Assembly: GCF_025950525.1 (NCBI RefSeq)
Contig: NZ_JAPDGS010000001.1
Coordinates: forward strand, 372,001 to 436,000
Reading direction: 5' to 3'
From: Stagnihabitans lacustris
Lineage (GTDB): Bacteria; Pseudomonadota; Alphaproteobacteria; Rhodobacterales; Rhodobacteraceae
DNA: 64,000 nucleotides
Positions 1-64,000 of the stretch are shown here, piece by piece. The stretch's first letter is position 1, and each line of letters begins with the position of its first letter. The position numbers and the translations under genes were made by a program. The notes beneath the pieces were generated by a model that was given only the letters and a program-made list of their open reading frames with translations, ran no database searches and had not been told where the DNA came from.

Positions 1-90
1 TTAACAGCGCCTTGCGATCCCGCCAAACTTTTTTTTGGCAAGGGTCCATGCTGCCCATTGGGCTGGGGCTTTTGCGGTTGAACGCCGCTG

Positions 91-143
91 TGATCTTGGT
101 GCCCGTGATCTTGGAGTCTTGATCTTGGTGCCCGTGATCTTGG
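91..143. repeat. 24-bp direct repeat pair upstream of the toxin-like cassette
   Basis: Two identical 24-bp copies (91-114 and 120-143, beginning TGATCTTGGTGCCC) are separated by 5 bp. They lie in a gene-free leader before the cassette. No transposase or inverted ends are visible, and the role is unknown. Confidence 0.8.
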
Positions 144-242
144 TGAACCAGGCATTGACGCAAGCCTGACTGCCGTGGTCTTCTTTGCGCCAAGGGTTGC
201 AGGCCAAGGCTTCTGGGCCAAAGGGTGCAAGCCAAAGGTCGC

Positions 243-716
243 ATGGAGGTCGCAGTGCCGCAGGGGTTTGACGCCTTGACGCCCGTGCAACAGGCGTTCC
301 TGACCAAGCATCTGGGGGTGAAGGCCAAATCCACCATGGTGGTCAAGGCCTTGCCGGTCTGGATGGCTGCGCGTGAGGTTGCGGATCAGGACATCGACGC
401 GCTGCAAAAGGCCCTGCGCGGGCACAAGGCACCGATCTTTGCCAAGATCGCGGATGCCGGACTGCATGGGATCACCTCGGGTGAGCTGACGCGGATGCAG
501 GCGGCCTTGATGGACCTGGACCGCGCGGCGCCTGCCGATCGTCCCAAGGCCGCGGCGCGCACAAGGGCCGCCATGACGCAGATGCGCGGCTTTCTGGACG
601 GCAATCCGGGCCTTGCCCTGCTGGAGCGCAACCCGTTCGGCCTGACCATCGGCCTGCGCCAGACGCTTGGCCGCGCGCTGGCCCAGATCGAAACCGCATT
701 GGCAGGTGAGGCATGA
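243..716 (+). CDS. Hypothetical helical protein, first gene of the toxin-like cassette
   Basis: This encodes about 157 residues, mostly predicted helix, with no signal peptide and no family I recognise. The ATG at 243 is preferred because an AAAGG stretch sits four bases before it; an in-frame GTG at 225 is the alternative. Its stop overlaps the start of the next gene (ATGA at 713-716), so translation is probably coupled to the large repeat protein. A segment near residues 35-65 (pattern W-x2-ARE-x7-L-x2-AL) is the kind of short helical region often found beside polymorphic effectors. By position I infer an accessory, adaptor or chaperone role, which is not proven. Confidence 0.75.
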   Translation: MEVAVPQGFDALTPVQQAFLTKHLGVKAKSTMVVKALPVWMAAREVADQDIDALQKALRGHKAPIFAKIADAGLHGITSGELTRMQAALMDLDRAAPADRPKAAARTRAAMTQMRGFLDGNPGLALLERNPFGLTIGLRQTLGRALAQIETALAGEA

Positions 717-3700
717 CCAAGAAGGGCAAGGCCGCGCGGGTGATCTCGGACGAGGTGCGCTGGGGCATCGACCTGGCCGAATACATGTCCCTGTCCCATG
801 ACGACGGCGACTATTGGGGCGACGAAGAGGACGACGAAGAGGCGGGGCCCAGCCCCGAAGAGCTGCGCCGCGACGCGCTTTACGACGAATTGGACGACCT
901 CTCCCCGCCCGAGGGCGCCGAAGAGTCAGAGATCCAGACCCTGACAACCCGGAAAGACGCCGTGGTTCAGGCGCTGGATGTCGAGGACATCGGCCCGGGC
1001 GATATCGCAAACGCCGAAGCGCTGATGCTTGTGGCCGAACAAGAGGTTCAGGCCATCGCCAAGGCGGTCGCGACCCGCAAGGAGGACCGCCGCCTGATTG
1101 CGGCCGATTTCGACCTGGTCAAGGCCGTCGAAGGCGAAATCAAGCCGCACAAGACCCGCATCGACGCCGCCCGGCTGAAGGCCACCGAGGCGCTGAGCGC
1201 GGCCATCACGGGCGCCAGCAACGACCTGGCCCGCAAGGCGGTCGACCTTTTGGCCCAGACGGTCAAGGCCTGCGCGACAGAGCTGTCGGACCTGGGCGGC
1301 AAGGATGGCGTCGACCAGCTGTGCAAGGCCTTTGCCATCGACGAAGACAGCCTGGCGCTGTTGGACGACGCCTTTGGCACCCGGGACGAGGTCATCAAGG
1401 CGGTCAAGGGCTTTGGGTCGGCCGAGGCTTTGGCCAAGGTGACGGCGGCTTACGGGGCGGGGCCTGCGGGCGCCAAGACCATGGCGGCGGTCATGGGGGC
1501 CATGGGCGGGCCTGCCGCGCTGGCCAAGGCCGCCAAGGACATCGGCGGTCCGGAAAAGCTGGCGGCGCTGACGGCCAAGGGCGGGCTGAAACCATCCGAG
1601 GTCAAGGCGCTGTGCGACGACCTGGGGCCGGGGTTCATCGGCGCGCTGATGGGGTCGGGCGACGATCCGGCGGCAGCCATCGCGCTGCGGACCGAGTTCG
1701 GCGGCGACATCGCCGCGCTGACCGACCTGGTCAAAGAGGCCGGTTTCGACACCAAGCCCAAGACCCTGGCCAAGCTTTTGACCGAAGGGTGCAAGGGCAA
1801 GCCCGGCGATTTCAAGGCCTTGTGCAAAGGTTTCGCCACGTCCGAGGACCGCGCGGCGCTGGGCGGGATCGTCGGCAAGGGCGGCTTGGGCGATGCGCCT
1901 GATGCGCTGGCCGATCTGTTCTCTGAGGGTTGCAAGGGCGATCCGGCGACGTTGAAAGCCTTTGCCAAGGGCTTTGACGATGACGGCAAGCGCGAGGGCC
2001 TGGGGCGGCTGATGGCGGCGGGCGGGCTTGGTGGCGGGGCCAAGGTCGACAAGGGGGGCCTGGGCGCGCTGTTCCAATCCGTCGCGGGCGACAAGCCGGA
2101 CCTGCTCTCTGAGGCAGAGTTCGCCAAGACCCGGGCCGAGGCGCTGGCCAAGCTGGCTAAGGGTCTGGACGGCGCCGATTGCACGCGGCTGAAGACGGTG
2201 CTGGAGGACGGCGGTCTGGGCGCCGACCCCAAGGTCTTGGGGCATCTGCTGGGCGCGGGCTGCGACAAGGGCGATCCGGCCAAGGTCAAGGCGCTGCTGT
2301 CCGATATGGCGGGCGATACCACGGGTCTGGCGCGGCTGGGCGATCTGTTGACCGCGGGGGGCCTGGGGGCCAAGGACGACACCGGCACCAAGACCGATAC
2401 CGATCCCAAGGCGCTGGCGGCATTGCTGGACCCCGGCTGCAAGGGCAAGGCCTCGGATCTGCTGGCGCTGGCCAAGGGGCTGGATGCCAATGACCGCAAG
2501 GGCGTCAAGGCGCTGTTGTCCAAGGGCCTGGGCAAGGCGCCCGCGGCCCTGGGTGAGGTTCTGAACACCGGTTGCAAGGGCGATCCGGCGACGTTCAAGT
2601 CTTTCGTTGCGGCCTTTGATGCCGATGACAAGCGCGAGGGTCTGGGCCGCATGCTGGAGGCAGGCGGCATGAAGGGCGGCGACAAGGTCGATGCCAAGAC
2701 CCTGGGCGCGCTGTTCAACCATGTTGCGGGCGACAAGCCCACAGGCGTCAGTGACGCAGACTTCGCCAAGACCCGCGCCGCGTCTTTGGCCAACCTCTCC
2801 AAGGCGCTGGACGCGGGCGACTGCGCCAAGCTGAAGACCACGCTGGAGGATGGCGGGCTGGGCACCGACCCCGATGTCTTTGGCCACCTGATCGGCACCG
2901 GCTGCGGGGCAGGGGATGGGGCCAAGGTCAAGACCCTGGTCAAGGAGCTTGCGGGAGATGCCCCGGGGCTGAAGGGGCTGGATGACCTGCTGAAAAAGGG
3001 CGGCTTCGGCACCAAGGACGATGCCAAGGCCGCGACGGGCACCGATGCGAAATGCCTTGGCCATCTGCTGGCGCCCGGCTGCAATGGCGATCCGAAAGAG
3101 ATGCTGAAACTCGCAAAGGCGCTGAACGCGGGCAACCGCACAGCCCTGAAGGGGGTCATGACCAAGGGTGATCTGGGCAAGCACCCTCAGGTCCTGGGCA
3201 AGATGTATCAGCACGGCTGCCTGACCGATCCCAATGGCACCCATACCAGCGCCAAGAACCCTCAGGTGCTAAAGGACATGATCGGCGAATTTGCCGATGT
3301 GGACGGGCCGCGCATCTTCAAGGACATGCTGACCAAGTCGGGCTTTACCGAAGCCGGCAAGGAGGACCGCTTTGCCAGCGTCCTGCGCCATGGCTTTACC
3401 CCCAAGCACTCGGCCCCCAAGGTGCAGAATGGCAAGACCCTGCGCAAGCTGGCCAATGCCTTCGACGGGAACTTCGGCGATCTGAAGACCACCTTCGAGG
3501 CGATCGAGGGCGCTCCGACCCATATGCTTGAGGCCGACAAGCCGAATGCGCCGAACCGGCCGGGCAAGGGCCTGGGCAACCTGATCCATTCCCCCAAGTT
3601 CGGCGGCAACCCCAATGGCGCCAAAAAGCTGCGGGCCGATCTTTTCGTGCCGCTCAAGACCCGCTCGACCGCTCCGGGCACCGGGACCGAGAGCGGCTGG

Positions 3701-4252
3701 GGCGGGACGCCCAAGATGACCAATGTCAAGGACTTCCTGATGACGGCGGCATCCTTCGAACACAAACCCATCACCCATGCGACCGTGACGGTTGGACCGC
3801 CGAACATGAGCATGAACATGAGCCACGCCGCCGGGCGCCACTCGCGCAAGCATGGCAAATTCGAGCTGAACACCTCGCCGCACATGGGCACGACGCTGTT
3901 TGATTGTGACACCGACGAGACCAAGATCAAGACCATGGTCAGCACGGGCCTGCAGCCGGGCAACGTGGCGCGCGCCAATGGCGGTGCGCCCGACCGGCAT
4001 CCGTCCCAGCGGCCGCCCCTGAAACGCCGGACGCCGCCGCTGGACCAATATGACCTCGACGGCAATTTCCTGCGGCTGAACGGGACGGCGGGCACGGAAA
4101 GCAACCGGATCGGGGTCGGCCACACCGGCGGCGTGTTGAAAGTCGCGCAGTTCTACCCGATGGCCAGTGCCAAGCCCTTGCAATTGGTCAACACGAACGA
4201 CTTCATTGCGCTGAACAATGCCCTGACCAACAACACGAAGGCCTTCCTATGA
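713..4252 (+). CDS. Large repeat protein with C-terminal toxin-like (BECR-type) domain
   Basis: This 1179-residue protein has no signal peptide. The N-terminus (about 20-90) is rich in Asp and Glu. From about residue 200 to 880 it is built of roughly 45-residue helical units with the recurring pattern GGLG-x-DP-x2-LG-x-LL-x2-GCKGDP, and a four-unit block is duplicated at residues 406-619 and 620-834. The last 180 residues are different. They contain RHSRKHGKFEL at about 1042 and a closing segment with VGHTGG at about 1135 and QFYP at about 1147. That spacing of RH-x2-KH, a middle helix and a C-terminal IG...FYP strand resembles BECR-fold ribonuclease toxins of polymorphic systems. I infer an effector with a nuclease tip, to which the following gene may give immunity. 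No RHS, PAAR, VgrG or two-partner secretion domain is visible, so the delivery route is unknown. It could instead be a structural repeat protein. Confidence 0.8.
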   Translation: MTKKGKAARVISDEVRWGIDLAEYMSLSHDDGDYWGDEEDDEEAGPSPEELRRDALYDELDDLSPPEGAEESEIQTLTTRKDAVVQALDVEDIGPGDIANAEALMLVAEQEVQAIAKAVATRKEDRRLIAADFDLVKAVEGEIKPHKTRIDAARLKATEALSAAITGASNDLARKAVDLLAQTVKACATELSDLGGKDGVDQLCKAFAIDEDSLALLDDAFGTRDEVIKAVKGFGSAEALAKVTAAYGAGPAGAKTMAAVMGAMGGPAALAKAAKDIGGPEKLAALTAKGGLKPSEVKALCDDLGPGFIGALMGSGDDPAAAIALRTEFGGDIAALTDLVKEAGFDTKPKTLAKLLTEGCKGKPGDFKALCKGFATSEDRAALGGIVGKGGLGDAPDALADLFSEGCKGDPATLKAFAKGFDDDGKREGLGRLMAAGGLGGGAKVDKGGLGALFQSVAGDKPDLLSEAEFAKTRAEALAKLAKGLDGADCTRLKTVLEDGGLGADPKVLGHLLGAGCDKGDPAKVKALLSDMAGDTTGLARLGDLLTAGGLGAKDDTGTKTDTDPKALAALLDPGCKGKASDLLALAKGLDANDRKGVKALLSKGLGKAPAALGEVLNTGCKGDPATFKSFVAAFDADDKREGLGRMLEAGGMKGGDKVDAKTLGALFNHVAGDKPTGVSDADFAKTRAASLANLSKALDAGDCAKLKTTLEDGGLGTDPDVFGHLIGTGCGAGDGAKVKTLVKELAGDAPGLKGLDDLLKKGGFGTKDDAKAATGTDAKCLGHLLAPGCNGDPKEMLKLAKALNAGNRTALKGVMTKGDLGKHPQVLGKMYQHGCLTDPNGTHTSAKNPQVLKDMIGEFADVDGPRIFKDMLTKSGFTEAGKEDRFASVLRHGFTPKHSAPKVQNGKTLRKLANAFDGNFGDLKTTFEAIEGAPTHMLEADKPNAPNRPGKGLGNLIHSPKFGGNPNGAKKLRADLFVPLKTRSTAPGTGTESGWGGTPKMTNVKDFLMTAASFEHKPITHATVTVGPPNMSMNMSHAAGRHSRKHGKFELNTSPHMGTTLFDCDTDETKIKTMVSTGLQPGNVARANGGAPDRHPSQRPPLKRRTPPLDQYDLDGNFLRLNGTAGTESNRIGVGHTGGVLKVAQFYPMASAKPLQLVNTNDFIALNNALTNNTKAFL
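1928..3214 (+). repeat. Two-copy 642/645-bp coding super-repeat
   Basis: Two in-frame blocks (1928-2569 and 2570-3214), each carrying four of the roughly 45-residue units, align along their length in protein. Both begin with the same DNA string, GGTTGCAAGGGCGATCCGGC. A third partial copy starts at 3215. The pattern points to internal tandem duplication of a four-unit block. Confidence 0.8.
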
Positions 4253-4716
4253 CAAGCGTGACCGTCGAACTTGGCCTGATGCAACCCGACGGCACCCCCT
4301 ATACTGAGGCGCAGATGGCCAAGGGGGGGATCGCGGATTTCGACTCGATGGATGGCTGGGTCCGTCTGCGCCATGGCGAGCAAAGCTTCGATGTGGGCGA
4401 TCTGCTGCTTTATGCGGTGGGCACCCTGTGCGAAACCGTCGTGCCAGAGCTGACCGGCGACGGGGTGGCGGTCTATGTGGCCTTTGGGCATCAGGAAGAG
4501 CTGACCTTTACCCGTAAGGGCGATGTCATCACGATCAGCAGCGCCTGGCGCCCCGGGATCACCCTGCCCGCCGAGCCGCTGTTGCGTGCCCTGGTCGGGG
4601 CGGGGGAACGCTTTGTCGCCATGCTGCCCGCCCTGTGGGAGGGCGCGCTTCCCGAGGATATCGCGGACTATGCGGGCCAGGTCACGGCGGCGGCAGCCTC
4701 GTTGCCGCCCACCTGA
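4249..4716 (+). CDS. Small partner (possible immunity) protein of the repeat toxin-like protein
   Basis: This 155-residue acidic cytosolic-type protein starts inside the stop of the large repeat gene (ATGA, 4249-4252), so the two are translationally coupled. I recognise no family. It has an N-terminal beta-rich part (VTVELGLMQ, DGWVRLRHGE) and a helical C-terminus. A small gene directly after a gene with a toxin-like C-terminus is the usual arrangement of a cognate immunity protein, and that is the inference here. It is the last gene of the cassette; the next gene is convergent. Confidence 0.75.
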   Translation: MTSVTVELGLMQPDGTPYTEAQMAKGGIADFDSMDGWVRLRHGEQSFDVGDLLLYAVGTLCETVVPELTGDGVAVYVAFGHQEELTFTRKGDVITISSAWRPGITLPAEPLLRALVGAGERFVAMLPALWEGALPEDIADYAGQVTAAAASLPPT

Positions 4717-4734
4717 CCGGTTCCGCTGTCCCCC

Positions 4735-5829
4735 CTATCGGATGCCGGCGCGGGCCAGACGCGGAAGGACCTCGTCGCGGAAATAGGGGAATTCCTTGAT
4801 GTAATCGACAAAGGACAGGGTGGTCCCCGCAAAGCCTGTCTCGTGCAGGCGGATCAGCCCCGCGGCCACCTGGTCCGGCGTCCCGATCAGGGGAAAGCCG
4901 CCGTGACCCAGGGCAAAGCCATAGCGGATCTGGGTCAAAAGATCATGCGGGAAGGACAGCGCATGGGCCAGTTGCAAGCGGATCAGGTTGTCGGTCGCCT
5001 CCCAGTCGGCATTGTCATCGACGATGTGGCGCACGTAATCCTGCGCCTCCTTCTCGGTCGGGCGGCATACCACATGGCTAAAGGTCAGGACGCCGACCTT
5101 GCGCTTTTTGGCCGCGGCTTGGGCTTTCAGCGCGGCGATTTCCTCTTTTGACCGCGCCAGGTCGATGGCGGGGGTGAACAGGAAATCGGCATTGTCGGTG
5201 GCAAACTCTCGGCCCTGGGGTGAGCCCGCGGCGTTGATCACCGGAACCGCGCCCCGCACCGGCGCAGGGTCGCCCTTCAACCCCTTGATGCCCTTGAAAT
5301 AAGTCCCATCCCAGTCGAAATGTTTGTCCGAGGCCCAAATCTTGCGGATCAGGTTATACCATTCCTGCGCATAGCCATAGCGCGTTTCGTGGTCGTCGGG
5401 CAGGGTCAGGCCAAGCGCCTGATACTCCGGCTTGTTCCAGCCCGCGACGATGTTCAACCCGGCGCGGCCATGGCCGATCTGGTCGATCGTGGCGATCTGC
5501 TTGGCCACAACGACCGGATGGTTCGCGCTGGCATGGATCGTGGCAAAGATCGTCAGGTTCCGCGTCGAGGCCAAAAGCCCCGCCGCCCAGGTCATCGTCT
5601 CCAGCACGCCGCCATGAAAATCGGTCGGCCCGCCATAGCCGATCCAGCGCGCGATGGGCAACATGAAGTCGATCCCCGCCTCGTCCAGCATATGCGCCAA
5701 GGTCAGGTTGTTGTCCCAGGAATTCACCCAGCGGTCCGCCGCCTGCGTGGGGGTCATCCCCGAGGAACAATTGGTCGAAAACGTGCCCAAGCGAAAGCGG
5801 TCGCCCGACAGCATCGGTGCGTCAGTCAT
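4735..5829 (-). CDS. LLM-class flavin-dependent oxidoreductase (luciferase-like monooxygenase)
   Basis: This 364-residue protein of the bacterial-luciferase-like family probably uses reduced FMN and O2 to oxidise a small organic substrate. Recognisable segments are WIGYGGPTDFHGG, the conserved GRAGLNIVAGWNKPEY region and a C-terminal GTPDQVAAGL. The layout resembles RutA and alkanesulfonate/nitrilotriacetate monooxygenases, but the other rut or ssu genes are absent, so no substrate is assigned. The gene is transcribed away from the MarR-like regulator at 5937 across a 107-bp gap, so local control by that regulator is likely. No flavin reductase lies next to it. Confidence 0.88.
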   Translation of the reverse strand: MTDAPMLSGDRFRLGTFSTNCSSGMTPTQAADRWVNSWDNNLTLAHMLDEAGIDFMLPIARWIGYGGPTDFHGGVLETMTWAAGLLASTRNLTIFATIHASANHPVVVAKQIATIDQIGHGRAGLNIVAGWNKPEYQALGLTLPDDHETRYGYAQEWYNLIRKIWASDKHFDWDGTYFKGIKGLKGDPAPVRGAVPVINAAGSPQGREFATDNADFLFTPAIDLARSKEEIAALKAQAAAKKRKVGVLTFSHVVCRPTEKEAQDYVRHIVDDNADWEATDNLIRLQLAHALSFPHDLLTQIRYGFALGHGGFPLIGTPDQVAAGLIRLHETGFAGTTLSFVDYIKEFPYFRDEVLPRLARAGIR

Positions 5830-5936
5830 GATTGCAGTCCCCGTTGGATTTATTTTATGTTTGAAAGTCTATCGTAAAACCCCATTGCGTCAACTGGTTT
5901 GAACGGGGATGCTGGCCCCAATGCAGGAGACCCGCC

Positions 5937-6491
5937 ATGGCGCAAAAACCGCAATCGCTTCAAGCCGGTGGCAAGGAAATGGCCATGGATTACCTGTGGC
6001 ACCTGGCGCAAAGCGGGCCAGAGGTCGACATGACCGAACTGGAATTCGCGCTGATGCGGGCCTTCGAGGGATTCGGGCGCTGGCAGTCGGAATGTCTGGC
6101 CTCGGTCTGCGATTTGGCGGCGACGGGGCCGGAAAACGCGCTGTTGCACATCATCCGCATGAATGACCGGCCCAAGTCGATCAAGGACCTGGCCCGGCTG
6201 ACCAACCGCGACGACGTGCCCAATATCCAATACTCCCTGCGCAAGCTGCTGGGCGCGGGGCTGATCCTGCGCAAGGGCTCGGGGCGGGGCGGTGTGACCT
6301 ATGAGGTGACGCCCGAAGGCCTGCGGGTGACAGAGGATTACGGCGCCCTGCGACGGCGGCTGTTGCTGACCGCCATCGAGAACCTGCCGGGTTTTGCCGG
6401 GCGTCTGGCAGAGGCCACGCGGACGCTGAACCTGTTGTCCGGCATTTACGAAGAGGTGGCGCGCACGGCCGCCACCCACCGCAGGGCCTAA
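5937..6491 (+). CDS. MarR-type winged-helix regulator
   Basis: This 184-residue DNA-binding protein has a winged-helix region at about residues 60-130, including RPKSIKDLARLTNRDDV, a recognition helix near NIQYSLRKLLGAGL and a wing with RKGSGRGGVTYEVT. The C-terminal helices probably form the dimer. The start is supported by AGGAGACCCGCC before the ATG. It is divergent from the flavin monooxygenase gene, whose expression it probably controls; the ligand is unknown. Confidence 0.82.
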   Translation: MAQKPQSLQAGGKEMAMDYLWHLAQSGPEVDMTELEFALMRAFEGFGRWQSECLASVCDLAATGPENALLHIIRMNDRPKSIKDLARLTNRDDVPNIQYSLRKLLGAGLILRKGSGRGGVTYEVTPEGLRVTEDYGALRRRLLLTAIENLPGFAGRLAEATRTLNLLSGIYEEVARTAATHRRA

Positions 6492-6494
6492 GGT

Positions 6495-6749
6495 CTAGCG
6501 TTTGGACTTGGTCATAAGCCCCCACAGGAACAGCACGATAAAGGCGCCGACGGTCGATCCGATCAGACCGGCCCCCGCGCCCTGATCGTAAAAGCCCACC
6601 GCGCGGCCCAGGTAATTGGCGACCACGGCGCCCACGATGCCCAGCACCGTGGTCAGGATAAAGCCAGAGGGCTCGCGGTCGCCGGGGAACAGCATCTTGG
6701 CCAGAAGGCCCGCGACAAAACCGATGAGGATGGTCCAGAGGATTGACAT
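6495..6749 (-). CDS. GlsB/YeaQ/YmgE family stress membrane protein
   Basis: This is an 84-residue hydrophobic protein with about three membrane segments and glycine-rich helices (GFVAGLLAKMLFPG, TTVLGIVGAVVANYLG), typical of the transglycosylase-associated/GlsB family linked to envelope and acid stress. The ATG at 6749 has AGGAG nine bases upstream. It follows the ferritin-like gene on the same strand after a hairpin, so it may be the attenuated last gene of the Crp-catalase-ferritin operon. Confidence 0.9.
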   Translation of the reverse strand: MSILWTILIGFVAGLLAKMLFPGDREPSGFILTTVLGIVGAVVANYLGRAVGFYDQGAGAGLIGSTVGAFIVLFLWGLMTKSKR

Positions 6750-6772
6750 GGATGGTCTCCTGTAAGGGGGGA

Positions 6773-6800
6773 GTGCGGACCTGATCGCGCAGGTCCGCAC
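6773..6800 (-). terminator. Intercistronic hairpin between ferritin-like and GlsB genes
   Basis: A perfect 11-bp inverted repeat (GTGCGGACCTG and its complement) with a six-base loop lies four bases after the ferritin-like stop codon. No clear T-run follows on the minus strand, so it may act as an attenuator or mRNA stabiliser rather than a full terminator. Confidence 0.55.
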
Positions 6801-6804
6801 AGGG

Positions 6805-7356
6805 TCACGCGGCTTTGGCTGCGGCGTTGACTTCGCTTTCGGCCAGGTCCGACAGGGATTTGTCGGCGGCCGCTTCCTGCGCCAGGATTTGACCCAAAAG
6901 CTTGGCCTGGGTCTTTAGTCCCAGCGCCTTGGCAAAAGCCACCATGGAGCCATAGCGCGTGATTTCATAGTGTTCGACGGCCTGAGCCGAAAAGATGATT
7001 GCCGCATCCCCGGCGGGAGAGCCTGCGAAATCCTCCAGAAGGCCCGCACATTCCTCCAAGATGCCGTCGATGGCCTCGCAGGTCTCGCCCTTGGCGCGCT
7101 TGCCGATGGATTCGAAGACCTGCTCCAGAAGGTCGATCTGCGCCGCGGTTTCCTCCTTGTGCAGCGTCAGGCCGGATTTCAGCGCGGGATTTTGCGCCGC
7201 GCGGATCATCTTGGGCAGCGATTTCAGGATCTTTTTCTCGGCGTAATACATATCGCGCAGCGCATGTTCGAAAAGATCCACAAGGCCCTTTTCGGGGCTG
7301 GGTTTTGCGGGGCGTGCGGGCTTGGCTTCGGCCTCTGGGTCGGATTTGGTCGGCAT
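6805..7356 (-). CDS. Ferritin-like DUF892 (YciE/YciF-type) protein
   Basis: This 183-residue protein is a four-helix ferritin-like bundle of the YciF/DUF892 family, associated with stress responses. It has the family landmarks LVDLFEHALRDMYYAEK near residue 27, HKEE around residue 68 and VEHYEITRYGS near residue 128, which give Glu/His residues able to hold a di-iron centre. A short Lys/Pro-rich N-terminal tail precedes the fold. Its ATG lies one base after the catalase stop (TGACATG), which indicates a tight operon. Confidence 0.9.
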   Translation of the reverse strand: MPTKSDPEAEAKPARPAKPSPEKGLVDLFEHALRDMYYAEKKILKSLPKMIRAAQNPALKSGLTLHKEETAAQIDLLEQVFESIGKRAKGETCEAIDGILEECAGLLEDFAGSPAGDAAIIFSAQAVEHYEITRYGSMVAFAKALGLKTQAKLLGQILAQEAAADKSLSDLAESEVNAAAKAA

Positions 7357-7357
7357 G

Positions 7358-9340
7358 TCAGGTCCTTTCGGGGTTGGTTTGGGTCAGGTTGCGCGGCCAA
7401 TGCCTTTGGCTGACGCGGGCGGCCAGGCGCCCGGCCTCTGCGGGCAAGGACAGGATGAAATCGTCGGGCCGAACACCGGCGCGGGCCAAAAGCGCCGCGG
7501 CCTGCGGCCCATGGGCCAAGGCTTTCAGATGGGCAAAGGCATCGGCCACGAAATCGACCGCTGCCTTGTCTTGCGCCAAAAGCCGCGCGCCTTGCTCTGA
7601 CACGACCAAAGCCACCGCGTCGAACAGGACCGAGGGGCTGCCGTCCAGCTGCAGATCGGGCACCAGCCTTTGCCCCGAGGCCAAGTCGACCCCGCCGATC
7701 CGCGGCGCGATGATCTTGACGGCGAGGCCCTCGACCTCGGCGGCCTCCAGCACGGCAGTCAGTTCGGCATCGGGCGCGCCGTCGCTGACCAGAACGCCGA
7801 TGACGCGGCCCTTGACCGGCGGGACGCGGAACAGGATCGACAGCTGTGGCGAAAGCAGCGGCGGGGGCAGGGCTGCGGCCGTCGGGGCCGCCGCGCCCAG
7901 GCCCTCGGCCACGCGGCCGCCAAGGGTCTCGTCGATGCGGGCCAGACAATCCAGCATCCGCAGACGCACCGCGGCAAGTGTCACCTTGCCCAGTTCGAAC
8001 ACCAGGGCCGCGACGATATGATCTTGCTCGGTCAGGCTCTGCGAGCGCCAGAACATCAGCGCCTGTGACAGCGGATCGGCGAAGGGCCGCGGCCTTTGCT
8101 TCGACCCCGTGGCGCCCGGCTGGGTCGGAAAGACCGGCTCCGGCTCGGGCGCGAGGCTGTTCGGCTCATAGGTGACGCGGCCCTTGGGACGGCCCATCTG
8201 CATCATGCCATCGGCGTGGAAATTGCGCATCGGACAGCGCGGCGCGTTGATCGGCGTTTGCGCGAAATTCGCCGTCCCCAGCCGGGATTTCTGCGTGTCC
8301 AGATAGCTGAAAAGGCGACCTTGCAACAGGGGATCGTCGGAAAAATCCATGCCGGGCAGCAGGTTGGAGGGCAGGAAGGCCACTTGCTCGACCTCGGCGA
8401 AATGGTTGTCGGGATTGCGGTTCAAGGTCATCGTGCCGATGGTGATGGGCGCAACCAGCTCTTCGGGGATCAACTTGGTGGGGTCCAGAATGTCGAAGGG
8501 CAGCGCCGCAGCCTCGGCTTCGGTCAGAACCTGGATGGCAAGGTCCCAGGCCGGAAAGTCGCCTGTCTCGATCGCCTCCCACAGGTCGCGGCGGTGGAAA
8601 TCGGGATCGGCGCCGGCAAGTTTCACCGCCTCGTCCCACAGATGCGACTGAAGCCCCAGATGCGGTTTCCACAGGAACTTGACGAAATGCGCCTCGCCTG
8701 CCGCATTGATCAGGCGGAAAGCGTGCACCCCAAAGCCCTCCATCATCCGCAGGCTGCGCGGCAAGGCGCGATCCGACATGACCCAAAGGATCATGTGCAG
8801 CGACTCCGGCATCAGCGAGATGAAGTCCCAAAACGTGTCATGCGCGGATGAGGCCTGGGGGAAGCCCCGGTCCGCCTCGGGTTTGACGGCATGGACGAGG
8901 TCGGGGAACTTCATCGCGTCCTGGATGAAAAACACCGGCATGTTGTTGCCCACAAGGTCCCAATTCCCCTGATCGGTGTAGAATTTCACGGCGAATCCGC
9001 GGACGTCGCGGGCGGTGTCCTTGGACCCCTGCGACCCTGCTACGGTGGAAAATCGCGCAAACACAGGGACTTGGGTGCCCGCCTTTTGGAACAACCCGGC
9101 CGAGGTCAGTTCGGGGATGGCGCGGACACATTCAAAGACCCCATGGGCGCCTGTGCCGCGGGCATGGACGATGCGTTCGGGGATGCGTTCATGGTCGAAA
9201 TGAAAGAGCTTTTCGCGCAGGAGGAAATCCTCCATCAGCACCGGCCCCCGCGCCCCGGCCCTGAGGCTGGAATGGAGGGTCGGGATGGGGCGGCCGTGAT
9301 CGGTGGTGAAGGGTGTGTCCAAATCAGAACTCCTTGGCAT
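7358..9340 (-). CDS. katE: Large-subunit catalase (HPII/KatE type)
   Basis: This is a monofunctional haem catalase that dismutates hydrogen peroxide, about 660 residues long. The catalytic His is in RIVHARGTG (about residue 59), the distal Asn in VGNNMPVFFIQDA and the proximal haem Tyr in RLFSYLDTQKSRLG. The C-terminal 150 residues form the extra flavodoxin/GATase-like domain that marks large-subunit catalases (GVLVSDGAPDAELTAVLEA). The start is uncertain. The ATG at 9340 overlaps the regulator gene upstream and has a poor ribosome site, while an in-frame TTG at 9322 sits seven bases after AAGGAG and just past the upstream stop. It lies between a Crp/Fnr regulator and a ferritin-like gene in one operon. 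Confidence 0.95.
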   Translation of the reverse strand: MPRSSDLDTPFTTDHGRPIPTLHSSLRAGARGPVLMEDFLLREKLFHFDHERIPERIVHARGTGAHGVFECVRAIPELTSAGLFQKAGTQVPVFARFSTVAGSQGSKDTARDVRGFAVKFYTDQGNWDLVGNNMPVFFIQDAMKFPDLVHAVKPEADRGFPQASSAHDTFWDFISLMPESLHMILWVMSDRALPRSLRMMEGFGVHAFRLINAAGEAHFVKFLWKPHLGLQSHLWDEAVKLAGADPDFHRRDLWEAIETGDFPAWDLAIQVLTEAEAAALPFDILDPTKLIPEELVAPITIGTMTLNRNPDNHFAEVEQVAFLPSNLLPGMDFSDDPLLQGRLFSYLDTQKSRLGTANFAQTPINAPRCPMRNFHADGMMQMGRPKGRVTYEPNSLAPEPEPVFPTQPGATGSKQRPRPFADPLSQALMFWRSQSLTEQDHIVAALVFELGKVTLAAVRLRMLDCLARIDETLGGRVAEGLGAAAPTAAALPPPLLSPQLSILFRVPPVKGRVIGVLVSDGAPDAELTAVLEAAEVEGLAVKIIAPRIGGVDLASGQRLVPDLQLDGSPSVLFDAVALVVSEQGARLLAQDKAAVDFVADAFAHLKALAHGPQAAALLARAGVRPDDFILSLPAEAGRLAARVSQRHWPRNLTQTNPERT

Positions 9341-10052
9341 GCGGTGAGGGAAAAGGCAGGCAATGTGGCGGGTCAAGATAATGCGGGTCGAATTGGGCCA
9401 GATTGGCCAATTTGATCGGGTCAGTGATGTCAACGCGGCCAAATCGGAAAAGACAAAGCGACATTTCGCGCAGATCTTTCAGGACCCGGTTGATATGAAC
9501 GCTGGACAATCCGCAAATCTCGGAGAGGTCGGATTGCGTCAGGGGCAGGCGAAAGGAGTGACCATTCGACTGGCCGATTTTAAGCAAGCGGATATTCATT
9601 TCGCACAGGAAATGGGCAAGCCGCGCCCGGGCGGACAGACGGCCCTGACGAAAGATCCATTGTCGGTGAATTGCCGCCTCCATCAGGCCGATCGACCACA
9701 GCTTGCGCGTCAGATCGGGATGGGCGCCCAAGGCCTCCCACAGGCCGTGGGAGTCGATCAGGGCAAGGCGGGTTGTCGAAATCGTTGCAATATCATGTTC
9801 ATGCTGACGTGGGGGTGGGGCGCAGAGGTCGATGAAGTCGCCTGGAATCTGCAGCGCGACGACTTGTCTTTGCCCCAGGTGGTCGTCGATATGGCGGCTG
9901 ACAAAGCCGTCCAGCAAAAGCGCCATATGCCCGGGATGCAAGGCGCGCTCTCGCAAATCGACGCGCGCCGGAACGTGGATTATATCCTTGACCAACCCCG
10001 AGATGATTGGACGATTCAGGCTTCCGACGCTTTGGGCGAGGATGGTTTCCAT
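9324..10052 (-). CDS. Crp/Fnr-family regulator heading the catalase operon
   Basis: This 242-residue protein has an N-terminal cyclic-nucleotide-binding-like beta barrel and a C-terminal helix-turn-helix (LTQSDLSEICGLSSVHINRV, about 174-193). There is no cysteine cluster for an Fnr-type iron-sulfur centre. The recognition helix carries VHINR in place of the E-x2-SR of classical Fnr. It overlaps or abuts the catalase start, so it is co-transcribed with the genes it may control. The regulator at 30188 belongs to the same subgroup. Confidence 0.88.
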   Translation of the reverse strand: METILAQSVGSLNRPIISGLVKDIIHVPARVDLRERALHPGHMALLLDGFVSRHIDDHLGQRQVVALQIPGDFIDLCAPPPRQHEHDIATISTTRLALIDSHGLWEALGAHPDLTRKLWSIGLMEAAIHRQWIFRQGRLSARARLAHFLCEMNIRLLKIGQSNGHSFRLPLTQSDLSEICGLSSVHINRVLKDLREMSLCLFRFGRVDITDPIKLANLAQFDPHYLDPPHCLPFPSPHAKEF

Positions 10053-10184
10053 TTATATTTCTGGATTGATTCGTTGCGCGTATATCATGGTTAAATTGTA
10101 GCATGATGCCGGATTTAATCAGCGCAATTCGTGGTAACAAATGTTAAGTGTGGGCGGATTTCGCGGCCAAGACCGGCCGTGAAA

Positions 10185-11063
10185 TCAGCGCAGGTTCAGA
10201 TATCCGGCAAGGCCCTTGGGGGCATATAGCGTCACAAGGATGGCCAGCACGCCAAGGCCGGCAAAAGCGGCTCCGGGGGCAAAGGACAGGGTCTCGCGCA
10301 GGATGGCCCAAAGGGCGATGCCCAGGACCGGCCCCCAGGCGCGGCCAAGCCCGCCGATCAAGACGACGAAGACCACCGTCGCCAACCGCGTCATGTCGAA
10401 GGCGGCAGAGGGGGTGATGAACAGTGTGGTCAAAAAGCCCAAGGCCCCCGCCGCCCCCGCGACCGTGGCCGAAGCCGCAAAGACCGCGACCCGCAGCGGG
10501 CCAGCGGCAAGGCCCATGGCGCGGGCCGCGACCTCGTCGTCACGCAGCGCCCGCAGGTGCAGGGCGAAGCCGCCCAGACCGCGCGCGAGGGCGAAACTGA
10601 CCAGCAGGGCCAGGCCCAGGGCCAGCCAGAAGGCCACCGGCCCCATCCATGCGCGGTTCAAGGCGCGCGCGGCGCGCAACGGCAGGCCGGAACTGCCTCC
10701 GAAAACATCCAGGCGCGCGATCGCAAGGCGCAGGGCCTCGGCCAGGGCCCAAAGCCCGACGGCAAAGCCGGGGCCGCGCAGGCGCAGGACCAGGGGCGAC
10801 ACCAAGACCCCCGCCAGGCCCGCGATCAGGCCCGCCAGCGGCAGCGCGGCCCAAGGGTGGATGCCGCCCGCCGACAGGACAAAAAGCGCATATCCGCCAA
10901 TGGCATAAAAGGCGTGATGGCCCAGCGACAGCATCCCCGCAGGCCCCGCGACCATGTTCCAGGACTGCGCAAAGGCCAGCAGGATCAAAAGCTCTGTCCC
11001 CCGGGCCAGCAGGCCCCCGGACAGGATCAGCGGCGCCAGGGCCAAGAGGAAAAGGACCCTCAT
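10185..11063 (-). CDS. Branched-chain-type ABC transporter permease (LivM-like)
   Basis: This 292-residue inner-membrane permease has about eight hydrophobic helices and the LivM landmarks AFAQSWNMVAGPAGMLSLGH near the N-terminus and LRDDEVAARAMGL for the ATPase contact loop. The ATG at 11063 overlaps the LivH-like stop (ATGA). It is the last gene of a five-gene importer operon. The substrate is not evident; this family carries amino acids, urea and amides. Confidence 0.92.
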   Translation of the reverse strand: MRVLFLLALAPLILSGGLLARGTELLILLAFAQSWNMVAGPAGMLSLGHHAFYAIGGYALFVLSAGGIHPWAALPLAGLIAGLAGVLVSPLVLRLRGPGFAVGLWALAEALRLAIARLDVFGGSSGLPLRAARALNRAWMGPVAFWLALGLALLVSFALARGLGGFALHLRALRDDEVAARAMGLAAGPLRVAVFAASATVAGAAGALGFLTTLFITPSAAFDMTRLATVVFVVLIGGLGRAWGPVLGIALWAILRETLSFAPGAAFAGLGVLAILVTLYAPKGLAGYLNLR

Positions 11064-11893
11064 CGCGGGGCCCCCTCGGGACGCAGCAACAGGACCGCCA
11101 CCAACAGAAGATGGCCGTAAAGCAGCCCCGCCCCCGGGTCGAGGCGAAAGCTGACCGCATGGATCAGACCCAGCGCCAGGGCCCCGGCAAAGTTGGCCCA
11201 AAGCCGCCCCATCCCGCCGATCACCGCGACCTGAAAGGCGATCAACAGCCGCTCGCCGCCGGCAAAGGGCGTGACCGCGCCCCGCAGCGCCAGCGCGATC
11301 CCCGCCACCGCGGCCAGCGCCACCGACAGCCCCATGACCCAGGACCGCACGCGACCCGCATCGGCACCAAAAAGCGCAACCGCACGGGCGTTTTCGGCCG
11401 TGGCACGGATGACGCGGCCGCGGTCGCTGTGGTGCAGCAGGCCCCAGGTGGCCGCGAAAAGCCCCACCGCCAGCCCCAACGTCGCCAGCGGCACCAGGCC
11501 CAACGACAGGCCGCCCAGCGACACGGCGGCGGTGGAAGCCTGGGTCTGCAAGCCCCGCGCACCCGGGCCAAAGGCTTGTTCCAGCAGGGTTTGCACCACG
11601 ACCGACAGGCCAAAGCTGACCAGCATCGGCCGCATCGGATCGCCCATCACGCGGTCCAGAAGCCAGCGTTGCAGCGCCCAGCCCAGACCAAAGGCCAGCA
11701 CCGGAACCAGCGCCAGCACGACCCACAACGGCAGGTGATCGGACAGGGCCAGGGCCGCGAAGGCGCCCGCTATCGCAAGATCTCCATGCGCCAGTTGCGC
11801 CACCCGCATGACGCCGAAACACAACGACAGCCCAAGGCCGAACAGCGCGTAAAGCCCGCCCAGAAGGAGGCCATTGGCCAGGGTCTCGGTCAT
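11060..11893 (-). CDS. Branched-chain-type ABC transporter permease (LivH-like)
   Basis: This 277-residue permease starts with GLLLGGLYALFGLGLSLCFG, the usual LivH opening, and carries the EAA-like loop RATAENARAVALFGAD. It has about eight membrane helices. It overlaps the LivF-like gene by four bases and the LivM-like gene by four bases. It should form the channel with the LivM-like partner. Confidence 0.92.
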   Translation of the reverse strand: MTETLANGLLLGGLYALFGLGLSLCFGVMRVAQLAHGDLAIAGAFAALALSDHLPLWVVLALVPVLAFGLGWALQRWLLDRVMGDPMRPMLVSFGLSVVVQTLLEQAFGPGARGLQTQASTAAVSLGGLSLGLVPLATLGLAVGLFAATWGLLHHSDRGRVIRATAENARAVALFGADAGRVRSWVMGLSVALAAVAGIALALRGAVTPFAGGERLLIAFQVAVIGGMGRLWANFAGALALGLIHAVSFRLDPGAGLLYGHLLLVAVLLLRPEGAPR

Positions 11894-12492
11894 GCGGCCT
11901 CCAGGTTCAGGCTTCGGTGGCGGCCGTTGGGCAGGGCGCCCGCCACGATCAGCGCCATGCCCTCAGAGGCCAGCACGTCCAGAACCTGATGGATCTGACC
12001 GGCAACCAGGGGCGACAGGCCGGTCGTCACCTCGTCCACCAGCAAAAGCGCGGGGTTGGCCAAAAGCGCGCGCCCCAGCGTCAGCATCTGTGCCTGACCA
12101 CCCGAGATGCGCGCGGCAGGCCGGTGGCCCAGGGTGCGCAGGTCGGGGAACAGCGCCCAGACCCGCTTTGGCGTCCAGGGGCCGGGGCGGGCCAGGCGAG
12201 CGCCCAGGGCCAGGTTCTCGGCCACAGTCAGGGTGGCGAAAATCCCGCCCTCGGCGCAAAGCGCGATCCCGGCGCGGGCGCGGGCGGCGGCATCCAGCGT
12301 CAGCAGGTCGCGGGCCTGAAAGCGCATCGCTTCGGCCTTGGTGGGCGCCAGGCCCGCAATGCCGCGCAACAGCGTCGACTTGCCGACGCCGCGCGGGCCG
12401 GTCAGCGCCAGGCACTCCCCCGCGGTGAGGGTCAAGTTCAGGCCCGTCAGGGCTCCGGCGGTCAAGCCCTTGATGTGCAAGACTTCACCCAA
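11890..12492 (-). CDS. Branched-chain-type ABC transporter ATPase (LivF-like), short
   Basis: This 200-residue ATPase has Walker A GPRGVGKST, signature ISGGQAQM and Walker B LLLVDEVT. LivF proteins are usually near 230-240 residues, so this copy is compact: the LivF C-terminus is trimmed and the usual switch His is not evident (LIVAGALPNGRH). It powers the importer with the LivG-like partner. It overlaps both neighbours by a few bases. Confidence 0.88.
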   Translation of the reverse strand: MGEVLHIKGLTAGALTGLNLTLTAGECLALTGPRGVGKSTLLRGIAGLAPTKAEAMRFQARDLLTLDAAARARAGIALCAEGGIFATLTVAENLALGARLARPGPWTPKRVWALFPDLRTLGHRPAARISGGQAQMLTLGRALLANPALLLVDEVTTGLSPLVAGQIHQVLDVLASEGMALIVAGALPNGRHRSLNLEAA

Positions 12493-13150
12493 GATAGATC
12501 TCCTGCACCAGGGGATCGGCTGCGACCAGGCCGGGCAGCCCCTCGACCCGTTTGCGCCCGTGGTCCAGCAGCATCAGCCGGTCACAGACCGCGCAAAGGT
12601 CGGATATCGCATGTTCGACCCAGATCACCGCCAGGTCCGGCCGCCGCAGCCCGGCAATCAGGGTGATCATCGCCTGACGCTCTGACCCCGACAGCCCGCC
12701 CAGAACCTCGTCCAAAAGCAGGACCTTGGGCCGCAGCGCCAGGGCCTTGGCCAGCTCCAGTCGCCTTGCATCGGCCAGGCCCAAATCGGCGCCCAGCCGG
12801 TGGCGCAGGTCATAAAGCCCCAGCGGACGCAGCAGCGCAGTCCCGCCCACCAGCGCCAGGTGGTCGCTGACCGTCAGGCTGGCAAAGGGGCGCGGCGCCT
12901 GAAAGGCCCGGGCGATCCCGGCGCGCACGCGGGCCACCAGCCCCAGGCCCGTCACGTCGCGCCCTTGTAACAGGATGCGCCCACCCTGCGCCCGCAGAGT
13001 CCCGGCCAACAGGTCAAAGAGCGTGCTTTTGCCCGCGCCATTCGGGCCGATCAGGCCCAACCACTCTCCGCCCTTGACCGCAAAGGACAGGTCATCGACC
13101 ACAAGCCGACCGTCATGACGGCGCGACAGATGCGCGACCTGCAGCATCAT
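12485..13150 (-). CDS. Branched-chain-type ABC transporter ATPase (LivG-like) with degenerate signature
   Basis: This 221-residue ATPase has a clear Walker A (GPNGAGKST), Walker B (KVLLLDEVLGGL) and switch His (VIWVEHAI). The family signature, normally like LPYGxQRRLE, reads LGLADARRLE, so the SxGQ core is lost. LivG is usually about 255 residues and this one is shorter. In heterodimeric ATPases one degenerate site is tolerated. The four-base overlap with the binding-protein gene supports one operon. Confidence 0.88.
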   Translation of the reverse strand: MMLQVAHLSRRHDGRLVVDDLSFAVKGGEWLGLIGPNGAGKSTLFDLLAGTLRAQGGRILLQGRDVTGLGLVARVRAGIARAFQAPRPFASLTVSDHLALVGGTALLRPLGLYDLRHRLGADLGLADARRLELAKALALRPKVLLLDEVLGGLSGSERQAMITLIAGLRRPDLAVIWVEHAISDLCAVCDRLMLLDHGRKRVEGLPGLVAADPLVQEIYLG

Positions 13151-14412
13151 GGAACCGGCAGGGCAAGGGTCTCGCCGTCCGGGGTCAGGCCGGGGGCGAA
13201 ATGGGTTTCGGTGATGTGCAGGTCATAGGCAAAGCGCTTGGCCCTGCGCCATTGCCCGCCCGCCACGGCGGTTTGCGCGACATTCGGGATGGGCGAGCCC
13301 GCCCAATCCACCCGCCCGACGACCGTATCCAGCGTCATCCCGGCAATCGCCGCCCGCACCGCCGCCCGGTCCTTTGGCGCGCCCGAGGCCTTCAGGGCCG
13401 CGATCCCGGTTTCAAACAGGGCATGGGAATAGCCCAGCGTCTGCAGCCACTGCCGCCCCGTGTCTGCCTCATAGGCCCGCGCCAGCTCTGCCGCGCTTTG
13501 CCCGGTCAGCGACGACCGCCAGGGCATCTGCGGCGACCACCAGACCTCGGTTGTCATGCCCTCGCCGCGGGCGCCAAGCGCCTCGATGGCCGAGGGGAAC
13601 AGGAAGGCCGCCGCAAAGCTTGCCACCTTGGGGTGATAGCCCGCTTGCCCCGCCTGAGCCCAAAAGCTGGCCCAATGGGTCGCAAAGCCAAAGCCGGTGA
13701 CGATGTCGGCCCCGGCCTGCTGGAACTGGCTGACCTGGGCTGCAAAGTCGGTCGTGTCGATCTGGTATAGCCCGCCCGGCGTCCGCCGATAGCCCGCCCC
13801 GGCCATCAGGGCAGGCAGGCCAAGCGCAGGGTCCGAAAAGGCCCGCCCCGCCGCGTTGTCGAAGTAGAAATCCCCCACCTGGCGGTTTGTGGCCACCTGA
13901 TCCCACATCCGGACAAAGGTCCCAAGCGCCGCGTCCACGCCCCAGAAAAAGGTGAAGGACCAGGGAAACCCAGCCTCTGGCGTCGCGCCGCGGCCGTAGA
14001 CCCAGGCCTGCCAGGGGCCCATGGTGCTGATGGCCGGTATCCCTGCCATATCCGACATCTCGCCGGTGACGATCGAGGCATCCAGGTCCTGCACCAAAAG
14101 CAGATCGACATTCTCGCGCAGGATCAGATCTGCCCCCACCTCGGACGAGCGGTTGGGGTTGCTTTCGTTGTCGCGGGACAGGATCTCGACCTCATGGGTC
14201 ACGCCCCCCACGGTCAACCCCGCCGCCAAAAGCCCGCGCACCTGGGTCAGCATCCAGGGGTCCGCGGTCCCGAATTCGGCCCGCGGGCCTGAAAGCGCGC
14301 TGATATAGCCGATGCGAACCCGCCGGCTTTCCGCCCGCACCAGCCCGGGGGCGGCCAGAAGCCCCCCTGTCGCAAGCGCTTTGGTCAACAGGGTGCGGCG
14401 GGTGAACGACAT
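13147..14412 (-). CDS. Branched-chain-type ABC transporter substrate-binding protein
   Basis: This 421-residue periplasmic binding protein of the type I (LivJ/UrtA-like) fold begins with a Tat-like leader (FTRRTLL, hydrophobic stretch, then VRA). The mature start VRIGYISALSGPRAEFG is the typical first strand and ligand loop. It is the first gene of the importer operon, 62 bp downstream of the dyad at 14475. The ligand cannot be read from the sequence. Confidence 0.9.
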   Translation of the reverse strand: MSFTRRTLLTKALATGGLLAAPGLVRAESRRVRIGYISALSGPRAEFGTADPWMLTQVRGLLAAGLTVGGVTHEVEILSRDNESNPNRSSEVGADLILRENVDLLLVQDLDASIVTGEMSDMAGIPAISTMGPWQAWVYGRGATPEAGFPWSFTFFWGVDAALGTFVRMWDQVATNRQVGDFYFDNAAGRAFSDPALGLPALMAGAGYRRTPGGLYQIDTTDFAAQVSQFQQAGADIVTGFGFATHWASFWAQAGQAGYHPKVASFAAAFLFPSAIEALGARGEGMTTEVWWSPQMPWRSSLTGQSAAELARAYEADTGRQWLQTLGYSHALFETGIAALKASGAPKDRAAVRAAIAGMTLDTVVGRVDWAGSPIPNVAQTAVAGGQWRRAKRFAYDLHITETHFAPGLTPDGETLALPVP

Positions 14413-14474
14413 CTGTGGCTCTTTGTCATGGGGACCAGGGAGCCATTGATGACAAGAAAGCCAAGCCCATAAAA

Positions 14475-14490
14475 TAGTAGGTTCCTACTA
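14475..14490. promoter_or_regulatory. Dyad operator upstream of the ABC importer operon
   Basis: The perfect palindrome TAGTAGGTTCCTACTA covers the stop codon of the LuxR-type gene. It lies 62 bp before the binding-protein start, next to a TATTTTAT stretch on the minus strand that could be a -10 region. A dyad of this kind is a likely binding site for the adjacent LuxR-type regulator. Confidence 0.6.
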
Positions 14491-15432
14491 GGATGGGGCC
14501 GATAACCGCTGCGTCAATTCCATTTTGCCACGCACGCCGGTCTTGCGGTAAATGCTGGAAATCTGATTGCGCACGGTATGGGGCGACACATTCAACCGCA
14601 GCGCGATATCCGCCATCGTCAGGCCGGTCAGGTAAAGTTCGGCCACCCTGGTTTCCTGCGGGGCCAGCCGGTCCCACAGGCCCGGGCGCGATTGCCGGAT
14701 CAGCACGAGGTCACTGCCATAGGGCGCCGAGGTCAGGGAAATCGCCGCCCCGCTCCAGCGCGCCTGACCCATGGCCAGGGCGGTCAGCACCGATTTCAGC
14801 CGGCGCGGCGACAGCGGCTCGGAGGCCAGGGCCGCGCGAAAGCCGCGCGTCGCCCGCACGATCTGCGCCGCGCCATCCACCAAAGCCGCCTCTCCGCCCA
14901 AGGGGGTCAGCCGCCGCATCTCGCCGCGCAGGGCCAGCGACAGGCTTTGTTCCAGATGCCGGATGATGATGCGGAAATCGGCGATTTCCTCGGCCGAGAA
15001 GTCCGGCCCGGCAAAGCGGTACAGCGACATGAAGAAGTTGTAGCTTGACCCCTCGCTAAGCCGGCAATGGGCGTTCATCGTGGATTTCAGGCCGAATTCC
15101 GCGGCAAAGTCGCGCCACTCGGGGCGGATCAAGGCCTGATGGCTGGAAATCGCCATCGAAAAGACCGGCAGGTTGCGGCCATGGCGGATGAAAGGGTCCA
15201 CGGCCAGGACCGGACGCACGGCCTCTTCGAAGTGGCCGGGCAGGCCCTGGGTGACAGAGCGCACAAGGTTGATCTGCCCGCCCGAGAAGTTCGACCACCC
15301 CCACCAGGCCGCGTCAAAGGGCGTGATGTCACGCAGGGCATCGGCCATCTGGGCCTGGTGATCGGCTGCGGCCTTGTCCATCGCGCTGGTCGTCAGGCGC
15401 AAGACAAGGTCGCTCAGGTCTGCCGTCTGCAT
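14488..15432 (-). CDS. LuxR-type regulator upstream of the ABC importer
   Basis: This 314-residue protein has a C-terminal LuxR/GerE helix-turn-helix (LAPQETRVAELYLTGLTMAD, then LNVSPHTVRNQISSIYRKTG). The first 200 residues have no receiver domain and no clear autoinducer pocket, so they are probably a ligand-sensing domain of unknown type. It is 75 bp upstream of and co-directional with the importer genes and is probably their activator. Confidence 0.88.
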   Translation of the reverse strand: MQTADLSDLVLRLTTSAMDKAAADHQAQMADALRDITPFDAAWWGWSNFSGGQINLVRSVTQGLPGHFEEAVRPVLAVDPFIRHGRNLPVFSMAISSHQALIRPEWRDFAAEFGLKSTMNAHCRLSEGSSYNFFMSLYRFAGPDFSAEEIADFRIIIRHLEQSLSLALRGEMRRLTPLGGEAALVDGAAQIVRATRGFRAALASEPLSPRRLKSVLTALAMGQARWSGAAISLTSAPYGSDLVLIRQSRPGLWDRLAPQETRVAELYLTGLTMADIALRLNVSPHTVRNQISSIYRKTGVRGKMELTQRLSAPS

Positions 15433-15519
15433 CGCGCCTCCATCTTGCGCCGCCGGTTTCGGGTCAACCGGCTGCGCAAGACGTCGAACGGTTCGGACGG
15501 CGCGGTCAAGGGCTTTCGC

Positions 15520-16053
15520 TTATCCCGCCAGGGCCTTGCGGCGGCGGCGCGCCACCACGCCGGCCAGCCCCATCATCGGCGCCAACAGCAGACCGGCCGC
15601 GGGCAGCGGCACGGCGACCGGATCGGTGCGGAACGACAAGGTGATGCCGACGTCATCCGAAATCCCGTCCTGGAAATAGATCGAAAAGACCGAGCCCATC
15701 AGGAAGGTCCCACCCGTCAGGAAGCCGATTCCGGCCGCGGCCGTGCCATCCGACGAGACCGGGTTGAAAAACCCGGTCGGCGGCAAGGTCAGGCCAAAGC
15801 GGATGTCGCGCAAATCGGCTTCGGTGTTGTTTCCGGTGCCCGACAACGAGAAGGCGTCGATCATCAGATCCTCGAGCGCGGTAAAGCGGAACTCCAGCGT
15901 GTCACCGGGCCGGATGACCTCGGCGCCGGTGAAGGTCTGGTTGGCGGTCAGGGCGTTCAGCCGCAGAATGGTGGCGGCCTGGGAACAGACCGGAAAGAAG
16001 ATCGCCGTGGCGGTGGCCGTGGCGAGGAGAAAAGCTTTACCATGTGACAACAT
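15520..16053 (-). CDS. Exported protein with VPLPA C-terminal sorting tail
   Basis: This 177-residue protein starts at the ATG at 16053, which gives a signal peptide ending near CSQAA. A beta-rich middle (RPGDTLEFRFTALEDL) follows. The tail is VPLPAAGLLLAP, then a hydrophobic helix and ARRRRK, which is the tripartite VPLPA-CTERM signal cleaved by exosortase D-type enzymes in Rhodobacterales. It is likely displayed on the surface or bound in exopolymer. No exosortase gene is in the window. Confidence 0.88.
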   Translation of the reverse strand: MLSHGKAFLLATATATAIFFPVCSQAATILRLNALTANQTFTGAEVIRPGDTLEFRFTALEDLMIDAFSLSGTGNNTEADLRDIRFGLTLPPTGFFNPVSSDGTAAAGIGFLTGGTFLMGSVFSIYFQDGISDDVGITLSFRTDPVAVPLPAAGLLLAPMMGLAGVVARRRRKALAG

Positions 16054-16185
16054 GTCAAGATCCTTGGTGAAGGGGGACGACCAGTGCAAAACTCTCTGGT
16101 CTTTGCCACTTTGGCCAAAGCCATGGCGATGCGTGCTAACCTGGGACAGGGTGGGGCGCCTTGGGTGGCCTTTGGGTCAAATGAC

Positions 16186-16211
16186 TTTGGCCCGCATCGC
16201 TGCGGGCCAAA
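16186..16211 (-). terminator. Hairpin downstream of the DUF481 gene
   Basis: A perfect 10-bp inverted repeat (TTTGGCCCGC, six-base loop, complement) lies 25 bp past the stop of the minus-strand DUF481 gene. There is no long T-run, so it is a likely but imperfect terminator. Confidence 0.55.
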
Positions 16212-16236
16212 TGATTTCGCGTCAGGGGACCTGCGG

Positions 16237-17076
16237 TCAGAAGCCGAAGACGACCGACACGCCCAGCTTGTTGTCCGACTGGATCGCCCGCGCATCGTTG
16301 TATTTGGTCAGATAGCTGATGCGGGTCGACATCATGTCGCTCATCTTGAAGTTGACGCCGAAGTCGTTGTTCAGCCGCAAGGCCGAGTCGGTCTTCAGCG
16401 CGTCCATGTCATCGGACAGAAAGATGTTCTCGTTGATCGCATAAAAGAACCGCGACGAGGCGATGACACCCATTTCCGTCGTGGAATCGCCGGTGCCATC
16501 CTCCAGATAGCTTTGCCCGACGCCGGCCTGGATGCGCCAGGTCATCTGTTCCGTATTCACCACCCGGTAGCCCGGACCAAAGCCCAGGAAGGCATCGGTT
16601 GCGGTCTCGGTCGCCAGGGTCGCCAGGCCATTGGTCTCGGCGCGGCCCAAAGCGAACAGATAGAGGCTGTCGTTCAGGTAGTAATTCGCGTCATAGACGA
16701 AAAAGACATCCTGCTTCGACTTGACCGAGGCCGTGTCAGCGTAATCGACCGCGAAGGCGATGGTCTGGACCATCTGGCCTTGGGCAAAGCGCATCCGGGC
16801 GCCCAAGGAGAAGTCCTGCGTCTCGTTGTTGCCGCTTTGCCCGGAATAGCCCAGCGAGGCGCTGCCCGACAGGCCGGGGCGGAACTCGGGATTGCCAAAG
16901 CGGCTGGCATCCTGACCGCGCGCGATGTCCTTTTCGGCCGCCGTTTGCAGGTCGTCGATGCGGTCGTTCAGCGGCGCGATGCCGGTCGTGTCCGGGGTGA
17001 CATAGGGGGTTTGGGCGGCCGCAATGCCTGCAAACGCGGCGAAGGCGGCGGCAAGGGGAAGGGTCTTGACGGTCAT
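16237..17076 (-). CDS. DUF481 outer-membrane beta-barrel protein
   Basis: This protein has about 279 residues, with a signal peptide (MTVKTLPLAAAFAAFAGIAA) and repeated amphipathic strands such as GSASLGYSGQSGNNETQDFS. It ends in Phe (VSVVFGF), the outer-membrane insertion signal. This matches the DUF481/YdiY family of salt-stress-linked barrels of unknown transport role. The ATG at 17076 was chosen for the clean signal peptide. It is a single gene with about 240 bp of leader upstream. Confidence 0.9.
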   Translation of the reverse strand: MTVKTLPLAAAFAAFAGIAAAQTPYVTPDTTGIAPLNDRIDDLQTAAEKDIARGQDASRFGNPEFRPGLSGSASLGYSGQSGNNETQDFSLGARMRFAQGQMVQTIAFAVDYADTASVKSKQDVFFVYDANYYLNDSLYLFALGRAETNGLATLATETATDAFLGFGPGYRVVNTEQMTWRIQAGVGQSYLEDGTGDSTTEMGVIASSRFFYAINENIFLSDDMDALKTDSALRLNNDFGVNFKMSDMMSTRISYLTKYNDARAIQSDNKLGVSVVFGF

Positions 17077-17317
17077 GCTGTGATCCTTTGGGACGTCAGG
17101 GCGGGATTGCCTGTCCGACATGACAGAACGCGCAAGCGGGTTGCGGGTTGCATGGCGGCAGGGATTGGCGCGGCGCCCTGAAATTCAGCACGCTGCACCT
17201 GAACAGTTTGTGCTTTCCTTTCCGTAGCTTGGTGATCCTGCCCCCCGGCAGGGCCCCGGTTTTGGTGACATATCGGCCACGAAACCTGGGGTTGAGCGCG
17301 CCAGCCCTTGAAACCGG

Positions 17318-20300
17318 TCAAGGCGCCTGTACCCCCAGATGCAGGACCAATTCCCCGCTGAGATCGGCCAGCGCCACCCTGACCGCGCCATCATTGGCCA
17401 GGTCATGCCCGTTCAGCTGGGCAAAGGTCAGCGCCCCGCCGTGGTTCAGGATCGTGACCAGACAGGGCGCGGGTCCCAGGCTCAGGCGCAGCGTGACCTT
17501 GGGCCAATGCGCGGGCAGGCAGGGCTTCAGTCGCAGCATGGGCCCCTCACGCGTCAGGCCCAGGATGCCCTCGACCCCCGCGCGCAGCATCCAGGCGGCA
17601 GAGCCGGTATACCAGGTCCAGCCGCCCCGCCCCTGTTGGCCGGGCGCGTCATAAACGTCGGCGGCCACGACATAGGGTTCGACGCGATAGCGCGCGGCGG
17701 CCTGCGGCGTCAGGGCGTGATTGACCGGGTTCAGCAGGGCGAAAAGCGCCGCAGCGCGCTCGCCCTCGCCTTGGTGCGCTTCGGCCAGCACGGCCCAAAG
17801 GGCGGCATGGGTGTATTGCCCGCCATTCTCGCGCAGGCCGGGGGGATAGGCCTTGATATAGCCGGGATCCGCCGCGCCCTTGTCAAAGGGCGGGGTGAAC
17901 AGCAACAGCCGGTCATCCTTGATCAGCCTTTCGCGCAGGGACTGCATGGCTTGGGCCGCGCGGTCGGGCCGGGCCGCGTCCGACAGGACGGCCCAGGTTT
18001 GCGCCAAGGAGTCGATGTGACATTCCTCGGACTCTGCCGCCCCCAGCGGGCTGCCGTCGTCATAGGTCCCGCGGCGATACCAGGCGCCGTCCCACGCGGT
18101 CGCCTCGATGGCCTTGGTCAGCCGGTCGGCCTGATCCAGCCAGTCGGCGGCTCGGTCGGGCACATGGGGCGCCATGGCGCGCAGGGTCTGGATCAACAGC
18201 CAACCCAGCCAAACCGAGGTGCCGCGGCCCCCCGCGCCCACCCGGTTCATCCCGTCGTTCCAATCCCCGGTGCCGATCAGCGGCAAGCCGTTTTCGCCGC
18301 GCAAGGCCAGCGCCATGTCCAACCCCCGTGCGGCATGGTCGCGCAAGGTGCCCTCTCCGGCGATTTCGGGCGTATAGAAGGCGTCGGCCTCATGCAGGGG
18401 CAAGGGGGGCCCGGTGACAAAGGGGACGACCTGATCCAGCACCAAAGCATCGCCCGACACCCGGATGTAATCGGCGAGACAATGGCCCAGCCAGACCCGG
18501 TCGTCGGAAATATGCGTCCGCACGCCCTGGCCGGAATGGGGCAGCCACCAATGCTGCACATCGCCTTCGGGGAACTGGCGACCGGCCGCGCGGAGCAGTT
18601 GCGCCCGCGTCAGGTCGGGGCGCAGGGCCGTCAGCGCCATGGTGTCTTGCAGCTGATCGCGGAACCCATAGGCGCCGCTGGCCTGATAGAACCCCGCCCG
18701 CGCCCAGACCCGACAGGCCAGCGTCTGATACAAAAGCCAGCCGTTCAGCATGATATCCATGGCGCGGTCGGGGGTTTCGACCTGAACCTGACCCAGAAGC
18801 TTTTCCCAGAAGGCCACGACCGGGGCCACACCCGGGTCATGACGTGTCCGCAGGATCAGGGCGCGGGCCTCGTCTGCCCCCGCCGCCTGACCCAGCGCAA
18901 AGACCAGATCCACCGTGGCGCCGGGTTCCAGCACCAGGCGCCGGGCCAGCGCCGCGCAGGGGTCAAGCCCCGCCCCCACCCGCCCCGAGAACCCCGACAG
19001 CCGCGCGGGCCGCGCCATATCGCCCCGGCGTCCGATGACCTCGGCCCGGTCGCAGGTCAGGCTATCGACCCCCGCGCCGAAATCGGCAAAGGCCACGACG
19101 CCGGGAAAAGCCACCGACCGCGGGTTGCGCGCCAGAACCGCACCCGTGGTGTCGACCTCTGTCACCACAGGACCGCCACCCAGAACCCAGGCGACATAGG
19201 CCGTCACGCACAGATGCCGGCGCCGGCCCGTGGTGTTGTGCAAGGTCAGCCGCGTGATCTTTACCGGGTCGGTCAGTGGCACATATTGCAGCATATGCGT
19301 CCTGATCCCGCCCGCCTCGTGCTGGAACTCGGTCCGGCCAAAGCCGTGGCGGGCGATATAGCTGCCCTGCCCCCTGATCGGCAGGGCGGTGGGGGTCCAG
19401 ACCTGACCGGTGTCCAGGTCGGTCAGGTAAAAGGCCTCGCCCGCAGGGTCACTGACCGCATCGTTGGACCAGGGCGTCAACGGGTTCTCGCGCGCGTTTT
19501 GCGCCCAGGTAAAGCCGCTGCCCTCGGACGAGACCTGAAAGCCGAAGCCCTGGTTCGCGATGACGTTGATCCAGGGGGCGGGCGTGGTCTGGCCGCCCTT
19601 CAGGTGGGTGACATAGGTCCGCCCCTGATCGGCGAACCCGCCGGTGCCGTTCCAGAACTCCAGCCCCGGGTCGGGCAAAAGCGTCGGCGGCGGGAGGGGG
19701 GCCAGGGGCGGGGCCGCCACGGGCGGCGCGGTCAAAAGATCCAGCTGCGCCCCGATGCCACCGCGCGCCGCCACCAGCACGACACTGGCCGCCCCCAGCA
19801 GAGCCTGACGCAACTGCGGCGTGATCAGATCGGCGCGCAGCAGGTGAACCAGACCCCCGGCGCGGCGGGCCGATTGGTCCAGAAGGCTTTGCAGATCCTG
19901 CACATAGGACGAGGCCCTTTCGTTCAGGATCACCACATCGACCTTCAAAAGCCGCGCCTGCCAGTATTCGGCGGCGGCCAGGACCTCGGCCACTTGCGGC
20001 AGTTCCTCGGTCTCGGCGATCTGGACCAGAAGGATCGGCCGGTCCCCCGATATCCCCAAGGCCCAAAGGTCGGATTGCGGCCCCATCGCGGCCCGCGACC
20101 GCAGGCGGGGATCGCCCCGGATCACCATACCGCCCAGCCGCTGAAACTCCGCCGCCTTGGCCGGGGTCAGGCCCAGGTGGCGCAGTTCGACCCGCGATTG
20201 CGTCCAGGACAGCGTCATGGCGCGCCCAAAGGCCGAAGGGTCGGAATGACGCTCGACGCTTTCCAACAGCGCCTGCGGAGAGCCTGCGACCAAGGTCCAG

Positions 20301-23300
20301 AAGGTGACACGCGCCCGCCCGCCCCCGGGGATCAACAGCCTGCGGCGCAGGGCAAAGACCGGGTCCAGCACGGTGCCGGTGGTGTTCGACAAGGGCTGAT
20401 CCAGCGTCACCTGCGACAGGTCGCGCCCCCGGCCGATGAAACGCTCCCGCGCGGTTTCCCATTGCAGGGGGGCGGTCTCCTCGCCCTCGACCACGGCGAT
20501 ATGGGCGGCCCAGACCTCGGGGTCGGTGGGCGTCCGCCTGCGCCTTGTGGCAATCAGGACCCCCCAGTCCGGCAGGACATCGGTCACAACGAACAGCTTG
20601 GAAAAGGCCGGATGCGCGGTATCGGCCGCAGCACCACCAAGGATCAGTTCGGCATAAGAGGTCACGTCGATTTCGCGCGCATGGCGGCCGGTGTTGGTCA
20701 GTGTCACCCGCCGCGCCTCGCCGTCGTCTTCGGGCGAGATCACGACCTCGGTCCGCGTGGTCAAGATCCGGGTGCGGTGGGTAAAGACCGCATGATGGGG
20801 CGAAAAGACCGCCTGCACCGGGCTGCCCAAGGGCTGCGCCGTGGCCGACCACAGCCCGCCCGACTGCACATCGCGCAAAAAGATGAAACTGCCGGCCCGC
20901 GCCTGGGTCGGATCGGCGCGCCAGCGCGTGACGGCCAGGTCGCCCCAGGACGACCCCCCCGCGCCCGAGGGCGTCAGAACGACCCCGTAGCGCCCATTGG
21001 ACAGAAGATGCGCCGTGGCGGGTTCGGCTTGCGGATCGGCAAAGACGCGCAGGACCTCGGGCGCGGCCTGAACCTCGGCGCCACTCAGCGCCTCCCGCGC
21101 GCGGGGCGGGGCAAGCGAGACATCGCGGGCGACCGGTTCTTGCAGCAGGCTTTCGACCGATTGCACGCGCGGATCGGCATGGAAATCGCGCGGGATCAGC
21201 CCGCCGGTCACGACATTGGCCAGAGCCACGATGGTCATGCCCTGATGATGGGCCATGAAACTTTGGACCACGGCGCGGCTGGCGCCTTCGGGCAGGCGCG
21301 AGGGCGTGAAGTCGACCGCCTCGTAAAAGCCGAACCGCCCCTCGGCGCCAAAGGCGCGCAGGTGGTCGAAATTGGCCAAAGCCGCGCGCGGGTCGATCAT
21401 CGCGGCCAGCGCCGTGGCATAGGGCGCGATCACCCGGTTTTCGCCCAAGCCCCGTTTCAGCCCCAGCCCCGGCACGCCGAAGTTCGAATATTGATAGGTC
21501 ATCTCCAGGTCGCGGGCGTTATAGGCGCTTTCCGAAATCCCCCAGGGCAGGCCAAGCGCCGTGGCATAGGCCTCTTGCCGGGCGACGATGCGGCGGTGGG
21601 TCTGATCCAGGATCGAACCCTCGGGCGATTGCAGCACCAGGGCCGGCATCAGATATTCAAACATCGACCCCGACCACGAGATCAACCCCGAGCCCGCGCC
21701 CAAAGGCGTCGCAGCCCGTCCCAGCTGGAACCAATGGCGGGCCGGGGCGTCGCCCTTCGAGATGGCAAACAGGCTTGCCAACTGCGCCTCAGAGGCCAGA
21801 AGGTCATAGGCATTGGCATCCAGCGCGTTGACGTCGACGCGAAAGCCTATGGAAAGCAAGGGTTTGTCGGGATGCATCAGGAAGGCGAAATCCATGTCCT
21901 CGGCCAGGTTGCGGGCCAGCAGGGCCAGGGCGCGGGCGGTCTCGGGCGGGGTGGGCGTGGCCAACTGGCTGGCGTGGGTCGCCTGCAGCGCCAGGACCCA
22001 GCGCCGCGCCTCGGGCGGCAGGTCGGTCGCCAAAAGCGCCGCCAGACGGGCGGGATGGGCGGCGGCGGCCTCTAGTGCGGCGCGCAAGTCGGGGGCGGCC
22101 TGCACCGCCAGGGCCAGCGCATCGGCCAGGCCTGCCGGATCGGGCGCCATCGGATGCTGCCAGCGCAGGCAGGCGCCCGCCACCGCCACCAGATGCCCGG
22201 CCAGGTTGCCGCTGTCGACGGTCGACACATAGGGCGGGTCCAGCACGCGCAGGTCCTGCGTGTCGTGCCAGTTGTAAAGATGCCCGCGAAAGCGCGGCAT
22301 CTTTTGCACGGTGGCCAGGGTGGCCGCGATCCGCGCCAGACCCTCGGCCTGACCGATCCAACCCATGTCCACCGCCGCCACGACCGACAAAAGATACAGC
22401 CCGATATTGGTCGGCGAGGTCCTTTGCGCCACGACGGGCACCGGGGTCTCTTGCATGTTGTCGGGCGGCAGGTGATGGGTCGCCTCGGTCACATGGGTCT
22501 CGAAATAGGCCCAACTGCGCCGCGCGATCCGGCGCAGGGCGCGGGTGTCGCCGCCCGCCAGCCGCCGCGGCGACGAGGTCCGGCCCAGCCGCCAGGCCAG
22601 CGCGGGCGCAAGGACCCACAACAGGCCCAGCGTCAGCGCCTGGGGCTGCGCCATCACGGCCAAGGCCCCCAACGCGATCCCGGGCAGGCCCAGGCGGTAA
22701 TGGCGCGCCAGGCTTGGCAGGCCCGCGCCCACCGATTGCGCCGCCGTGGTCCATTCCAGCAGATGCCGCCCCGAGCCCAGCCGCCACAGGCTGCGCAAGA
22801 TCGCATCCAGCCGCGCCGCCGCCGTATCAGGCAACAGCGCCACGGTCAGCGCGAATTGCGCCAAGGCGGCGCCGGTGTCGCGCCCCAAGGCCTGCAGATG
22901 GCTGCGCGAGGTCACGCCCGCCCGCCCCGGCAGCACCGCCAAGGGCAGGCCCGCGACAAAGGGCACCGCCATCAGCGCCAGAACCGCAGGCGCGGCCCCC
23001 AGCGCCACAGCGGCCAACGCCACGGGCGCCATCAGCGACCGGCGCAAGTTGTCCACCATCTTCCAGCGGTTCAGCCCGGAGATCCCCTGACCGCGCAGGC
23101 CAAGTATCCACGGCAGCATCTGCCAATCCCCCCGCGTCCAGCGGTGTTGGCGCCGCGCGTCGACGTCATGGCGCGTCGGATAGGCCTCGATCACCTGAAT
23201 GTCGCTGGCCAGCCCCGCCCGGGCAAAGGCGCCTTCAAACAGGTCATGGCTGAGCAAGGTGTTCTCTGGCACCCGGTCTTTCAGGGCCCCGGCAAAGGCG

Positions 23301-25330
23301 TCGACGTCATAGATCCCCTTGCCGGTGAAAGAGCCCTCGTGGAACAGGTCCTGCCAGATGTCGGACCGCGCCGCCGCATAGGGCTGCATCCCGCCAGCCG
23401 CCCCGGTGATGCGCTGCCACGGAGAGCCCGCGCCGCGGTTCGGCATCAACGCCGTCACATGGGGTTGCAAGATGCCATAGCCCGAAACGACCCGGCCCAA
23501 GGCATCGGCTTGGGCTGCGTTCAACGGATGGGCCATCTTGCCCACCATCCGGCGCAGGGCGTCGCGCGGCAGCTGCGTATCGGCGTCCAGCGTCACGACA
23601 AAGCGCACACCCTGCGGCACATCGCAGGGCATGAAGCTGGTGTCGGTGGCACCGCGCAACAGCGCGTTCAGCTCGGTCAGCTTGCCGCGCTTGCGCTCCC
23701 AGCCCATCCAGACGCCCTCGGCAGGGTTCCAGCGCCTTTCGCGGTGAAACAGGCGAAAGTGGTCGCCGTGCCGCGCGTTCAGGGCGGCAATGCCGGCCGT
23801 GGCCTCGGCGATCAGGGCGCGGTCGGTTTGGGTGGTCTGCGTGTCCGCATCCGGCCCATCGGTCAAAAGCGCGAAATGCACCGCGCCACGGATCGAGGAC
23901 AGGTGATGCACCTCCAGCCGGCCCAACAGTTCGGTCAGGTCCTGCGGGCCGGTCAAAAGCACCGGCATGACGACCAGGGTCCGGCAGGTCTCGGGGATGC
24001 CCTGTTTCAGCGACAGGCCCGGAAGGCGGCGCGGGGCAACCAGGCGCCCGATGCCAAGGTTGACCAGCGCAAGCCCCGCATCCACGGCGATAAAGGCCAG
24101 AAGCGCGGGGGTCAAAAGCGTGGGGGCCAATAGCGCAGGTGCCGACTGCGTCAGCGCCAGAACCCCGCCCGAAGTCAGGGCCACCGCCGCCAGATAGGCG
24201 CCAAGACCGGGGCGCAAGGCCACCGGCAGGCCCCGCCGGCCTCCCAAGGCGCGGGCAAAGTCGCGGCGTCCCGGGCCGATCAGCACGGCGCCCGGATCGC
24301 AACCCAGTTCTGCCGCGCGCGTCAGGGCGGCTTCGGTCACGTCCATCTCGGGGCGGCGAGTGGCGCGGGCCAGGGACTCGATCGCGCTGCGATAGGCGTT
24401 GCGGGTGGCGAAATCCATCTGGGCGTGCAAGGGCGTCGACCGCAAACGGGCCTCGATCAGGCTCAGGTCTTCGAAGACATCGGCCCAGTCCATCTCGGCC
24501 ATCCGCCGCATCGAGGTGACGATATTGCGCATCGTCACATTCGCGGCCCCTTGGCGGCTTTGCGTCGCCTGAACCACGGTGTCGATGCTGGAGCCTTGGG
24601 CGCGCAGAGTCTGGACCAGCCAGGCGGCCAAGGGGGTCTCGTCGGGGTCCATGCCGCGCAGGCGTTTCGCGATCTGGGCGGCCATGTGGTCGGGCAGGAC
24701 CATGGGGCCGGGCATGGTGCCTTGGGCCACCGCCTCGACCAGGGCATCGCCCGCGGCACGGTGGCGGGCGCCCTCGCCCACCTGCACCGCAAGGCGGCGC
24801 ATATTCTCGACCAGAACGATGCGCAACGAGATGGCAAGCGCCCAAAGCTCGCCGATGGTCAGGGGTTGAACCTGTTGATATTCCGCGACGAAATGCAGCA
24901 GAAGGGGGGCGGCCAAAAGGCTGTCGGTATGGGCCACGCAGGCCCAGGCCAGGCCCAGGATGCGGGGATATCCGGCAAGAAAGCCCTCGGTCAGCTTGGG
25001 CAGGTGGCGGTAATAGCCCGGCGGAAGATCGTCGCGAACCTGCGCGATCTGGGCCTCGACGATGTGGATATTGTCCAAAAGCCATTCGGCGGCGGGGGTG
25101 ATCGTGCGGCCCGTCTCGACCGCCTGAACCGCATCGCGGTAGGCGGCCAGAAGCGCCTTGGCGTTGTCCTCCAGCCGCGCCCGCAGGTTGGGCACCCGGG
25201 TGCCGCGCCCGACCTTCTGGGCCGCAGCCAGCGACCTTGCATGATGGGCCAGCCGTTCGGAGCCGAAGATCTCGGCGCGGATCGGGTTCGGGTCGGCCCA
25301 AAGCTCGGCCCCGGCGCCGGGTCGGCTCAT
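17318..25330 (-). CDS. ndvB: Cyclic beta-1,2-glucan synthase (NdvB/ChvB family)
   Basis: This giant 2670-residue inner-membrane enzyme makes cyclic beta-1,2-glucan from UDP-glucose for the periplasm, where it serves in osmotic adaptation. Order along the protein: N-terminal cytosolic region, membrane helices near 375-440, a glucosyltransferase domain (LDADTQLP near 577, RHRWTRGDWQ near 728), more membrane helices near 765-840, then repeated carbohydrate-binding and glycoamylase-like parts and a C-terminal GH94 phosphorylase-type domain with GDWNDGM near 2356. Known NdvB/ChvB proteins are about 2800 residues, so it is complete or nearly so. It overlaps a small upstream ORF by ATGA. No exporter (ndvA) is in the window. 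Confidence 0.95.
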   Translation of the reverse strand: MSRPGAGAELWADPNPIRAEIFGSERLAHHARSLAAAQKVGRGTRVPNLRARLEDNAKALLAAYRDAVQAVETGRTITPAAEWLLDNIHIVEAQIAQVRDDLPPGYYRHLPKLTEGFLAGYPRILGLAWACVAHTDSLLAAPLLLHFVAEYQQVQPLTIGELWALAISLRIVLVENMRRLAVQVGEGARHRAAGDALVEAVAQGTMPGPMVLPDHMAAQIAKRLRGMDPDETPLAAWLVQTLRAQGSSIDTVVQATQSRQGAANVTMRNIVTSMRRMAEMDWADVFEDLSLIEARLRSTPLHAQMDFATRNAYRSAIESLARATRRPEMDVTEAALTRAAELGCDPGAVLIGPGRRDFARALGGRRGLPVALRPGLGAYLAAVALTSGGVLALTQSAPALLAPTLLTPALLAFIAVDAGLALVNLGIGRLVAPRRLPGLSLKQGIPETCRTLVVMPVLLTGPQDLTELLGRLEVHHLSSIRGAVHFALLTDGPDADTQTTQTDRALIAEATAGIAALNARHGDHFRLFHRERRWNPAEGVWMGWERKRGKLTELNALLRGATDTSFMPCDVPQGVRFVVTLDADTQLPRDALRRMVGKMAHPLNAAQADALGRVVSGYGILQPHVTALMPNRGAGSPWQRITGAAGGMQPYAAARSDIWQDLFHEGSFTGKGIYDVDAFAGALKDRVPENTLLSHDLFEGAFARAGLASDIQVIEAYPTRHDVDARRQHRWTRGDWQMLPWILGLRGQGISGLNRWKMVDNLRRSLMAPVALAAVALGAAPAVLALMAVPFVAGLPLAVLPGRAGVTSRSHLQALGRDTGAALAQFALTVALLPDTAAARLDAILRSLWRLGSGRHLLEWTTAAQSVGAGLPSLARHYRLGLPGIALGALAVMAQPQALTLGLLWVLAPALAWRLGRTSSPRRLAGGDTRALRRIARRSWAYFETHVTEATHHLPPDNMQETPVPVVAQRTSPTNIGLYLLSVVAAVDMGWIGQAEGLARIAATLATVQKMPRFRGHLYNWHDTQDLRVLDPPYVSTVDSGNLAGHLVAVAGACLRWQHPMAPDPAGLADALALAVQAAPDLRAALEAAAAHPARLAALLATDLPPEARRWVLALQATHASQLATPTPPETARALALLARNLAEDMDFAFLMHPDKPLLSIGFRVDVNALDANAYDLLASEAQLASLFAISKGDAPARHWFQLGRAATPLGAGSGLISWSGSMFEYLMPALVLQSPEGSILDQTHRRIVARQEAYATALGLPWGISESAYNARDLEMTYQYSNFGVPGLGLKRGLGENRVIAPYATALAAMIDPRAALANFDHLRAFGAEGRFGFYEAVDFTPSRLPEGASRAVVQSFMAHHQGMTIVALANVVTGGLIPRDFHADPRVQSVESLLQEPVARDVSLAPPRAREALSGAEVQAAPEVLRVFADPQAEPATAHLLSNGRYGVVLTPSGAGGSSWGDLAVTRWRADPTQARAGSFIFLRDVQSGGLWSATAQPLGSPVQAVFSPHHAVFTHRTRILTTRTEVVISPEDDGEARRVTLTNTGRHAREIDVTSYAELILGGAAADTAHPAFSKLFVVTDVLPDWGVLIATRRRRTPTDPEVWAAHIAVVEGEETAPLQWETARERFIGRGRDLSQVTLDQPLSNTTGTVLDPVFALRRRLLIPGGGRARVTFWTLVAGSPQALLESVERHSDPSAFGRAMTLSWTQSRVELRHLGLTPAKAAEFQRLGGMVIRGDPRLRSRAAMGPQSDLWALGISGDRPILLVQIAETEELPQVAEVLAAAEYWQARLLKVDVVILNERASSYVQDLQSLLDQSARRAGGLVHLLRADLITPQLRQALLGAASVVLVAARGGIGAQLDLLTAPPVAAPPLAPLPPPTLLPDPGLEFWNGTGGFADQGRTYVTHLKGGQTTPAPWINVIANQGFGFQVSSEGSGFTWAQNARENPLTPWSNDAVSDPAGEAFYLTDLDTGQVWTPTALPIRGQGSYIARHGFGRTEFQHEAGGIRTHMLQYVPLTDPVKITRLTLHNTTGRRRHLCVTAYVAWVLGGGPVVTEVDTTGAVLARNPRSVAFPGVVAFADFGAGVDSLTCDRAEVIGRRGDMARPARLSGFSGRVGAGLDPCAALARRLVLEPGATVDLVFALGQAAGADEARALILRTRHDPGVAPVVAFWEKLLGQVQVETPDRAMDIMLNGWLLYQTLACRVWARAGFYQASGAYGFRDQLQDTMALTALRPDLTRAQLLRAAGRQFPEGDVQHWWLPHSGQGVRTHISDDRVWLGHCLADYIRVSGDALVLDQVVPFVTGPPLPLHEADAFYTPEIAGEGTLRDHAARGLDMALALRGENGLPLIGTGDWNDGMNRVGAGGRGTSVWLGWLLIQTLRAMAPHVPDRAADWLDQADRLTKAIEATAWDGAWYRRGTYDDGSPLGAAESEECHIDSLAQTWAVLSDAARPDRAAQAMQSLRERLIKDDRLLLFTPPFDKGAADPGYIKAYPPGLRENGGQYTHAALWAVLAEAHQGEGERAAALFALLNPVNHALTPQAAARYRVEPYVVAADVYDAPGQQGRGGWTWYTGSAAWMLRAGVEGILGLTREGPMLRLKPCLPAHWPKVTLRLSLGPAPCLVTILNHGGALTFAQLNGHDLANDGAVRVALADLSGELVLHLGVQAP

Positions 25331-25470
25331 GCTTGCGGGCCGGGAGCAGGGGGCTTGGGAGCGGGGGGTTGCGGCGGCCTTGGGGGCGTTTCGGCCGCCT
25401 GAAGGGGCGCGCAGGGGGTCACGCGGCGGATCATCTCGGCCCAGCGGGCGCAGGTCACGTCCCAGGTCAT
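25327..25470 (-). CDS. Small Pro-rich ORF coupled to ndvB
   Basis: This 47-residue ORF (MTWDVTCARWAEMIRRV, then a Pro/Ala tail) has AAAGGAAAAGCC before its ATG and ends in an ATGA overlap with the ndvB start. The N-terminal part looks like an amphipathic helix. It could be a leader that feeds ribosomes onto ndvB or a small subunit. No family is recognised. Confidence 0.6.
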   Translation of the reverse strand: MTWDVTCARWAEMIRRVTPCAPLQAAETPPRPPQPPAPKPPAPGPQA

Positions 25471-25638
25471 GGCTTTTCCTTTCGGCTTGTGGTGCGCCCT
25501 AACGCGCCAGACCGGGCGGGAGTTCCCTGGTCCGCACAATAAGCCGTGCCCCGTCCATCATGGATCAGCCCGGGCCGCGCGGTGGGGTGGCAGGGTGAAG
25601 GCCTCCCCTCCCTCCCCGGGGGACCCCGAAAGGACGCC

Positions 25639-26238
25639 ATGGGCCAATCTTCAGCCGTGATCCCCGCCCGCTTGCCGATCCATGCCCTGCGGCCAAGCCA
25701 GGCCGCGTCGCTTGCGACAGAGATGCTGACCCATATCCCCGCCCTGCGGTCCTTTGCGCTGCAGCTGTGCCGCAACCCCGATCAGGCCGATGACCTGGTC
25801 CAGGACGCGCTGTGCCGCGCGCTGGGCCACCTGGACAGCTTTACCCCCGGCACACGGTTGCGCAGCTGGCTGTTCACCATCCTGCGCAACGGATTCTACT
25901 CTGGCCTGCGCAAAAGCCGCCGCGAGGTCGCCGACCCCGAGGGCCTGTTGGCCGCCCGCCTGGCCGTGGCGCCCGCCCATGACGGAGCCCTTGCCATGGC
26001 GCAGTTCCTGCGGGTCTTTGCCGCGCTGTCGGTCGAACATCGCCAGGTTCTGACATTGGTCGGCGCGATGGGGCTGACCTATGACGAGGCGGCCATGGCC
26101 ACGCGGCTGAAGCCCGGGACGGTCAAGAGCCGGGTCAGCCGGGCGCGGGCGATGCTGGGAGAAAACCCCTGGCCGCAGGCTGATGGCGCGACGATCTTTG
26201 TCCTGAACCAGGCCAGCGCCGCGCCCTCAAGGCGTTAG
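25639..26238 (+). CDS. ECF sigma factor, EcfG-like
   Basis: This 199-residue sigma-70-family factor has sigma region 2 (LCRNPDQADDLVQDALCRAL and SFTPGTRLRSWLFTILRNGF) and sigma region 4 (LSVEHRQVLTLVGAMGLTYD, KPGTVKSRVSRAR). The region 2 wording is close to EcfG-type general-stress sigma factors of alphaproteobacteria. No NepR/PhyR genes are adjacent, so this may be a paralogue. The ATG at 25639 has AAAGGA upstream. It is divergent from ndvB, at the head of the stress island. Confidence 0.88.
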   Translation: MGQSSAVIPARLPIHALRPSQAASLATEMLTHIPALRSFALQLCRNPDQADDLVQDALCRALGHLDSFTPGTRLRSWLFTILRNGFYSGLRKSRREVADPEGLLAARLAVAPAHDGALAMAQFLRVFAALSVEHRQVLTLVGAMGLTYDEAAMATRLKPGTVKSRVSRARAMLGENPWPQADGATIFVLNQASAAPSRR

Positions 26239-26248
26239 AACCGCGCCG

Positions 26249-26413
26249 TTACAGCCGACCTGTCACCAGCAGGACCAGGACGACGATCAGGATGACGCCG
26301 ATGACGCCGACCCCGCCATGGCCATAGCCATAACCATAGCCGCCGAACCTGCCGCTGAAGCCTCCCAACAACGAGATGATCAGCACGATAAGCAAAAGAT
26401 ATCCAAGAGACAT
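26249..26413 (-). CDS. DUF3309-type small glycine-rich membrane protein
   Basis: This 54-residue protein has two hydrophobic helices around a Gly/Tyr loop (GGYGYGYGHGG) and ends VLLVTGRL, as in the DUF3309 family of small stress-linked membrane proteins. The ATG at 26413 has GGAAAGG upstream. A CTGAT-N4-GTGAG site is centred 83 bp before the start. Confidence 0.8.
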   Translation of the reverse strand: MSLGYLLLIVLIISLLGGFSGRFGGYGYGYGHGGVGVIGVILIVVLVLLVTGRL

Positions 26414-26489
26414 GGGGAGCCTTTCCAAAGCCCGGGCCAAATTGGGCGGCCCGTCCCGGCCAGTCTGACGCGCCCCCGCACGCCGCGCA

Positions 26490-26503
26490 CTGATCCAGGT
26501 GAG
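26490..26503. promoter_or_regulatory. CTRAY-N4-RTYAG-type site 1 (one mismatch)
   Basis: CTGATCCAGGTGAG is centred 83 bp before the DUF3309-type gene on the minus strand. The right arm has one mismatch to the palindrome shared by six other sites in this island. It is a candidate Crp/Fnr-family operator. Confidence 0.5.
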
Positions 26504-26845
26504 CCCCCGACGCCGTGGGGGTGCGGCGCGCGGCGCTCTGGCTGTGCCGCGCTTCTGGGGGCAGCATTTCTGGGGACTGCGCTTCTGGGGACCGCGTTTC
26601 CGGTCACGGCGGGCCGCTTGTCAGCGCTGTCGGGCGGTCTCCGACAGGGCTGCGACTTTTTCGGCGCGACACCCAAACAAAGCCGGGCTCCAATGCCGAG
26701 TGCCATCCAAGATCGGGGGGGCATCCAAGATCGGGAGGGTCGAGCCATCCCGCCCCGCCCCCGGATGCCCCGCCGTTGGTCCGACCGCCGCGTCGGCACG
26801 CCGCAGCGGTCGCGCTGACTTTGCCCCGGGAGCGCGGCGCTGATG

Positions 26846-26859
26846 CTGACACAGGTCAG
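26846..26859. promoter_or_regulatory. CTRAY-N4-RTYAG site 2
   Basis: CTGACACAGGTCAG is a perfect palindrome apart from its centre. It is centred 82 bp before the exported-protein gene at 26935. Confidence 0.6.
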
Positions 26860-26934
26860 CCCCAAGCCCTGCGACGCGGTCCAAGGTGACACAGGCGCCC
26901 GCCACAAAGGTGCGGCGCGATCTGGAGATCTGAC

Positions 26935-27471
26935 ATGCAACCTTTCCCCCGACCCCCCTTGTCCCGCCAGCCCTTGCCCCGCCGGATTGTGTCGCGCCTG
27001 ATCCTGCCCGCGCTTTTGATCGGCCTGGCTCTTCCGGCCATGGCCCGTGTCGACAAGATCGCCGGCATCGACGTGACCTTTGACCCCTCTGCCGTGACCA
27101 ATGCGGCGGCGGCCAAGCGGTTCACCCATATCGCCGATGACCTCAAGAACGCGATTGCGGGTCTTGTGGCCGACCGGCTGGGCGACGAGGGCGCGCGCAT
27201 CGGCATCGACATCTCGGAGGTCGAGTTGTCCAACAGCTTTACCGAGGCGACCGGGGCCGCCGATACCCGGCTGGAAGGCATCGTGGCGATCACCGATGCC
27301 CAGGACAATTCCAACTTTGCCGCCTATGTGCTGACGGTGAACATCGACCAGGCCCGCGGCTTTCTGCCCGAGACGGTCGACATGACGACCCTGACCGCCA
27401 GCGGGGATGCCTATTACCAGGCGATGATCATGGCCTTTGCCCGGTCGGTCGTGGACCGGCTTGACCTTTAG
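26935..27471 (+). CDS. Exported protein of unknown function
   Basis: This 178-residue protein has an Arg-rich N-terminus and hydrophobic signal sequence ending near PAMA. The mature domain has alternating strands and helices (DKIAGIDVTFDPSAVTNAAA, IGIDISEVELSNSF, YVLTVNIDQARGF). I recognise no named family. GGAG lies seven bases before the ATG. It probably acts in the periplasm as part of the stress island. A strong terminator follows. Confidence 0.82.
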   Translation: MQPFPRPPLSRQPLPRRIVSRLILPALLIGLALPAMARVDKIAGIDVTFDPSAVTNAAAAKRFTHIADDLKNAIAGLVADRLGDEGARIGIDISEVELSNSFTEATGAADTRLEGIVAITDAQDNSNFAAYVLTVNIDQARGFLPETVDMTTLTASGDAYYQAMIMAFARSVVDRLDL

Positions 27472-27493
27472 GCCCGCCACCAGGCCCCATGTG

Positions 27494-27530
27494 CCAAGAA
27501 GGCCGCCCTGCGGGGCGGCCTTCTCTTGGT
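27494..27530 (+). terminator. Rho-independent-type terminator
   Basis: An 11-bp perfect stem (GAAGGCCGCCC) with a TGCG loop is followed by TCTTGG, 26 bp after the exported-protein stop. The stem is strong, and the T-run is weak. Confidence 0.7.
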
Positions 27531-27597
27531 GATCGGTGCGGGGAAAAGACCGAACGGCAAAATGCGCAACAGGGCACCGAACGCCAATCTCGATGGA

Positions 27598-27777
27598 TCA
27601 GGACTTGCGGCCTGCAGCCCCCTTGGACCCGGTCTTGGAGCCGGTCTTGGCGCCCGGATGGCCCGCGGCCGAGGATTTGGGTTCAGGATGCAGCGCGGCC
27701 ATCACGCCCGTCTTGTCGGTCGAGGCCTTGGGGGCGGGGGTCTTGAGGCTGGGGGTCTTCTTGGGGGCTTTGGTCAT
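27598..27777 (-). CDS. Small lysine-rich basic protein
   Basis: This 59-residue protein begins MTKAPKKTPSLKTPAPKAS and contains KTGSKTGSKG. It is very rich in Lys, Pro, Ala, Thr and Ser and has no Cys or Trp. It has a good ribosome site (AGGAGAGCGTC before the ATG) and lies nine bases after the PRC-barrel gene on the same strand. The composition is like histone H1-tail or nucleoid-associated proteins, which suggests nucleic-acid binding; this is an inference from composition only. Confidence 0.7.
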   Translation of the reverse strand: MTKAPKKTPSLKTPAPKASTDKTGVMAALHPEPKSSAAGHPGAKTGSKTGSKGAAGRKS

Positions 27778-27786
27778 GACGCTCTC

Positions 27787-28083
27787 CTAGTGGCGATGTT
27801 CGGGAAGCGCATGAACCTGCGCCTTGGTCAGGCTGGTCAGCCCATGCACCTTGCCGTCGTCATCGCGCATGAAGGTCATGTCGCGGGTGTCCATCTGCAC
27901 CGACTTGGCGCCGATGCCCAGAAAACCGCCGACCTCGACGACGACCTTGGACTCCGGCCCCATGCCATGGACATGGGTGACTTGGCCGATCCGGTGATCC
28001 TCGTCGCCAAAGATGCGGGCGCCTTGCAGCGTCTCGGGGGTGAAGTCGATCGCATCAAGGACAACATTGCTTGCGTGATCCAT
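27787..28083 (-). CDS. PRC-barrel domain protein
   Basis: This 98-residue single PRC-barrel protein carries the strands ARIFGDEDHRIGQVTHVHGM and KVVVEVGGFLGIGAKSVQM, the usual pattern of the H-subunit/PRC family. Such small PRC proteins are frequent in alphaproteobacterial stress islands. GCAGGAG precedes the ATG at 28083. It is in line with the Lys-rich gene downstream and the 28-residue ORF upstream. Confidence 0.88.
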   Translation of the reverse strand: MDHASNVVLDAIDFTPETLQGARIFGDEDHRIGQVTHVHGMGPESKVVVEVGGFLGIGAKSVQMDTRDMTFMRDDDGKVHGLTSLTKAQVHALPEHRH

Positions 28084-28120
28084 CGGGGTCTCCTGCGGTT
28101 GGGGCAAATCGCTCTGCCCT

Positions 28121-28187
28121 GGGTATGGGGGCCTGGGTATGGGGGCCGGGGTAGGGGGCGCGGGTAGGGGGCCGGGGTATGGGAGCT
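28121..28187. repeat. Five-unit G-rich tandem repeat (potential G-quadruplex)
   Basis: Five units of 13-14 bp (GGGTATGGGGGCC/GGGTAGGGGGCCG type) lie between the PRC-barrel gene and the 28-residue ORF. The + strand carries at least ten G-runs of three or more. The minus-strand transcript of the stress operon would carry the C-rich version. Confidence 0.9.
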
Positions 28188-28188
28188 G

Positions 28189-28275
28189 TCAGACCAGGGC
28201 GGCCTTGACCTGGGCCATCTTATCCCTGGGGCCGGGGGAGCCGTCTGGGCTGCGGTGGGCCTGGGAACTGGGCAT
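28189..28275 (-). CDS. Putative 28-residue ORF
   Basis: The short ORF begins MPSSQAHRSPDGSPG and ends KMAQVKAALV, with a strong AAGGAGAACGTC before its ATG. It is downstream of palindromic site 3 and upstream of the PRC-barrel gene. It may be a true microprotein or a leader peptide. There is no other evidence than the ribosome site and position. Confidence 0.4.
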   Translation of the reverse strand: MPSSQAHRSPDGSPGPRDKMAQVKAALV

Positions 28276-28375
28276 GACGTTCTCCTTGAACGAGGGCCTG
28301 CGACCACTGGATTTGGGCCAATGGATTGGATCGGCGCCCCTGGGGCAATCATCGCAGGGCATTGGCTGCCCTGCG

Positions 28376-28389
28376 CTGACCCTGGTTAG
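28376..28389. promoter_or_regulatory. CTRAY-N4-RTYAG site 3
   Basis: CTGACCCTGGTTAG lies inside a longer dyad GCGCTGACCCTGGTTAGCGC. It overlaps the stop of the holin-like gene and is centred 107 bp before the 28-residue ORF that leads the PRC-barrel genes. Confidence 0.5.
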
Positions 28390-28646
28390 CGCCGCCGCAA
28401 GATCCCGCGCAGGGCAAGCACGGCCAAAAGCGTGACCAGCTCGGCGCCCGCAGGTCTTGGCGTGGGACGGGGCTGCAAGGCCTGGACCAGGGCCACCACC
28501 GCAAGGCAAAGCCCGCCCAACAGCGCAAAGGCCGCCACCGGCCCGATCAACCGGGACAGGCCAAGCAGCAGCGCCACGGCGATCAGACCCGCCCCAAGGC
28601 TTGCCAAGGCCGCCAGCGCCAGCGCCCGACCGATCCGCCCTTGCAT
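28386..28646 (-). CDS. Holin-superfamily-III/YqjE-like membrane protein
   Basis: This 86-residue protein has two hydrophobic helices (ALASLGAGLIAVALLLGL and AFALLGGLCLAVVALVQA) and a basic C-terminus (RGILRRR), the layout of the YqjE/phage-holin-superfamily-III group. The family name is historical: there are no phage genes here, and the gene follows a YqjD-like gene by five bases, as in the enterobacterial yqjD-yqjE pair. It is an inner-membrane stress protein. Confidence 0.82.
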   Translation of the reverse strand: MQGRIGRALALAALASLGAGLIAVALLLGLSRLIGPVAAFALLGGLCLAVVALVQALQPRPTPRPAGAELVTLLAVLALRGILRRR

Positions 28647-28651
28647 CGGCG

Positions 28652-28951
28652 CTATTTCCGCGCCAGGGCGCCCAGCAACAGCCCGACCCCCGTCGCCAGA
28701 CCCAGCGCCACATAGGGATTTGCCGCCACCGCCCGCTCGATCGCCATATCCGCGTCATGGCCCTTGCCGCCCAGATAGCGGGCGGCGTCGGTCACGCTGG
28801 CCTCGACATCCTGCACCACGGCCTTGCCACTCCCCAGCGCCGCCTTCTGCACCGCTTCGGCCAGGTGCACGAGGTCGCCGCGCAACGCCGACATCTGCGC
28901 CACCAGCGCCTCGTAGTCGGCCGCGGTCTTGGTCATGGGATCTTGTGCCAT
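28652..28951 (-). CDS. ElaB/YqjD (DUF883)-type membrane-anchored protein
   Basis: This 99-residue protein has a long N-terminal helical region with periodic charges and a C-terminal GxxxG membrane helix (VALGLATGVGLLLGALARK). YqjD-family proteins anchor ribosomes at the membrane in stationary phase in E. coli. AAAGGAG precedes the ATG. A CTAAC-N4-GTCAG site is centred 82 bp upstream of the start. Confidence 0.85.
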   Translation of the reverse strand: MAQDPMTKTAADYEALVAQMSALRGDLVHLAEAVQKAALGSGKAVVQDVEASVTDAARYLGGKGHDADMAIERAVAANPYVALGLATGVGLLLGALARK

Positions 28952-29026
28952 GGAAGGCTCCTTTCAACTGCCACGCGCCTGATGGCGGGGCCTTTTCATC
29001 CTGCGCCGGACGGAAGGCCCCGCGCA

Positions 29027-29040
29027 CTAACACCGGTCAG
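29027..29040. promoter_or_regulatory. CTRAY-N4-RTYAG site 4
   Basis: CTAACACCGGTCAG is centred 82 bp before the YqjD-like gene start. This spacing matches sites 1 and 2 to within about a base. Confidence 0.6.
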
Positions 29041-29126
29041 TGGGGCATCCGGCGCGCGGGCCAAATGCTCACCGCCCGCCCTGGCAGGACCAGAGCGGGC
29101 GGGGCGGTCCAGCATCGGAGAGGGAA

Positions 29127-29378
29127 TCAGCCGATGCGGATGGGCAATGGATTGTGCGCCTGGGACGCCCGTTTCTCGGCGTTGCGGCGTCTTTCGCGGG
29201 ACCTTTCAACGGCCAGAAACTGACCGAGGGAGGCGGGAACCTCGCCGCCCAGGGCCGGGATTTCCACATCGAAGGGGACAAAGGCCAGTTGGCCGCTGTC
29301 CTTGGCCATCAGGGCGCGGCGGCGATTGAATTTCGCCGCAAGCGATGGGGCCGCAAAGGTTGGGGGCGATGGCTTCAT
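29127..29378 (-). CDS. Small hypothetical basic protein
   Basis: This 83-residue ORF (MKPSPPTFAAPSLAAKFNRR...) has LGQFLAVERSRERRRNAEKR near its end, so it is strongly basic, with no membrane helix. GGAAAGACGCC precedes the ATG at 29378; an ATG five codons earlier is possible. It diverges from the OmpA-like lipoprotein gene, with a palindromic site for each gene in the gap, which supports it being real. Confidence 0.5.
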   Translation of the reverse strand: MKPSPPTFAAPSLAAKFNRRRALMAKDSGQLAFVPFDVEIPALGGEVPASLGQFLAVERSRERRRNAEKRASQAHNPLPIRIG

Positions 29379-29429
29379 GGCGTCTTTCCGGAACATGAGC
29401 CACCTTGCCACGACAGGCGACGGGCCGGG

Positions 29430-29443
29430 CTGATCAAGGTTAG
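29430..29443. promoter_or_regulatory. CTRAY-N4-RTYAG site 5
   Basis: CTGATCAAGGTTAG is centred 58 bp before the 83-residue minus-strand ORF and 25 bp from site 6. Confidence 0.45.
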
Positions 29444-29468
29444 GCCGGGCCACGATCTTTGCGTCCGG

Positions 29469-29482
29469 CTGATGCAGATCAG
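29469..29482. promoter_or_regulatory. CTRAY-N4-RTYAG site 6
   Basis: CTGATGCAGATCAG has perfect arms and is centred 77 bp before the OmpA-like lipoprotein gene. It resembles the Fnr/FixK box TTGAT-N4-ATCAA, but with C and G at the outer positions. Confidence 0.65.
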
Positions 29483-29552
29483 GACGACCGAGGCCGGGGC
29501 GGCGCATGCAGGGTCTCGCCCCAGGCCCTGCGGCGCAAAGGAAAGCCCCATC

Positions 29553-30191
29553 ATGACCCTCTTTCGCCCCGTCCTTCCCTGCCTGATCCTGGGCCTTGCC
29601 CTTGCGGGCTGCACCGACCCCTATGGCAACCCCAACCGCCCGGCCAATGGCGCGCTGATCGGAGGCGCCACGGGGGCGGTTCTGGGCGGTGCGGTGGGCC
29701 ATGGCACCCGCGGCGCGCTGATCGGCGGCGCTTTGGGCGCGGCGGTCGGCGGCGCCATCGGCACCGACCTTGCCCGTCAGGAGGCCGAGTTGAACGCAGG
29801 CCTTGGCGGATCGGGCATCCGCGTTGTCAACACCGGCAGCGCGCTGCAAATGACCCTGCCCGAGGACGTTACCTTTGCCACCGGGTCCTCAGCCGTCAAC
29901 ACCGGCTTTCGCCCCGCGCTGCAAAGCCTGGCCGACAGCCTGACGCGTTACCCGAATTCGACCGTTGTTGTTGCGGGCCATACCGACACCGTGGGCGGCG
30001 CGGCCTATAACCGCCAGCTGTCGCAGGACCGCGCCCTGGCCGTGGCACAGATCCTTGTGGCTTATGGTGTCAGCGCCGGGCGGATCACGGCGGCGGGCTA
30101 TGGCTATGACCAGCCCATCGCGTCGAATGGCTCTGCCGCGGGCCGGGCGCAAAACCGTCGCGTCGAAATCGTGATCACCCCCACCCGCTAG
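29553..30191 (+). CDS. OmpA-family lipoprotein with glycine zipper (YiaD-like)
   Basis: This 212-residue protein has the lipobox LALAGC near residue 20, then a glycine-zipper region (GALIGGATGAVLGGAVGHG) and a C-terminal OmpA peptidoglycan-binding domain (VVVAGHTDTVGGAAYN, NRRVEIVI). It should be anchored in the outer membrane and bind peptidoglycan. AAAGGAAAG precedes the ATG. It runs convergently into the Crp/Fnr gene with a four-base overlap of stops. Confidence 0.93.
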   Translation: MTLFRPVLPCLILGLALAGCTDPYGNPNRPANGALIGGATGAVLGGAVGHGTRGALIGGALGAAVGGAIGTDLARQEAELNAGLGGSGIRVVNTGSALQMTLPEDVTFATGSSAVNTGFRPALQSLADSLTRYPNSTVVVAGHTDTVGGAAYNRQLSQDRALAVAQILVAYGVSAGRITAAGYGYDQPIASNGSAAGRAQNRRVEIVITPTR

Positions 30192-30937
30192 ATCAACAGC
30201 GGGCCGTCATGGTCGAGGTAAGCGCGGTCAAAGCTCGCTGCCTCGACCAGGCCGTCGTAATCGTCGAATGTGACCTGGCCCTTTTGAAAGGTCACAAGCC
30301 CCTCTTCGCGCAGCTCGCGCAGGACGCGGTTGACATGGACCGCGCTTAACCCCAGCGCATCGGCCAGCAGATATTGCGACAGGGGGCAGGCAAAGCCCTT
30401 TCGGTCGGCCATGCCCACCAGCCGCAGCCTTGCGTTCAGCTCCAGCAGGAAATGCGCCATCCGCTCGGCCGCCGACCTGCGGCCCAGGTCGACCAGGTGT
30501 TCGACCACCATCGCCTCGTCGCGCGACGCCGCCCAAAGCACCGCCGCCGCCAACCGGGGCGTCGAGGCAAACACCGACAAAAGGTCGCGCTGCGTGACCT
30601 CCGAGGCCTGGACCGGGGTGATCGGTTCCACATTGTGATCCGAGGTGCGAAACAGCACCGAGCGCAGGCCCAGAAAGTCGCCGGGCAGTTGGAAATCGAC
30701 GATTTGCCGCGTGCCGCCGGGCAGGATCTTGTAGGAACAGGCCCAGCCCGAGGCCAGGACAAAGGCCACCTGATCGGTCTGGCCCTGATAGATCATCTCG
30801 GAGCCTACGGCGAACTTGCGCCGCCTGCGGTGCAGGTCGGACACCGCCAGCAGGTCAGCGGGCGCCAGGCGCACGAAGGCTGACAGTTTGCGGGCCAGGG
30901 GACTGTCCTGCAACGTCAGGATCGCGGGGTCGGTCAT
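30188..30937 (-). CDS. Crp/Fnr-family regulator of the stress island
   Basis: This 249-residue protein has a cNMP-binding-like barrel (FAVGSEMIYQGQTDQVAFVL, ROIVDF-like strand RQIVDFQLPGDFLGL) and a helix-turn-helix (LADALGLSAVHVNRVLREL, about 193-211). There are no clustered cysteines, so an Fnr-type iron-sulfur sensor is unlikely. The recognition helix VHVNR differs from classical Fnr and is shared with the regulator at 9324. Site 7 lies 74 bp before its own start, so autoregulation is likely, and it is the best candidate to bind all seven palindromes. Confidence 0.9.
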   Translation of the reverse strand: MTDPAILTLQDSPLARKLSAFVRLAPADLLAVSDLHRRRRKFAVGSEMIYQGQTDQVAFVLASGWACSYKILPGGTRQIVDFQLPGDFLGLRSVLFRTSDHNVEPITPVQASEVTQRDLLSVFASTPRLAAAVLWAASRDEAMVVEHLVDLGRRSAAERMAHFLLELNARLRLVGMADRKGFACPLSQYLLADALGLSAVHVNRVLRELREEGLVTFQKGQVTFDDYDGLVEAASFDRAYLDHDGPLLI

Positions 30938-31004
30938 GGCCTATCCTTCGGGGTCAGACACTTCTGCTTGCCCTGTCACTTTCATCACATGCGCGGGCGG
31001 GATG

Positions 31005-31018
31005 CTGATCCAAATCAG
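31005..31018. promoter_or_regulatory. CTRAY-N4-RTYAG site 7
   Basis: CTGATCCAAATCAG has perfect arms. It lies between the divergent Crp/Fnr gene (centre 74 bp before its start) and the small-gene operon beginning at 31108 (centre 96 bp before its start). Confidence 0.65.
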
Positions 31019-31107
31019 CCCGGGGGATGAATTTCCTGCGACCATGACGCAAGGCGCCCGCAAATCGCCCGGCGCCAGGCCGCATCGCGGCAGAAAGTCG
31101 AAAGCCC

Positions 31108-31359
31108 ATGAGCCCGGACCCATTGAAAAGCGCCGATCCAAGCGATGTCGCAGGCCATGCGGCGCTTGCAATCTGCGAGTCGCTGCTTTTGGCGCTGAAT
31201 GACCGCAAGATCCTGCCGGAACACGAAATCATCGGCATCCTGCGCGATGCCGCCGCAGCCCATTCCAATGCCCCCGATGCCGAAGACCCGCTTCATGCGG
31301 GCGTGGCGCGGCTGATCAACCGGATCATTGACGACGGAAACTCGGTCCGCCGCCGCTAA
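31108..31359 (+). CDS. Small hypothetical protein
   Basis: This 83-residue cytosolic helical protein has the segment ICESLLLALNDRKILPEHEI and an Arg-rich end. It looks like a small conserved alphaproteobacterial protein, but I cannot name a family. It is the first of four small genes read together from 31108 to 32281, downstream of palindromic site 7. Confidence 0.75.
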   Translation: MSPDPLKSADPSDVAGHAALAICESLLLALNDRKILPEHEIIGILRDAAAAHSNAPDAEDPLHAGVARLINRIIDDGNSVRRR

Positions 31360-31380
31360 AACCCGAAGGAGGGTCTGTCC

Positions 31381-31647
31381 ATGTCGCTTTCCTCGATCCA
31401 GCATGTGAAATTTGCCCATCCGTTCCATCTGCCGGGCCATCCGCAGATCTTTGACCCCGGCTCCTATCGCGTGCTGGTCGAGGATGAACAGCTCCATGGG
31501 CTGAGTTTCGAGGCCCTGCGGCGCATATCGACCCATCTGATGATCGAGGGCCATGGCGCCCATCCCGGCCGCACCGAACTGCATGCGACGACCCCCGAGG
31601 ACCTGGCCGCTGCCCTGCACAGCGACCAGACCCCGGCGGCACCCTGA
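31381..31647 (+). CDS. Small hypothetical protein
   Basis: This is an 88-residue protein with a beta-rich start (HVKFAHPFHLPGHPQIFDPG), a His-rich middle and no membrane segment. A strong AAGGAGG site precedes the ATG, and the gap to the previous gene is 21 bp. Function is unknown. Confidence 0.75.
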   Translation: MSLSSIQHVKFAHPFHLPGHPQIFDPGSYRVLVEDEQLHGLSFEALRRISTHLMIEGHGAHPGRTELHATTPEDLAAALHSDQTPAAP

Positions 31648-31658
31648 AAGGACAAAAG

Positions 31659-32009
31659 ATGAGCATTTCGGATTGGGCCGCGCCTGCGGCCTGGGGCGTG
31701 GCGGTGGGGGCGGTGGCTCTGGCCGTTGCGGGGTTCACCTGGGGCGGTTGGGTGACGGGCGCGACCGCAACGCGGCGTGCCGATGCCCAAGCGACCGAGG
31801 CCGTGGCCGCGGCCCTGGTGCCGCTGTGCCTGGACCGCGCGCGGCTGGACCCTGCGGCGGTCCTCAAGCGCGCCGGGCTGCAGGCTGCCAAATCCTATGA
31901 GCGCCAGGCCCTGTTGGAAAAGACCGGTTGGGCCACGCCGCCCGGCGCCACCGCCCCGGATGCGACGCTGGCGCGCGCTTGCCTGCCCGGGTTGGAGCTT
32001 GCGCCATGA
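31659..32009 (+). CDS. Small membrane-anchored hypothetical protein
   Basis: This 116-residue protein has one N-terminal hydrophobic helix (AAWGVAVGAVALAVAGFTWG) followed by a soluble, mostly helical part containing VPLCLDRARLDP and a second Cys near the end (LARACLPG). The two cysteines could form a disulfide if the domain is periplasmic. It starts 11 bp after the previous gene and overlaps the next by ATGA. Confidence 0.75.
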   Translation: MSISDWAAPAAWGVAVGAVALAVAGFTWGGWVTGATATRRADAQATEAVAAALVPLCLDRARLDPAAVLKRAGLQAAKSYERQALLEKTGWATPPGATAPDATLARACLPGLELAP

Positions 32010-32281
32010 CGCCGCCGCGCAAGCCCCTTGCGCCAAGCCCTGCGCGGCCAGGTCCCGGTTCGGGGAAGGCCGAGACAGACCGCGTCGAGACGGGGGCGGT
32101 CAATATGCCCGCCGCCTTGACGCCAGGCCGGGGCGACGTGCCGGGCGAAAGGCTTTGCCTGAAATGCGCCAAGCCCTTTGCCAGCGCAGGTTTTTCCGAA
32201 CGCATCTGCCCGCATTGCAAGGGCCTGAAGCTGTGGCGCGACGCCGCCCCGGCCAGGGCCAGCTTCATGCGCCAGGGCTAG
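32006..32281 (+). CDS. Small zinc-ribbon protein
   Basis: This 91-residue protein has a disordered Pro-rich N-terminus and a C-terminal C-x2-C/C-x2-C zinc ribbon (CLKCAKPFASAGFSERICPH and the following C). It starts within the stop of the preceding gene (ATGA at 32006). Such mini-ribbons usually bind nucleic acid or protein partners; no specific family is assigned. Confidence 0.75.
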   Translation: MTPPRKPLAPSPARPGPGSGKAETDRVETGAVNMPAALTPGRGDVPGERLCLKCAKPFASAGFSERICPHCKGLKLWRDAAPARASFMRQG

Positions 32282-32285
32282 GTCC

Positions 32286-32418
32286 AGGGCCCGCCAGATG
32301 TGCGCCATATCATAGCTTGGCGGCCCGATTGGCCGCAGAACCGCGCGCCATCAGACCTTGAGGCGGTTCCAACTGATGGATGTCATGCGGCTGACCGGTC
32401 CCGAGGGCCCGCCAGATG
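32286..32418. repeat. 15-bp direct repeat pair
   Basis: AGGGCCCGCCAGATG occurs at 32286-32300 and again at 32404-32418 in the 250-bp gap after the zinc-ribbon gene. No other feature was seen in that gap. Confidence 0.6.
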
Positions 32419-32533
32419 GCGCCGATCAAGGGGGAAGCATGCCGCAGCCCTGTGATGGCCCAAGGGCAAGCTCGCCTTTTTCACGCCAGGATTTCAGACC
32501 AGGCTGAACAAAAGCGCAGCAGGGCAGGGCAGG

Positions 32534-33166
32534 ATGGAAGGTCGAGAGGTTTGGGATGCAAGGATCAGCGCAGCCGCCGGGCGATTGAATTTCGTCGAAG
32601 GCTACAAGATCCTGTATGTCCCATGGAGGACGATCGGCCGCAGCGACACGGTTTTCCTGTCGCTCAATCCGGGCGCGCCGCCGGATGGGGCCGAATTGTG
32701 CACCGTGTCGGATGAACGGGGCAACTCATACGAAGTCGAGCAGGCCGTTACCGCCTCGCCGATCACAGCGCAGTTTCTGGCGCTTGCCGCGTTGCTGGGG
32801 CTTCGGCCCGGGGATATTCTGACCGGAACCGTCGCCCGCTTTCGCAGCCCCCGTTGGCGCGACCTGACGCTTGTCCAGCGGCGCGCGGCGCCGGACCTTG
32901 GCAAAGAGTTCTGGCGGCAGGTTTTCGCGGCACGGACTCCGCGCCGGGTGATCGCCTGCTGCCCCGAGGCCGCAAAGATCGCAACCGACCTTTTGCAAGC
33001 CAGGCCCGAGCTGACGATCCGGTCGGGATGGGGGGATACCTCGCTCTACCGCTATCGCGCCGAGGCTGGCCCGATTGTCGCGCAGATACCGCATCTGTCC
33101 ACCTTCAAGCTTTTAAGCCGACCCGAATGTCTTGGCCCGTTGCGCACCCTTCTTGACCTGGGGTGA
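32534..33166 (+). CDS. Hypothetical protein, possibly uracil-DNA-glycosylase-like fold
   Basis: This 210-residue cytosolic protein is of uncertain family. The segment VFLSLNPGAPPDG early on and PHLSTFKLLSR near the C-terminus recall motif 1 and the late H-x-S/T motif of the uracil-DNA-glycosylase superfamily, and a central VIACCPEAAKI strand fits an alpha/beta fold. The match is by eye and weak. The ATG at 32534 is plausible but has no strong ribosome site. It stands alone. Confidence 0.65.
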   Translation: MEGREVWDARISAAAGRLNFVEGYKILYVPWRTIGRSDTVFLSLNPGAPPDGAELCTVSDERGNSYEVEQAVTASPITAQFLALAALLGLRPGDILTGTVARFRSPRWRDLTLVQRRAAPDLGKEFWRQVFAARTPRRVIACCPEAAKIATDLLQARPELTIRSGWGDTSLYRYRAEAGPIVAQIPHLSTFKLLSRPECLGPLRTLLDLG

Positions 33167-33776
33167 AGGCGCAGACCGAAGCTGGGCCTTTGGCTGCGGG
33201 TCATCCGAAGGCAACTGCCGCGGTACCGGCGTGACCGGATGCGCCGCCGCCAAAGGGGCGCAGACAAATGGCCTGTTGCGAGACCAGATGACGCCAGCGA
33301 CGGGGCAGCCTGTTGGATGGGAGAGGTCATGTTCGTCAACGCGCAGCCTTGGCGGGCTCTTGGGGGCATGGTCCGACAACGCGATCATCAGGCGTCACCT
33401 TGGCGGGTCTATCGGGCTGGACCCGGGATGCTCTCGTCTTCCCGGGCCGCCACAAAGCCGCATCCGTCGCCCGCCATGACCGACGAAGGACGGGCCGGCT
33501 ATGGGGCATGAAGGTCGCCCTTTCCACCGCCGTCACCCCGGCCCCGGCAGCATGGCGCCTTGCCATCCCCGCGGTCGGGCGGCTCTGCGAGGTTCCGGCC
33601 GATGAAACCCGCCTCCCGACCATGTCCAGGTTTTGCATGCCAAGGGTCCAAGCGCCCGCGCCTTCGTCGCCCGGGCCGTGCAGATCACGGTGGCAGCCTG
33701 CGCCAAGGGTTGCGACAAGGCCGGGGGCAAGGCCGGGGGTCAAGGAGGGGGGTCAAGGAGGGGGCCAGCGCCCCCC
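33167..33776. other. 610-bp stretch without a convincing gene
   Basis: Open frames on both strands overlap here, but none has a believable ribosome site or protein-like composition. The stretch contains CCTTGGCGGG twice (near 33348 and 33400) and ends in G-rich repeats. It may be decayed coding DNA. Confidence 0.55.
33717..33766. repeat. Four-unit G-rich tandem repeat
   Basis: Four 12-13-bp units of the type AAGGCCGGGGGTC/AAGGAGGGGGGTC lie just beyond the end of the thioredoxin-reductase-like gene. They have G-quadruplex potential on the + strand. Confidence 0.85.
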
Positions 33777-33778
33777 CT
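33756..33778 (-). terminator. GC hairpin at the end of the thioredoxin-reductase-like gene
   Basis: A GGGGGC/GCCCCC stem with a four-base loop follows the minus-strand stop at 33777. It is a likely terminator without a clear T-run. Confidence 0.5.
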
Positions 33779-34664
33779 AGGGCCAAAGCAGCGACCGATG
33801 CACATTTGCCCCGGCCCAGGCGCCATCGGCCACCGCAAGGGACAGGGAATGGGGCACCCGCGCCACGTCGCCACAGGCAAAGACCCCGGGGATCGAGGTC
33901 TCTTTCGCCTCGGAGGTGCGGATTTGCACGCCCAGCGGGGTTTCCATCAGCGCGCAACCCAGGCTCTCGGCCAGGGGGCTGGCGGGCCGGGTGCGGCTGG
34001 CGGTGAAAAGACCGGCAAAGGAAAGCGTCCTTCCATCGTCCAGCAGGATATCGGCCGTGCCGGTTAGGGCGCGGATCGGCGCTTCCTCGACCGTCACGCC
34101 CCGCGCGTGCAGGTCGCGGCGTTGCGCCGGATCAAGGTCCGGCGCGCCATTGGTCAGGAAGGTGGTCTCTCCCCATTCGGGCAACATCTGCGCCTGGTGC
34201 AGCGACATCAGCCCGTTTGCCCCGGTGGCGATGACCCCGATGCGACCCTGGTCCAGCTCGTAGCCATGGCAATAGGGGCAGTGAAACACCGACTGCCCCC
34301 AGCGCGCGGCCAGGCCCGGGATGGCGGGCAGGTCGTCGCTGAGGCCAAGGGCCAAGACCAGCCGGCGCGCGGTCAGGGTCTGGTCCCCGGTCGTCACGGT
34401 GAAGGCGTCGTTCTGGCCTGCGATCGACAGGGCCTGGCCCGTGACCCAGGTCAGCGTCGGATAGGCCAGAAGCTGTTCGCGCGCCTGGGTCCAGATCACC
34501 GCGGGGTTCACCCCATCCTGTCCCAGGAACCCATGGGACTGGCTGGCAAAACGGTTGCGCCTTTGGCCGGCATCGACCACCAGCACCCGGCGGCGGGCGC
34601 GCAAAAGCTGCAGGGCGGCGGCCATTCCGGCGTAGCTGCCCCCGATCACGATCACATCTTGCAT
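33777..34664 (-). CDS. NAD(P)/FAD-dependent thioredoxin-reductase-like oxidoreductase
   Basis: This 295-residue flavoprotein has an N-terminal FAD motif (VIVIGGSYAGMAAA), redox cysteines in FHCPYCHGYE (about 129-138), a second Rossmann segment (GVIATGANGLMSL) and the C-terminal FAD motif VFACGDVAR. The CPYC centre and size match small TrxB-like/GliT-like disulfide reductases. It follows the Rrf2 gene by three bases and is therefore probably under its control in response to redox or thiol stress. A specific partner thioredoxin is not present. Confidence 0.9.
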   Translation of the reverse strand: MQDVIVIGGSYAGMAAALQLLRARRRVLVVDAGQRRNRFASQSHGFLGQDGVNPAVIWTQAREQLLAYPTLTWVTGQALSIAGQNDAFTVTTGDQTLTARRLVLALGLSDDLPAIPGLAARWGQSVFHCPYCHGYELDQGRIGVIATGANGLMSLHQAQMLPEWGETTFLTNGAPDLDPAQRRDLHARGVTVEEAPIRALTGTADILLDDGRTLSFAGLFTASRTRPASPLAESLGCALMETPLGVQIRTSEAKETSIPGVFACGDVARVPHSLSLAVADGAWAGANVHRSLLWP

Positions 34665-34667
34665 CCT

Positions 34668-35111
34668 TTATCCTTTCTGGGCCCGCACCTCGGCATGGCG
34701 GCGGGCGAAATCCCGGGCCAGATCGGCCAGGGTCACTTGGGCAAACCGATCCAGAAGCAGGGCCTCGGCCTCGGCCATGGCCTGACCCAGGGCCGCATTG
34801 ACCGCCTGTTCGACCAGGCAAGAGGGGGTTTCATGGCGATGGCCAAGGGCATGGATCGCCGGTTCGCCAAGGGCCTCATGCAGGCGGCGCAGCGACACGG
34901 TTTCAAGGTCGGCCACGATGCGCCACCCGCCGGCATGGCCGCGCTCGGAGGCGACAAGCCCCGCGTCGCGCAAAAGCCCCATGGTGCGGCGGACAACGAC
35001 CGGATTGGCCGCCAGGCAGCGGCCCAAAGCCTCGGAGGTCATGGGGCCATCATGCTCTGCCATATGCAGAAGGGCATGCAGGACGGAGGAAAGGCGGCTG
35101 TCTCGAATCAT
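34668..35111 (-). CDS. Rrf2-family regulator
   Basis: This 147-residue winged-helix regulator has the typical Rrf2 start (MIRDSRLSSVLHALLHMAEH), a recognition helix in NPVVVRRTMGLLRDAGL and a wing with GHAGGWRI. The three-Cys cluster of IscR/NsrR is absent, so it probably does not hold an iron-sulfur centre; single Cys residues (about 33 and 98) could sense thiol oxidation. The start at 35111 sits inside the dyad at 35109-35131, so autorepression is likely. Confidence 0.9.
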   Translation of the reverse strand: MIRDSRLSSVLHALLHMAEHDGPMTSEALGRCLAANPVVVRRTMGLLRDAGLVASERGHAGGWRIVADLETVSLRRLHEALGEPAIHALGHRHETPSCLVEQAVNAALGQAMAEAEALLLDRFAQVTLADLARDFARRHAEVRAQKG

Positions 35112-35131
35112 GTAACTAGTGATGTTACATG
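35109..35131. promoter_or_regulatory. Rrf2 operator overlapping its own start codon
   Basis: CATGTAAC-N7-GTTACATG is a perfect 8-bp inverted repeat with a seven-base spacer. It includes the ATG of the Rrf2 gene, the expected place for autorepression. Confidence 0.75.
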
Positions 35132-35250
35132 AAGGGCCAAAGGTCAAGCCCGCCGGGTCCCTGCGGTTCCGGGCCTGGTCGGGGATCTCCTTGGTTCAAG
35201 GCTGCCCTTCCGGGGCGCCGTCGGACTTTGCTTGCCCCCTGCGGCGCCTG

Positions 35251-36651
35251 TCAAACCGCGTCAGGCGCCAGGTGAAATCTGACACTTGCCAAAAGGCCGC
35301 AGCCGTCCCGACCGGGGCCCAACCGGAGATCTGTGCGAAACAGCGCGGCGATCTCGGCGGTGATGGCCAGGCCGAAGCCATAGCCCGCGTCCTGATCCTT
35401 CACCGGGTTCGGCGCATGCAGCAAGGCGCCGCGCTTGCGATGCTGAACCAGGGCGATCTGACGCGGCGAAAGCCCGGGGCCATTGTCCTCGACCTCCAGC
35501 ACCACATGATCGGGATGGGCGGTGACACGGACGGTCACGACCGCACCATGCCCGGCATGGGCGATGGCATTGCCGACCAGGTTCTTCAGCAGTTCCGCCA
35601 GCAGAACGGGTTCGGCCAGGGCAGGGGCGGCATCGGGGCCTTCGAAGCCCAGATCCACTTCGCGCTCCAGGGCAAAGGGCACCATTTCGGCGGTCAGGTC
35701 CTTGGCGACGGCCACGATGTTCACCGGCTGCAGCGCCACACCTCCCGCCGCCGCATCAACGCGCGCCAGCACCAAAAGCTGAGCCAGCACCCTTTCAGCC
35801 CGCTCCAGCGCGGTTTGCGCCCGGCGACTTGCCGTCTCGCGGTCCCGCGCCGTCTCGCCGCGGTCCATCAGGGCCAGCTGGGTGCGGACCACGGCCAGGG
35901 GGGTGCGCAGCTGGTGGCTGGCATTTCCGGTGAAATTCCGCAGCGCCGCGAGGGCCGTATCCAGCTGCGCCATAAAGGAGTTGATCGCGCCGACCAGGGC
36001 CGAGACCTCTTGCGGGACATCCGCCGTCACCGGGCGCAGATCGGCGGGCGAGCGTTCGGCAATGATCGCCCCCAGCCGGTCCAGCGGGCGCAGCGCCAGC
36101 GTCACGGCCAGCCACACGATCCCGGCGACGCCCGCGATCAGCACAGCCAACCGCACCGCCGACCGCAGAAGGATCGCCCGCGCCAGCGCGCCGCGCGCCA
36201 GTGTCTGTTCCGCCACCGTGACCGAAAAGGCGATGGACTGCGCCCCGGTCGACACCTCGCGCCGCAGGGTGGCGCTGCGGATCGGGGTGCCGCGATAGGT
36301 GCCATCGGCAAAGCTGACCGCCTCGGGTCCGGACGGGGCGGGGGTCAGGTCGTCATAGCCGGTCAGAAAGCGGCCGATCGGGCCGTCGACGCGGTAAAAC
36401 ACCTTGTCCTGTGCGGTCGAGGTCAACATCTCCAGCGAGGAATAGGGGATATCGACTTCAAGCCCGCCGCCTGCGTCCACCGTGATCCTTTCGGCAATCG
36501 CCAGGGCAGAGCCGTACAGCACCCGGTCCGACACGCCCTGGGCGGTGCGCAGGGCCTCGGCCCTGGTGTCGGCCAGGGCCACAAGGCCGATCAGCGCGGT
36601 GGCCAGGAACAGCCACACCAGCAGGCGGCGGCGCAGGGAATAGGCCGTCAT
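35251..36651 (-). CDS. tctE: Sensor histidine kinase, TctE-like
   Basis: This 466-residue inner-membrane sensor has two membrane helices (about 10-28 and 165-185) around a periplasmic domain of the TctE N-terminal type, a HAMP-like stretch (ALRPLDRLGAIIAERSPADL), the H-box ASHQLRTPLAVVR and ATP-binding N, G1 and G2 boxes (NLVGNAIAHA, VEDNGPGLSP, GYGFGLAI). It overlaps the response-regulator gene by ATGA. It is expected to sense tricarboxylates and drive the tctCBA transporter downstream. Confidence 0.93.
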   Translation of the reverse strand: MTAYSLRRRLLVWLFLATALIGLVALADTRAEALRTAQGVSDRVLYGSALAIAERITVDAGGGLEVDIPYSSLEMLTSTAQDKVFYRVDGPIGRFLTGYDDLTPAPSGPEAVSFADGTYRGTPIRSATLRREVSTGAQSIAFSVTVAEQTLARGALARAILLRSAVRLAVLIAGVAGIVWLAVTLALRPLDRLGAIIAERSPADLRPVTADVPQEVSALVGAINSFMAQLDTALAALRNFTGNASHQLRTPLAVVRTQLALMDRGETARDRETASRRAQTALERAERVLAQLLVLARVDAAAGGVALQPVNIVAVAKDLTAEMVPFALEREVDLGFEGPDAAPALAEPVLLAELLKNLVGNAIAHAGHGAVVTVRVTAHPDHVVLEVEDNGPGLSPRQIALVQHRKRGALLHAPNPVKDQDAGYGFGLAITAEIAALFRTDLRLGPGRDGCGLLASVRFHLAPDAV

Positions 36652-37325
36652 GGCGGATCCCGCGGCGGGTCCAGCAGATAGCCGATGCCGCGCACGGTGC
36701 GCAGGCCAAGCCCATGCGGCGCAATGCGGCGGCGCAGTCGCGAGACATATTGTTCGATCGCATTGTCGGACAGGATATCATCCAGCGAGGTCAGCGACTG
36801 CACGATGGCCTCCTTGGTCACGACCTTGCCCGCCCGTGTCACCAACAGCTCCAGCAGGGCGCGTTCGCGGGGCGGCAGGTCCACCACCTGACCGGCAAGC
36901 GAAAACTGCCGGTTCGTCAGGTCCAGCGTCAGCGCTCCCAGGCTGATCCGGGCCGAGCGCAGCCCCGCCTTGCGCCGCAACAGGGACCGCACCCGCGCCT
37001 CGAACTCGCGCACGTCGAAGGGTTTGGCCATGTAGTCATCGGCGCCGAGGTCAAGGCCGCGCACCCGGTCCTCGGACGCGCCCCGCGCGGTCAAGATCAT
37101 CACCGCCGCCGCATTGGCCCGCGCGCGCATGGCCTGCAGAACCGCCAGCCCGTCCATCTCGGGCAGGTTCAGATCCAGGATAACAAGGTCGAACACCTCG
37201 ACCGCAAGCAGCGCCTCGGCAGAGGCCCCGTCATGGACCAGATCCACCGCATAGCCCGACGAGGCCAAAAGCGCCGTCAGCGACTCTGCCAGGGGCAGAT
37301 CATCTTCGACCACAAGCAAGCGCAT
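36648..37325 (-). CDS. tctD: OmpR-type response regulator, TctD-like
   Basis: This 225-residue regulator has a receiver domain (phosphoacceptor Asp in LVILDLNLPEMDG near residue 51, Lys in YMAKPFD) and an OmpR-type winged helix at the C-terminus (TVRGIGYLL). The ATG at 37325 follows GGGAGGATGGG. It is divergent, by 75 bp, from a solute-binding-protein gene and the tctCBA genes, which it probably activates. Confidence 0.93.
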   Translation of the reverse strand: MRLLVVEDDLPLAESLTALLASSGYAVDLVHDGASAEALLAVEVFDLVILDLNLPEMDGLAVLQAMRARANAAAVMILTARGASEDRVRGLDLGADDYMAKPFDVREFEARVRSLLRRKAGLRSARISLGALTLDLTNRQFSLAGQVVDLPPRERALLELLVTRAGKVVTKEAIVQSLTSLDDILSDNAIEQYVSRLRRRIAPHGLGLRTVRGIGYLLDPPRDPP

Positions 37326-37400
37326 CCCATCCTCCCGCGCCAAGTCTAGCGCTGAAACGCCGTGGTTGTGAACCGGCCTTCGATTGGGCAAGCTGGGGGC

Positions 37401-38468
37401 ATGCGCATCGCCCCCGCCCTGATCGCCGCCCTGATCCTTGCCCTGACAGGCTCCGCCCGGGCCGAGCTTGTGACCTATCCCGCCCCTGACCCGGCCGCGC
37501 TGCGGGCCTTGACGATCTATTCCACGCTGGACAATCACCTGGCCGCGCCGCTGATTTCGGCCTTTCAGGCCCTGCATCCCGATGTGACCCTGCATTACGA
37601 AGACCTTCTGGCCGGTGACATCGCCTCCCGCGTCATGGCCGAGACCGATGCAGGCCAGCCCACGGCGGATTTCGTGTTTTCCTCGGCCATGGACATGCAG
37701 ATCAAGTTGGCCAATGACGGTTATGCCCAGCCCGTGTCTGTTCCCGCTGCGCGCACCTGGCCCGTTTGGGCCAATTGGCAGGACACGGCCTTTGCCCTGA
37801 CCTATGAACCCGCGGTCCTGGTCTATCACCGCCCCAGTTTCCCCGAAGGCCCGCCCGGATCGCGGCTGGAGCTGATGGAGTGGCTGCGCCGCGCCCCCCC
37901 GGAGATGCGCGGCAAGATCGGCACTTATGACATCCAAAGATCGGCGGTGGGCTATCTGTTCCTGGCCCGCGACGCCGAGCATTTCCCGGATATCTGGGCG
38001 CTGTTGCAGCAAATGGCGCAGGCGGGCTTGCAGACCTTTCCCACCAGCCAGGATGTCATCGACCGGGTGGCCGATGGCCGCCTTGTGCTGGGCTATAACA
38101 TCCTCGGCTCTTATGCCGCCGATCAGGCCCGCGCGGCGCCCGACCTTGGGTTCGTCTTGTTGCGGGATTTCACCGTCGTCGTCTCGCGCGTGGCCTTGGT
38201 GCCGCGGGCGGCGCGGTCGTCGGAGTTGGGCCGCGCCTTTTTGGCCTTTCTCATGAGCCGCGAGGGCCAGACCCTGCTGTCGGAACGCTTGCGCCTGCCT
38301 GCTGTCAGCCTGGAGGTCTCGGGCGCCAATTCTGCCCGTGCGATGCAGGCCGTGTTGGGCGACCAATTGCGCCCGGTGGCGGTCAGCCCGGGGGTCCTGG
38401 TCTATCTGGATCAGGCCAAGCGCCGCCGCCTCTACCGCCTGTGGGCAAAGGCCCTGACGCCCCGGTAA
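37401..38468 (+). CDS. Periplasmic solute-binding protein of the Tct regulatory locus
   Basis: This is a 355-residue binding protein of the iron/ABC type II family with a signal peptide ending GSARA. Mature landmarks are LTIYSTLDNHLAAPLISAF and YNILGSYAADQARAAPD. No permease or ATPase is next to it. Its place between tctDE and tctCBA, divergent from the regulator, suggests it delivers a ligand to the TctE sensor rather than to a transporter. The ATG at 37401 was chosen from the signal peptide. Confidence 0.88.
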   Translation: MRIAPALIAALILALTGSARAELVTYPAPDPAALRALTIYSTLDNHLAAPLISAFQALHPDVTLHYEDLLAGDIASRVMAETDAGQPTADFVFSSAMDMQIKLANDGYAQPVSVPAARTWPVWANWQDTAFALTYEPAVLVYHRPSFPEGPPGSRLELMEWLRRAPPEMRGKIGTYDIQRSAVGYLFLARDAEHFPDIWALLQQMAQAGLQTFPTSQDVIDRVADGRLVLGYNILGSYAADQARAAPDLGFVLLRDFTVVVSRVALVPRAARSSELGRAFLAFLMSREGQTLLSERLRLPAVSLEVSGANSARAMQAVLGDQLRPVAVSPGVLVYLDQAKRRRLYRLWAKALTPR

Positions 38469-38470
38469 GA

Positions 38471-38495
38471 TGTCAGCCAGATGACAGGTTCCTGT
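38471..38495. promoter_or_regulatory. Nested inverted repeats upstream of tctC
   Basis: TGTCA-N6-TGACA (38471-38486) overlaps ACAGGTTCCTGT (38484-38495), beginning two bases after the binding-protein stop and about 87 bp before tctC. They are candidate sites for the response regulator, or a processing hairpin. Confidence 0.45.
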
Positions 38496-38581
38496 GATGA
38501 ACTCCCGGACAGGGCGGGCACGAGGAGGTGCCTTCCCCCGCAAATCGGCACGCAACGCCGTGCCTTGGGAGGAGAATACCG

Positions 38582-39544
38582 ATGAAGACCCCATTTTTTG
38601 GGAAGCACACGCTTTTCGGCGCGGCCCTTGCGGCTGTCCTGGCCATCCCGGCCCATGCGGGCGATTACATGATCATGGCCCCTGCGGCTCCGGGTGGCGG
38701 CTGGGACAGCACGGCGCGGTCGATGCAAGAGGTCATGCAGGCCGAGGGCATCGCGGGCTCCGTCCAGGTCCAGAACGTGCCGGGCGCCGGTGGCACCGTG
38801 GGCCTGGCGCAATTCGCCTCTACGGCGGGCGGCGATCCCAGCCAGCTGATCGTCGGCGGCTATGTCATGGTGGGCGCGATCCTGACCAATGAATCGCCCG
38901 TGTCCCTGGCCGATGTCACCCCCATCGCGCGGCTGACCGGCGAGGCCGTGGCCATCGCGGTTTCGGCCGCCTCACCTTATCAGACGATCAACGAGCTGGT
39001 CGATGCGATGAAGGCCGATCCGGGTGCTGTGTCCTGGGCGGGCGGCTCGGCCGGTGGCGTCGACCACATCACCGTGGGCCTTCTGGCCAAGGCGGCGGGG
39101 ATCGACCCGACCAAGATCAACTACGTCGCCTTCTCGGGCGGTGGCGAGGCGCTTGCTGCCATCCTTGGCAATCAGGTCACGGTTGGCATCTCTGGCGTGG
39201 GCGAGTTCCTGCCCCAGGTCGAGGCCGGCACGATGCGCATCCTGGCGGTTTCCACCGCCGAAAAGTGGGCAGGCACCGATGCGCCGACGCTGATGGAATC
39301 GGGCTATGACGTGAATGTCCAGAACTGGCGCATGGTGGCGGCGGCTCCGGGCCTGTCGGCGGAACAAAAGGCCGCGGTCACGGCAGATGTCGACAAGCTG
39401 GTGAACTCCGCTGGTTGGAAGTCGCTTCTGGAGACCAAGGGCTGGGCCAACACCTATCTGTCCGGCGCCGATTTCGACAAGCAGCTTGCGCTTGAAGTCG
39501 AAGCGACCACCGCTGTCCTGAAAGACATCGGCCTGGTCAAATGA
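38582..39544 (+). CDS. tctC: Tripartite tricarboxylate transporter binding protein TctC
   Basis: This 320-residue periplasmic protein with a signal peptide ending PAHA has the TctC landmarks [18 protein letters not shown] and [14 protein letters not shown]. It captures tricarboxylates or related acids for TctAB. GGAGGAG precedes the ATG at 38582. Its stop overlaps tctB by ATGA. Confidence 0.94.
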
Positions 39545-40029
39545 TCCACGATCTTCGTGGACCCCAAGGTCGCCCCCAGCGGGCGGCCTTCATCGTCGCG
39601 GGGCTTTTGGCGGCTCTGGGCGGGCTTGCCTTGTGGCAGGGCTTTGCCTTGCCAGACAAGGGCGGCTATGCGGGCATGGGCTCGGGCGGGTTGCCGAAAT
39701 TCGTCGGCGCGGGGCTTTTGGCGCTGGCTGCGGGGCATGTCTGGACGGGCTTGCGCGCGCAGGGCCCCTTGCCGCCGCGCATCCAGCCCGCGCCGGTTCT
39801 GTGGATCGTGGCTGGGCTTTTGGCGCAGCTGTTGCTGCTGAAACCGCTGGGGTTCACCATTGCCTCGGGGCTGTTGTTCGCCCTGACGGCGGCGGGCCTG
39901 GGGCGCAGCCTGCGGATCACGCTGCCGGTGGGACTTGCGCTGGCTTTCGCGATCTATGCCGTCTTTGACCAGCTGTTGCAGCTGCATCTTCCGGCGGGAT
40001 GGATCGAAACCCTGGTCTTTGGGGGCTGA
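39541..40029 (+). CDS. tctB: Tripartite tricarboxylate transporter small membrane subunit TctB
   Basis: This 162-residue protein has four hydrophobic helices, with [20 protein letters not shown] early and [20 protein letters not shown] in the middle, the usual TctB pattern. It overlaps tctC by four bases and ends two bases before tctA. Confidence 0.92.
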
Positions 40030-40030
40030 C

Positions 40031-41548
40031 ATGACGACATTCGATTTCCTGATCCAGGGTCTGGGCATGGCCATGGACCCGATGATCCTGCTTTACGCGC
40101 TGATCGGGGTGACGCTTGGCACCGCCGTGGGCGTCTTGCCGGGCATCGGGCCGGCGCTGACCGTGGCTTTGCTTTTGCCCGTCACCTATGGGCTGGACCC
40201 GGCGGGCTCGCTCATCATGTTCGCGGGGATCTATTACGGCGGCATGTATGGCGGATCGACGACCTCGATCCTGTTGAACACCCCCGGAGAAAGCGCCAGC
40301 ATCGTCACCGCGTTGGAGGGCAACAAGATGGCCCGCGCCGGACGTGGCGGACCTGCCTTGGCCACCGCCGCCATCGGCTCCTTTGTCGCGGGGCTGATCG
40401 CCACGCTGGCCCTGGCCTTCCTGGCCCCGCATATCGTCAAACTGGCGCTGATCTTCGGCCCGCGCGAATATTTCGCCCTGATGATGCTGGCCTTCGTCAC
40501 CGTCTCGGCGGCCTTTGGCGATAGCGCGATGAAGGGCCTGACCTCGCTTTTCGTCGGCCTCTTCCTTGCGCTGGTGGGCATCGACCAATTGACCGGCCAG
40601 GCGCGGCTGTCCTTTGGCGTGCCCGAACTCTTGGACGGGGTCGAGGTCACGACCCTGGCCGTCGCCCTTTTCGCCATCGGTGAGGCGCTGTTTGTGGCCA
40701 GCCATGGCACGATGGCCGCCGACAAGATCGAGGCGGTCAAGGGCTCGGTCTGGATGACGAGGGCCGATTGGGCGCGGTCCTGGAAGCCCTGGCTGCGCGG
40801 CACGGCGATCGGCTTTCCCATCGGCGCCATGCCCGCAGGCGGGGCCGAGATCGGGACGCTTTTGTCCTATGCCGCCGAGAAACGCCTTGCGAAAAACCCC
40901 GAGGAATTCGGCCATGGCGCCATCGAGGGCGTGGCAGGCCCCGAGGCCGCCAACAACGCCTCGGCCGCGGGAACCCTGGTGCCCTTGCTGACCTTGGGCC
41001 TGCCGACTTCGGCCACGGCGGCGATCCTCTTGGCGGGGTTCCAGCAATTCGGCCTGCAGCCGGGGCCCTTGCTGTTCGTCACCTCGCCGCAGCTGGTCTG
41101 GGGGCTGATTGCCAGCCTTCTGATCGCCAATGTCATGCTTTTGGTGCTGAACCTGCCGCTGATCCGGCTTTGGGTCAAACTGCTGACCATCCCCAAGCCC
41201 TGGCTTTACGCGGGCATCCTGTTGTTTGCCACGCTGGGGACCATCGGGATGAACCCCTCTCCGGTCGAGCTGGCGATGCTGCTGACCTTTGGCATCATGG
41301 GTTTTGCGATGCGGGTCCATGGCTATCCGATTGCGCCGGTCGTGGTCGGGCTGATCCTGGGTCCGATGGCCGAACAACAGTTGCGCCGCGCCCTGTCGAT
41401 TGCGCAGGGCGATTGGACGACGCTGGTGTCGACGCCGATTGCGGCGGGGATTCTGCTGGCAGCCGCCTTGGCGCTGGTCGTGCCGATGATCCTGCGGCTG
41501 AGGGGCCGCGGCGAGGTCCTGAGCCGACTGGCCGCCGACGAGGACTGA
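40031..41548 (+). CDS. tctA: Tripartite tricarboxylate transporter large membrane subunit TctA
   Basis: This 505-residue permease has about 11-12 helices. The N-terminal signature [20 protein letters not shown] and the block [18 protein letters not shown] are diagnostic for TctA, and a second half repeats the pattern ([17 protein letters not shown]). It is the last gene of tctCBA. A terminator lies 157 bp further on. Confidence 0.95.
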
Positions 41549-41705
41549 GCTTGACTCCATGCCGCCAAAAGCCCCTGCGGGTCGCTGCGGGGGCCACCCT
41601 GCGCCAAGCCCGCACCGCAGCGGGTCTCGACCCCGATGCGCCCCTTGTGGGTATCCCGCAGGCGCTTTCCAACGGCTATCACAGGGCCACTACGCAAGCT
41701 GTCTG

Positions 41706-41739
41706 ACCCCCGTTGCCGCAAGGTTTCGGGGGTGTTTTT
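41706..41739 (+). terminator. Rho-independent terminator
   Basis: The stem ACCCCCG/CGGGGGT is followed by GTTTTT. It lies downstream of tctA on the + strand. The 155 bases between tctA and this hairpin form several GC stems and could be a short structured RNA or just the 3' leader. Confidence 0.75.
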
Positions 41740-41799
41740 CGTTGCGAACGCAGGTCGTCGGCATGCGGCGCTTGCGGCACCACGACGGCGGGTGATGCG

Positions 41800-42297
41800 T
41801 CAAGTCAGATAGAAAGCAGGTTGATAGGTCACTTGCCCTGTTGGCCGCGACCCAATGAACGGCAGCACCATGAAGTATTCCGGTGGCACACCTTCAAAGG
41901 TCATCGCAGGATCAGTTTCGAAGCCGAAGCGGTGATAATATCCGGGGTCTCCCAAGACGACGCAACCTTTCGCGCCATCGGACCGCAGACGCGCCAACCC
42001 CTCACGAATGAGCCGACCACCGGTGCCCGACCTTTGGAAGCCGGGCTTCACCGATATCGGACCAAGCCCGAACCACCCAACATCGCGACCATCGACGGTC
42101 ACAGGCGAAAAGGCGACGTGGCCGACAATCTCGCCATCTTTTTCAGCAACCAGCGACAAGGTCAGTGTTCCGGCAGCCCTCAGGCCGTCAATGATAGCGC
42201 CTTCCGTGCCAGAACTATGCGCGGCACCGTCGAACGCCTGTTGCGTGATATGACAGATTGCTTCTGCGTCCGCCGCTTCTTCAAGTCTGATAATCAT
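41800..42297 (-). CDS. GNAT-family N-acetyltransferase (YhbS-like)
   Basis: This 165-residue acetyltransferase binds acetyl-CoA through the motif VKPGFQRSGTGGRLIREGL (Q-R-x2-G-x-G/A) and carries the YhbS-type tail GDPGYYHRFGFE. The substrate is unknown. The ATG at 42297 was preferred because the homologous region begins there. Its third-position GC looks somewhat lower than that of its neighbours, and the upstream region is AT-richer, so horizontal gain beside the tRNA is possible. Confidence 0.88.
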   Translation of the reverse strand: MIIRLEEAADAEAICHITQQAFDGAAHSSGTEGAIIDGLRAAGTLTLSLVAEKDGEIVGHVAFSPVTVDGRDVGWFGLGPISVKPGFQRSGTGGRLIREGLARLRSDGAKGCVVLGDPGYYHRFGFETDPAMTFEGVPPEYFMVLPFIGSRPTGQVTYQPAFYLT

Positions 42298-42447
42298 GTC
42301 GATCCTCATGTGGTGACTTCGAACGTGCCGACCAATCCTGTTCACGTTCGCATGACGGTCTATAGCTTGTCGCAGCGCCGGAAGGGCCGCTTTCTGGGAT
42401 CATACTGTCAGGGGTAGATTGTGCGTGGATGCTATCGACCCTGCACA

Positions 42448-42467
42448 TTATTGAATGAAATCAATAA
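42448..42467. promoter_or_regulatory. AT-rich dyad between GNAT gene and tRNA-Glu
   Basis: TTATTGA-N6-TCAATAA is a perfect 7-bp inverted repeat in an AT-rich patch 16 bp beyond the 3' end of the tRNA. It could be an operator, or a hairpin ending the tRNA transcript. Confidence 0.45.
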
Positions 42468-42482
42468 CTTACATAGGTTGAG

Positions 42483-42557
42483 TGGCAGCCCGTAGGGGAG
42501 TCGAACCCCTCTTACCTGGTTGAAAACCAGGTGTCCTAACCGATAGACGAACGGGCC
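42483..42557 (-). tRNA. tRNA-Glu (anticodon UUC)
   Basis: This 75-base cloverleaf has acceptor arms GGCCCGT/ACGGGCT, discriminator G and an encoded CCA end. The anticodon arm is CCTGG-TTTTCAA-CCAGG with TTC in the loop, and the T arm is AGGGG-TTCGACT-CCCCT. It lies on the minus strand between recJ and the GNAT gene. Confidence 0.97.
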
Positions 42558-42735
42558 ACGCTGTCTTCTGGGGCGGTGTTTAGCCTTGGTGTTCGGGGGG
42601 TGCAAGGGGGATTTTCCCGAAATCTGCGGATAATTTGCCCCACCTTTGGCACCGAGGAGCGTCGTGGCCCCGGGGTCGGTGGGGTGTCAGGGTGGGGCGG
42701 CGCGCAGGGAGGTCGCCCGCAAATCACCCGGCAGA

Positions 42736-44469
42736 TCACTCGGCTGCGGCGGCGTCTTCCAGGCGCAGTTGCGGGCGGCTCTTGCCGTTCCAGTGGTTCA
42801 GCTCCAGCCGGCCAGCAAGGTGGAAGGGCTGGTGGCCGGGGGTCTCCAGCGCGGCCCCCAGGGGCGTGTCGAAAGCGTTGAACAGCATCGCCTCGATCCG
42901 CGCGCCCTCGGTCTCGCCAAAGGTCAGCTTCAGGTGTTTGTCGGCCAGCCGGCGCGCGGTCAACCTTTGGGCGGCAAAGGCAAAGCGCGGGCCGGGCGCG
43001 CCGGCGCCAAAGGGGCCGGCCTGGTCGATCTCGGTGATCAGCTCGGGCGTGGCGGCGGTGGGCATCAAAAGCGCGGTGATTGCAAGGTCGCCGGGGCCTT
43101 CCGTCCCTGCGCCCTGACGGGCCAGAAGCGCATCCAGACGCGCCATCGCCGGGAGCAGCTGCGCGCGGGTCAGGGTCAGGCCCGCGGCCATCTTGTGACC
43201 GCCGCCCTTTTCGATCAGCCCCTCGGCGGCAAGACGCTGGATCGCGGCCCCCAGGTCGACGCCCGACACCGACCGGGCCGAGCCCTTGCCGATATCCCCG
43301 TCAAAGCCGATGACGACGGCGGGGCGGTGGGTGGCCTCTTTGACGCGGGCGGCCACGATGCCCACGACACCGGGATGCCAGCCGTCCTCGGCGGCCCAAG
43401 CCAGCGCGGTCGTCGGGTGGCTGTCCACCTGGGCCAGCGCCGCTTCGCGCACTGCGGCCTCGATCTCGCGGCGTTCTGTGTTCAGCGCGTCCAGGCGCCC
43501 TGCCAGTTGCGTGGCCTCGGCCAGGTTGTCGGTGGCCAACAGCCGCGCGCCAAGGTCGGCCTGACCGATGCGGCCGCCCGCGTTGATGCGGGGGCCAAGG
43601 ACGAAGCCAAGCGCATAGGGCGAGGGCGCCTGATCCAGCCGCGCGATATCCGACAGCGCGCGCAGGCCGATGCGCTCTCGCCGGGCCATGACCTTCAGCC
43701 CCTGGCGCACGAAGGCGCGGTTGACGCCGATCAAGGGCGCCACATCGGCCACGGTGGCCAAGGCCACAAGGTCCAGCAGGCCCATCAGGTCAGGCAGGGC
43801 GCCAGAACCGCGCAGGCGGCGGTTGGCCTCGACCAGCAGAAGGAACACGACCGAGGCCGCGCACAGATGGGCAAGATCGCCGGTCTCGTCCTGACGGTTG
43901 GGGTTCACGATGGCATGGGCGCGGGGCAGGGTCTCGATCCCCAGGTGGTGATCCAGGATGACCACATCGCATTTTGCGGCGGCCACCGGGTCATGGGACA
44001 ACGTGCCGCAATCGACGCAAAGGATCAGGTCATGGGCCGCGCCAAGCGCCGTCATGGCGGGGATGTTCGGGCCATAGCCCTCGTCGATGCGGTCAGGGAT
44101 ATACAGCGTCGGCGTCAGGCCGAAATGGCGCAGCCAGATCATCAGAAGTGCGGCAGAGGACCCACCGTCGACGTCGTAATCCGCGAAAATCGCGATCCTT
44201 TGCCGGGTCTGGACGGCATGACACAGGCGGTCGGCCGCCTTGGCCATATCCTTCAAGGTCAGCGGATCGGGCAAGAGGTCGCGCAGGGCGGGCGTCAGGA
44301 AAAGGGCCGCGTCCTCGGCCGTCACGCCGCGGGCGGTCAGGGTCTGACACAGGGCCAGAGGCAGGTGGGTCAGCTGCGCCATCGCCTCGGCCAGGCGGCG
44401 TTGCCCGGCATCGGGGCCGATCCAGCGCCGGTTGGTCAGGGATTGGGTGACATTCAGAAAGGCGTCCAT
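42736..44469 (-). CDS. recJ: Single-stranded-DNA-specific exonuclease RecJ
   Basis: This 577-residue 5'-3' single-strand exonuclease acts in recombination and mismatch repair. Metal-binding motifs are visible: IFADYDVDG, CVDCGT and the DHH motif in VVILDHHLG, followed by the DHHA1-type segment (KGSARSVSGVD, GGHKMAAGLTL). The ATG at 44469 is preferred by family alignment over earlier codons. It follows glpX at a distance of about 90 bp. Confidence 0.95.
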   Translation of the reverse strand: MDAFLNVTQSLTNRRWIGPDAGQRRLAEAMAQLTHLPLALCQTLTARGVTAEDAALFLTPALRDLLPDPLTLKDMAKAADRLCHAVQTRQRIAIFADYDVDGGSSAALLMIWLRHFGLTPTLYIPDRIDEGYGPNIPAMTALGAAHDLILCVDCGTLSHDPVAAAKCDVVILDHHLGIETLPRAHAIVNPNRQDETGDLAHLCAASVVFLLLVEANRRLRGSGALPDLMGLLDLVALATVADVAPLIGVNRAFVRQGLKVMARRERIGLRALSDIARLDQAPSPYALGFVLGPRINAGGRIGQADLGARLLATDNLAEATQLAGRLDALNTERREIEAAVREAALAQVDSHPTTALAWAAEDGWHPGVVGIVAARVKEATHRPAVVIGFDGDIGKGSARSVSGVDLGAAIQRLAAEGLIEKGGGHKMAAGLTLTRAQLLPAMARLDALLARQGAGTEGPGDLAITALLMPTAATPELITEIDQAGPFGAGAPGPRFAFAAQRLTARRLADKHLKLTFGETEGARIEAMLFNAFDTPLGAALETPGHQPFHLAGRLELNHWNGKSRPQLRLEDAAAAE

Positions 44470-44512
44470 GGGCCAAGGGGATGCCGGAAAGGCGCCTGGG
44501 ATGCAAGGGTGG

Positions 44513-44546
44513 TTGCGACCGCAGCCCCCGTGGGCCACGGTCGCAA
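44513..44546 (-). terminator. Hairpin between glpX and recJ
   Basis: A 9-bp inverted repeat (TTGCGACCG and complement) with a 16-base GC-rich loop lies between glpX and recJ. There is no T-run, so it may be an attenuating hairpin. Confidence 0.4.
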
Positions 44547-44556
44547 GGCGCGCGGT

Positions 44557-45528
44557 TTACTTCACCGGGGTGCGATAGGTCACGCGGCGCACCGAGCCGG
44601 TTTTCGACCGCATCAGCAGGGTCTCCAGCGTCAGGAAGCCCGGTTCGCGCTTGATGCCGGCCAAAAGCGAGCCCGAGGTGACGCCGGTCGCCGCAAAGAT
44701 CACATCCGATTGCACCAGGTCATCGCGGGTATAGACGCGGTCGAAATTGGTGATCCCGGCCTTGCGGGCGCGGGCTTTTTCGTCCTCGTTGCGGAAGACC
44801 AGCTTGCCGTAGAACTGGCCGCCCATGCATTTCAGCGCCGCCGCCGCCAGCACGCCTTCGGGCGCCCCGCCCGAGCCCATGTAGATGTCGATCCCGGTCA
44901 CATCGGGCTCGGCGCAATGCATCGCGCCCGCCACGTCGCCATCGGTGATCAGCCGGATCGCGGCCCCGGTCGAGCGGAGTTCCGCGATCAGGTCCTCATG
45001 CCGGGGGCGGTCCAGCACGCAGCAGGTGATGTCATGGGTCGAGACCCCCTTGGCCGCCGCCAGCGCCGAGATACGCTCTGACGGGGTCATCGCAAAGGTC
45101 ACGGTGCCGGGTTTGAAGCCCGGGCCGATGGCCAGCTTGTCCATATAGACGTCGGGCGCATGCAGAAGCGTCCCGCGCGGCGCCATGGCGATCACGGTCA
45201 GCGCATTGGGCATGTCTTTCGCCGTCAGGGTCGTGCCCTCCAGCGGGTCCAGCGCGATATCGACCGCCGGGCCTTTGCCGGTGCCGACCTCTTCGCCGAT
45301 ATACAGCATCGGGGCCTCGTCACGCTCGCCCTCGCCGATGACGACGGTGCCCGCGATGTCCAGAAGGTTCAGCTGTTCGCGCATCGCGTTGACGGCGGCC
45401 TGGTCGGCGGCCTTTTCATCGCCGCGCCCGATCTGAGAGGCGGAAGCCACGGCCGCGGCCTCGGACACGCGGGCAAGGCCCAGCGACAAGAGGCGGTCTT
45501 CGAATTCGGCTTTGGTGTTTTCGGCCAT
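44557..45528 (-). CDS. glpX: Class II fructose-1,6-bisphosphatase GlpX
   Basis: This 323-residue gluconeogenic enzyme hydrolyses fructose-1,6-bisphosphate (and possibly sedoheptulose-1,7-bisphosphate). Metal and substrate motifs are GEGERDEAPMLYIGE, DPLEGTT and GSGGAPEGVLAAAALKCMGG. The length is normal. GGAG lies upstream of the ATG. It is followed by recJ. A conserved hom-glpX-recJ order in related bacteria is interrupted here by four genes. Confidence 0.96.
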   Translation of the reverse strand: MAENTKAEFEDRLLSLGLARVSEAAAVASASQIGRGDEKAADQAAVNAMREQLNLLDIAGTVVIGEGERDEAPMLYIGEEVGTGKGPAVDIALDPLEGTTLTAKDMPNALTVIAMAPRGTLLHAPDVYMDKLAIGPGFKPGTVTFAMTPSERISALAAAKGVSTHDITCCVLDRPRHEDLIAELRSTGAAIRLITDGDVAGAMHCAEPDVTGIDIYMGSGGAPEGVLAAAALKCMGGQFYGKLVFRNEDEKARARKAGITNFDRVYTRDDLVQSDVIFAATGVTSGSLLAGIKREPGFLTLETLLMRSKTGSVRRVTYRTPVK

Positions 45529-45594
45529 GGCAGGCTCCTTGGGGGCTTTGATCCCGGGTAGCGGGGGCCAAGGGAGGCGGCAAGGCTGGTTGCG

Positions 45595-45813
45595 CTAACG
45601 GAAGTCGTCGGGGGTGGGGGGCGGGGCCGAGTTGCGGGGTTTTCGCCACAGGGCGATGCCTGCCCAGACCAAGAGCCCGGCCGGGACGAAGCCGATCAAC
45701 AGGAATATCCAGGCGCTGTCCGCAGCGACGATCTGCGCAAAGAAGATCGAGCAGCCGCCGCATAGAAAGGCCACCAGGAAGAGGATCAGGGCGATCAGGC
45801 GCAGGAGGATCAT
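45595..45813 (-). CDS. Small membrane protein with GGCS motif (second copy)
   Basis: This is a 72-residue protein with two membrane helices. Near the end of the first helix it has FLCGGCSIFF, with Cys21. It is a diverged paralogue of the 84-residue protein encoded immediately upstream, which shares the L-x-GGCS-x-FF pattern. It overlaps that gene by ATGA. The Cys resembles an incomplete lipobox, and an Lgt-like gene begins the same operon, so lipid attachment or metal binding at this Cys is possible. Function is unknown. Confidence 0.82.
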   Translation of the reverse strand: MILLRLIALILFLVAFLCGGCSIFFAQIVAADSAWIFLLIGFVPAGLLVWAGIALWRKPRNSAPPPTPDDFR

Positions 45814-46064
45814 TCGGGCCTCTCCGCGTCGAAGGCCTTGGCGGGTGCGGGGCGGGTCAGGCGGCGCAGGATCCAGACGCCGAGGCCGATGCCTGCCGCC
45901 GCCACGATCAGGCCGATGGCCCAGACCATCTGGACGGCCTCGATATAGTCTCCGCCCTTCAGGATGTCGGGGGTGAAGAAGGCCGAGCAGCCGCCGGCAA
46001 GGAGCCCCACCAGCAGGAGGATGCAGCCCAGAGCGAAGAGGATGAAGCGCAGGATGGGGTTCAT
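45810..46064 (-). CDS. Small membrane protein with GGCS motif (first copy)
   Basis: This is an 84-residue protein with two membrane helices and LLAGGCSAFFTPD near the end of the first, with Cys26, then a second helix (MVWAIGLIVAAAGIGLGVWI) and a basic/acidic tail. It overlaps the radical SAM gene and the second-copy gene by four bases each, so the three are coupled. The shared GGCS motif with its neighbour marks the likely functional residue. Confidence 0.82.
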   Translation of the reverse strand: MNPILRFILFALGCILLLVGLLAGGCSAFFTPDILKGGDYIEAVQMVWAIGLIVAAAGIGLGVWILRRLTRPAPAKAFDAERPE

Positions 46065-47470
46065 GCCATGGCCCTGCGCGCGACGAGGGAGGCCGCGCGG
46101 CGGGTGCGGGCGTCCTCGTCGCGGTAAAACAGGTTATAGGTGTCGAAGGGGATGATGCCGTCAGCCGTCAGGAAGTGGACGCAAGAGCGTTTGACGCGCG
46201 AGAGGCAGAAGTTGTGCGGGTCAAGGAATTCGGAAATCGCGACGCGGAAGAGGTCCTTGTAGCCGACCTCTGACGGGGCCTCGATGCCGGGAAAGCAGCA
46301 GAAGAGGGTTTCCAGCCGTTCGGGGACGACCTGATCGACATTGGTCAGGGAAAAGAAGTCGAAGATCCGCGCACGCAGGCCGGGGTGGCGTTCGAAAGTG
46401 ACGGAGTTCGGCAGTTCCGACAGCAGCAGGTCCTTGGGCAGCAGGCCGGTGATCGGGGCTATGCGGTCGCCGGACCGCAGGCCATAGCCCACGCAGATAG
46501 AGGAAGGGTTGCAGGGCAGGGGGATCATGTCGGCGGCGCCAAAGGCCCCATGGGCGATGATGCTGGCGCGGATGTCGGACAGGGTGATGCGGTCGCGGGC
46601 GGGGTCAAAGCCCTCGTTCCGGCCGGCGTCCTGGATCGGCTGGAAGGTGACGCCGCGCACGCAAGACCAGGTCAGCGCGTGGTCGATGATGGCGCCGGTC
46701 TCGTCGTCATTGACGCCCTGTTTCACGGTGACGACCAGGGTGGTCGATATCCCCGCGGCCTCCAGCGCCACTAGGGCCTGTTGCCGGATTCGGGTCAGGT
46801 CGGCGCCGCGCAGGGTTTTCAGCGCCTCGGGGCGCAGGCTGTCGAATTGCAGATAAACCTCGAACCCCGGCTTCAGGCTGGCAAGTTCGGCCACGAAGGC
46901 CGGGTCCTTGGCGATGCGCAAGCCATTGGTGTTCAACATGACATGGCGGATGGGGCGCGATTTCGCCGCCCGCAGGATATCCATGATCTGCGGATGCAAG
47001 GTCGGCTCTCCGCCCGAGATCTGCAGCAGGTCCGGTTCGCCCTCGGCGGCCACCAGCATGTCCAACAACGCCTCACATTCGGCCAGGGTCTTTTGCCCGG
47101 TCTGCGCCGGGGAGGAACCCGCAAAACAGACCGGGCAAGTCAGGTTGCAGGTCTCGTTCACCTCCAGGATGGCCAGGCAGCTGTGCTGTTCGTGGTCAGG
47201 ACAAAGCCCGCAATCATAGGGGCAGCCCTCTTCGATGCGGGTCGCAAAGGCCTGCGGGCGGTCCGAGGGTTTCACCCAGGTCTCTTGCGCGCGCCAATAG
47301 GCCGGGTCGCCCGAAACGCGGACCTTTTGCACCCCATGGGTCCGGCAGCGTTTCAGGTAAAACACCGCGCCGTCCTCTTCGATGATCTTGGCGGGCACCG
47401 GGGCCAAGCAATCGGCACAGAGCGAGACGGTCTGGCCGAGGAACAGGTAATTGGCAATCTTGCGGGTCAT
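46061..47470 (-). CDS. Radical SAM enzyme of the MJ0619/Tes-like type
   Basis: This 469-residue enzyme has the radical SAM cluster motif C-x3-C-x2-C in CNLTCPVCF (Cys108, 112, 115) and the GGEP motif (ISGGEPTLHP). An N-terminal Cys set (C18-x2-C21, C42, H45) looks like a zinc ribbon, and EGCPYDCGLCPDHEQHSC (83-98) adds four more cysteines. A late Cys-rich tail (LETLFCCFPG, FCLSRVKRSC) could hold further clusters. This layout resembles the MJ0619/tetraether-synthase-like group, whose studied members modify methanopterin or join lipid tails. It is coupled to an Lgt-like gene (ATGA) and to two small membrane proteins. I infer modification of a membrane lipid or lipidated Cys; the reaction is unproven. 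Confidence 0.9.
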   Translation of the reverse strand: MTRKIANYLFLGQTVSLCADCLAPVPAKIIEEDGAVFYLKRCRTHGVQKVRVSGDPAYWRAQETWVKPSDRPQAFATRIEEGCPYDCGLCPDHEQHSCLAILEVNETCNLTCPVCFAGSSPAQTGQKTLAECEALLDMLVAAEGEPDLLQISGGEPTLHPQIMDILRAAKSRPIRHVMLNTNGLRIAKDPAFVAELASLKPGFEVYLQFDSLRPEALKTLRGADLTRIRQQALVALEAAGISTTLVVTVKQGVNDDETGAIIDHALTWSCVRGVTFQPIQDAGRNEGFDPARDRITLSDIRASIIAHGAFGAADMIPLPCNPSSICVGYGLRSGDRIAPITGLLPKDLLLSELPNSVTFERHPGLRARIFDFFSLTNVDQVVPERLETLFCCFPGIEAPSEVGYKDLFRVAISEFLDPHNFCLSRVKRSCVHFLTADGIIPFDTYNLFYRDEDARTRRAASLVARRAMA

Positions 47471-48213
47471 TTGCGCACCATATGGACAGCATAGGCCACA
47501 AGCCCCGCGCAGGTCATGTGGAAAAGATTCAGCGGGCCCAGAAGGGCGGCATAGGGTTTCAAGAACTCCAGCCCAAAGCGCTGGGCGGCGTAAAACCCCA
47601 CCATCAGGTGAAAGCCATGGGCGGCAAAGAGCGGCCGATGTCGCAGGGCAAAGGCCAGGGCCAGAAAGGCGGTCATGGCCAGGCTTTCATAGGCGGCGAC
47701 GGGGTGGCGGGGGATATGGTCGCCGAAATCCACGCCCCAGGGCAGGGCGGTGGGGATGCCGTAGGTGTTGTCCTCCAGCCCCGAAAGCGCACAGCCGATG
47801 CGGCCGACGATGACCAGGGCGCAGAAGGTCGGCACCAGGGGGCCCCCGGTTGACCCCTTGATCCCGCTGCGGGACTTATAGAGTTCGACCGCGATGATCC
47901 CCCCGGTCAGCGCCCCCAGGATGGACCGGCCAAGGGCGGGCACGCCCGACAGCCAAAGGTTTGCCGTGCCAAGGAGATATGAGCCCAACAGGATGCCCAG
48001 GGACAGGGCGGTCAAATAGCCCTCGCGCGCCACCGGGCCGAGGCTGCCGATCGGCGCTTTTGTCGCCGCGGCGTCGCCCGGGTTTGCGCCCTGACCCGGG
48101 GTATACCCCGGGCTACGCAAGCGCCACCAGAGCCCTGTCATCCCCGCCGCCACGACGACGGCCAACAGGTCAAACGCCAGGTGAACCGGGAGGCCCCACA
48201 GCACGGGGCCCAT
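47467..48213 (-). CDS. Prolipoprotein diacylglyceryl transferase-like (Lgt-like) membrane protein
   Basis: This 248-residue protein has about seven membrane helices and Lgt-type landmarks: GGIIAVELYKSR, the signature-like VGRIGCALSGLEDNTYG and DHIPRHPVAAYESLAM. Lgt transfers diacylglyceryl from phosphatidylglycerol to the lipobox Cys. A housekeeping lgt would be expected elsewhere in the genome; this one is coupled to a radical SAM gene, so a specialised lipid-transfer role is inferred. It starts four bases after the hom stop and overlaps the radical SAM gene by ATGA. Confidence 0.85.
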   Translation of the reverse strand: MGPVLWGLPVHLAFDLLAVVVAAGMTGLWWRLRSPGYTPGQGANPGDAAATKAPIGSLGPVAREGYLTALSLGILLGSYLLGTANLWLSGVPALGRSILGALTGGIIAVELYKSRSGIKGSTGGPLVPTFCALVIVGRIGCALSGLEDNTYGIPTALPWGVDFGDHIPRHPVAAYESLAMTAFLALAFALRHRPLFAAHGFHLMVGFYAAQRFGLEFLKPYAALLGPLNLFHMTCAGLVAYAVHMVRK

Positions 48214-48217
48214 CCTG

Positions 48218-49510
48218 TCAGACCTCTTCTATGCGCAGGGCCACCGGTTCGCCCACCAGCACGCCCGTCGTCGCAAACCGCGCCACCGCATCCGCGATAT
48301 CGGCCGGAGAGGCCTTGTGCGTCACGATCAGCACCGGGGCATGGACCCCCTCATGGCCGTTCTGGCGCATCTGGTCGATGGACACGCCCGCCTCACCCAG
48401 GCAGGTCGCGATCTTGGCCAGGGCGCCGGGCTTGTCCAACAGCGTCATGCGCAGATACCAGGCCGAGGGCGCCTGGGCCTTGGCCGGCACCGCCACGGTC
48501 AGGGTGCTGGCCGGCTGACCAAAGGTCGACACCCGCGTGCCCCGTGCCAGGTCGATCACATCGCCCATCACCGCCGAAGCCGTCGGACCCTCACCGGCGC
48601 CCGGGCCGCGCATGACCACCTGGCCCACCGCGTCGCCCTCCAGCACCACCATGTTCGTGCCGCCTTGCAATTGGCCCAAGGGGCTGTCGGCGGGCACCAG
48701 GCAGGGCGTCATGCGCTGCTCCAGCCCCCGGCCCGTCATCTGCGTCACGCCAAGCAGTTTGATCCGATACCCAAGGTCGCGCGCCATGTGGATGTCGTCC
48801 AGAAGGATGTTCTGGATGCCCTGCAACTCGACCGCGTCAAAGGCCACCTGGGTCCCGAAGGCGATGGACGACAACAGCGACAGCTTGTGCCCGGCGTCGA
48901 TCCCGCCCACGTCCAGGTTCGGATCAGCCTCCAGATACCCAAGCTTGGCACATTCGTCGAAAAGGACGTTATAGCCCTGTCCGGTCGCCTCCATCCGCGT
49001 CAGGATATAGTTGCAGGTGCCGTTCATCACGCCCATGACGCGCTTCATCTGGTTGCCCGCCAGCCCCTCGGTCAGGGCCTTGATCACCGGGATGCCGCCC
49101 GCCACCGCCGCCTCGAAGCGGATGACGCGGCCGCGGGCCTCGGCGGCCAAGGCAAGGGCCTGACCGTGATGGGCGAGAAGCGCCTTGTTGGCCGTGACCA
49201 CATCCTTGCCCGCGGCAATCGCGGCCTCGGTCGCGTGGCGCGCGGGGCCTTCGTGGCCGCCCATGACCTCGACAAAGACGTCGATGTCGGGGCGCTGCGC
49301 CAAGGCCACCGGGTCCGCCTCGAAAGCATAGGCCGAAAGGTCGACGCCCCGGTCCTTTTGCGACCGCGCCGAGACCGCGACGATCTGCACCGCACGCCCG
49401 GCGCGTTTGGCGATCAGGTCGCCATGGGTCTGCAGGATGCGCACGACGCCGCGCCCGACGGTGCCAAGGCCCGCGATCCCAAGACGAAGGGGGGGAAGGG
49501 ATTGGGTCAT
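48218..49510 (-). CDS. hom: Homoserine dehydrogenase
   Basis: This 430-residue enzyme reduces aspartate semialdehyde to homoserine for Thr and Met synthesis. It has an NAD(P)-binding start (LRLGIAGLGTVGRGVVRIL), a catalytic core with GVMNGTCNYILTRM and GYLEADPNLDVGGIDAGHK, and a C-terminal ACT domain (LRMTLLDKPGALAKIATCLG) for feedback control. The length is normal. It reads into the Lgt-like gene with a four-base gap. Confidence 0.96.
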   Translation of the reverse strand: MTQSLPPLRLGIAGLGTVGRGVVRILQTHGDLIAKRAGRAVQIVAVSARSQKDRGVDLSAYAFEADPVALAQRPDIDVFVEVMGGHEGPARHATEAAIAAGKDVVTANKALLAHHGQALALAAEARGRVIRFEAAVAGGIPVIKALTEGLAGNQMKRVMGVMNGTCNYILTRMEATGQGYNVLFDECAKLGYLEADPNLDVGGIDAGHKLSLLSSIAFGTQVAFDAVELQGIQNILLDDIHMARDLGYRIKLLGVTQMTGRGLEQRMTPCLVPADSPLGQLQGGTNMVVLEGDAVGQVVMRGPGAGEGPTASAVMGDVIDLARGTRVSTFGQPASTLTVAVPAKAQAPSAWYLRMTLLDKPGALAKIATCLGEAGVSIDQMRQNGHEGVHAPVLIVTHKASPADIADAVARFATTGVLVGEPVALRIEEV

Positions 49511-49574
49511 GGGCTGTCCTCGTGAACTGTTCGCCCATCTGTTAGCCGTTTCGCGCGCGCCCTGCAACGCGGGG

Positions 49575-49814
49575 TTAATGCAAAGGCTGCGACGGCCGGT
49601 CGCTGGGGCGAGTGGTCCCGGTCCCCCCTGCAGCCCAGGCCCGCAAGGCCGCCCCCCGCGCGGCCACGGCCGGTCCGGGGTCGGTGCCCGGCACCGCCCC
49701 GACCGCGTCCAATGGCAAAAGATCGGGCGTTGCGGGCAGGGCACCTGGCGGCCAGCCGACGATGGGCCGCTCCGTGCAGCCCGCCAAAAGCATCAGGATC
49801 AACAGATGTCTCAT
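49575..49814 (-). CDS. Small putative lipoprotein
   Basis: This 79-residue protein has a very short signal sequence and lipobox (MRHLLILMLLAGC), with lipidated Cys at about 13. The rest is Pro/Ala/Gly-rich without a recognisable domain. It lies 64 bp upstream of hom on the same strand. Function is unknown. Confidence 0.75.
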   Translation of the reverse strand: MRHLLILMLLAGCTERPIVGWPPGALPATPDLLPLDAVGAVPGTDPGPAVAARGAALRAWAAGGTGTTRPSDRPSQPLH

Positions 49815-49895
49815 GCCCCGACCCTAGGCGATCTGGCGCCCGGCCCCAAGCCCCCACCGGATTTTCATCTTTTCACAAATATCCCCGGAGAGGGT

Positions 49896-49965
49896 CCAGG
49901 GAGAGGGCAGCGCCCTTTCCCTGGGCGGTGAGGGGTCTGGGGAGAGGGTGCAACCCTCTCCCCAG
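49896..49965. repeat. Two tandem hairpin elements
   Basis: Stem 49896-49908/49912-49924 (CCAGGGAGAGGGC, one mismatch) and stem 49937-49949/49953-49965 (CTGGGGAGAGGGT, perfect 13 bp) share the GGGAGAGGG core. They lie beyond the pirin gene end and could terminate it or be copies of a dispersed palindromic element. The rest of the 49815-50050 gap shows nothing else. Confidence 0.8.
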
Positions 49966-50050
49966 TTCGGGTCTCCCGAGGAGGGCGAGCGCTGGCGCGA
50001 GCCCCCGTTGTCCGCTTGCGCAACCCCTCCCCGCACCCCCGACTTCGCTC

Positions 50051-50962
50051 CTAGTGGGCGGGTTTGATGAAGGTCCCGTTGCGCAGTTCCGTCATGGCCT
50101 GGCGGATCTCGGCATCGGTGTTCATCACGATCGGCCCATGCCAGGCCACCGGCTCCTGGATCGGCGCGCCCGAGATCAGCAGGAACCGCACGCCGTTTTC
50201 ACCCGCCTGCACCACAACCTCGTCGCCCGCGCCGAAGTTCACCAGTGTCCGGTTGCCCGACATGTCGCGGATGTTCACTTCCTGACCGCGGACCTCTTTT
50301 TCCAGCAGCACCCCGCGCGGGGCCGCCGCATCGGCAAAGCGGGCCGAGCCATCGAAGACATAGGCGAATGCATTGCGCCGCGTGTCGATCTTGAAGGTCT
50401 TTTTCCGCCCCTCGGGGATGAAGATGTCCAGGTATTGCGGCTCGGCTGCGATGCCGTCCACCGGACCCGTCTTGCCGCGGAAGTCGCCGACGATGACCTT
50501 CACCACGGTGCCGTCATCTTCCAGGATCTCGGGAATATCGCGGCCCTTCACGTCCTGATAGCGTGGCCGCGTCATCTTCAGATCGCGCGGCAGGTTGGCC
50601 CAAAGCTGGAAGCCATGCATCTGGCCGCGCGCATTGCCGAAGGGCATCTCTTGATGCAGGATGCCCGACCCGGCCGTCATCCATTGCACATCGCCGCCCT
50701 TCAGAGTGCCGCGGTTGCCCAGGCTGTCGCCATGTTCGACCGAACCGGCCAGGACATAGGTGATCGTCTCGATCCCGCGATGGGGATGCCAGGGAAAGCC
50801 CTTCATGTAGTCGCGCGGGTCCTCGCCCCGAAAGTCGTCGAACATCAGGAAAGGATCGGTCATCGACGTGTCGCCAAAGCCGAAAGCGCGGTGCAGGCGG
50901 ACACCGGCGCCCTCCATCGTGGGACGCGCGGTGGTCATGCTGGTCACGGGACGAATGGACAT
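50051..50962 (-). CDS. Pirin-family protein
   Basis: This 303-residue bicupin of the pirin family has the metal-binding set HPHRGIETITYVL and SGILHQEMP, with the His/Glu ligands conserved. A pirin C-terminal domain (GDEVVVQAGENGVRFLLISG) follows. Some pirins act as quercetinases or as redox-linked co-regulators. AAAGGAGGCAAG precedes the ATG at 50962. It is a single gene. Confidence 0.94.
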   Translation of the reverse strand: MSIRPVTSMTTARPTMEGAGVRLHRAFGFGDTSMTDPFLMFDDFRGEDPRDYMKGFPWHPHRGIETITYVLAGSVEHGDSLGNRGTLKGGDVQWMTAGSGILHQEMPFGNARGQMHGFQLWANLPRDLKMTRPRYQDVKGRDIPEILEDDGTVVKVIVGDFRGKTGPVDGIAAEPQYLDIFIPEGRKKTFKIDTRRNAFAYVFDGSARFADAAAPRGVLLEKEVRGQEVNIRDMSGNRTLVNFGAGDEVVVQAGENGVRFLLISGAPIQEPVAWHGPIVMNTDAEIRQAMTELRNGTFIKPAH

Positions 50963-51099
50963 CTTGCCTCCTTTGGGGGGGACCCCCGGACTTTGGGGTG
51001 AACCCCTGTGATGGCGGTAATCTAGGGCCTGGACCCCCGCCTTGCCAGAGCGGCAAGCCCTGCGAAAGCCCGGGCTGACCTGTGCGCCAGCGCACAATG

Positions 51100-51130
51100 C
51101 AAAAGGCCGCCCCCTGTGGGACGGCCCCTC
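51100..51130 (-). terminator. Terminator of the Tad-like gene set
   Basis: On the minus strand GGCCGTCCC-ACAG-GGGGCGGCC is followed by TTTT, 20 bp after the stop of the last pseudopilin-like gene. Confidence 0.7.
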
Positions 51131-51149
51131 GCAATCAGCAGGCTTGGGT

Positions 51150-51749
51150 TTAGGACCCCGAGCAGGGCACGTTGTCCATCGCCACACAGGGCAGAAAGCG
51201 CGGCCGCGTCACGATGAACTCGTTGAAGGTCTGTTCGGCCAGGCCGACGTTGAAGGCCGGGGCATAGGGCACCTGCACTTCGACGATGATGGCATAATCA
51301 GCGTAAGACATGGTGGGGATCTGCGCCAGGTAGTCTTGCAACTTCGACGTGCTCAGCACCGGCATCTTCAGGCTGTTGGTCGTGCGCGACCAATGGACCT
51401 CGTATTTGTTCGTGGTGATGTTGCGCGTCACCGAGGTCACGCGAAGCGTCGTCTCGTTGCCCTCGGTGTTCACCAGGTAATCCAGCAGGTCCTTCATGCC
51501 CGTCACATAGGCATTGTTCACCCCGGTCTTTTGCCGCGACAGCACGTCGGACAGGGTATAGCCCGCCTTTTGCACCGTATTCATCTCGCGGAAGGCATCC
51601 CAATAGACGAACAGCCCGATGAAAGCCCAGATCAGCAAGGGCAGGACGATGACGCCCTCGGCCAGGACAGAGCCATCCTCGCGGGCGCCAAAGCGGCGCA
51701 GGGGGCGGGCCAAATGGCGGGTCAGACGGGTCAACAGGTGGTTCAACAT
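51150..51749 (-). CDS. TadE/TadF-like pseudopilin
   Basis: This 199-residue protein has an N-terminal basic stretch and REDGSVLAEGVIVLPLLIWA, the TadE/F processing-type region with Glu at +5 followed by a single hydrophobic helix. The soluble part has two Cys near the end (FLPCVAMDNVPCSGS). It is a minor pseudopilin expected in the Flp/Tad pilus. AGGAGGATCAG precedes the ATG at 51749. It is last of a four-gene set. Confidence 0.88.
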   Translation of the reverse strand: MLNHLLTRLTRHLARPLRRFGAREDGSVLAEGVIVLPLLIWAFIGLFVYWDAFREMNTVQKAGYTLSDVLSRQKTGVNNAYVTGMKDLLDYLVNTEGNETTLRVTSVTRNITTNKYEVHWSRTTNSLKMPVLSTSKLQDYLAQIPTMSYADYAIIVEVQVPYAPAFNVGLAEQTFNEFIVTRPRFLPCVAMDNVPCSGS

Positions 51750-51759
51750 CTGATCCTCC

Positions 51760-52305
51760 TCAGCTTGGTTCGACGACAAAGGCGCTGCGGGCGACCAGGG
51801 CATAGTTGCCCAGCTCGTCTTGCGGCAATTCCATGGCCAACCCCATCCCGGGGAAGATCGCAGGCAGGCTGATGCAGACCCGCATCAACATCAGGTCATT
51901 GTCGGTGCCGACATTGCCCAGATCGACGACCGGTTCGGCGTCGTCTTCGCTGTTGCGGCAGACCGGCGGCGGGGTGGGGATCGACCAGGTCGCGGTGCTG
52001 ATCCGGTCCAGCTGCACGGTGATGTTGCTTTCACATTCGCCGAAGATGATGGTGCGGCGGCAGATTTCTTCCTTCAGCACCGTGTTGGTGACTTCGGGAT
52101 AATGCCCAAGCCGCAGCTCGCGCATCGTCACATCGACCGCATGTTCCAGCAGAATGGCCCGCGTCATCAACAGCCCACATTCGAAGGCCGACATGAAGAT
52201 GGCAAGGAAGACCGGCACCATCAGGACGAATTCCATCGCCGCAACGCCGTCTTCGCGCCGCCACAGGGTCTTCAGGCGGCGGGCAAGAGAGATATGAACA
52301 TTCAT
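51760..52305 (-). CDS. TadE-like pseudopilin
   Basis: This 181-residue protein has RREDGVAAMEFVLMVPVFLA near residue 16, the TadE-type helix with a Glu in the start of the hydrophobic segment, and four Cys residues in the soluble domain (ICRR, GECES, VCRNS, RVCIS). It overlaps the TadG-like gene by ATGA and precedes the TadF-like gene by 10 bp. It is a minor pseudopilin or scaffold for Tad pili. Confidence 0.88.
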   Translation of the reverse strand: MNVHISLARRLKTLWRREDGVAAMEFVLMVPVFLAIFMSAFECGLLMTRAILLEHAVDVTMRELRLGHYPEVTNTVLKEEICRRTIIFGECESNITVQLDRISTATWSIPTPPPVCRNSEDDAEPVVDLGNVGTDNDLMLMRVCISLPAIFPGMGLAMELPQDELGNYALVARSAFVVEPS

Positions 52306-54023
52306 TGGGTCAACCTCAACTGGCTGATATTGTTGGCAATGGCCGAGAAGGCAGAGGAAATCTGCAGGCCGGATGCATTGAAATAATGGGCGACAGACGA
52401 GGCGCAGTCCTTGATCTGGGTCTGGCCATTGGTGGGCGCTTCGAAGGCGATGCCATAGACCAGGGTGTTCTGTTCCTTGGCCAGGCTGCACATCGACTGC
52501 AGCTGGTCATCCATCACCACCGTCTCGGTCTGTTCGCGGAAGATGTTGGTATAGCCCGACACCGATCCGCCCAGGGGCCTGACATAAAAGACGTTGGCGA
52601 CATATTGCATGTTGAAGGTCGACCAGATGGTAGGCCAGGATTTGCGCGTCACATTGGTAAAGCTGGCCGGCGTCGCGGTCGGGTCATAGCAGGCGTTGCT
52701 TGCAGGCGCCGTGCCATTCCAGGGCCGCGACTGCCAGGTCCCCGAGTTGCGGTCCGAGGCCAGCACGTAATAGGGCCGCGAGTTGCAAATCGTGGTGGGC
52801 GTGCTGTTGTTGACCTTGCTTTCGTGGAACACGGTATAGCGCGAGTCCGGCGTGGACTGCCAGATCGTCGAGGGCCCGACCTTGTAGGCCGCCCGCACGC
52901 GCTCTTCCTTGAAATGCTCGCCGTCGGTCATCAGGACGATCACCTTCATGGCGTCGTCATGGTCATAGGCCAGGGGACGGCCGGCCATGTCGGCGGGCAT
53001 CAGGCCGTCTTCCATGTAGTCGTTGTAGACGCTCTGCATCGAGGGGTCCATGAGGGCGACGCCCCATTTCATCCCTGCGTTGATCGAGGTCGCCCCCACT
53101 GCGGTCAGGCCGTCGATATAGCCCTTCAGCGTGGCGATGTCCTGGGTCGGCATCCGCACGATATTGCCCCAGTTCGCAACGCTGGGCGGGCCGGGGCACC
53201 ACTTGTTGCTCTCGGAGGGGTTGACCGTGCCCGAGCTGCTGTAGGTGTCGGCATTGGCCGTCATGCTCAGCGGATCGGTGCGCGAGATCGCCAGGCTGTT
53301 GTAGGTTGCGCTAGGAAGGTCGACGCAGTCGCGATAGCTGGCGCCATTCACATCGGTGATGTTGAACTTGGCCGCCAAGGTCGGCCCAAGGTTCACCTGG
53401 CCGTTGAAGGGGACTATGCCGATCGAAATCTTGTGTTCCACGTCATTGCGCAACACCGTGTCCACAAAGCTCTTCGCGGCCGATTTCAGGTTCGTCATCC
53501 GGTTGTTCGACGCCATCGAACCCGAGACGTCCAGCACCAGCATGATTTCGACATTGTTGATGCGCTGTTCCGCGGTCGAGGCGCCGAAAGCGTCCATCTC
53601 GTCGATGTTCATCATGGTCAGGAACATCGGATCGGTGTCGGCCGTGGCCGAAGCATCGACGTTGCGGAAGTTCAGCCCCTGGGTCACGTTCACCGACCGC
53701 AAGGAGTTCAGGATACCCGCCTTCAGGAAGTAGTCATGCACCACGGACTCGGGGTCCAGGTCCTGGGTCAGCGAGGCCGCAGCCAGGGTGGAGCGGTCCA
53801 GCGTGTTTTGCAGCTCTGTGCGCTGCGCCTCATAGCGCATGACATCAACGGCGATGCCGCCGATCATGATCATCAAGACCAGCATGCACATGCCAAAGAC
53901 GACCAGGGTGCCGTCTTCTTTCCTGCTGAAGTCCCTCAGGGCCCTGGACAGTCCGCTAAAGTCACCTCGGCTGGAGTGACCGCGGCTGGAGTGACCCGTC
54001 CTTGCAAATGGCTCGTTCGACAT
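52302..54023 (-). CDS. TadG-like vWA protein (copy B)
   Basis: This 573-residue protein has an N-terminal TadG-type helix (RKEDGTLVVFGMCMLVLMIM) and a large extracytoplasmic domain with a von Willebrand A fold. The MIDAS motif is EIMLVLDVSGSMASNN, and a later metal-loop segment is VIVLMTDGEHFKEE. The N-terminus carries a short Ser/Arg repeat (GHSSRGHSSRGDFSG). It is paralogous to the protein at 54182. It is likely a Tad pilus-associated adhesin or scaffold; core tad genes are not in the window. Confidence 0.9.
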   Translation of the reverse strand: MSNEPFARTGHSSRGHSSRGDFSGLSRALRDFSRKEDGTLVVFGMCMLVLMIMIGGIAVDVMRYEAQRTELQNTLDRSTLAAASLTQDLDPESVVHDYFLKAGILNSLRSVNVTQGLNFRNVDASATADTDPMFLTMMNIDEMDAFGASTAEQRINNVEIMLVLDVSGSMASNNRMTNLKSAAKSFVDTVLRNDVEHKISIGIVPFNGQVNLGPTLAAKFNITDVNGASYRDCVDLPSATYNSLAISRTDPLSMTANADTYSSSGTVNPSESNKWCPGPPSVANWGNIVRMPTQDIATLKGYIDGLTAVGATSINAGMKWGVALMDPSMQSVYNDYMEDGLMPADMAGRPLAYDHDDAMKVIVLMTDGEHFKEERVRAAYKVGPSTIWQSTPDSRYTVFHESKVNNSTPTTICNSRPYYVLASDRNSGTWQSRPWNGTAPASNACYDPTATPASFTNVTRKSWPTIWSTFNMQYVANVFYVRPLGGSVSGYTNIFREQTETVVMDDQLQSMCSLAKEQNTLVYGIAFEAPTNGQTQIKDCASSVAHYFNASGLQISSAFSAIANNISQLRLTQ

Positions 54024-54181
54024 GATCGCCTTCCCGTGGCTGCCAGGATCACTTCGAATCCCGGACCTGTGTCGGCCTAATCCGACCCGTTTACCTTCGT
54101 TTTCCTATTCGGCGGAAATGTGGCGCGAATGCGGGCAAAGCTTGCACATTCGCGCCAATTGTGGCGAAGGCCGGGAGGGGA

Positions 54182-55810
54182 TTATTGGGTCAGCCGCAGG
54201 GCAGTCAGGTTGGCGGCGATCGTCTGGAAGACGTCGCGGATCTGGTCGCGGTCGGCGACAAAGGTGAAGTCCGAGGTCGCGCAGTCGGTGATGACCTCGT
54301 TGCCATGGGCCGGGGCCTCGACCGTGATGCCGTAAAGCAGCACGCCTTGGGCGCGGACCTGGTTGCAGGTCGCTTGCAACGAATTGTCCATCGCGTTGAT
54401 GGCCGAGGTGGCATCGGCGCCGGCATAAAGCGACTGCATCGTGGCAACCTGGGCGTTGTAGACATTGGTCCGCCCGGTGTTGCCGTTGCCAAGCGGGCGG
54501 GCATAGAACTGCCAGGCCACATAGGACAGGCGCAGCTTGGTCCAGACCTGGCGCCAGTCTTGCTGGGAGCCGTTGTTCCAGGCGGTGGCCTGCCAGGTGT
54601 TCAGATGCGGGACATAGAACTGATTTGCCCCCGCCGCCGCCGGCCGCCCCGTGACGAACTTCACCGAATAGCGCCCATCGGCCGCCTGATAGATCGGCGA
54701 AGGGCCGGTCTTATAGCCATCCGTGACACGGTAGTGCTGCACATGCTCGCCATCCGTCATCAGGATGACGACCTTTTGCACATTGTCGCCATAGGCAAAC
54801 GGCCGGCCCGCAAAGTCGCCCGACATCTTGCCGTCGTCGATAAAGCCGGAATAGGCGGTGCGCAGGCTGGGATCAATCATCGTGGCGCCCCATTTCATCC
54901 CCAGCGTGATCGAAGTGTTGCCCCCCGCCTGCAGCGCATTGATCTGCGCCTTCAGCACATCGGCATTGCCCGAGGGCAGGCGGACGATATTGGCCGTCGT
55001 GGGCTTGCAAAAGGCGCTGGAATAGTTGGGAAGGGCAAAGCTGGGATCAAGCGGCGACACGGCCGCATGGGTCCGGTTCGTGCCATTCGCGATGTCGGCA
55101 TAGGCCATCATCGGGATCTCCAGCCCCGTGGGGATTGCCAGCGCGCCAAAGGCGGCGTCCGGGATCTCGACGCAATTCACATCGGTGACCAGGGGGTCAT
55201 GGATCAGGTTGAAGGCGGTCTTCAGGTCCGGCCCGATATTGACCTGGGCATTATAGGGCACAATGGAAATCGAGACCTTGTGGTGGGTGTCGCCCTCCAG
55301 CACGGTGTCGACGAATTCGGTCGCGGCCTCTTTCAGCTTGACCAGCTTTTCGCCCGACATCGAGCCCGAGACGTCCAGCACCAAGGCGATTTCCACGTTG
55401 TCGATCGCCTGTTGCGCCTGGGACTTGCCCTTGGCGTCGAATTTGTCGATGCCGATCATCGGCATGAAACGGGGATTGGTGGGGGCGATGCCGGTGGCGC
55501 GCACGATGCGTTCGTTCAGCGCCTCGGTCACTTGCACATCGCCCAGTTGGTCCAGGATGCCGGCCTTCAACATATAGTCGCGCACGGTGGCTTCGGGGTC
55601 TTGGGTCTGCTCCAGCGAGGCCGCCGCCAGCGTGGCGCGGTCCAGGGTGTTCTGCAGCCGGACACGGGTGTTTTCAAACCGGATGAGGTCAACGGCAAAG
55701 CCGAGCATCATCAGCATCAGTGTCATCATGATCAGGCCAAGGACGTAAAGCGCGCCCTCTTCGTCACGACGAAACCCTTGGCAAAACGAGACGAACCGCG
55801 AACGGAACAT
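54182..55810 (-). CDS. TadG-like vWA protein (copy A)
   Basis: This 542-residue paralogue of the following gene has the membrane segment RDEEGALYVLGLIMMTLMLM, the MIDAS motif EIALVLDVSGSMSGEK, the loop VVILMTDGEHVQHY and the same ending (ANLTALRLTQ versus NNISQLRLTQ). The shared ends and order indicate tandem duplication followed by divergence of the middle. The ATG at 55810 is preferred over an upstream one for fit to the paralogue. A 158-bp gap separates the two. Confidence 0.9.
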   Translation of the reverse strand: MFRSRFVSFCQGFRRDEEGALYVLGLIMMTLMLMMLGFAVDLIRFENTRVRLQNTLDRATLAAASLEQTQDPEATVRDYMLKAGILDQLGDVQVTEALNERIVRATGIAPTNPRFMPMIGIDKFDAKGKSQAQQAIDNVEIALVLDVSGSMSGEKLVKLKEAATEFVDTVLEGDTHHKVSISIVPYNAQVNIGPDLKTAFNLIHDPLVTDVNCVEIPDAAFGALAIPTGLEIPMMAYADIANGTNRTHAAVSPLDPSFALPNYSSAFCKPTTANIVRLPSGNADVLKAQINALQAGGNTSITLGMKWGATMIDPSLRTAYSGFIDDGKMSGDFAGRPFAYGDNVQKVVILMTDGEHVQHYRVTDGYKTGPSPIYQAADGRYSVKFVTGRPAAAGANQFYVPHLNTWQATAWNNGSQQDWRQVWTKLRLSYVAWQFYARPLGNGNTGRTNVYNAQVATMQSLYAGADATSAINAMDNSLQATCNQVRAQGVLLYGITVEAPAHGNEVITDCATSDFTFVADRDQIRDVFQTIAANLTALRLTQ

Positions 55811-56134
55811 GGCAGAGCCCTCACCAAACTCCCGGCCGGACACAATTCCGCCCGAGATATGAACCCCACCGAGGTCCATTTGCCTCAAATTTGCCGTGTA
55901 ACCAAAGCAAATCTGTCAAAACCGTGGTTAACGGATTTTAACGAAAACAATCCCGGGGCGCGGGTGCGGACTGTTGTTGGCGCGTGAACGGTGGTTCGGC
56001 GGATTTGCCGCAAAGACGCCGCAATCGCGCGGGCAAGGCGAATCAGGGCGTGGCAGTTCTTGCGTGATGCGGACGGATCGCGTCAGGGTTTGGTTAACCA
56101 CTCTGGTGTTAAGTCACAAAAAACGAGGCGCGAG
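55811..56134. promoter_or_regulatory. 324-bp divergent intergenic region with TTAA-type sites
   Basis: No gene was found. TTAA-N6-TTAA lies at 55928-55941 and the palindrome TGGTTAACCA at 56091-56100. These recall CtrA half-sites, although the CtrA consensus has a seven-base spacer. Confidence 0.4.
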
Positions 56135-57367
56135 ATGCTGAAGGTTCTGGCCCATTCCTGGCCCCTGCTGTTGGGCGTGATGCTCTTGATGGTCGGCAAC
56201 GGCGTTCAGGGCACGCTTTTGGGTGTGCGCGGCGCGATGGAAGAGTTCACGACCTTTCAGTTGTCGGTCGTGATGTCGTCTTACTTCGCGGGATTTCTGT
56301 TCGGGTCGCGGATGGCGCCTTCGATGATCCGGCGGGTGGGCCATGTGCGGGTCTTTTCGGCGCTGGGGTCGCTGATCTCGGCCGTCTTGATCCTGTATCC
56401 GCTGTGGCTGGACTGGCAGGCCTGGTCGGTCATGCGCGTCATCATCGGGTTTTCCTTCAGCGGGATTTACGTCACCGCCGAAAGCTGGCTGAACAACACC
56501 GCGACAAACGAGACGCGGGGCCAGGCGCTGTCGGCCTATATGATCGTGCAGATGCTGGGGATCATCGCGTCCCAGGGGCTTTTGGCGCTGGGCGACCCTT
56601 CGGGATTCGGGCTGTTCATCATCCCCTCGGTCCTGGTGTCGCTGGCCTTCATGCCGATCCTTCTGGCCGACACGCCCGCGCCGACCTTTGATGACGCGCG
56701 GCGGATGCCCTTTGCAAAGCTGTGGACGACCTCGCCGCTGGGCTGCGTGGGGATGCTGCTGACGGGGGGGATTTTCGCGGGGATGTTCGGCATGGCCTCG
56801 GTCTGGGGGGCGATGTCGGGGCTGACCCTGAAAGAGATCGCGGCCTTTGGCGCCTCGCTGTATATCGGGGGCTTGGCGCTGCAATATCCGGTGGGCTGGG
56901 TCAGCGACCGGATGGACCGACGCAAGTTGATCATGGTCCTGTCCTTTTTTGCCACCGGGGTGATGGCGGTGGCGGCCTTTGTGCCCTTGCCCTTCACGCT
57001 GATCCTTGTGGTGGCGCTGCTGTTGGGGGGGATGATCAACCCCCTGTATTCGTTGCTGATCGCCCTGACGAACGACCACCTGTCCAAGGAAGAGATGCCG
57101 GGGGCCAGTTCCGGTCTGATCTTTTTGAACGGCTTTGGCGCGATCTTTGGGCCGCTGGCCTCGGGGTGGTTGATGGGGGTCGTGGGCCGGGGCGGCTATT
57201 TCCTGTTCCTGGGCGGGCTCTTTCTGGCGCTGGGGGTCTATGCCGCCTGGCGGGTGTCGCGCCGGGCCTCGCCGCACAACTCGGGCTTCATGGGCCTGTC
57301 GCCCAACGCCTCTTCGCTGGCCGTGGGCACCGTGATGGAGAAGGACCCGCGCCGGTCGCGGGGCTGA
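56135..57367 (+). CDS. MFS transporter (YcaD-like)
   Basis: This 410-residue major-facilitator protein has about 12 membrane helices. Landmarks are LLMVGNGVQGTLLGVRGAME, the first-half loop GSRMAPSMIRRVG and the second-half loop GWVSDRMDRRKLIM. The wording is close to YcaD-type drug/solute exporters. ACGAGG precedes the ATG at 56135. The substrate is unknown. Confidence 0.88.
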   Translation: MLKVLAHSWPLLLGVMLLMVGNGVQGTLLGVRGAMEEFTTFQLSVVMSSYFAGFLFGSRMAPSMIRRVGHVRVFSALGSLISAVLILYPLWLDWQAWSVMRVIIGFSFSGIYVTAESWLNNTATNETRGQALSAYMIVQMLGIIASQGLLALGDPSGFGLFIIPSVLVSLAFMPILLADTPAPTFDDARRMPFAKLWTTSPLGCVGMLLTGGIFAGMFGMASVWGAMSGLTLKEIAAFGASLYIGGLALQYPVGWVSDRMDRRKLIMVLSFFATGVMAVAAFVPLPFTLILVVALLLGGMINPLYSLLIALTNDHLSKEEMPGASSGLIFLNGFGAIFGPLASGWLMGVVGRGGYFLFLGGLFLALGVYAAWRVSRRASPHNSGFMGLSPNASSLAVGTVMEKDPRRSRG

Positions 57368-57415
57368 TTGCACGACCGGCCGGAACCTGTCAGGGTCACG
57401 AAAAAGGGGGCGCCC

Positions 57416-57994
57416 ATGGATGATCCGATAGCGGTTCTGGACTTCTGGCTGGGGCAGATCGGCCCCGAAGGCTGGTATGCCGGGGGCGAAGAGGTCGATG
57501 CGCTGTGCATGATTTTCGCGGACCTGTGGCAGGCCGCGCGCGAGGGCGGCCTGGATCACTGGGCGGATGGCACGGTGGGAAGCCTGGCCTTTCTGATTCT
57601 GACCGACCAGATCCCGCGCAACATCCACCGCGGCACCGCTTTGGCCTTTGCGACCGACGCCTTGGCGCTGGCTGCGGCGAAACGCGCCCTGACTGAGGGT
57701 TGGGACCTTGGCGCGCCCGAGCCGGAACGGCAGTTTTTCTATATGCCCTTCGAACATTCCGAGGACCCGGAGGATCAGGCCACCGCCATCCGCCTGATGG
57801 AAGAACGACTGGGATCTGACCCCGACATGGCGCTTCACGCCCGCGCCCATGCCGAGGTGATCCGCCGCTTTGGCCGCTTTCCAACGCGCAACGCGGCCTT
57901 GGGCCGGATATCGACCCCCGAAGAGGAAAGCTATCTGGCCGAGGGTGGTTACGGCGCCGTGGTCAAGGCTCTTAGCCATGCAGGCGACGCATAG
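57416..57994 (+). CDS. DUF924 family protein
   Basis: This 192-residue all-helical protein has the DUF924 landmarks VLDFWLGQIGPEGWY, LILTDQIPRNIHRGTA, FFYMPFEHSED and FGRFPTRNAALGR. The fold resembles tetratricopeptide-like helical pairs, and the function is unknown. The ATG at 57416 is the family start. It lies between an MFS gene and lpd on the same strand. Confidence 0.92.
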   Translation: MDDPIAVLDFWLGQIGPEGWYAGGEEVDALCMIFADLWQAAREGGLDHWADGTVGSLAFLILTDQIPRNIHRGTALAFATDALALAAAKRALTEGWDLGAPEPERQFFYMPFEHSEDPEDQATAIRLMEERLGSDPDMALHARAHAEVIRRFGRFPTRNAALGRISTPEEESYLAEGGYGAVVKALSHAGDA

Positions 57995-58070
57995 GGTCAC
58001 AGCGCGCCTGTCGTTGCAGGCCGCGACCATGTAGTTTAATGGCAAACTATCTTGCCAAGGGAGGGATGAG

Positions 58071-59465
58071 ATGGCCCAGACATTCGATGTGGTGGTGATT
58101 GGGGCAGGCCCCGGCGGCTATGTGGCCGCGATCCGTGCCGCGCAACTCGGCCAAAAGGTCGCGATCATTGAACGCGAAAACCTTGGCGGCATCTGCCTGA
58201 ACTGGGGCTGCATCCCGACCAAGGCGCTGTTGCGCAGCGCCGAGGTGTTTCACCTGATGCACCGCGCCAAGGAATTCGGCCTGAAGGTCGAGGGCGCCTC
58301 CTTTGACCTCGACGCCGTCGTTGCGCGGTCGCGCGGGGTGGCCAAACAGCTGTCGGGCGGCATCGGCCACCTGATGAAAAAGAACAAGGTCACGGTCTTT
58401 ATGGGCGATGCGACCTTGCCCAAGGCCGGCGTCGTTCATGTCACCTCGGCCAAGGGCGTCGAAGAGCTGACCGCCCCCGCAATCATCCTCGCCACCGGTG
58501 CGCGCGCCCGCGAACTTCCGGGGCTGGAGGCCGACGGCGACCTGGTCTGGACCTATCGCCATGCGCTGCAACCGAAACGGATGCCCAAGCGTCTGCTGGT
58601 CATCGGGTCGGGCGCCATCGGCATCGAATTCGCCAGCTTTTTCAACACGCTTGGCGCCGATGTCACGGTCTGTGAGGTCATGGACCGCGTGCTTCCGGTC
58701 GAAGACGCCGAAGTGTCCGCTTTCGCCAAGAAGGCCTTCGTCAAGCAGGGCATGAAGATCCTGGAAAAGACCACGGTCAAGAAACTGGATCGCAAGCCCG
58801 GCGTCGGCGTCACCGCCCATCTGGAAGACGCCAAGGGCACCGTCACCGCCGATTTCGACACCGTGATCTCTGCCGTGGGTATCGTGGGCAACATCGAAAA
58901 CCTGGGGCTGGAAGTCTTGGGCGTCAAGATCGACCGCACCCATGTCGTGACGGATGAATACTGCCGCACCGGCGTTCCGGGGCTTTACGCCATCGGCGAC
59001 ATCGCTGGCGCGCCCTGGCTTGCGCACAAGGCCAGCCACGAGGGCGTCATGGTGGCCGAACTGATCGCGGGCGGCCATCCGCATCCGATCAAGCCGGGCT
59101 CGATTGCCGGTTGCACCTATTGCCATCCCCAGGTCGCCAGCGTCGGCATGACCGAGGCCAAGGCGAAAGAGGCGGGCTTTGACATCAAGGTCGGCCGTTT
59201 CCCCTTTATCGGCAACGGCAAGGCCATCGCGCTGGGGGAACAAGAGGGCTTCATCAAGACGATCTTCGATGCCAAGACCGGCGAGCTGCTGGGCGCCCAT
59301 ATGATCGGCGCCGAAGTGACCGAGCTGATCCAAGGCTATGTCATCGGCCGCGCGCTGGAGACGACCGAAGAAGACCTGATGAACACCGTCTTCCCGCATC
59401 CGACCCTGTCCGAGATGATGCATGAGGCGGTGCTCGACGCCTATGGCCGCGCTCTGCACATTTGA
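58071..59465 (+). CDS. lpdA: Dihydrolipoyl dehydrogenase
   Basis: This 464-residue E3 flavoenzyme of 2-oxoacid dehydrogenase complexes reoxidises dihydrolipoamide with NAD+. It has the FAD motif VVIGAGPGGYVAAIRAAQLG, the redox disulfide GGICLNWGCIPTKAL (about 41-46), the NAD motif LVIGSGAIGIEFASFF and the C-terminal HPTLSEMMHEA with the catalytic His-Glu pair. The length is typical. The E1/E2 genes are not adjacent. A hairpin follows the stop. Confidence 0.96.
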   Translation: MAQTFDVVVIGAGPGGYVAAIRAAQLGQKVAIIERENLGGICLNWGCIPTKALLRSAEVFHLMHRAKEFGLKVEGASFDLDAVVARSRGVAKQLSGGIGHLMKKNKVTVFMGDATLPKAGVVHVTSAKGVEELTAPAIILATGARARELPGLEADGDLVWTYRHALQPKRMPKRLLVIGSGAIGIEFASFFNTLGADVTVCEVMDRVLPVEDAEVSAFAKKAFVKQGMKILEKTTVKKLDRKPGVGVTAHLEDAKGTVTADFDTVISAVGIVGNIENLGLEVLGVKIDRTHVVTDEYCRTGVPGLYAIGDIAGAPWLAHKASHEGVMVAELIAGGHPHPIKPGSIAGCTYCHPQVASVGMTEAKAKEAGFDIKVGRFPFIGNGKAIALGEQEGFIKTIFDAKTGELLGAHMIGAEVTELIQGYVIGRALETTEEDLMNTVFPHPTLSEMMHEAVLDAYGRALHI

Positions 59466-59471
59466 AAGGCG

Positions 59472-59501
59472 GGCCGCATCCGTCCAAAGGCGGATGCGGC
59501 C
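59472..59501 (+). terminator. Hairpin after lpd
   Basis: An 11-bp perfect stem GGCCGCATCCG with an eight-base loop begins six bases after the lpd stop. It has no T-run but is a strong stem. Confidence 0.6.
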
Positions 59502-59537
59502 TCACCCCGTTGACCGAATCGCGAGATTGTGGCAAAA

Positions 59538-59546
59538 GTTAACGAA
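59538..59546 (+). promoter_or_regulatory. GTTAACGAA motif upstream of VPxPA gene 1
   Basis: This nonamer ends 22 bp before the GTG start at 59569. The same nonamer precedes the next VPxPA gene. Confidence 0.4.
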
Positions 59547-59568
59547 TGTGGTATCTTTGGGGTGTGAC

Positions 59569-60162
59569 GTGAAAAAAACTTTGGCTCTGGCGCTTGGTCT
59601 GTCCTTGTTGGGCATGTCGGCCAACGCGACGACGGTTTTCTCTGACAATTTCGACGCGAACAACTATGGCTTGAATACGACCCCGCTGGGTTGGACTCTG
59701 AACTCGGGTTCGGTGGACATCATCGGCGACGGCCAATTTGCCTGGTATGGTGCGGGCAATTACATCGACATGAACGGCTCGACTCAGGTTGCTGGTTCGA
59801 TCAGCACCACCCTGACCGGTCTGGTCGCCGGGGCAAGCTATGCCCTGGACTTTGACGTCGGTTTCAACAATGGCTCGGGCAACAACGAGAAGCTCAGCTA
59901 TTCGATCGGCACTCTGTCGGGCAGCTATGGCCCGCCGATCGCGTCGGGCAATTCGACCTTCCTGCATCTGCGCTTTGCCTTCATCGCGGGCGGGACCTCT
60001 GCCGTCCTGACCTTTGCCGATGCCGGCAACACGCCGAATGACAACGGCGGTCCGATCCTGGACAACGTGTCGGTGACTGCGGTTCCGGTTCCGGCGGCGG
60101 GTGGGCTTTTGCTCTCGGCTTTGGGTGGCGTGGCGATGTTGCGTCGGCGCAAGAAAGCCTAA
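59569..60162 (+). CDS. Exported VPxPA-tail protein 1
   Basis: This protein has 197 residues. The GTG at 59569 gives a clean signal peptide (VKKTLALALGLSLLGMSANA). The mature part is a beta-sandwich-like domain rich in Gly, Asn and Ser (FSDNFDANNYGLNTTPLGWT, GPILDNVSVTAVP), and the end is VPVPAAGGLLLSALGG plus RRRKK, a PEP-CTERM-like sorting tail. It is probably a surface or matrix protein, and may bind carbohydrate. A strong terminator follows. Confidence 0.9.
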   Translation: MKKTLALALGLSLLGMSANATTVFSDNFDANNYGLNTTPLGWTLNSGSVDIIGDGQFAWYGAGNYIDMNGSTQVAGSISTTLTGLVAGASYALDFDVGFNNGSGNNEKLSYSIGTLSGSYGPPIASGNSTFLHLRFAFIAGGTSAVLTFADAGNTPNDNGGPILDNVSVTAVPVPAAGGLLLSALGGVAMLRRRKKA

Positions 60163-60194
60163 GACAGGCGCCAGAAGGCCTGACACATGCACAA

Positions 60195-60220
60195 GAAAGC
60201 CCGCTTCGGCGGGCTTTTTC
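60195..60220 (+). terminator. Rho-independent terminator
   Basis: The stem AAAGCCCGC with a TTCG tetraloop is followed by a T-run. It ends the transcript of the first VPxPA gene. Confidence 0.9.
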
Positions 60221-60327
60221 ATTGGGCGATTCGCAAAAGGTGTTGCGCCCCTGGACTCAAGCCTTTGCAGGTGCAGCATAATCGAGAAGCTCCAGGTTTC
60301 TTGTGCGCGCGGCGGCTTTCAGATAGT

Positions 60328-60342
60328 GTTAACGAAAGTTAA
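60328..60342 (+). promoter_or_regulatory. GTTAACGAA motif with TTAA-N6-TTAA upstream of VPxPA gene 2
   Basis: GTTAACGAAAGTTAA ends 12 bp before the ATG at 60355. It shares GTTAACGAA with the preceding gene and has two TTAA half-sites six bases apart. Confidence 0.45.
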
Positions 60343-60354
60343 TTGGTGGTGAAT

Positions 60355-60969
60355 ATGAAGAAGATCTTGGCAACGACGACATTGGCTTTGGCCCTTGCAG
60401 GCGGCGCGCAGGCTGCGACGGTCGTGAACGGTGGGTTTGATGGCGACTTCATGGGGCAATTTGCAACCCTTGGGAATGGCAGCACCACGATCGGTGGCTG
60501 GACTGTCGGCGGCACCAGCGTCGACTGGATCAACGCCTATTGGCAGGCAGCCGATGCGGATGGTCACAGCGTCGACCTCAGCGGCGGCGGGCCGGGTTCG
60601 GTCTCGCAGGTCCTGACCGGACTGGTCAGCAACATGGTTTACAAGGTCAGCTTCTATCTGGCGGGCAACCCGGATCAGGGCGGCACGAAATACATCAATG
60701 TTCAGGCCGCCGGGGCGAGCCAGATCGTCTATTCCTTCAACAACGATGGCAGCAATTCCAAGGCCGCGATGGGTTGGGTCAAGCGGACTTACACCTTCAC
60801 GGCAACCGGCCCGACCGCGACGCTGAGCTTTTCCAGCCTGAACAACTCGGCTTACGGGCCGGCTCTGGACAATGTGTCGATTGCGGCGGTTCCGGTCCCG
60901 GCAGCGGGGCTTCTGTTGGGCGGCGTCCTGGGTGGTCTGGCCGCTCTGCGTCGTCGCAAGCGCGCCTGA
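60355..60969 (+). CDS. Choice-of-anchor C/DUF642-type exported VPxPA-tail protein 2
   Basis: This 204-residue protein has a signal peptide (MKKILATTTLALALAGGAQA) and a DUF642/choice-of-anchor-C-like domain starting VVNGGFDGDFMGQFA, with SVDLSGGGPGSVSQVLTGL in the middle. The tail is VPVPAAGLLLGGVLGG plus RRRKR, for exosortase-type sorting. It is probably part of an extracellular matrix and is likely co-regulated with the preceding paralogue. Confidence 0.92.
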   Translation: MKKILATTTLALALAGGAQAATVVNGGFDGDFMGQFATLGNGSTTIGGWTVGGTSVDWINAYWQAADADGHSVDLSGGGPGSVSQVLTGLVSNMVYKVSFYLAGNPDQGGTKYINVQAAGASQIVYSFNNDGSNSKAAMGWVKRTYTFTATGPTATLSFSSLNNSAYGPALDNVSIAAVPVPAAGLLLGGVLGGLAALRRRKRA

Positions 60970-60984
60970 GGGATTGAAGTTCGC

Positions 60985-61017
60985 AAAAACGCCCGGGCCA
61001 AGGCTCGGGCGTTTTTT
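60985..61017 (+). terminator. Rho-independent terminator
   Basis: The stem AAAACGCCCG/CGGGCGTTTT with T-run begins 16 bp after the second VPxPA gene. Confidence 0.9.
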
Positions 61018-61083
61018 CATGTCCGCAGCTCTGGCGCCGTCGGGCATTGTCGGGCAGTCTGCCGCGCAGGTTCGGGGGCACAG

Positions 61084-62235
61084 ATGCGCAGTTGGGTTCT
61101 GATATTGGCCTTGTGGTGCGCGGGGCTTGGGGCCGCGGCGCAGTTCGGCAAGATTTCCGTGGCGTTTCAGGATCTTGGCGCGGCCTATCAGGGGCAGGGC
61201 GCGGTGGCCATCGGGCTGATGGTTTCGGTCGTGGGCCTGGTGGGGCTGGTCTTCGGGACGACGGCGGGGCTGATCGTGGCGCGGGTGGGCGCGCGGCGCG
61301 CGATGCTGGCGGCGCTGGTGCTGGGCGCGCTGGTTTCGGCCGCGCAAAGCCTGTTGCCGCCCTTTCCACTGATGATGCTGGCGCGGCTGGCCGAGGGCGT
61401 GTCGCATCTGGCCATCGTGGTCGTGGGGCCGGTGGCGATTGCCCAAGCCGCACCGCCCGCGCGGCAGGGCGCTGCGATGACGCTGTGGAGCTCGTTCTTT
61501 GGTCTGACCTATGCCGTTCTGGCCTGGGTCGGGCCGGGGATCTTGCAAGCCCATGGGATCGCGGGGCTTTTCCACTGGCATGCGCTGTGGATGCTGGGCT
61601 GTGCCCTTGTCCTGTGGCGGTTGATGCCGCGCGATGTTGCGGTGGGCGCGCCGCGGGCGGAGGGGATTTGGGCGGGCCATCTTGCCATCTATCGCTCGCC
61701 CTTCGTTGCGGCGCCCGCCACGGGTTTCGTATGTTATACCGTGACTTACGTGGCGATCCTGACCCTGATGCCCGCAGCGATGGGGCCGCAGGGGGCGCTT
61801 GCCGCGGTCGCCATGCCGCTGGTGTCAATCGGCCTGTCGCTGACCTTTGGCGTCTGGCTTTTGGGGCGGATCACGGCGGTCCATCAGGTGCAGGCGGGCT
61901 TTGCCCTGGCCGCAGGGGCGAGCCTGTTCCTGTGGCCGCTGTGGGGGACGGCGGCGGCCCTGGCGCCCGCGCTGGTCGTGGCGGGCGCATTGGGGCTGGT
62001 GCAGGGCGCCTCTTTTGCCTCGATCCCGCAACTGAACCCCGCCGCCCAAGACCGCGCGCGGGCGGCGGGGGCGATTGCGCAGCTTGGCAATCTGGGGACC
62101 ACGACGGGGACGCCGATCCTGGCCTGGTTGATGCAAAAGGCCGGGGTCAGCGGCCTGGCGCTGTTCCTGTTCGGGTTTTCCGTCTTGGGGATCGCGCTTC
62201 ATGCGCTGCAGGCGCGGCGGCGGCTTAAAGCCTGA
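61084..62235 (+). CDS. MFS transporter
   Basis: This 383-residue major-facilitator protein has about 12 helices, with TAGLIVARVGARRAMLAALV in the first half and GASFASIPQLNPAAQDRARA in the second. The order recalls CynX/NimT-type small-molecule exporters, but the substrate is unclear. Its end overlaps the convergent rhodanese gene by 11 bp. Confidence 0.88.
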   Translation: MRSWVLILALWCAGLGAAAQFGKISVAFQDLGAAYQGQGAVAIGLMVSVVGLVGLVFGTTAGLIVARVGARRAMLAALVLGALVSAAQSLLPPFPLMMLARLAEGVSHLAIVVVGPVAIAQAAPPARQGAAMTLWSSFFGLTYAVLAWVGPGILQAHGIAGLFHWHALWMLGCALVLWRLMPRDVAVGAPRAEGIWAGHLAIYRSPFVAAPATGFVCYTVTYVAILTLMPAAMGPQGALAAVAMPLVSIGLSLTFGVWLLGRITAVHQVQAGFALAAGASLFLWPLWGTAAALAPALVVAGALGLVQGASFASIPQLNPAAQDRARAAGAIAQLGNLGTTTGTPILAWLMQKAGVSGLALFLFGFSVLGIALHALQARRRLKA

Positions 62236-62566
62236 CGACCGGCCCACCCGCCGCAGCCCATTGGCCAAAGCCGCCGATGTTCCAAGCCGAAAGGCCCATC
62301 CCGCTCAGGATTTGCACCGCTTGCCCCGCCCTTGCGCCCGCCGCGCAGAACACGGCGATGGGCCGCCCGGACAGACGCGCGTCGAAATCCGGCGCCTTGG
62401 GGTCGGCCTTGATCGGCACCAAAGACAGCGGGATATGCAGCGCGCCGTGTGCCGTGCCAGAGGCCGCAAGCTCGGCCGCCTCGCGCACATCCAGAAGCGT
62501 GACCTCGCCCCGGGCGGCAAGGGCGATGATATCGGACAAAGAGGGCTGCGGGGCAGGGGTGGGCAT
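62225..62566 (-). CDS. Rhodanese-like protein
   Basis: This 113-residue single rhodanese domain has the active-site loop AVFCAAGARAGQA (catalytic Cys near 74) and DVREAAELAASG at the CH2A position. It transfers sulfane sulfur in the cytosol. It is convergent with the MFS gene and divergent from uvrA. Confidence 0.92.
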   Translation of the reverse strand: MPTPAPQPSLSDIIALAARGEVTLLDVREAAELAASGTAHGALHIPLSLVPIKADPKAPDFDARLSGRPIAVFCAAGARAGQAVQILSGMGLSAWNIGGFGQWAAAGGPVVRL

Positions 62567-62663
62567 CTTGAACCTCCGGTTTGGGACGCGTCATATATAT
62601 TCGAAGGATTGAATTTGTAAAGCCCGGCTCCGGGTTGCGGAATCTTTCGGCGGCCCGCCATCC

Positions 62664-62678
62664 GTTCACCCAATGTTC
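62664..62678 (+). promoter_or_regulatory. LexA (SOS) box of uvrA
   Basis: GTTCACCCAATGTTC fits the alphaproteobacterial LexA consensus GTTC-N7-GTTC exactly and lies 63 bp before the uvrA start. Confidence 0.85.
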
Positions 62679-62741
62679 ACATTTTCCGGTTGGAAAGCCC
62701 GGCCTTTCGCCCTATCTTGCGCAGGGGCCAAGGGGGCGGCA

Positions 62742-64000
62742 ATGGATCAGAAGTTCATCTCGGTGCGCGGGGCGCGCGAACATAACCTCAAAGGGGTGGA
62801 TGTCGATATCCCGCGCGACAAGCTGACGGTGATCACCGGGCTGTCGGGCTCGGGCAAAAGCTCGCTGGCGTTTGACACGATCTATGCCGAGGGGCAGCGC
62901 CGCTATGTCGAAAGCCTTTCGGCCTATGCGCGGCAATTCCTTGATATGGCAGGGAAACCTGATGTGGATCACATCAGCGGCCTTAGCCCGGCCATCTCTA
63001 TCGAACAAAAGACGACGTCCAAGAACCCGCGCTCGACCGTGGGCACTGTGACCGAAATCTATGACTATATGCGCCTGTTGTTCGCCCGCGTCGGCATCCC
63101 CTATTCCCCCGCGACCGGCCTGCCGATCACCGCGATGCAGGTTCAGGACATGGTCGACGCCGTCATGGCGATGGAGGAGGGCGCGCGGGCCTATCTGCTG
63201 GCGCCCATCATCCGCGACCGCAAGGGCGAGTATAAGAAAGAGTTCCTGGACCTGCGCAAACAGGGGTTTCAGCGCGTCAAGGTCGACGGCGCCTTTCACG
63301 ATCTGGACGAGCCGCCGACTTTGGACAAGAAGTTGCGCCATGACATCGACGTTGTCGTCGACCGCATCGTGGTGCGCGAGGGCCTCCAAACCCGACTGGC
63401 CGACAGCTTCCGCACCGCGTTGAACCTGGCCGATGGCATCGCCATCATCGAAACCGCGCCCGCCGAAGGCGAAGGCCAACGCATCACCTATTCCGAGAAA
63501 TTCGCCTGTCCGGTCAGTGGCTTCACCATCGCCGAGATCGAGCCGCGGCTGTTCTCGTTCAATGCCCCCTTTGGCGCTTGTCCGGCCTGCGACGGCTTGG
63601 GGGTCGAGCTGTTCTTTGACCCGCGCCTTGTGGTGCCCGATCAGAACCTGACCCTGATGCAGGGCGCGCTTGCGCCTTGGGCCAAGTCGAAGTCGCCCTA
63701 TTTCACCCAGACGCTGGAGGCGATGGCCGCGCATTACGCCTTTGACCGCAAGACCAAGTGGAAGGATCTGCCCGAAAAGGTGCAGGATGTCTTCCTCTAT
63801 GGCTCCAAGGGCGAGGAAATCACCTTCCGCTATGACGAGGCGGGCCGCATCTATCAGGTGGACCGCGTCTTTGAAGGCGTGATCCCGAACATGGAGCGGC
63901 GGTATAAAGAGACCGACAGCGCCTGGTCACGCGAAGAGATGGAGCGCTTTCAGAACAACCGGCCTTGCGGCACCTGCGCGGGCTATCGCCTGCGCCCCGA
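62742..64000 (+). CDS. uvrA: Excinuclease ABC subunit A UvrA (3' end outside the window)
   Basis: The first 419 codons of the nucleotide-excision-repair damage-recognition ATPase are present; the frame runs off the window edge, where about 530 more residues are expected. It opens with the family start [20 protein letters not shown] and Walker [10 protein letters not shown]. The first zinc module reads [20 protein letters not shown] and then CPACDGLG. The ATG at 62742 is in normal family position. It is preceded by an SOS box, so DNA damage should induce it. Confidence 0.97.

Follow-up and report, generated by a model that had tools for sequence, protein, structure and literature searches.

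A conserved cassette of an Lgt-like protein, a Tes-like radical SAM enzyme and small G-x-C membrane proteins suggests an apparently undescribed way of modifying the cell envelope

The window, a 64,000-nucleotide stretch of the genome of Stagnihabitans lacustris (contig NZ_JAPDGS010000001.1, positions 372,001 to 436,000), harbors a cassette of four minus-strand genes placed between hom and glpX. All three junctions within the cassette are 4-base ATGA overlaps, and the ORFs and overlaps were found as described in an earlier note on this DNA. The features, in the direction of transcription, are as follows.

48218..49510, minus strand: hom (homoserine dehydrogenase), which flanks the insertion upstream; its start codon was assigned by eye
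47467..48213, minus strand: Lgt-like integral membrane protein, 248 aa, assigned on the basis of PF01790 (2.2e-14)
46061..47470, minus strand: radical SAM protein, 469 aa, with the domain plan of Tes/GDGT-MAS
45810..46064, minus strand: small membrane protein 1, 84 aa, two helices, with LAGGC26S where helix 1 ends on the outer side
45595..45813, minus strand: small membrane protein 2, 72 aa, two helices, with LCGGC21S where helix 1 ends on the outer side
44557..45528, minus strand: glpX (fructose-1,6-bisphosphatase class II), which flanks the insertion downstream

Upstream, 4 bases separate the hom stop codon from the start of the Lgt-like gene; downstream, the cassette is followed by glpX after 66 bases. 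Among 14 glpX loci from the same genus, hom directly adjoins glpX in eight, the cassette adjoins it in two (the present genome and G858), one shows a 1.25-kb gap to hom, and three show no hom. The two flanking genes are hence normally near neighbors, as the earlier note had stated, and the view of the cassette as an inserted module is borne out by the hom-glpX site, which is empty in eight of the 11 same-genus loci open to judgement. L007 and G858, both at 97.5% to the present glpX, possibly represent the same species.

The genes of the cassette were found to co-occur far beyond this locus. Of the 80 best relatives, 75 have the Lgt-like and radical SAM genes side by side, and contig ends truncate the remaining five loci. 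Small membrane proteins with a cysteine at the helix end are linked to these genes in 79 of 81 loci, counting the own one; no small protein was found in L024, and L066 has an unlinked one only. One Lgt-like match that lacks a radical SAM gene beside it (G522/L105) is apparently fragmentary. The earlier note had held that its proposal would be refuted if, besides a sole lgt, the small proteins failed to co-occur with the radical SAM gene elsewhere; in fact, strong radical SAM matches and G-x-C profile matches fell in the same four of 385 genomes of the class, where absences are not exhaustive because only the best few candidates per genome were scored (at most four with the radical SAM alignment A1, 14 with the small-protein alignment A3, and seven with the Lgt-like alignment A2). 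The small-protein search of the own genome scored all 70 candidates. The cassette was present in four of 198 genomes of the family sampled (own included). The system is rare in that sample, yet taxonomically much wider than first supposed: the three parts occur together, in differing orders, in Pseudomonadota, Bacteroidota and Actinomycetota records, and named cultured strains, e.g., Caulobacter sp. Root343 (L047), carry them. The order is radical SAM, small, Lgt-like in L106/L107; Lgt-like, small, radical SAM on two Mycobacterium plasmids; and small, Lgt-like, radical SAM in Nonomuraea. In L117, a gene for a Sel1-repeat protein, one helix of which ends in GGTGC, lies between both enzymes. Distances among the Lgt-like proteins followed those among the radical SAM proteins (Mantel r 0.872, n 74; best of 999 shuffles 0.106). 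Taken together, these data show that the Lgt-like, radical SAM and small proteins belong together across phyla as a conserved system. Mean pairwise identity amounts to 66% for the radical SAM, 50% for the Lgt-like and 25% for the small proteins, a gradation such as we would expect of enzymes and their substrates.

The cysteine-rich radical SAM protein matched Pfam Radical_SAM (1.6e-18) and Zn_ribbon_HMPTM (3.1e-15). It comprises a rubredoxin-like site (C18-x2-C21-x20-C42-x2-H45), an N-terminal cluster (C83-x3-C87-x2-C90 plus H93), the radical SAM cluster (C108-x3-C112-x2-C115) and a C-terminal part with the invariant C320, C391, C392 and C430. The ligands of the first three were invariant in all 31 sequences of alignment A1 (compare Tes in the available text of PMC9433317). 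A sequence search of the PDB retrieved GDGT-MAS/Tes at 4.3e-58 and a sole other match at 2.6e-4, and the predicted structure compared to GDGT-MAS with a TM of 0.78, followed by the RiPP maturase SkfB at 0.39. The Tes/MJ0619-like layout ascribed to the protein from its sequence was hence confirmed, and according to the model its fold is that of an enzyme which couples lipid tails. Membership in Tes was rejected, as the NCBIfam Tes equivalog scored 244.6 bits (1.7e-72) against a cut-off of 450 and Met439 and Tyr459 are absent, these positions aligning to Ser413 and the invariant Phe433. Both residues have been reported to be completely conserved in archaeal Tes homologues, and an M439A variant of Tes was still active. 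One of the four cysteines in the C-terminal part of Tes is kept. The closest NCBIfam model was TrsS (1.6e-85; 287.3 bits, cut-off 490); membership was again rejected owing to the score below cut-off and to the lack of a DVU_1556-type methyltransferase gene beside the radical SAM gene, none being found in the own locus (L003) or the Lgt-coupled loci searched. No RiPP maturase or SPASM model of Pfam or NCBIfam came over its cut-off.

The Lgt-like protein matched Pfam LGT (PF01790) with 53.8 bits, over the cut-off of 24.9, and an alignment of 42 family sequences (A2, residues numbered after E. coli Lgt) matched the canonical Lgt of the same genome in hhalign (98.3%, 128 columns). The canonical lgt is a separate gene on another contig (match 8.3e-70), which rules out that the cassette gene is the sole lgt of the genome, a circumstance that the earlier note had held would speak against its proposal. 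Equivalents of R143, G154, E202, Y235, R239 and E243 are kept in 42/42 sequences; R143 and R239 of Lgt serve in phosphatidylglycerol (PG) contact and catalysis. On this alignment, the family retains the majority of the PG-contacting residues of Lgt. The position of H103, which is essential in E. coli Lgt (PMC4728403 and PMC13251419, in the parts available) and is the proposed base activating the protein cysteine, holds V, L, A, E or I in all 42; Tyr, Trp or Phe replaces this residue in some Lgts. The position of N146, a likewise essential residue of the Lgt signature motif, is Cys throughout (Cys141 in the own protein), that of R246 is Lys in every sequence, and that of E151 is unconserved. 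At the Y26 position, automatic alignment gave Asp in 40 of 42, while by eye a conserved His four residues earlier fits. The assignment as an Lgt-like membrane protein therefore stood as regards the family match and had to be qualified as regards these residues, His103 being absent and Asn146 being Cys; the group transferred by the enzyme, or its acceptor, might thus be a different one. The predicted structure had a pLDDT of 90.3. Lgt was not among the 50 matches listed for this model by Foldseek or VIA, a result that does not speak for another fold.

Neither of the two small proteins matched a Pfam family over cut-off, and P0003 matched none at the E 0.001 limit. Phage_holin_3_6, with E up to 0.001 in five of 67 members, was rejected as weak. 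From 142 ORFs at the cassette loci, 118 small proteins were kept, and 24 (TerC, rhomboid and Lgt fragments and a few others) were dropped by motifs chosen by eye. G-x-C was found at the helix end in 105 of the 118, one of which (L020:9982-10164) is probably an out-of-frame ORF; 11 more carry a Cys at that place, and two (the second copy of L007 and the first ORF of L037) lack the motif Cys. Alignment A3 was made from the G-x-C members alone, so its invariant Gly and Cys are invariant by construction, and the fair count for the Cys is 116 of 118. The motif seen in both small proteins is thus real, its core recurring in highly divergent relatives. Each locus has one to four copies; L030 contributes a divergent small ORF of just 47 aa.

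The canonical lipobox, L-[ASTVI]-[GAS]-C, lies at the end of an N-terminal helix. The motif of the small proteins, mostly L-[SAC]-G-x-C or, more narrowly, L-[SAC]-G-[GL]-C, agrees with it in position and topology and is one residue longer, with Leu directly before the Cys in 32 of 105; by its pattern it would not count as a normal lipobox. Exactly two helices were predicted in 82 of the 118 proteins. All 82 have more Lys/Arg at both ends than in the loop (totals of 138 and 316 at the ends and 37 in the loop), and since the ends are richer in these residues, the Cys is predicted to face the periplasm. The nearly invariant cysteine hence, by charge distribution, lies on the periplasmic side.

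Tentatively, and at somewhat less than an even chance, the cassette is read as a three-part envelope-modification system in which the Lgt-like protein lipidates the G-x-C cysteine and the radical SAM enzyme modifies lipid tails. The small hairpin proteins, with both ends in the cytoplasm and a single conserved Cys placed like that of a lipobox, where a helix ends on the periplasmic side, would be the substrates. The Lgt-like enzyme would transfer diacylglyceryl from PG to this Cys. The Tes-like enzyme, acting after lipidation or beforehand on the donor lipid, would activate unreactive C-H positions in the acyl tails and alter these, possibly joining them. We infer that the Cys is the acceptor, PG the donor and a lipid, not a peptide, the target of the radical SAM enzyme. 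This enzyme should be cytoplasmic and the Cys periplasmic, so that the two could meet only through the core of the bilayer. A more far-reaching form, which we consider doubtful, is that the Cys receives diacylglyceryl in the outer leaflet from the Lgt-like enzyme and that the radical SAM enzyme, extending into the membrane from its cytoplasmic side, joins one of these tails to a tail of an inner-leaflet lipid or of a second G-x-C protein, the product being a protein held by a membrane-spanning lipid. We know of no protein anchored in this way.

A rather unlikely alternative is that a free membrane lipid is made or remodeled, the radical SAM enzyme altering or joining tails, the Lgt-like protein handling diacylglyceryl without a protein acceptor and the G-x-C proteins being membrane scaffolds and not substrates. 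GDGT-MAS, the best structural relative of the radical SAM enzyme, acts on free lipids, and the Lgt-like family is without the His proposed as the base for a protein Cys. In L106/L107, a gene for an ICMT/PEMT-type membrane methyltransferase follows the Lgt-like gene, and PEMT enzymes act on phospholipids. However, this alternative leaves unexplained why a helix-end Cys on the predicted periplasmic side is kept in nearly all of these otherwise very divergent proteins, why a locus may hold up to four of them, and why a Sel1-type partner occurs in L117.

It is unlikely that the radical SAM enzyme modifies the G-x-C peptide itself in a RiPP-like manner (e.g., by a thioether or C-C crosslink), with the Lgt-like protein only anchoring the product. 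Small proteins that evolve fast, often occur in several copies and neighbor a radical SAM gene do resemble precursor peptides, and SkfB was the best match after GDGT-MAS; however, the overall fold follows Tes and not the maturases, the maturase and SPASM models stayed below cut-off, and a cytoplasmic enzyme would face the membrane from the side opposite to the Cys. Still less probable is a redox or metal-handling system related to TrsS/DVU_1556 methyltransferase genes, in which the membrane Cys would be a metal or thiol carrier. The radical SAM protein is nearer to TrsS than to Tes in NCBIfam, both below cut-off, and in three of seven plasmid homologues a methyltransferase gene comes right after the radical SAM gene, the one in L119 scoring 136 bits with the DVU_1556-type model (cut-off 155). 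Against this, when 97 loci were searched with the methyltransferase of L119, it proved to neighbor the radical SAM gene in L119, L120 and L123 alone, loci in which no Lgt-like match was found; seven weaker matches (best 4.9e-10) lie on the opposite strand, at least 2 kb away. Also, one Cys per protein makes a poor metal site. A chance grouping, in which an additional lgt and a radical SAM gene merely came to lie beside unrelated small genes, is hardly credible, for although each enzyme belongs to a known superfamily, the co-occurrence of the three parts in differing orders in three phyla contradicts it.

No description of the combination of Lgt-like, Tes-like radical SAM and G-x-C proteins was found in Pfam, NCBIfam or the literature (largely without subscription journals), including the available parts of PMC8941075, PMC9433317, PMC13274423, PMC4728403, PMC13251419, PMC8939145, PMC7641849 and PMC13188914; in the same literature no described system was found that couples an Lgt-type enzyme with radical SAM chemistry. 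The cassette thereby suggests an apparently undescribed way of modifying the cell envelope. If the lipidation reading is true, the puzzling N146C branch of Lgt homologues would gain a partner and a candidate substrate, and caution would be due before bacterial Tes homologues are all read as markers of membrane-spanning lipids. Such lipids are used as climate proxies. Should the membrane-spanning anchor be true, some Tes homologues of Proteobacteria proposed as brGDGT synthases could be protein-modifying enzymes.

Compared with known systems, the cassette resembles Lgt (PF01790; E. coli 5AZC) in its Pfam match and the six kept equivalents, and differs from it in an aliphatic residue or Glu at H103, in N146 to Cys, in R246 to Lys and in the unconserved E151 position. 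The Cys at N146 is shared with distant Lgt homologues such as MSMEG_5408 and L. interrogans Lgt (PMC13251419, available part), and by eye perhaps also Y26H, the conserved His at the start of helix 1, where the automatic alignment gives Asp; the available text of that source mentions no radical SAM or small-protein partner for them. The tetraether lipid synthase Tes/GDGT-MAS (MJ0619, 7TOL/7TOM) shares the four-part architecture, the cluster ligands and the fold (TM 0.78), whereas the cassette enzyme is without Met439 and Tyr459, has another set of C-terminal cysteines and scores 244.6 bits against 450. TrsS, a radical SAM (seleno)protein paired with a DVU_1556-type methyltransferase, a pairing inferred from L119, is the closest NCBIfam model, while the partners in the cassette are the Lgt-like and G-x-C proteins instead of such a methyltransferase. 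Neither cassette enzyme passes the full test of family membership, and every family compared in this way is missed in one or more defining traits. MYXO-CTERM proteins and myxosortase (PMC11980579, as far as available) likewise combine a conserved Cys beside a membrane helix with a dedicated membrane enzyme; the cassette differs in including a radical SAM enzyme and in that its motif sits where a helix with a cytoplasmic start reaches its outer end. The parts of the cassette come from known superfamilies, and its novelty is at the level of the system.

The cassette, flanked by hom and glpX, occupies the minus strand from 48213 down to 45595, its four genes encoding an Lgt-like protein, a radical SAM protein and two small membrane proteins. 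An ATGA overlap joins each gene to the next (Lgt-like to radical SAM, radical SAM to small 1, small 1 to small 2), as stated in the earlier note. Since the Lgt-like start is placed 4 bases past the hom stop, the cassette is probably read together with hom. Pfam analysis matched the Lgt-like protein to PF01790 (2.2e-14) and the radical SAM protein to PF04055 and the HMPTM zinc-ribbon model; the latter protein fell under the cut-off of every NCBIfam model listed. The small proteins gave no Pfam match over the cut-off, nor did small protein 1 in a Pfam search at 0.001. The reservation in that note, that the Lgt-like gene might be the sole lgt of the genome, does not apply, as a second, canonical copy (8.3e-70) is located on a different contig.

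The cassette had been regarded as an inserted module and hom and glpX as near neighbours in related genomes, and both views are borne out by the glpX loci (26 genomes searched, glpX found in 20). Among the 14 same-genus loci read, hom lies within about 320 bases of glpX without a cassette in eight, the cassette adjoins glpX in two (the own locus and genome G858), a 1.25-kb glpX–hom gap is present in one, and hom is absent from the stretch read in three. Outside the own family, hom adjoins glpX in 5/7 loci of the class. The gene order in Stagnihabitans tardus (locus L007) is hom, cassette, glpX, recJ, and the radical SAM gene of L009 immediately precedes glpX; neither hom nor glpX was found within the stretch read in L008, L010, L011 and L012.

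The system is rare, being present in 4/198 genomes of the Rhodobacteraceae, own included. The radical SAM search of the Alphaproteobacteria identified 6/385 genomes at 1e-60, four of them strong, and 9/299 genomes were found in the phylum, three of the nine outside the class. A profile built from the small proteins of cassette members, with the best candidates per genome scored, matched 4/385 class genomes, and these are the same four with a strong radical SAM match, a co-occurrence of the kind that the earlier note had proposed to look for across Rhodobacterales. The Lgt-like profile recovered the same four and one fragment. The chance of two sets of four agreeing is about 1 in 9x10^8 if genomes are independent, a guide value as the genomes are related. 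As the profile derives from cassette members and was applied to the best candidates, the informative point is that it picked up all four genomes and no fifth. With all candidates of the own genome scored, it found the two cassette genes only. It is practically certain that the system is real and coupled. A shortened Lgt-like ORF of this family (485-1048 of L105, G522:C68:1-8000) has neither a radical SAM gene nor small genes around it in the 8 kb examined and may be what is left of a lost cassette.

The collection scan yielded at least 584 confirmed relatives, and the 80 best were examined. The Lgt-like gene adjoins the radical SAM gene, at most about 0.9 kb away, in 75 of these 80, and in the remaining five (L009, L013, L079, L081 and L086) the radical SAM gene lies within about 110 bases of a contig end. 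In four loci (L031, L032, L034 and L036), the Lgt-like gene follows the radical SAM gene instead of preceding it. The two genes overlap in 58 of the 76 loci with both, own included. The junction between the radical SAM gene and the first downstream ORF, counted in 76 loci before small-ORF filtering, showed a 4-base overlap in 55, another overlap in nine and an open junction in 12.

A downstream walk past the radical SAM gene, made for 81 loci (own and the best 80 of at least 584), yielded 142 candidate ORFs from 76 of them; filtering removed 24 (TerC, rhomboid, Lgt fragments and similar), leaving 118 in 75 loci. A G-x-C motif, predominantly L-[SAC]-G-[GL]-C-[STA], stands at the helix end in 105/118, the Cys occurs there in another setting (TLGC, GLGC, PSMC, GVLC) in 11, and it is absent in two (the L007 second copy and the L037 first ORF). 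Among the 105, L020:9982-10164 is probably spurious; without it, the Cys is found in 115/117. No G-x-C was encountered downstream in 14/81 loci. Nine of these have the TLGC form (L037 in its second ORF, L038-L041, L044, L046, L048, L055), L021 has three G-x-C proteins and L030 one short protein (47 aa) divergently upstream, L080 has one between the two enzymes, L066 has one on another contig only, and none was found in L024. A linked small Cys protein is thus present in 79/81 loci. Exactly two helices were predicted in 82/118 proteins, with Lys/Arg totals of 138 and 316 at the ends and 37 in the loop (mean lengths 13, 18 and 17 residues, respectively). As the two ends carry more Lys/Arg than the loop in 82/82, the Cys is placed at the periplasmic face, at a median of 20 residues after the last charged residue or His, and is on the same membrane side as Lgt activity.

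The second small protein of S. tardus, a close relative (L007:4137-4382), has a different first helix and no Cys, its C-terminal third being 61% identical to the window's second small protein (45595-45813). A TerC-family gene, left out of the counts, follows the small proteins in L017, L020, L023, L025, L026, L027 and L035 (by Pfam for L023 and L026, otherwise by eye) and may represent lineage synteny or a further partner. A rhomboid-family gene follows the cassette in the Reyranella-type TLGC loci L037-L041, L044, L046, L048 and L055 (by Pfam for L039, otherwise by eye).

Two distant class members (G397 and G566) have radical SAM matches of about 1e-67. Their small-genome versions, L106 and L107, are ordered radical SAM, small membrane proteins, Lgt-like and ICMT/PEMT-type membrane protein, with GTC in both small proteins of L106 and in one of two in L107. 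The Lgt-like gene is present in all seven new phylum loci (L111-L117) and the small-protein profile matched six; in the seventh, L117, the two enzyme genes flank a gene for a Sel1-repeat protein with GGTGC at the end of its first helix. The additional or alternative partners were as follows.

L106:2935-3912, minus strand, ICMT/PEMT-type membrane methyltransferase after the Lgt-like gene (3e-13 to ICMT)
L107:7754-8755, ICMT/PEMT-type membrane methyltransferase after the Lgt-like gene (6.6e-12 to ICMT)
L117:677-1507, Sel1-repeat protein, genome outside the class
L119, L120 and L123, Mycolicibacterium plasmid and two haloarchaeal plasmids, methyltransferase partner instead of Lgt-like

ICMT enzymes methylate a lipidated C-terminal Cys; hence, in L106 and L107 the ICMT/PEMT-type protein may belong to the system as an extra component; searches of the other loci gave no match to it. 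The Sel1-repeat protein may be a version of the substrate with a soluble domain. Seven plasmid records contained a homologue at 1e-40, four with an Lgt-like neighbour. Persicobacter encodes a protein of 59 aa with GTGICGSLLS at its end. Mycobacterium avium and M. branderi each have two small proteins that end in L/I-[ST]-x-G-x-C-T-G-L-N-P-..., and in Nonomuraea a protein with the ending SAGICTGINPSLYG is encoded before the Lgt-like gene. In all four, the Cys closes the last helix and here too follows a positively charged segment. In the other three, a methyltransferase gene follows the radical SAM gene, and the Lgt-like search gave no match in these loci, so that partner choice seems to divide the radical SAM family. 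The L119 methyltransferase, used as query against 97 loci, adjoins the radical SAM gene in L119, L120 and L123 only; seven weaker matches are in Reyranella-type loci, on the other strand and at least 2 kb away. The haloarchaeal homologues are also adjoined by peroxiredoxin/redoxin and DUF547 genes.

Mean identity was 66% for the radical SAM proteins, 50% for the Lgt-like proteins and 25%, with one fixed residue, for the small proteins; by this pattern the former two resemble modifying enzymes and the small proteins their targets. The adjoining of a lipid-tail radical enzyme to a lipid-transferring enzyme suggests lipid as the common object. On balance, the small-protein Cys is favoured as the acceptor. 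The reading as a whole, in which the Lgt-like enzyme lipidates this Cys and the radical SAM enzyme modifies the lipid tails, is put forward tentatively and with some doubt. No paper was found in the literature search that combines an Lgt-like enzyme, a radical SAM enzyme and small Cys proteins; the single one in which Lgt, radical SAM and diacylglyceryl are all mentioned is unrelated.

Alignment of 42 Lgt-like members with the own canonical Lgt (E. coli numbering) showed equivalents of R143, G154, E202, Y235, R239 and E243 in 42/42. Y26, H103, R143, N146, G154 and R239 are reported to be essential in E. coli Lgt (PMC4728403, PMC13251419). Unlike E. coli Lgt, the family has no His at H103 (V, L, A, E or I in the 42 members) and carries Cys for N146, as well as Lys for R246 (both 42/42); E151 is variable. 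Automatic alignment placed Asp at Y26 in 40/42; a conserved helix 1 His, four residues earlier, fits better by eye, unsupported by that alignment. Judged from these residues, the enzyme probably still binds PG and activates the acceptor differently, the invariant Cys141 being a candidate for this role.

The Tes-like layout assigned earlier to the radical SAM protein is upheld by sequence and predicted structure. The Tes ligands of the rubredoxin site, N-terminal cluster and radical SAM cluster, as given in PMC9433317, are invariant in 31/31 aligned members. An AlphaFold prediction (pLDDT 81, with low confidence at 371-400) gave TM 0.78/0.74 to GDGT-MAS and 0.39 to the next entry. The two mycobacterial versions have no N-terminal cluster motif (by eye). 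The C-terminal part retains one of four Tes cysteines, with C320, C391, C392 and C430 invariant instead. Two residues reported to be fully conserved among archaeal Tes proteins, Met439 and Tyr459, are missing in this family and align to Ser413 and invariant Phe433 (numbering offset 20, confirmed by C9 and Tyr459). The lack of Met439 is compatible with tail chemistry, since the Tes M439A variant is reported to retain activity. With 4e-58 to MJ0619, the family may belong to the 456 bacterial Tes homologues, some from Proteobacteria, for which Zeng et al. (PMC8941075) propose brGDGT synthesis.
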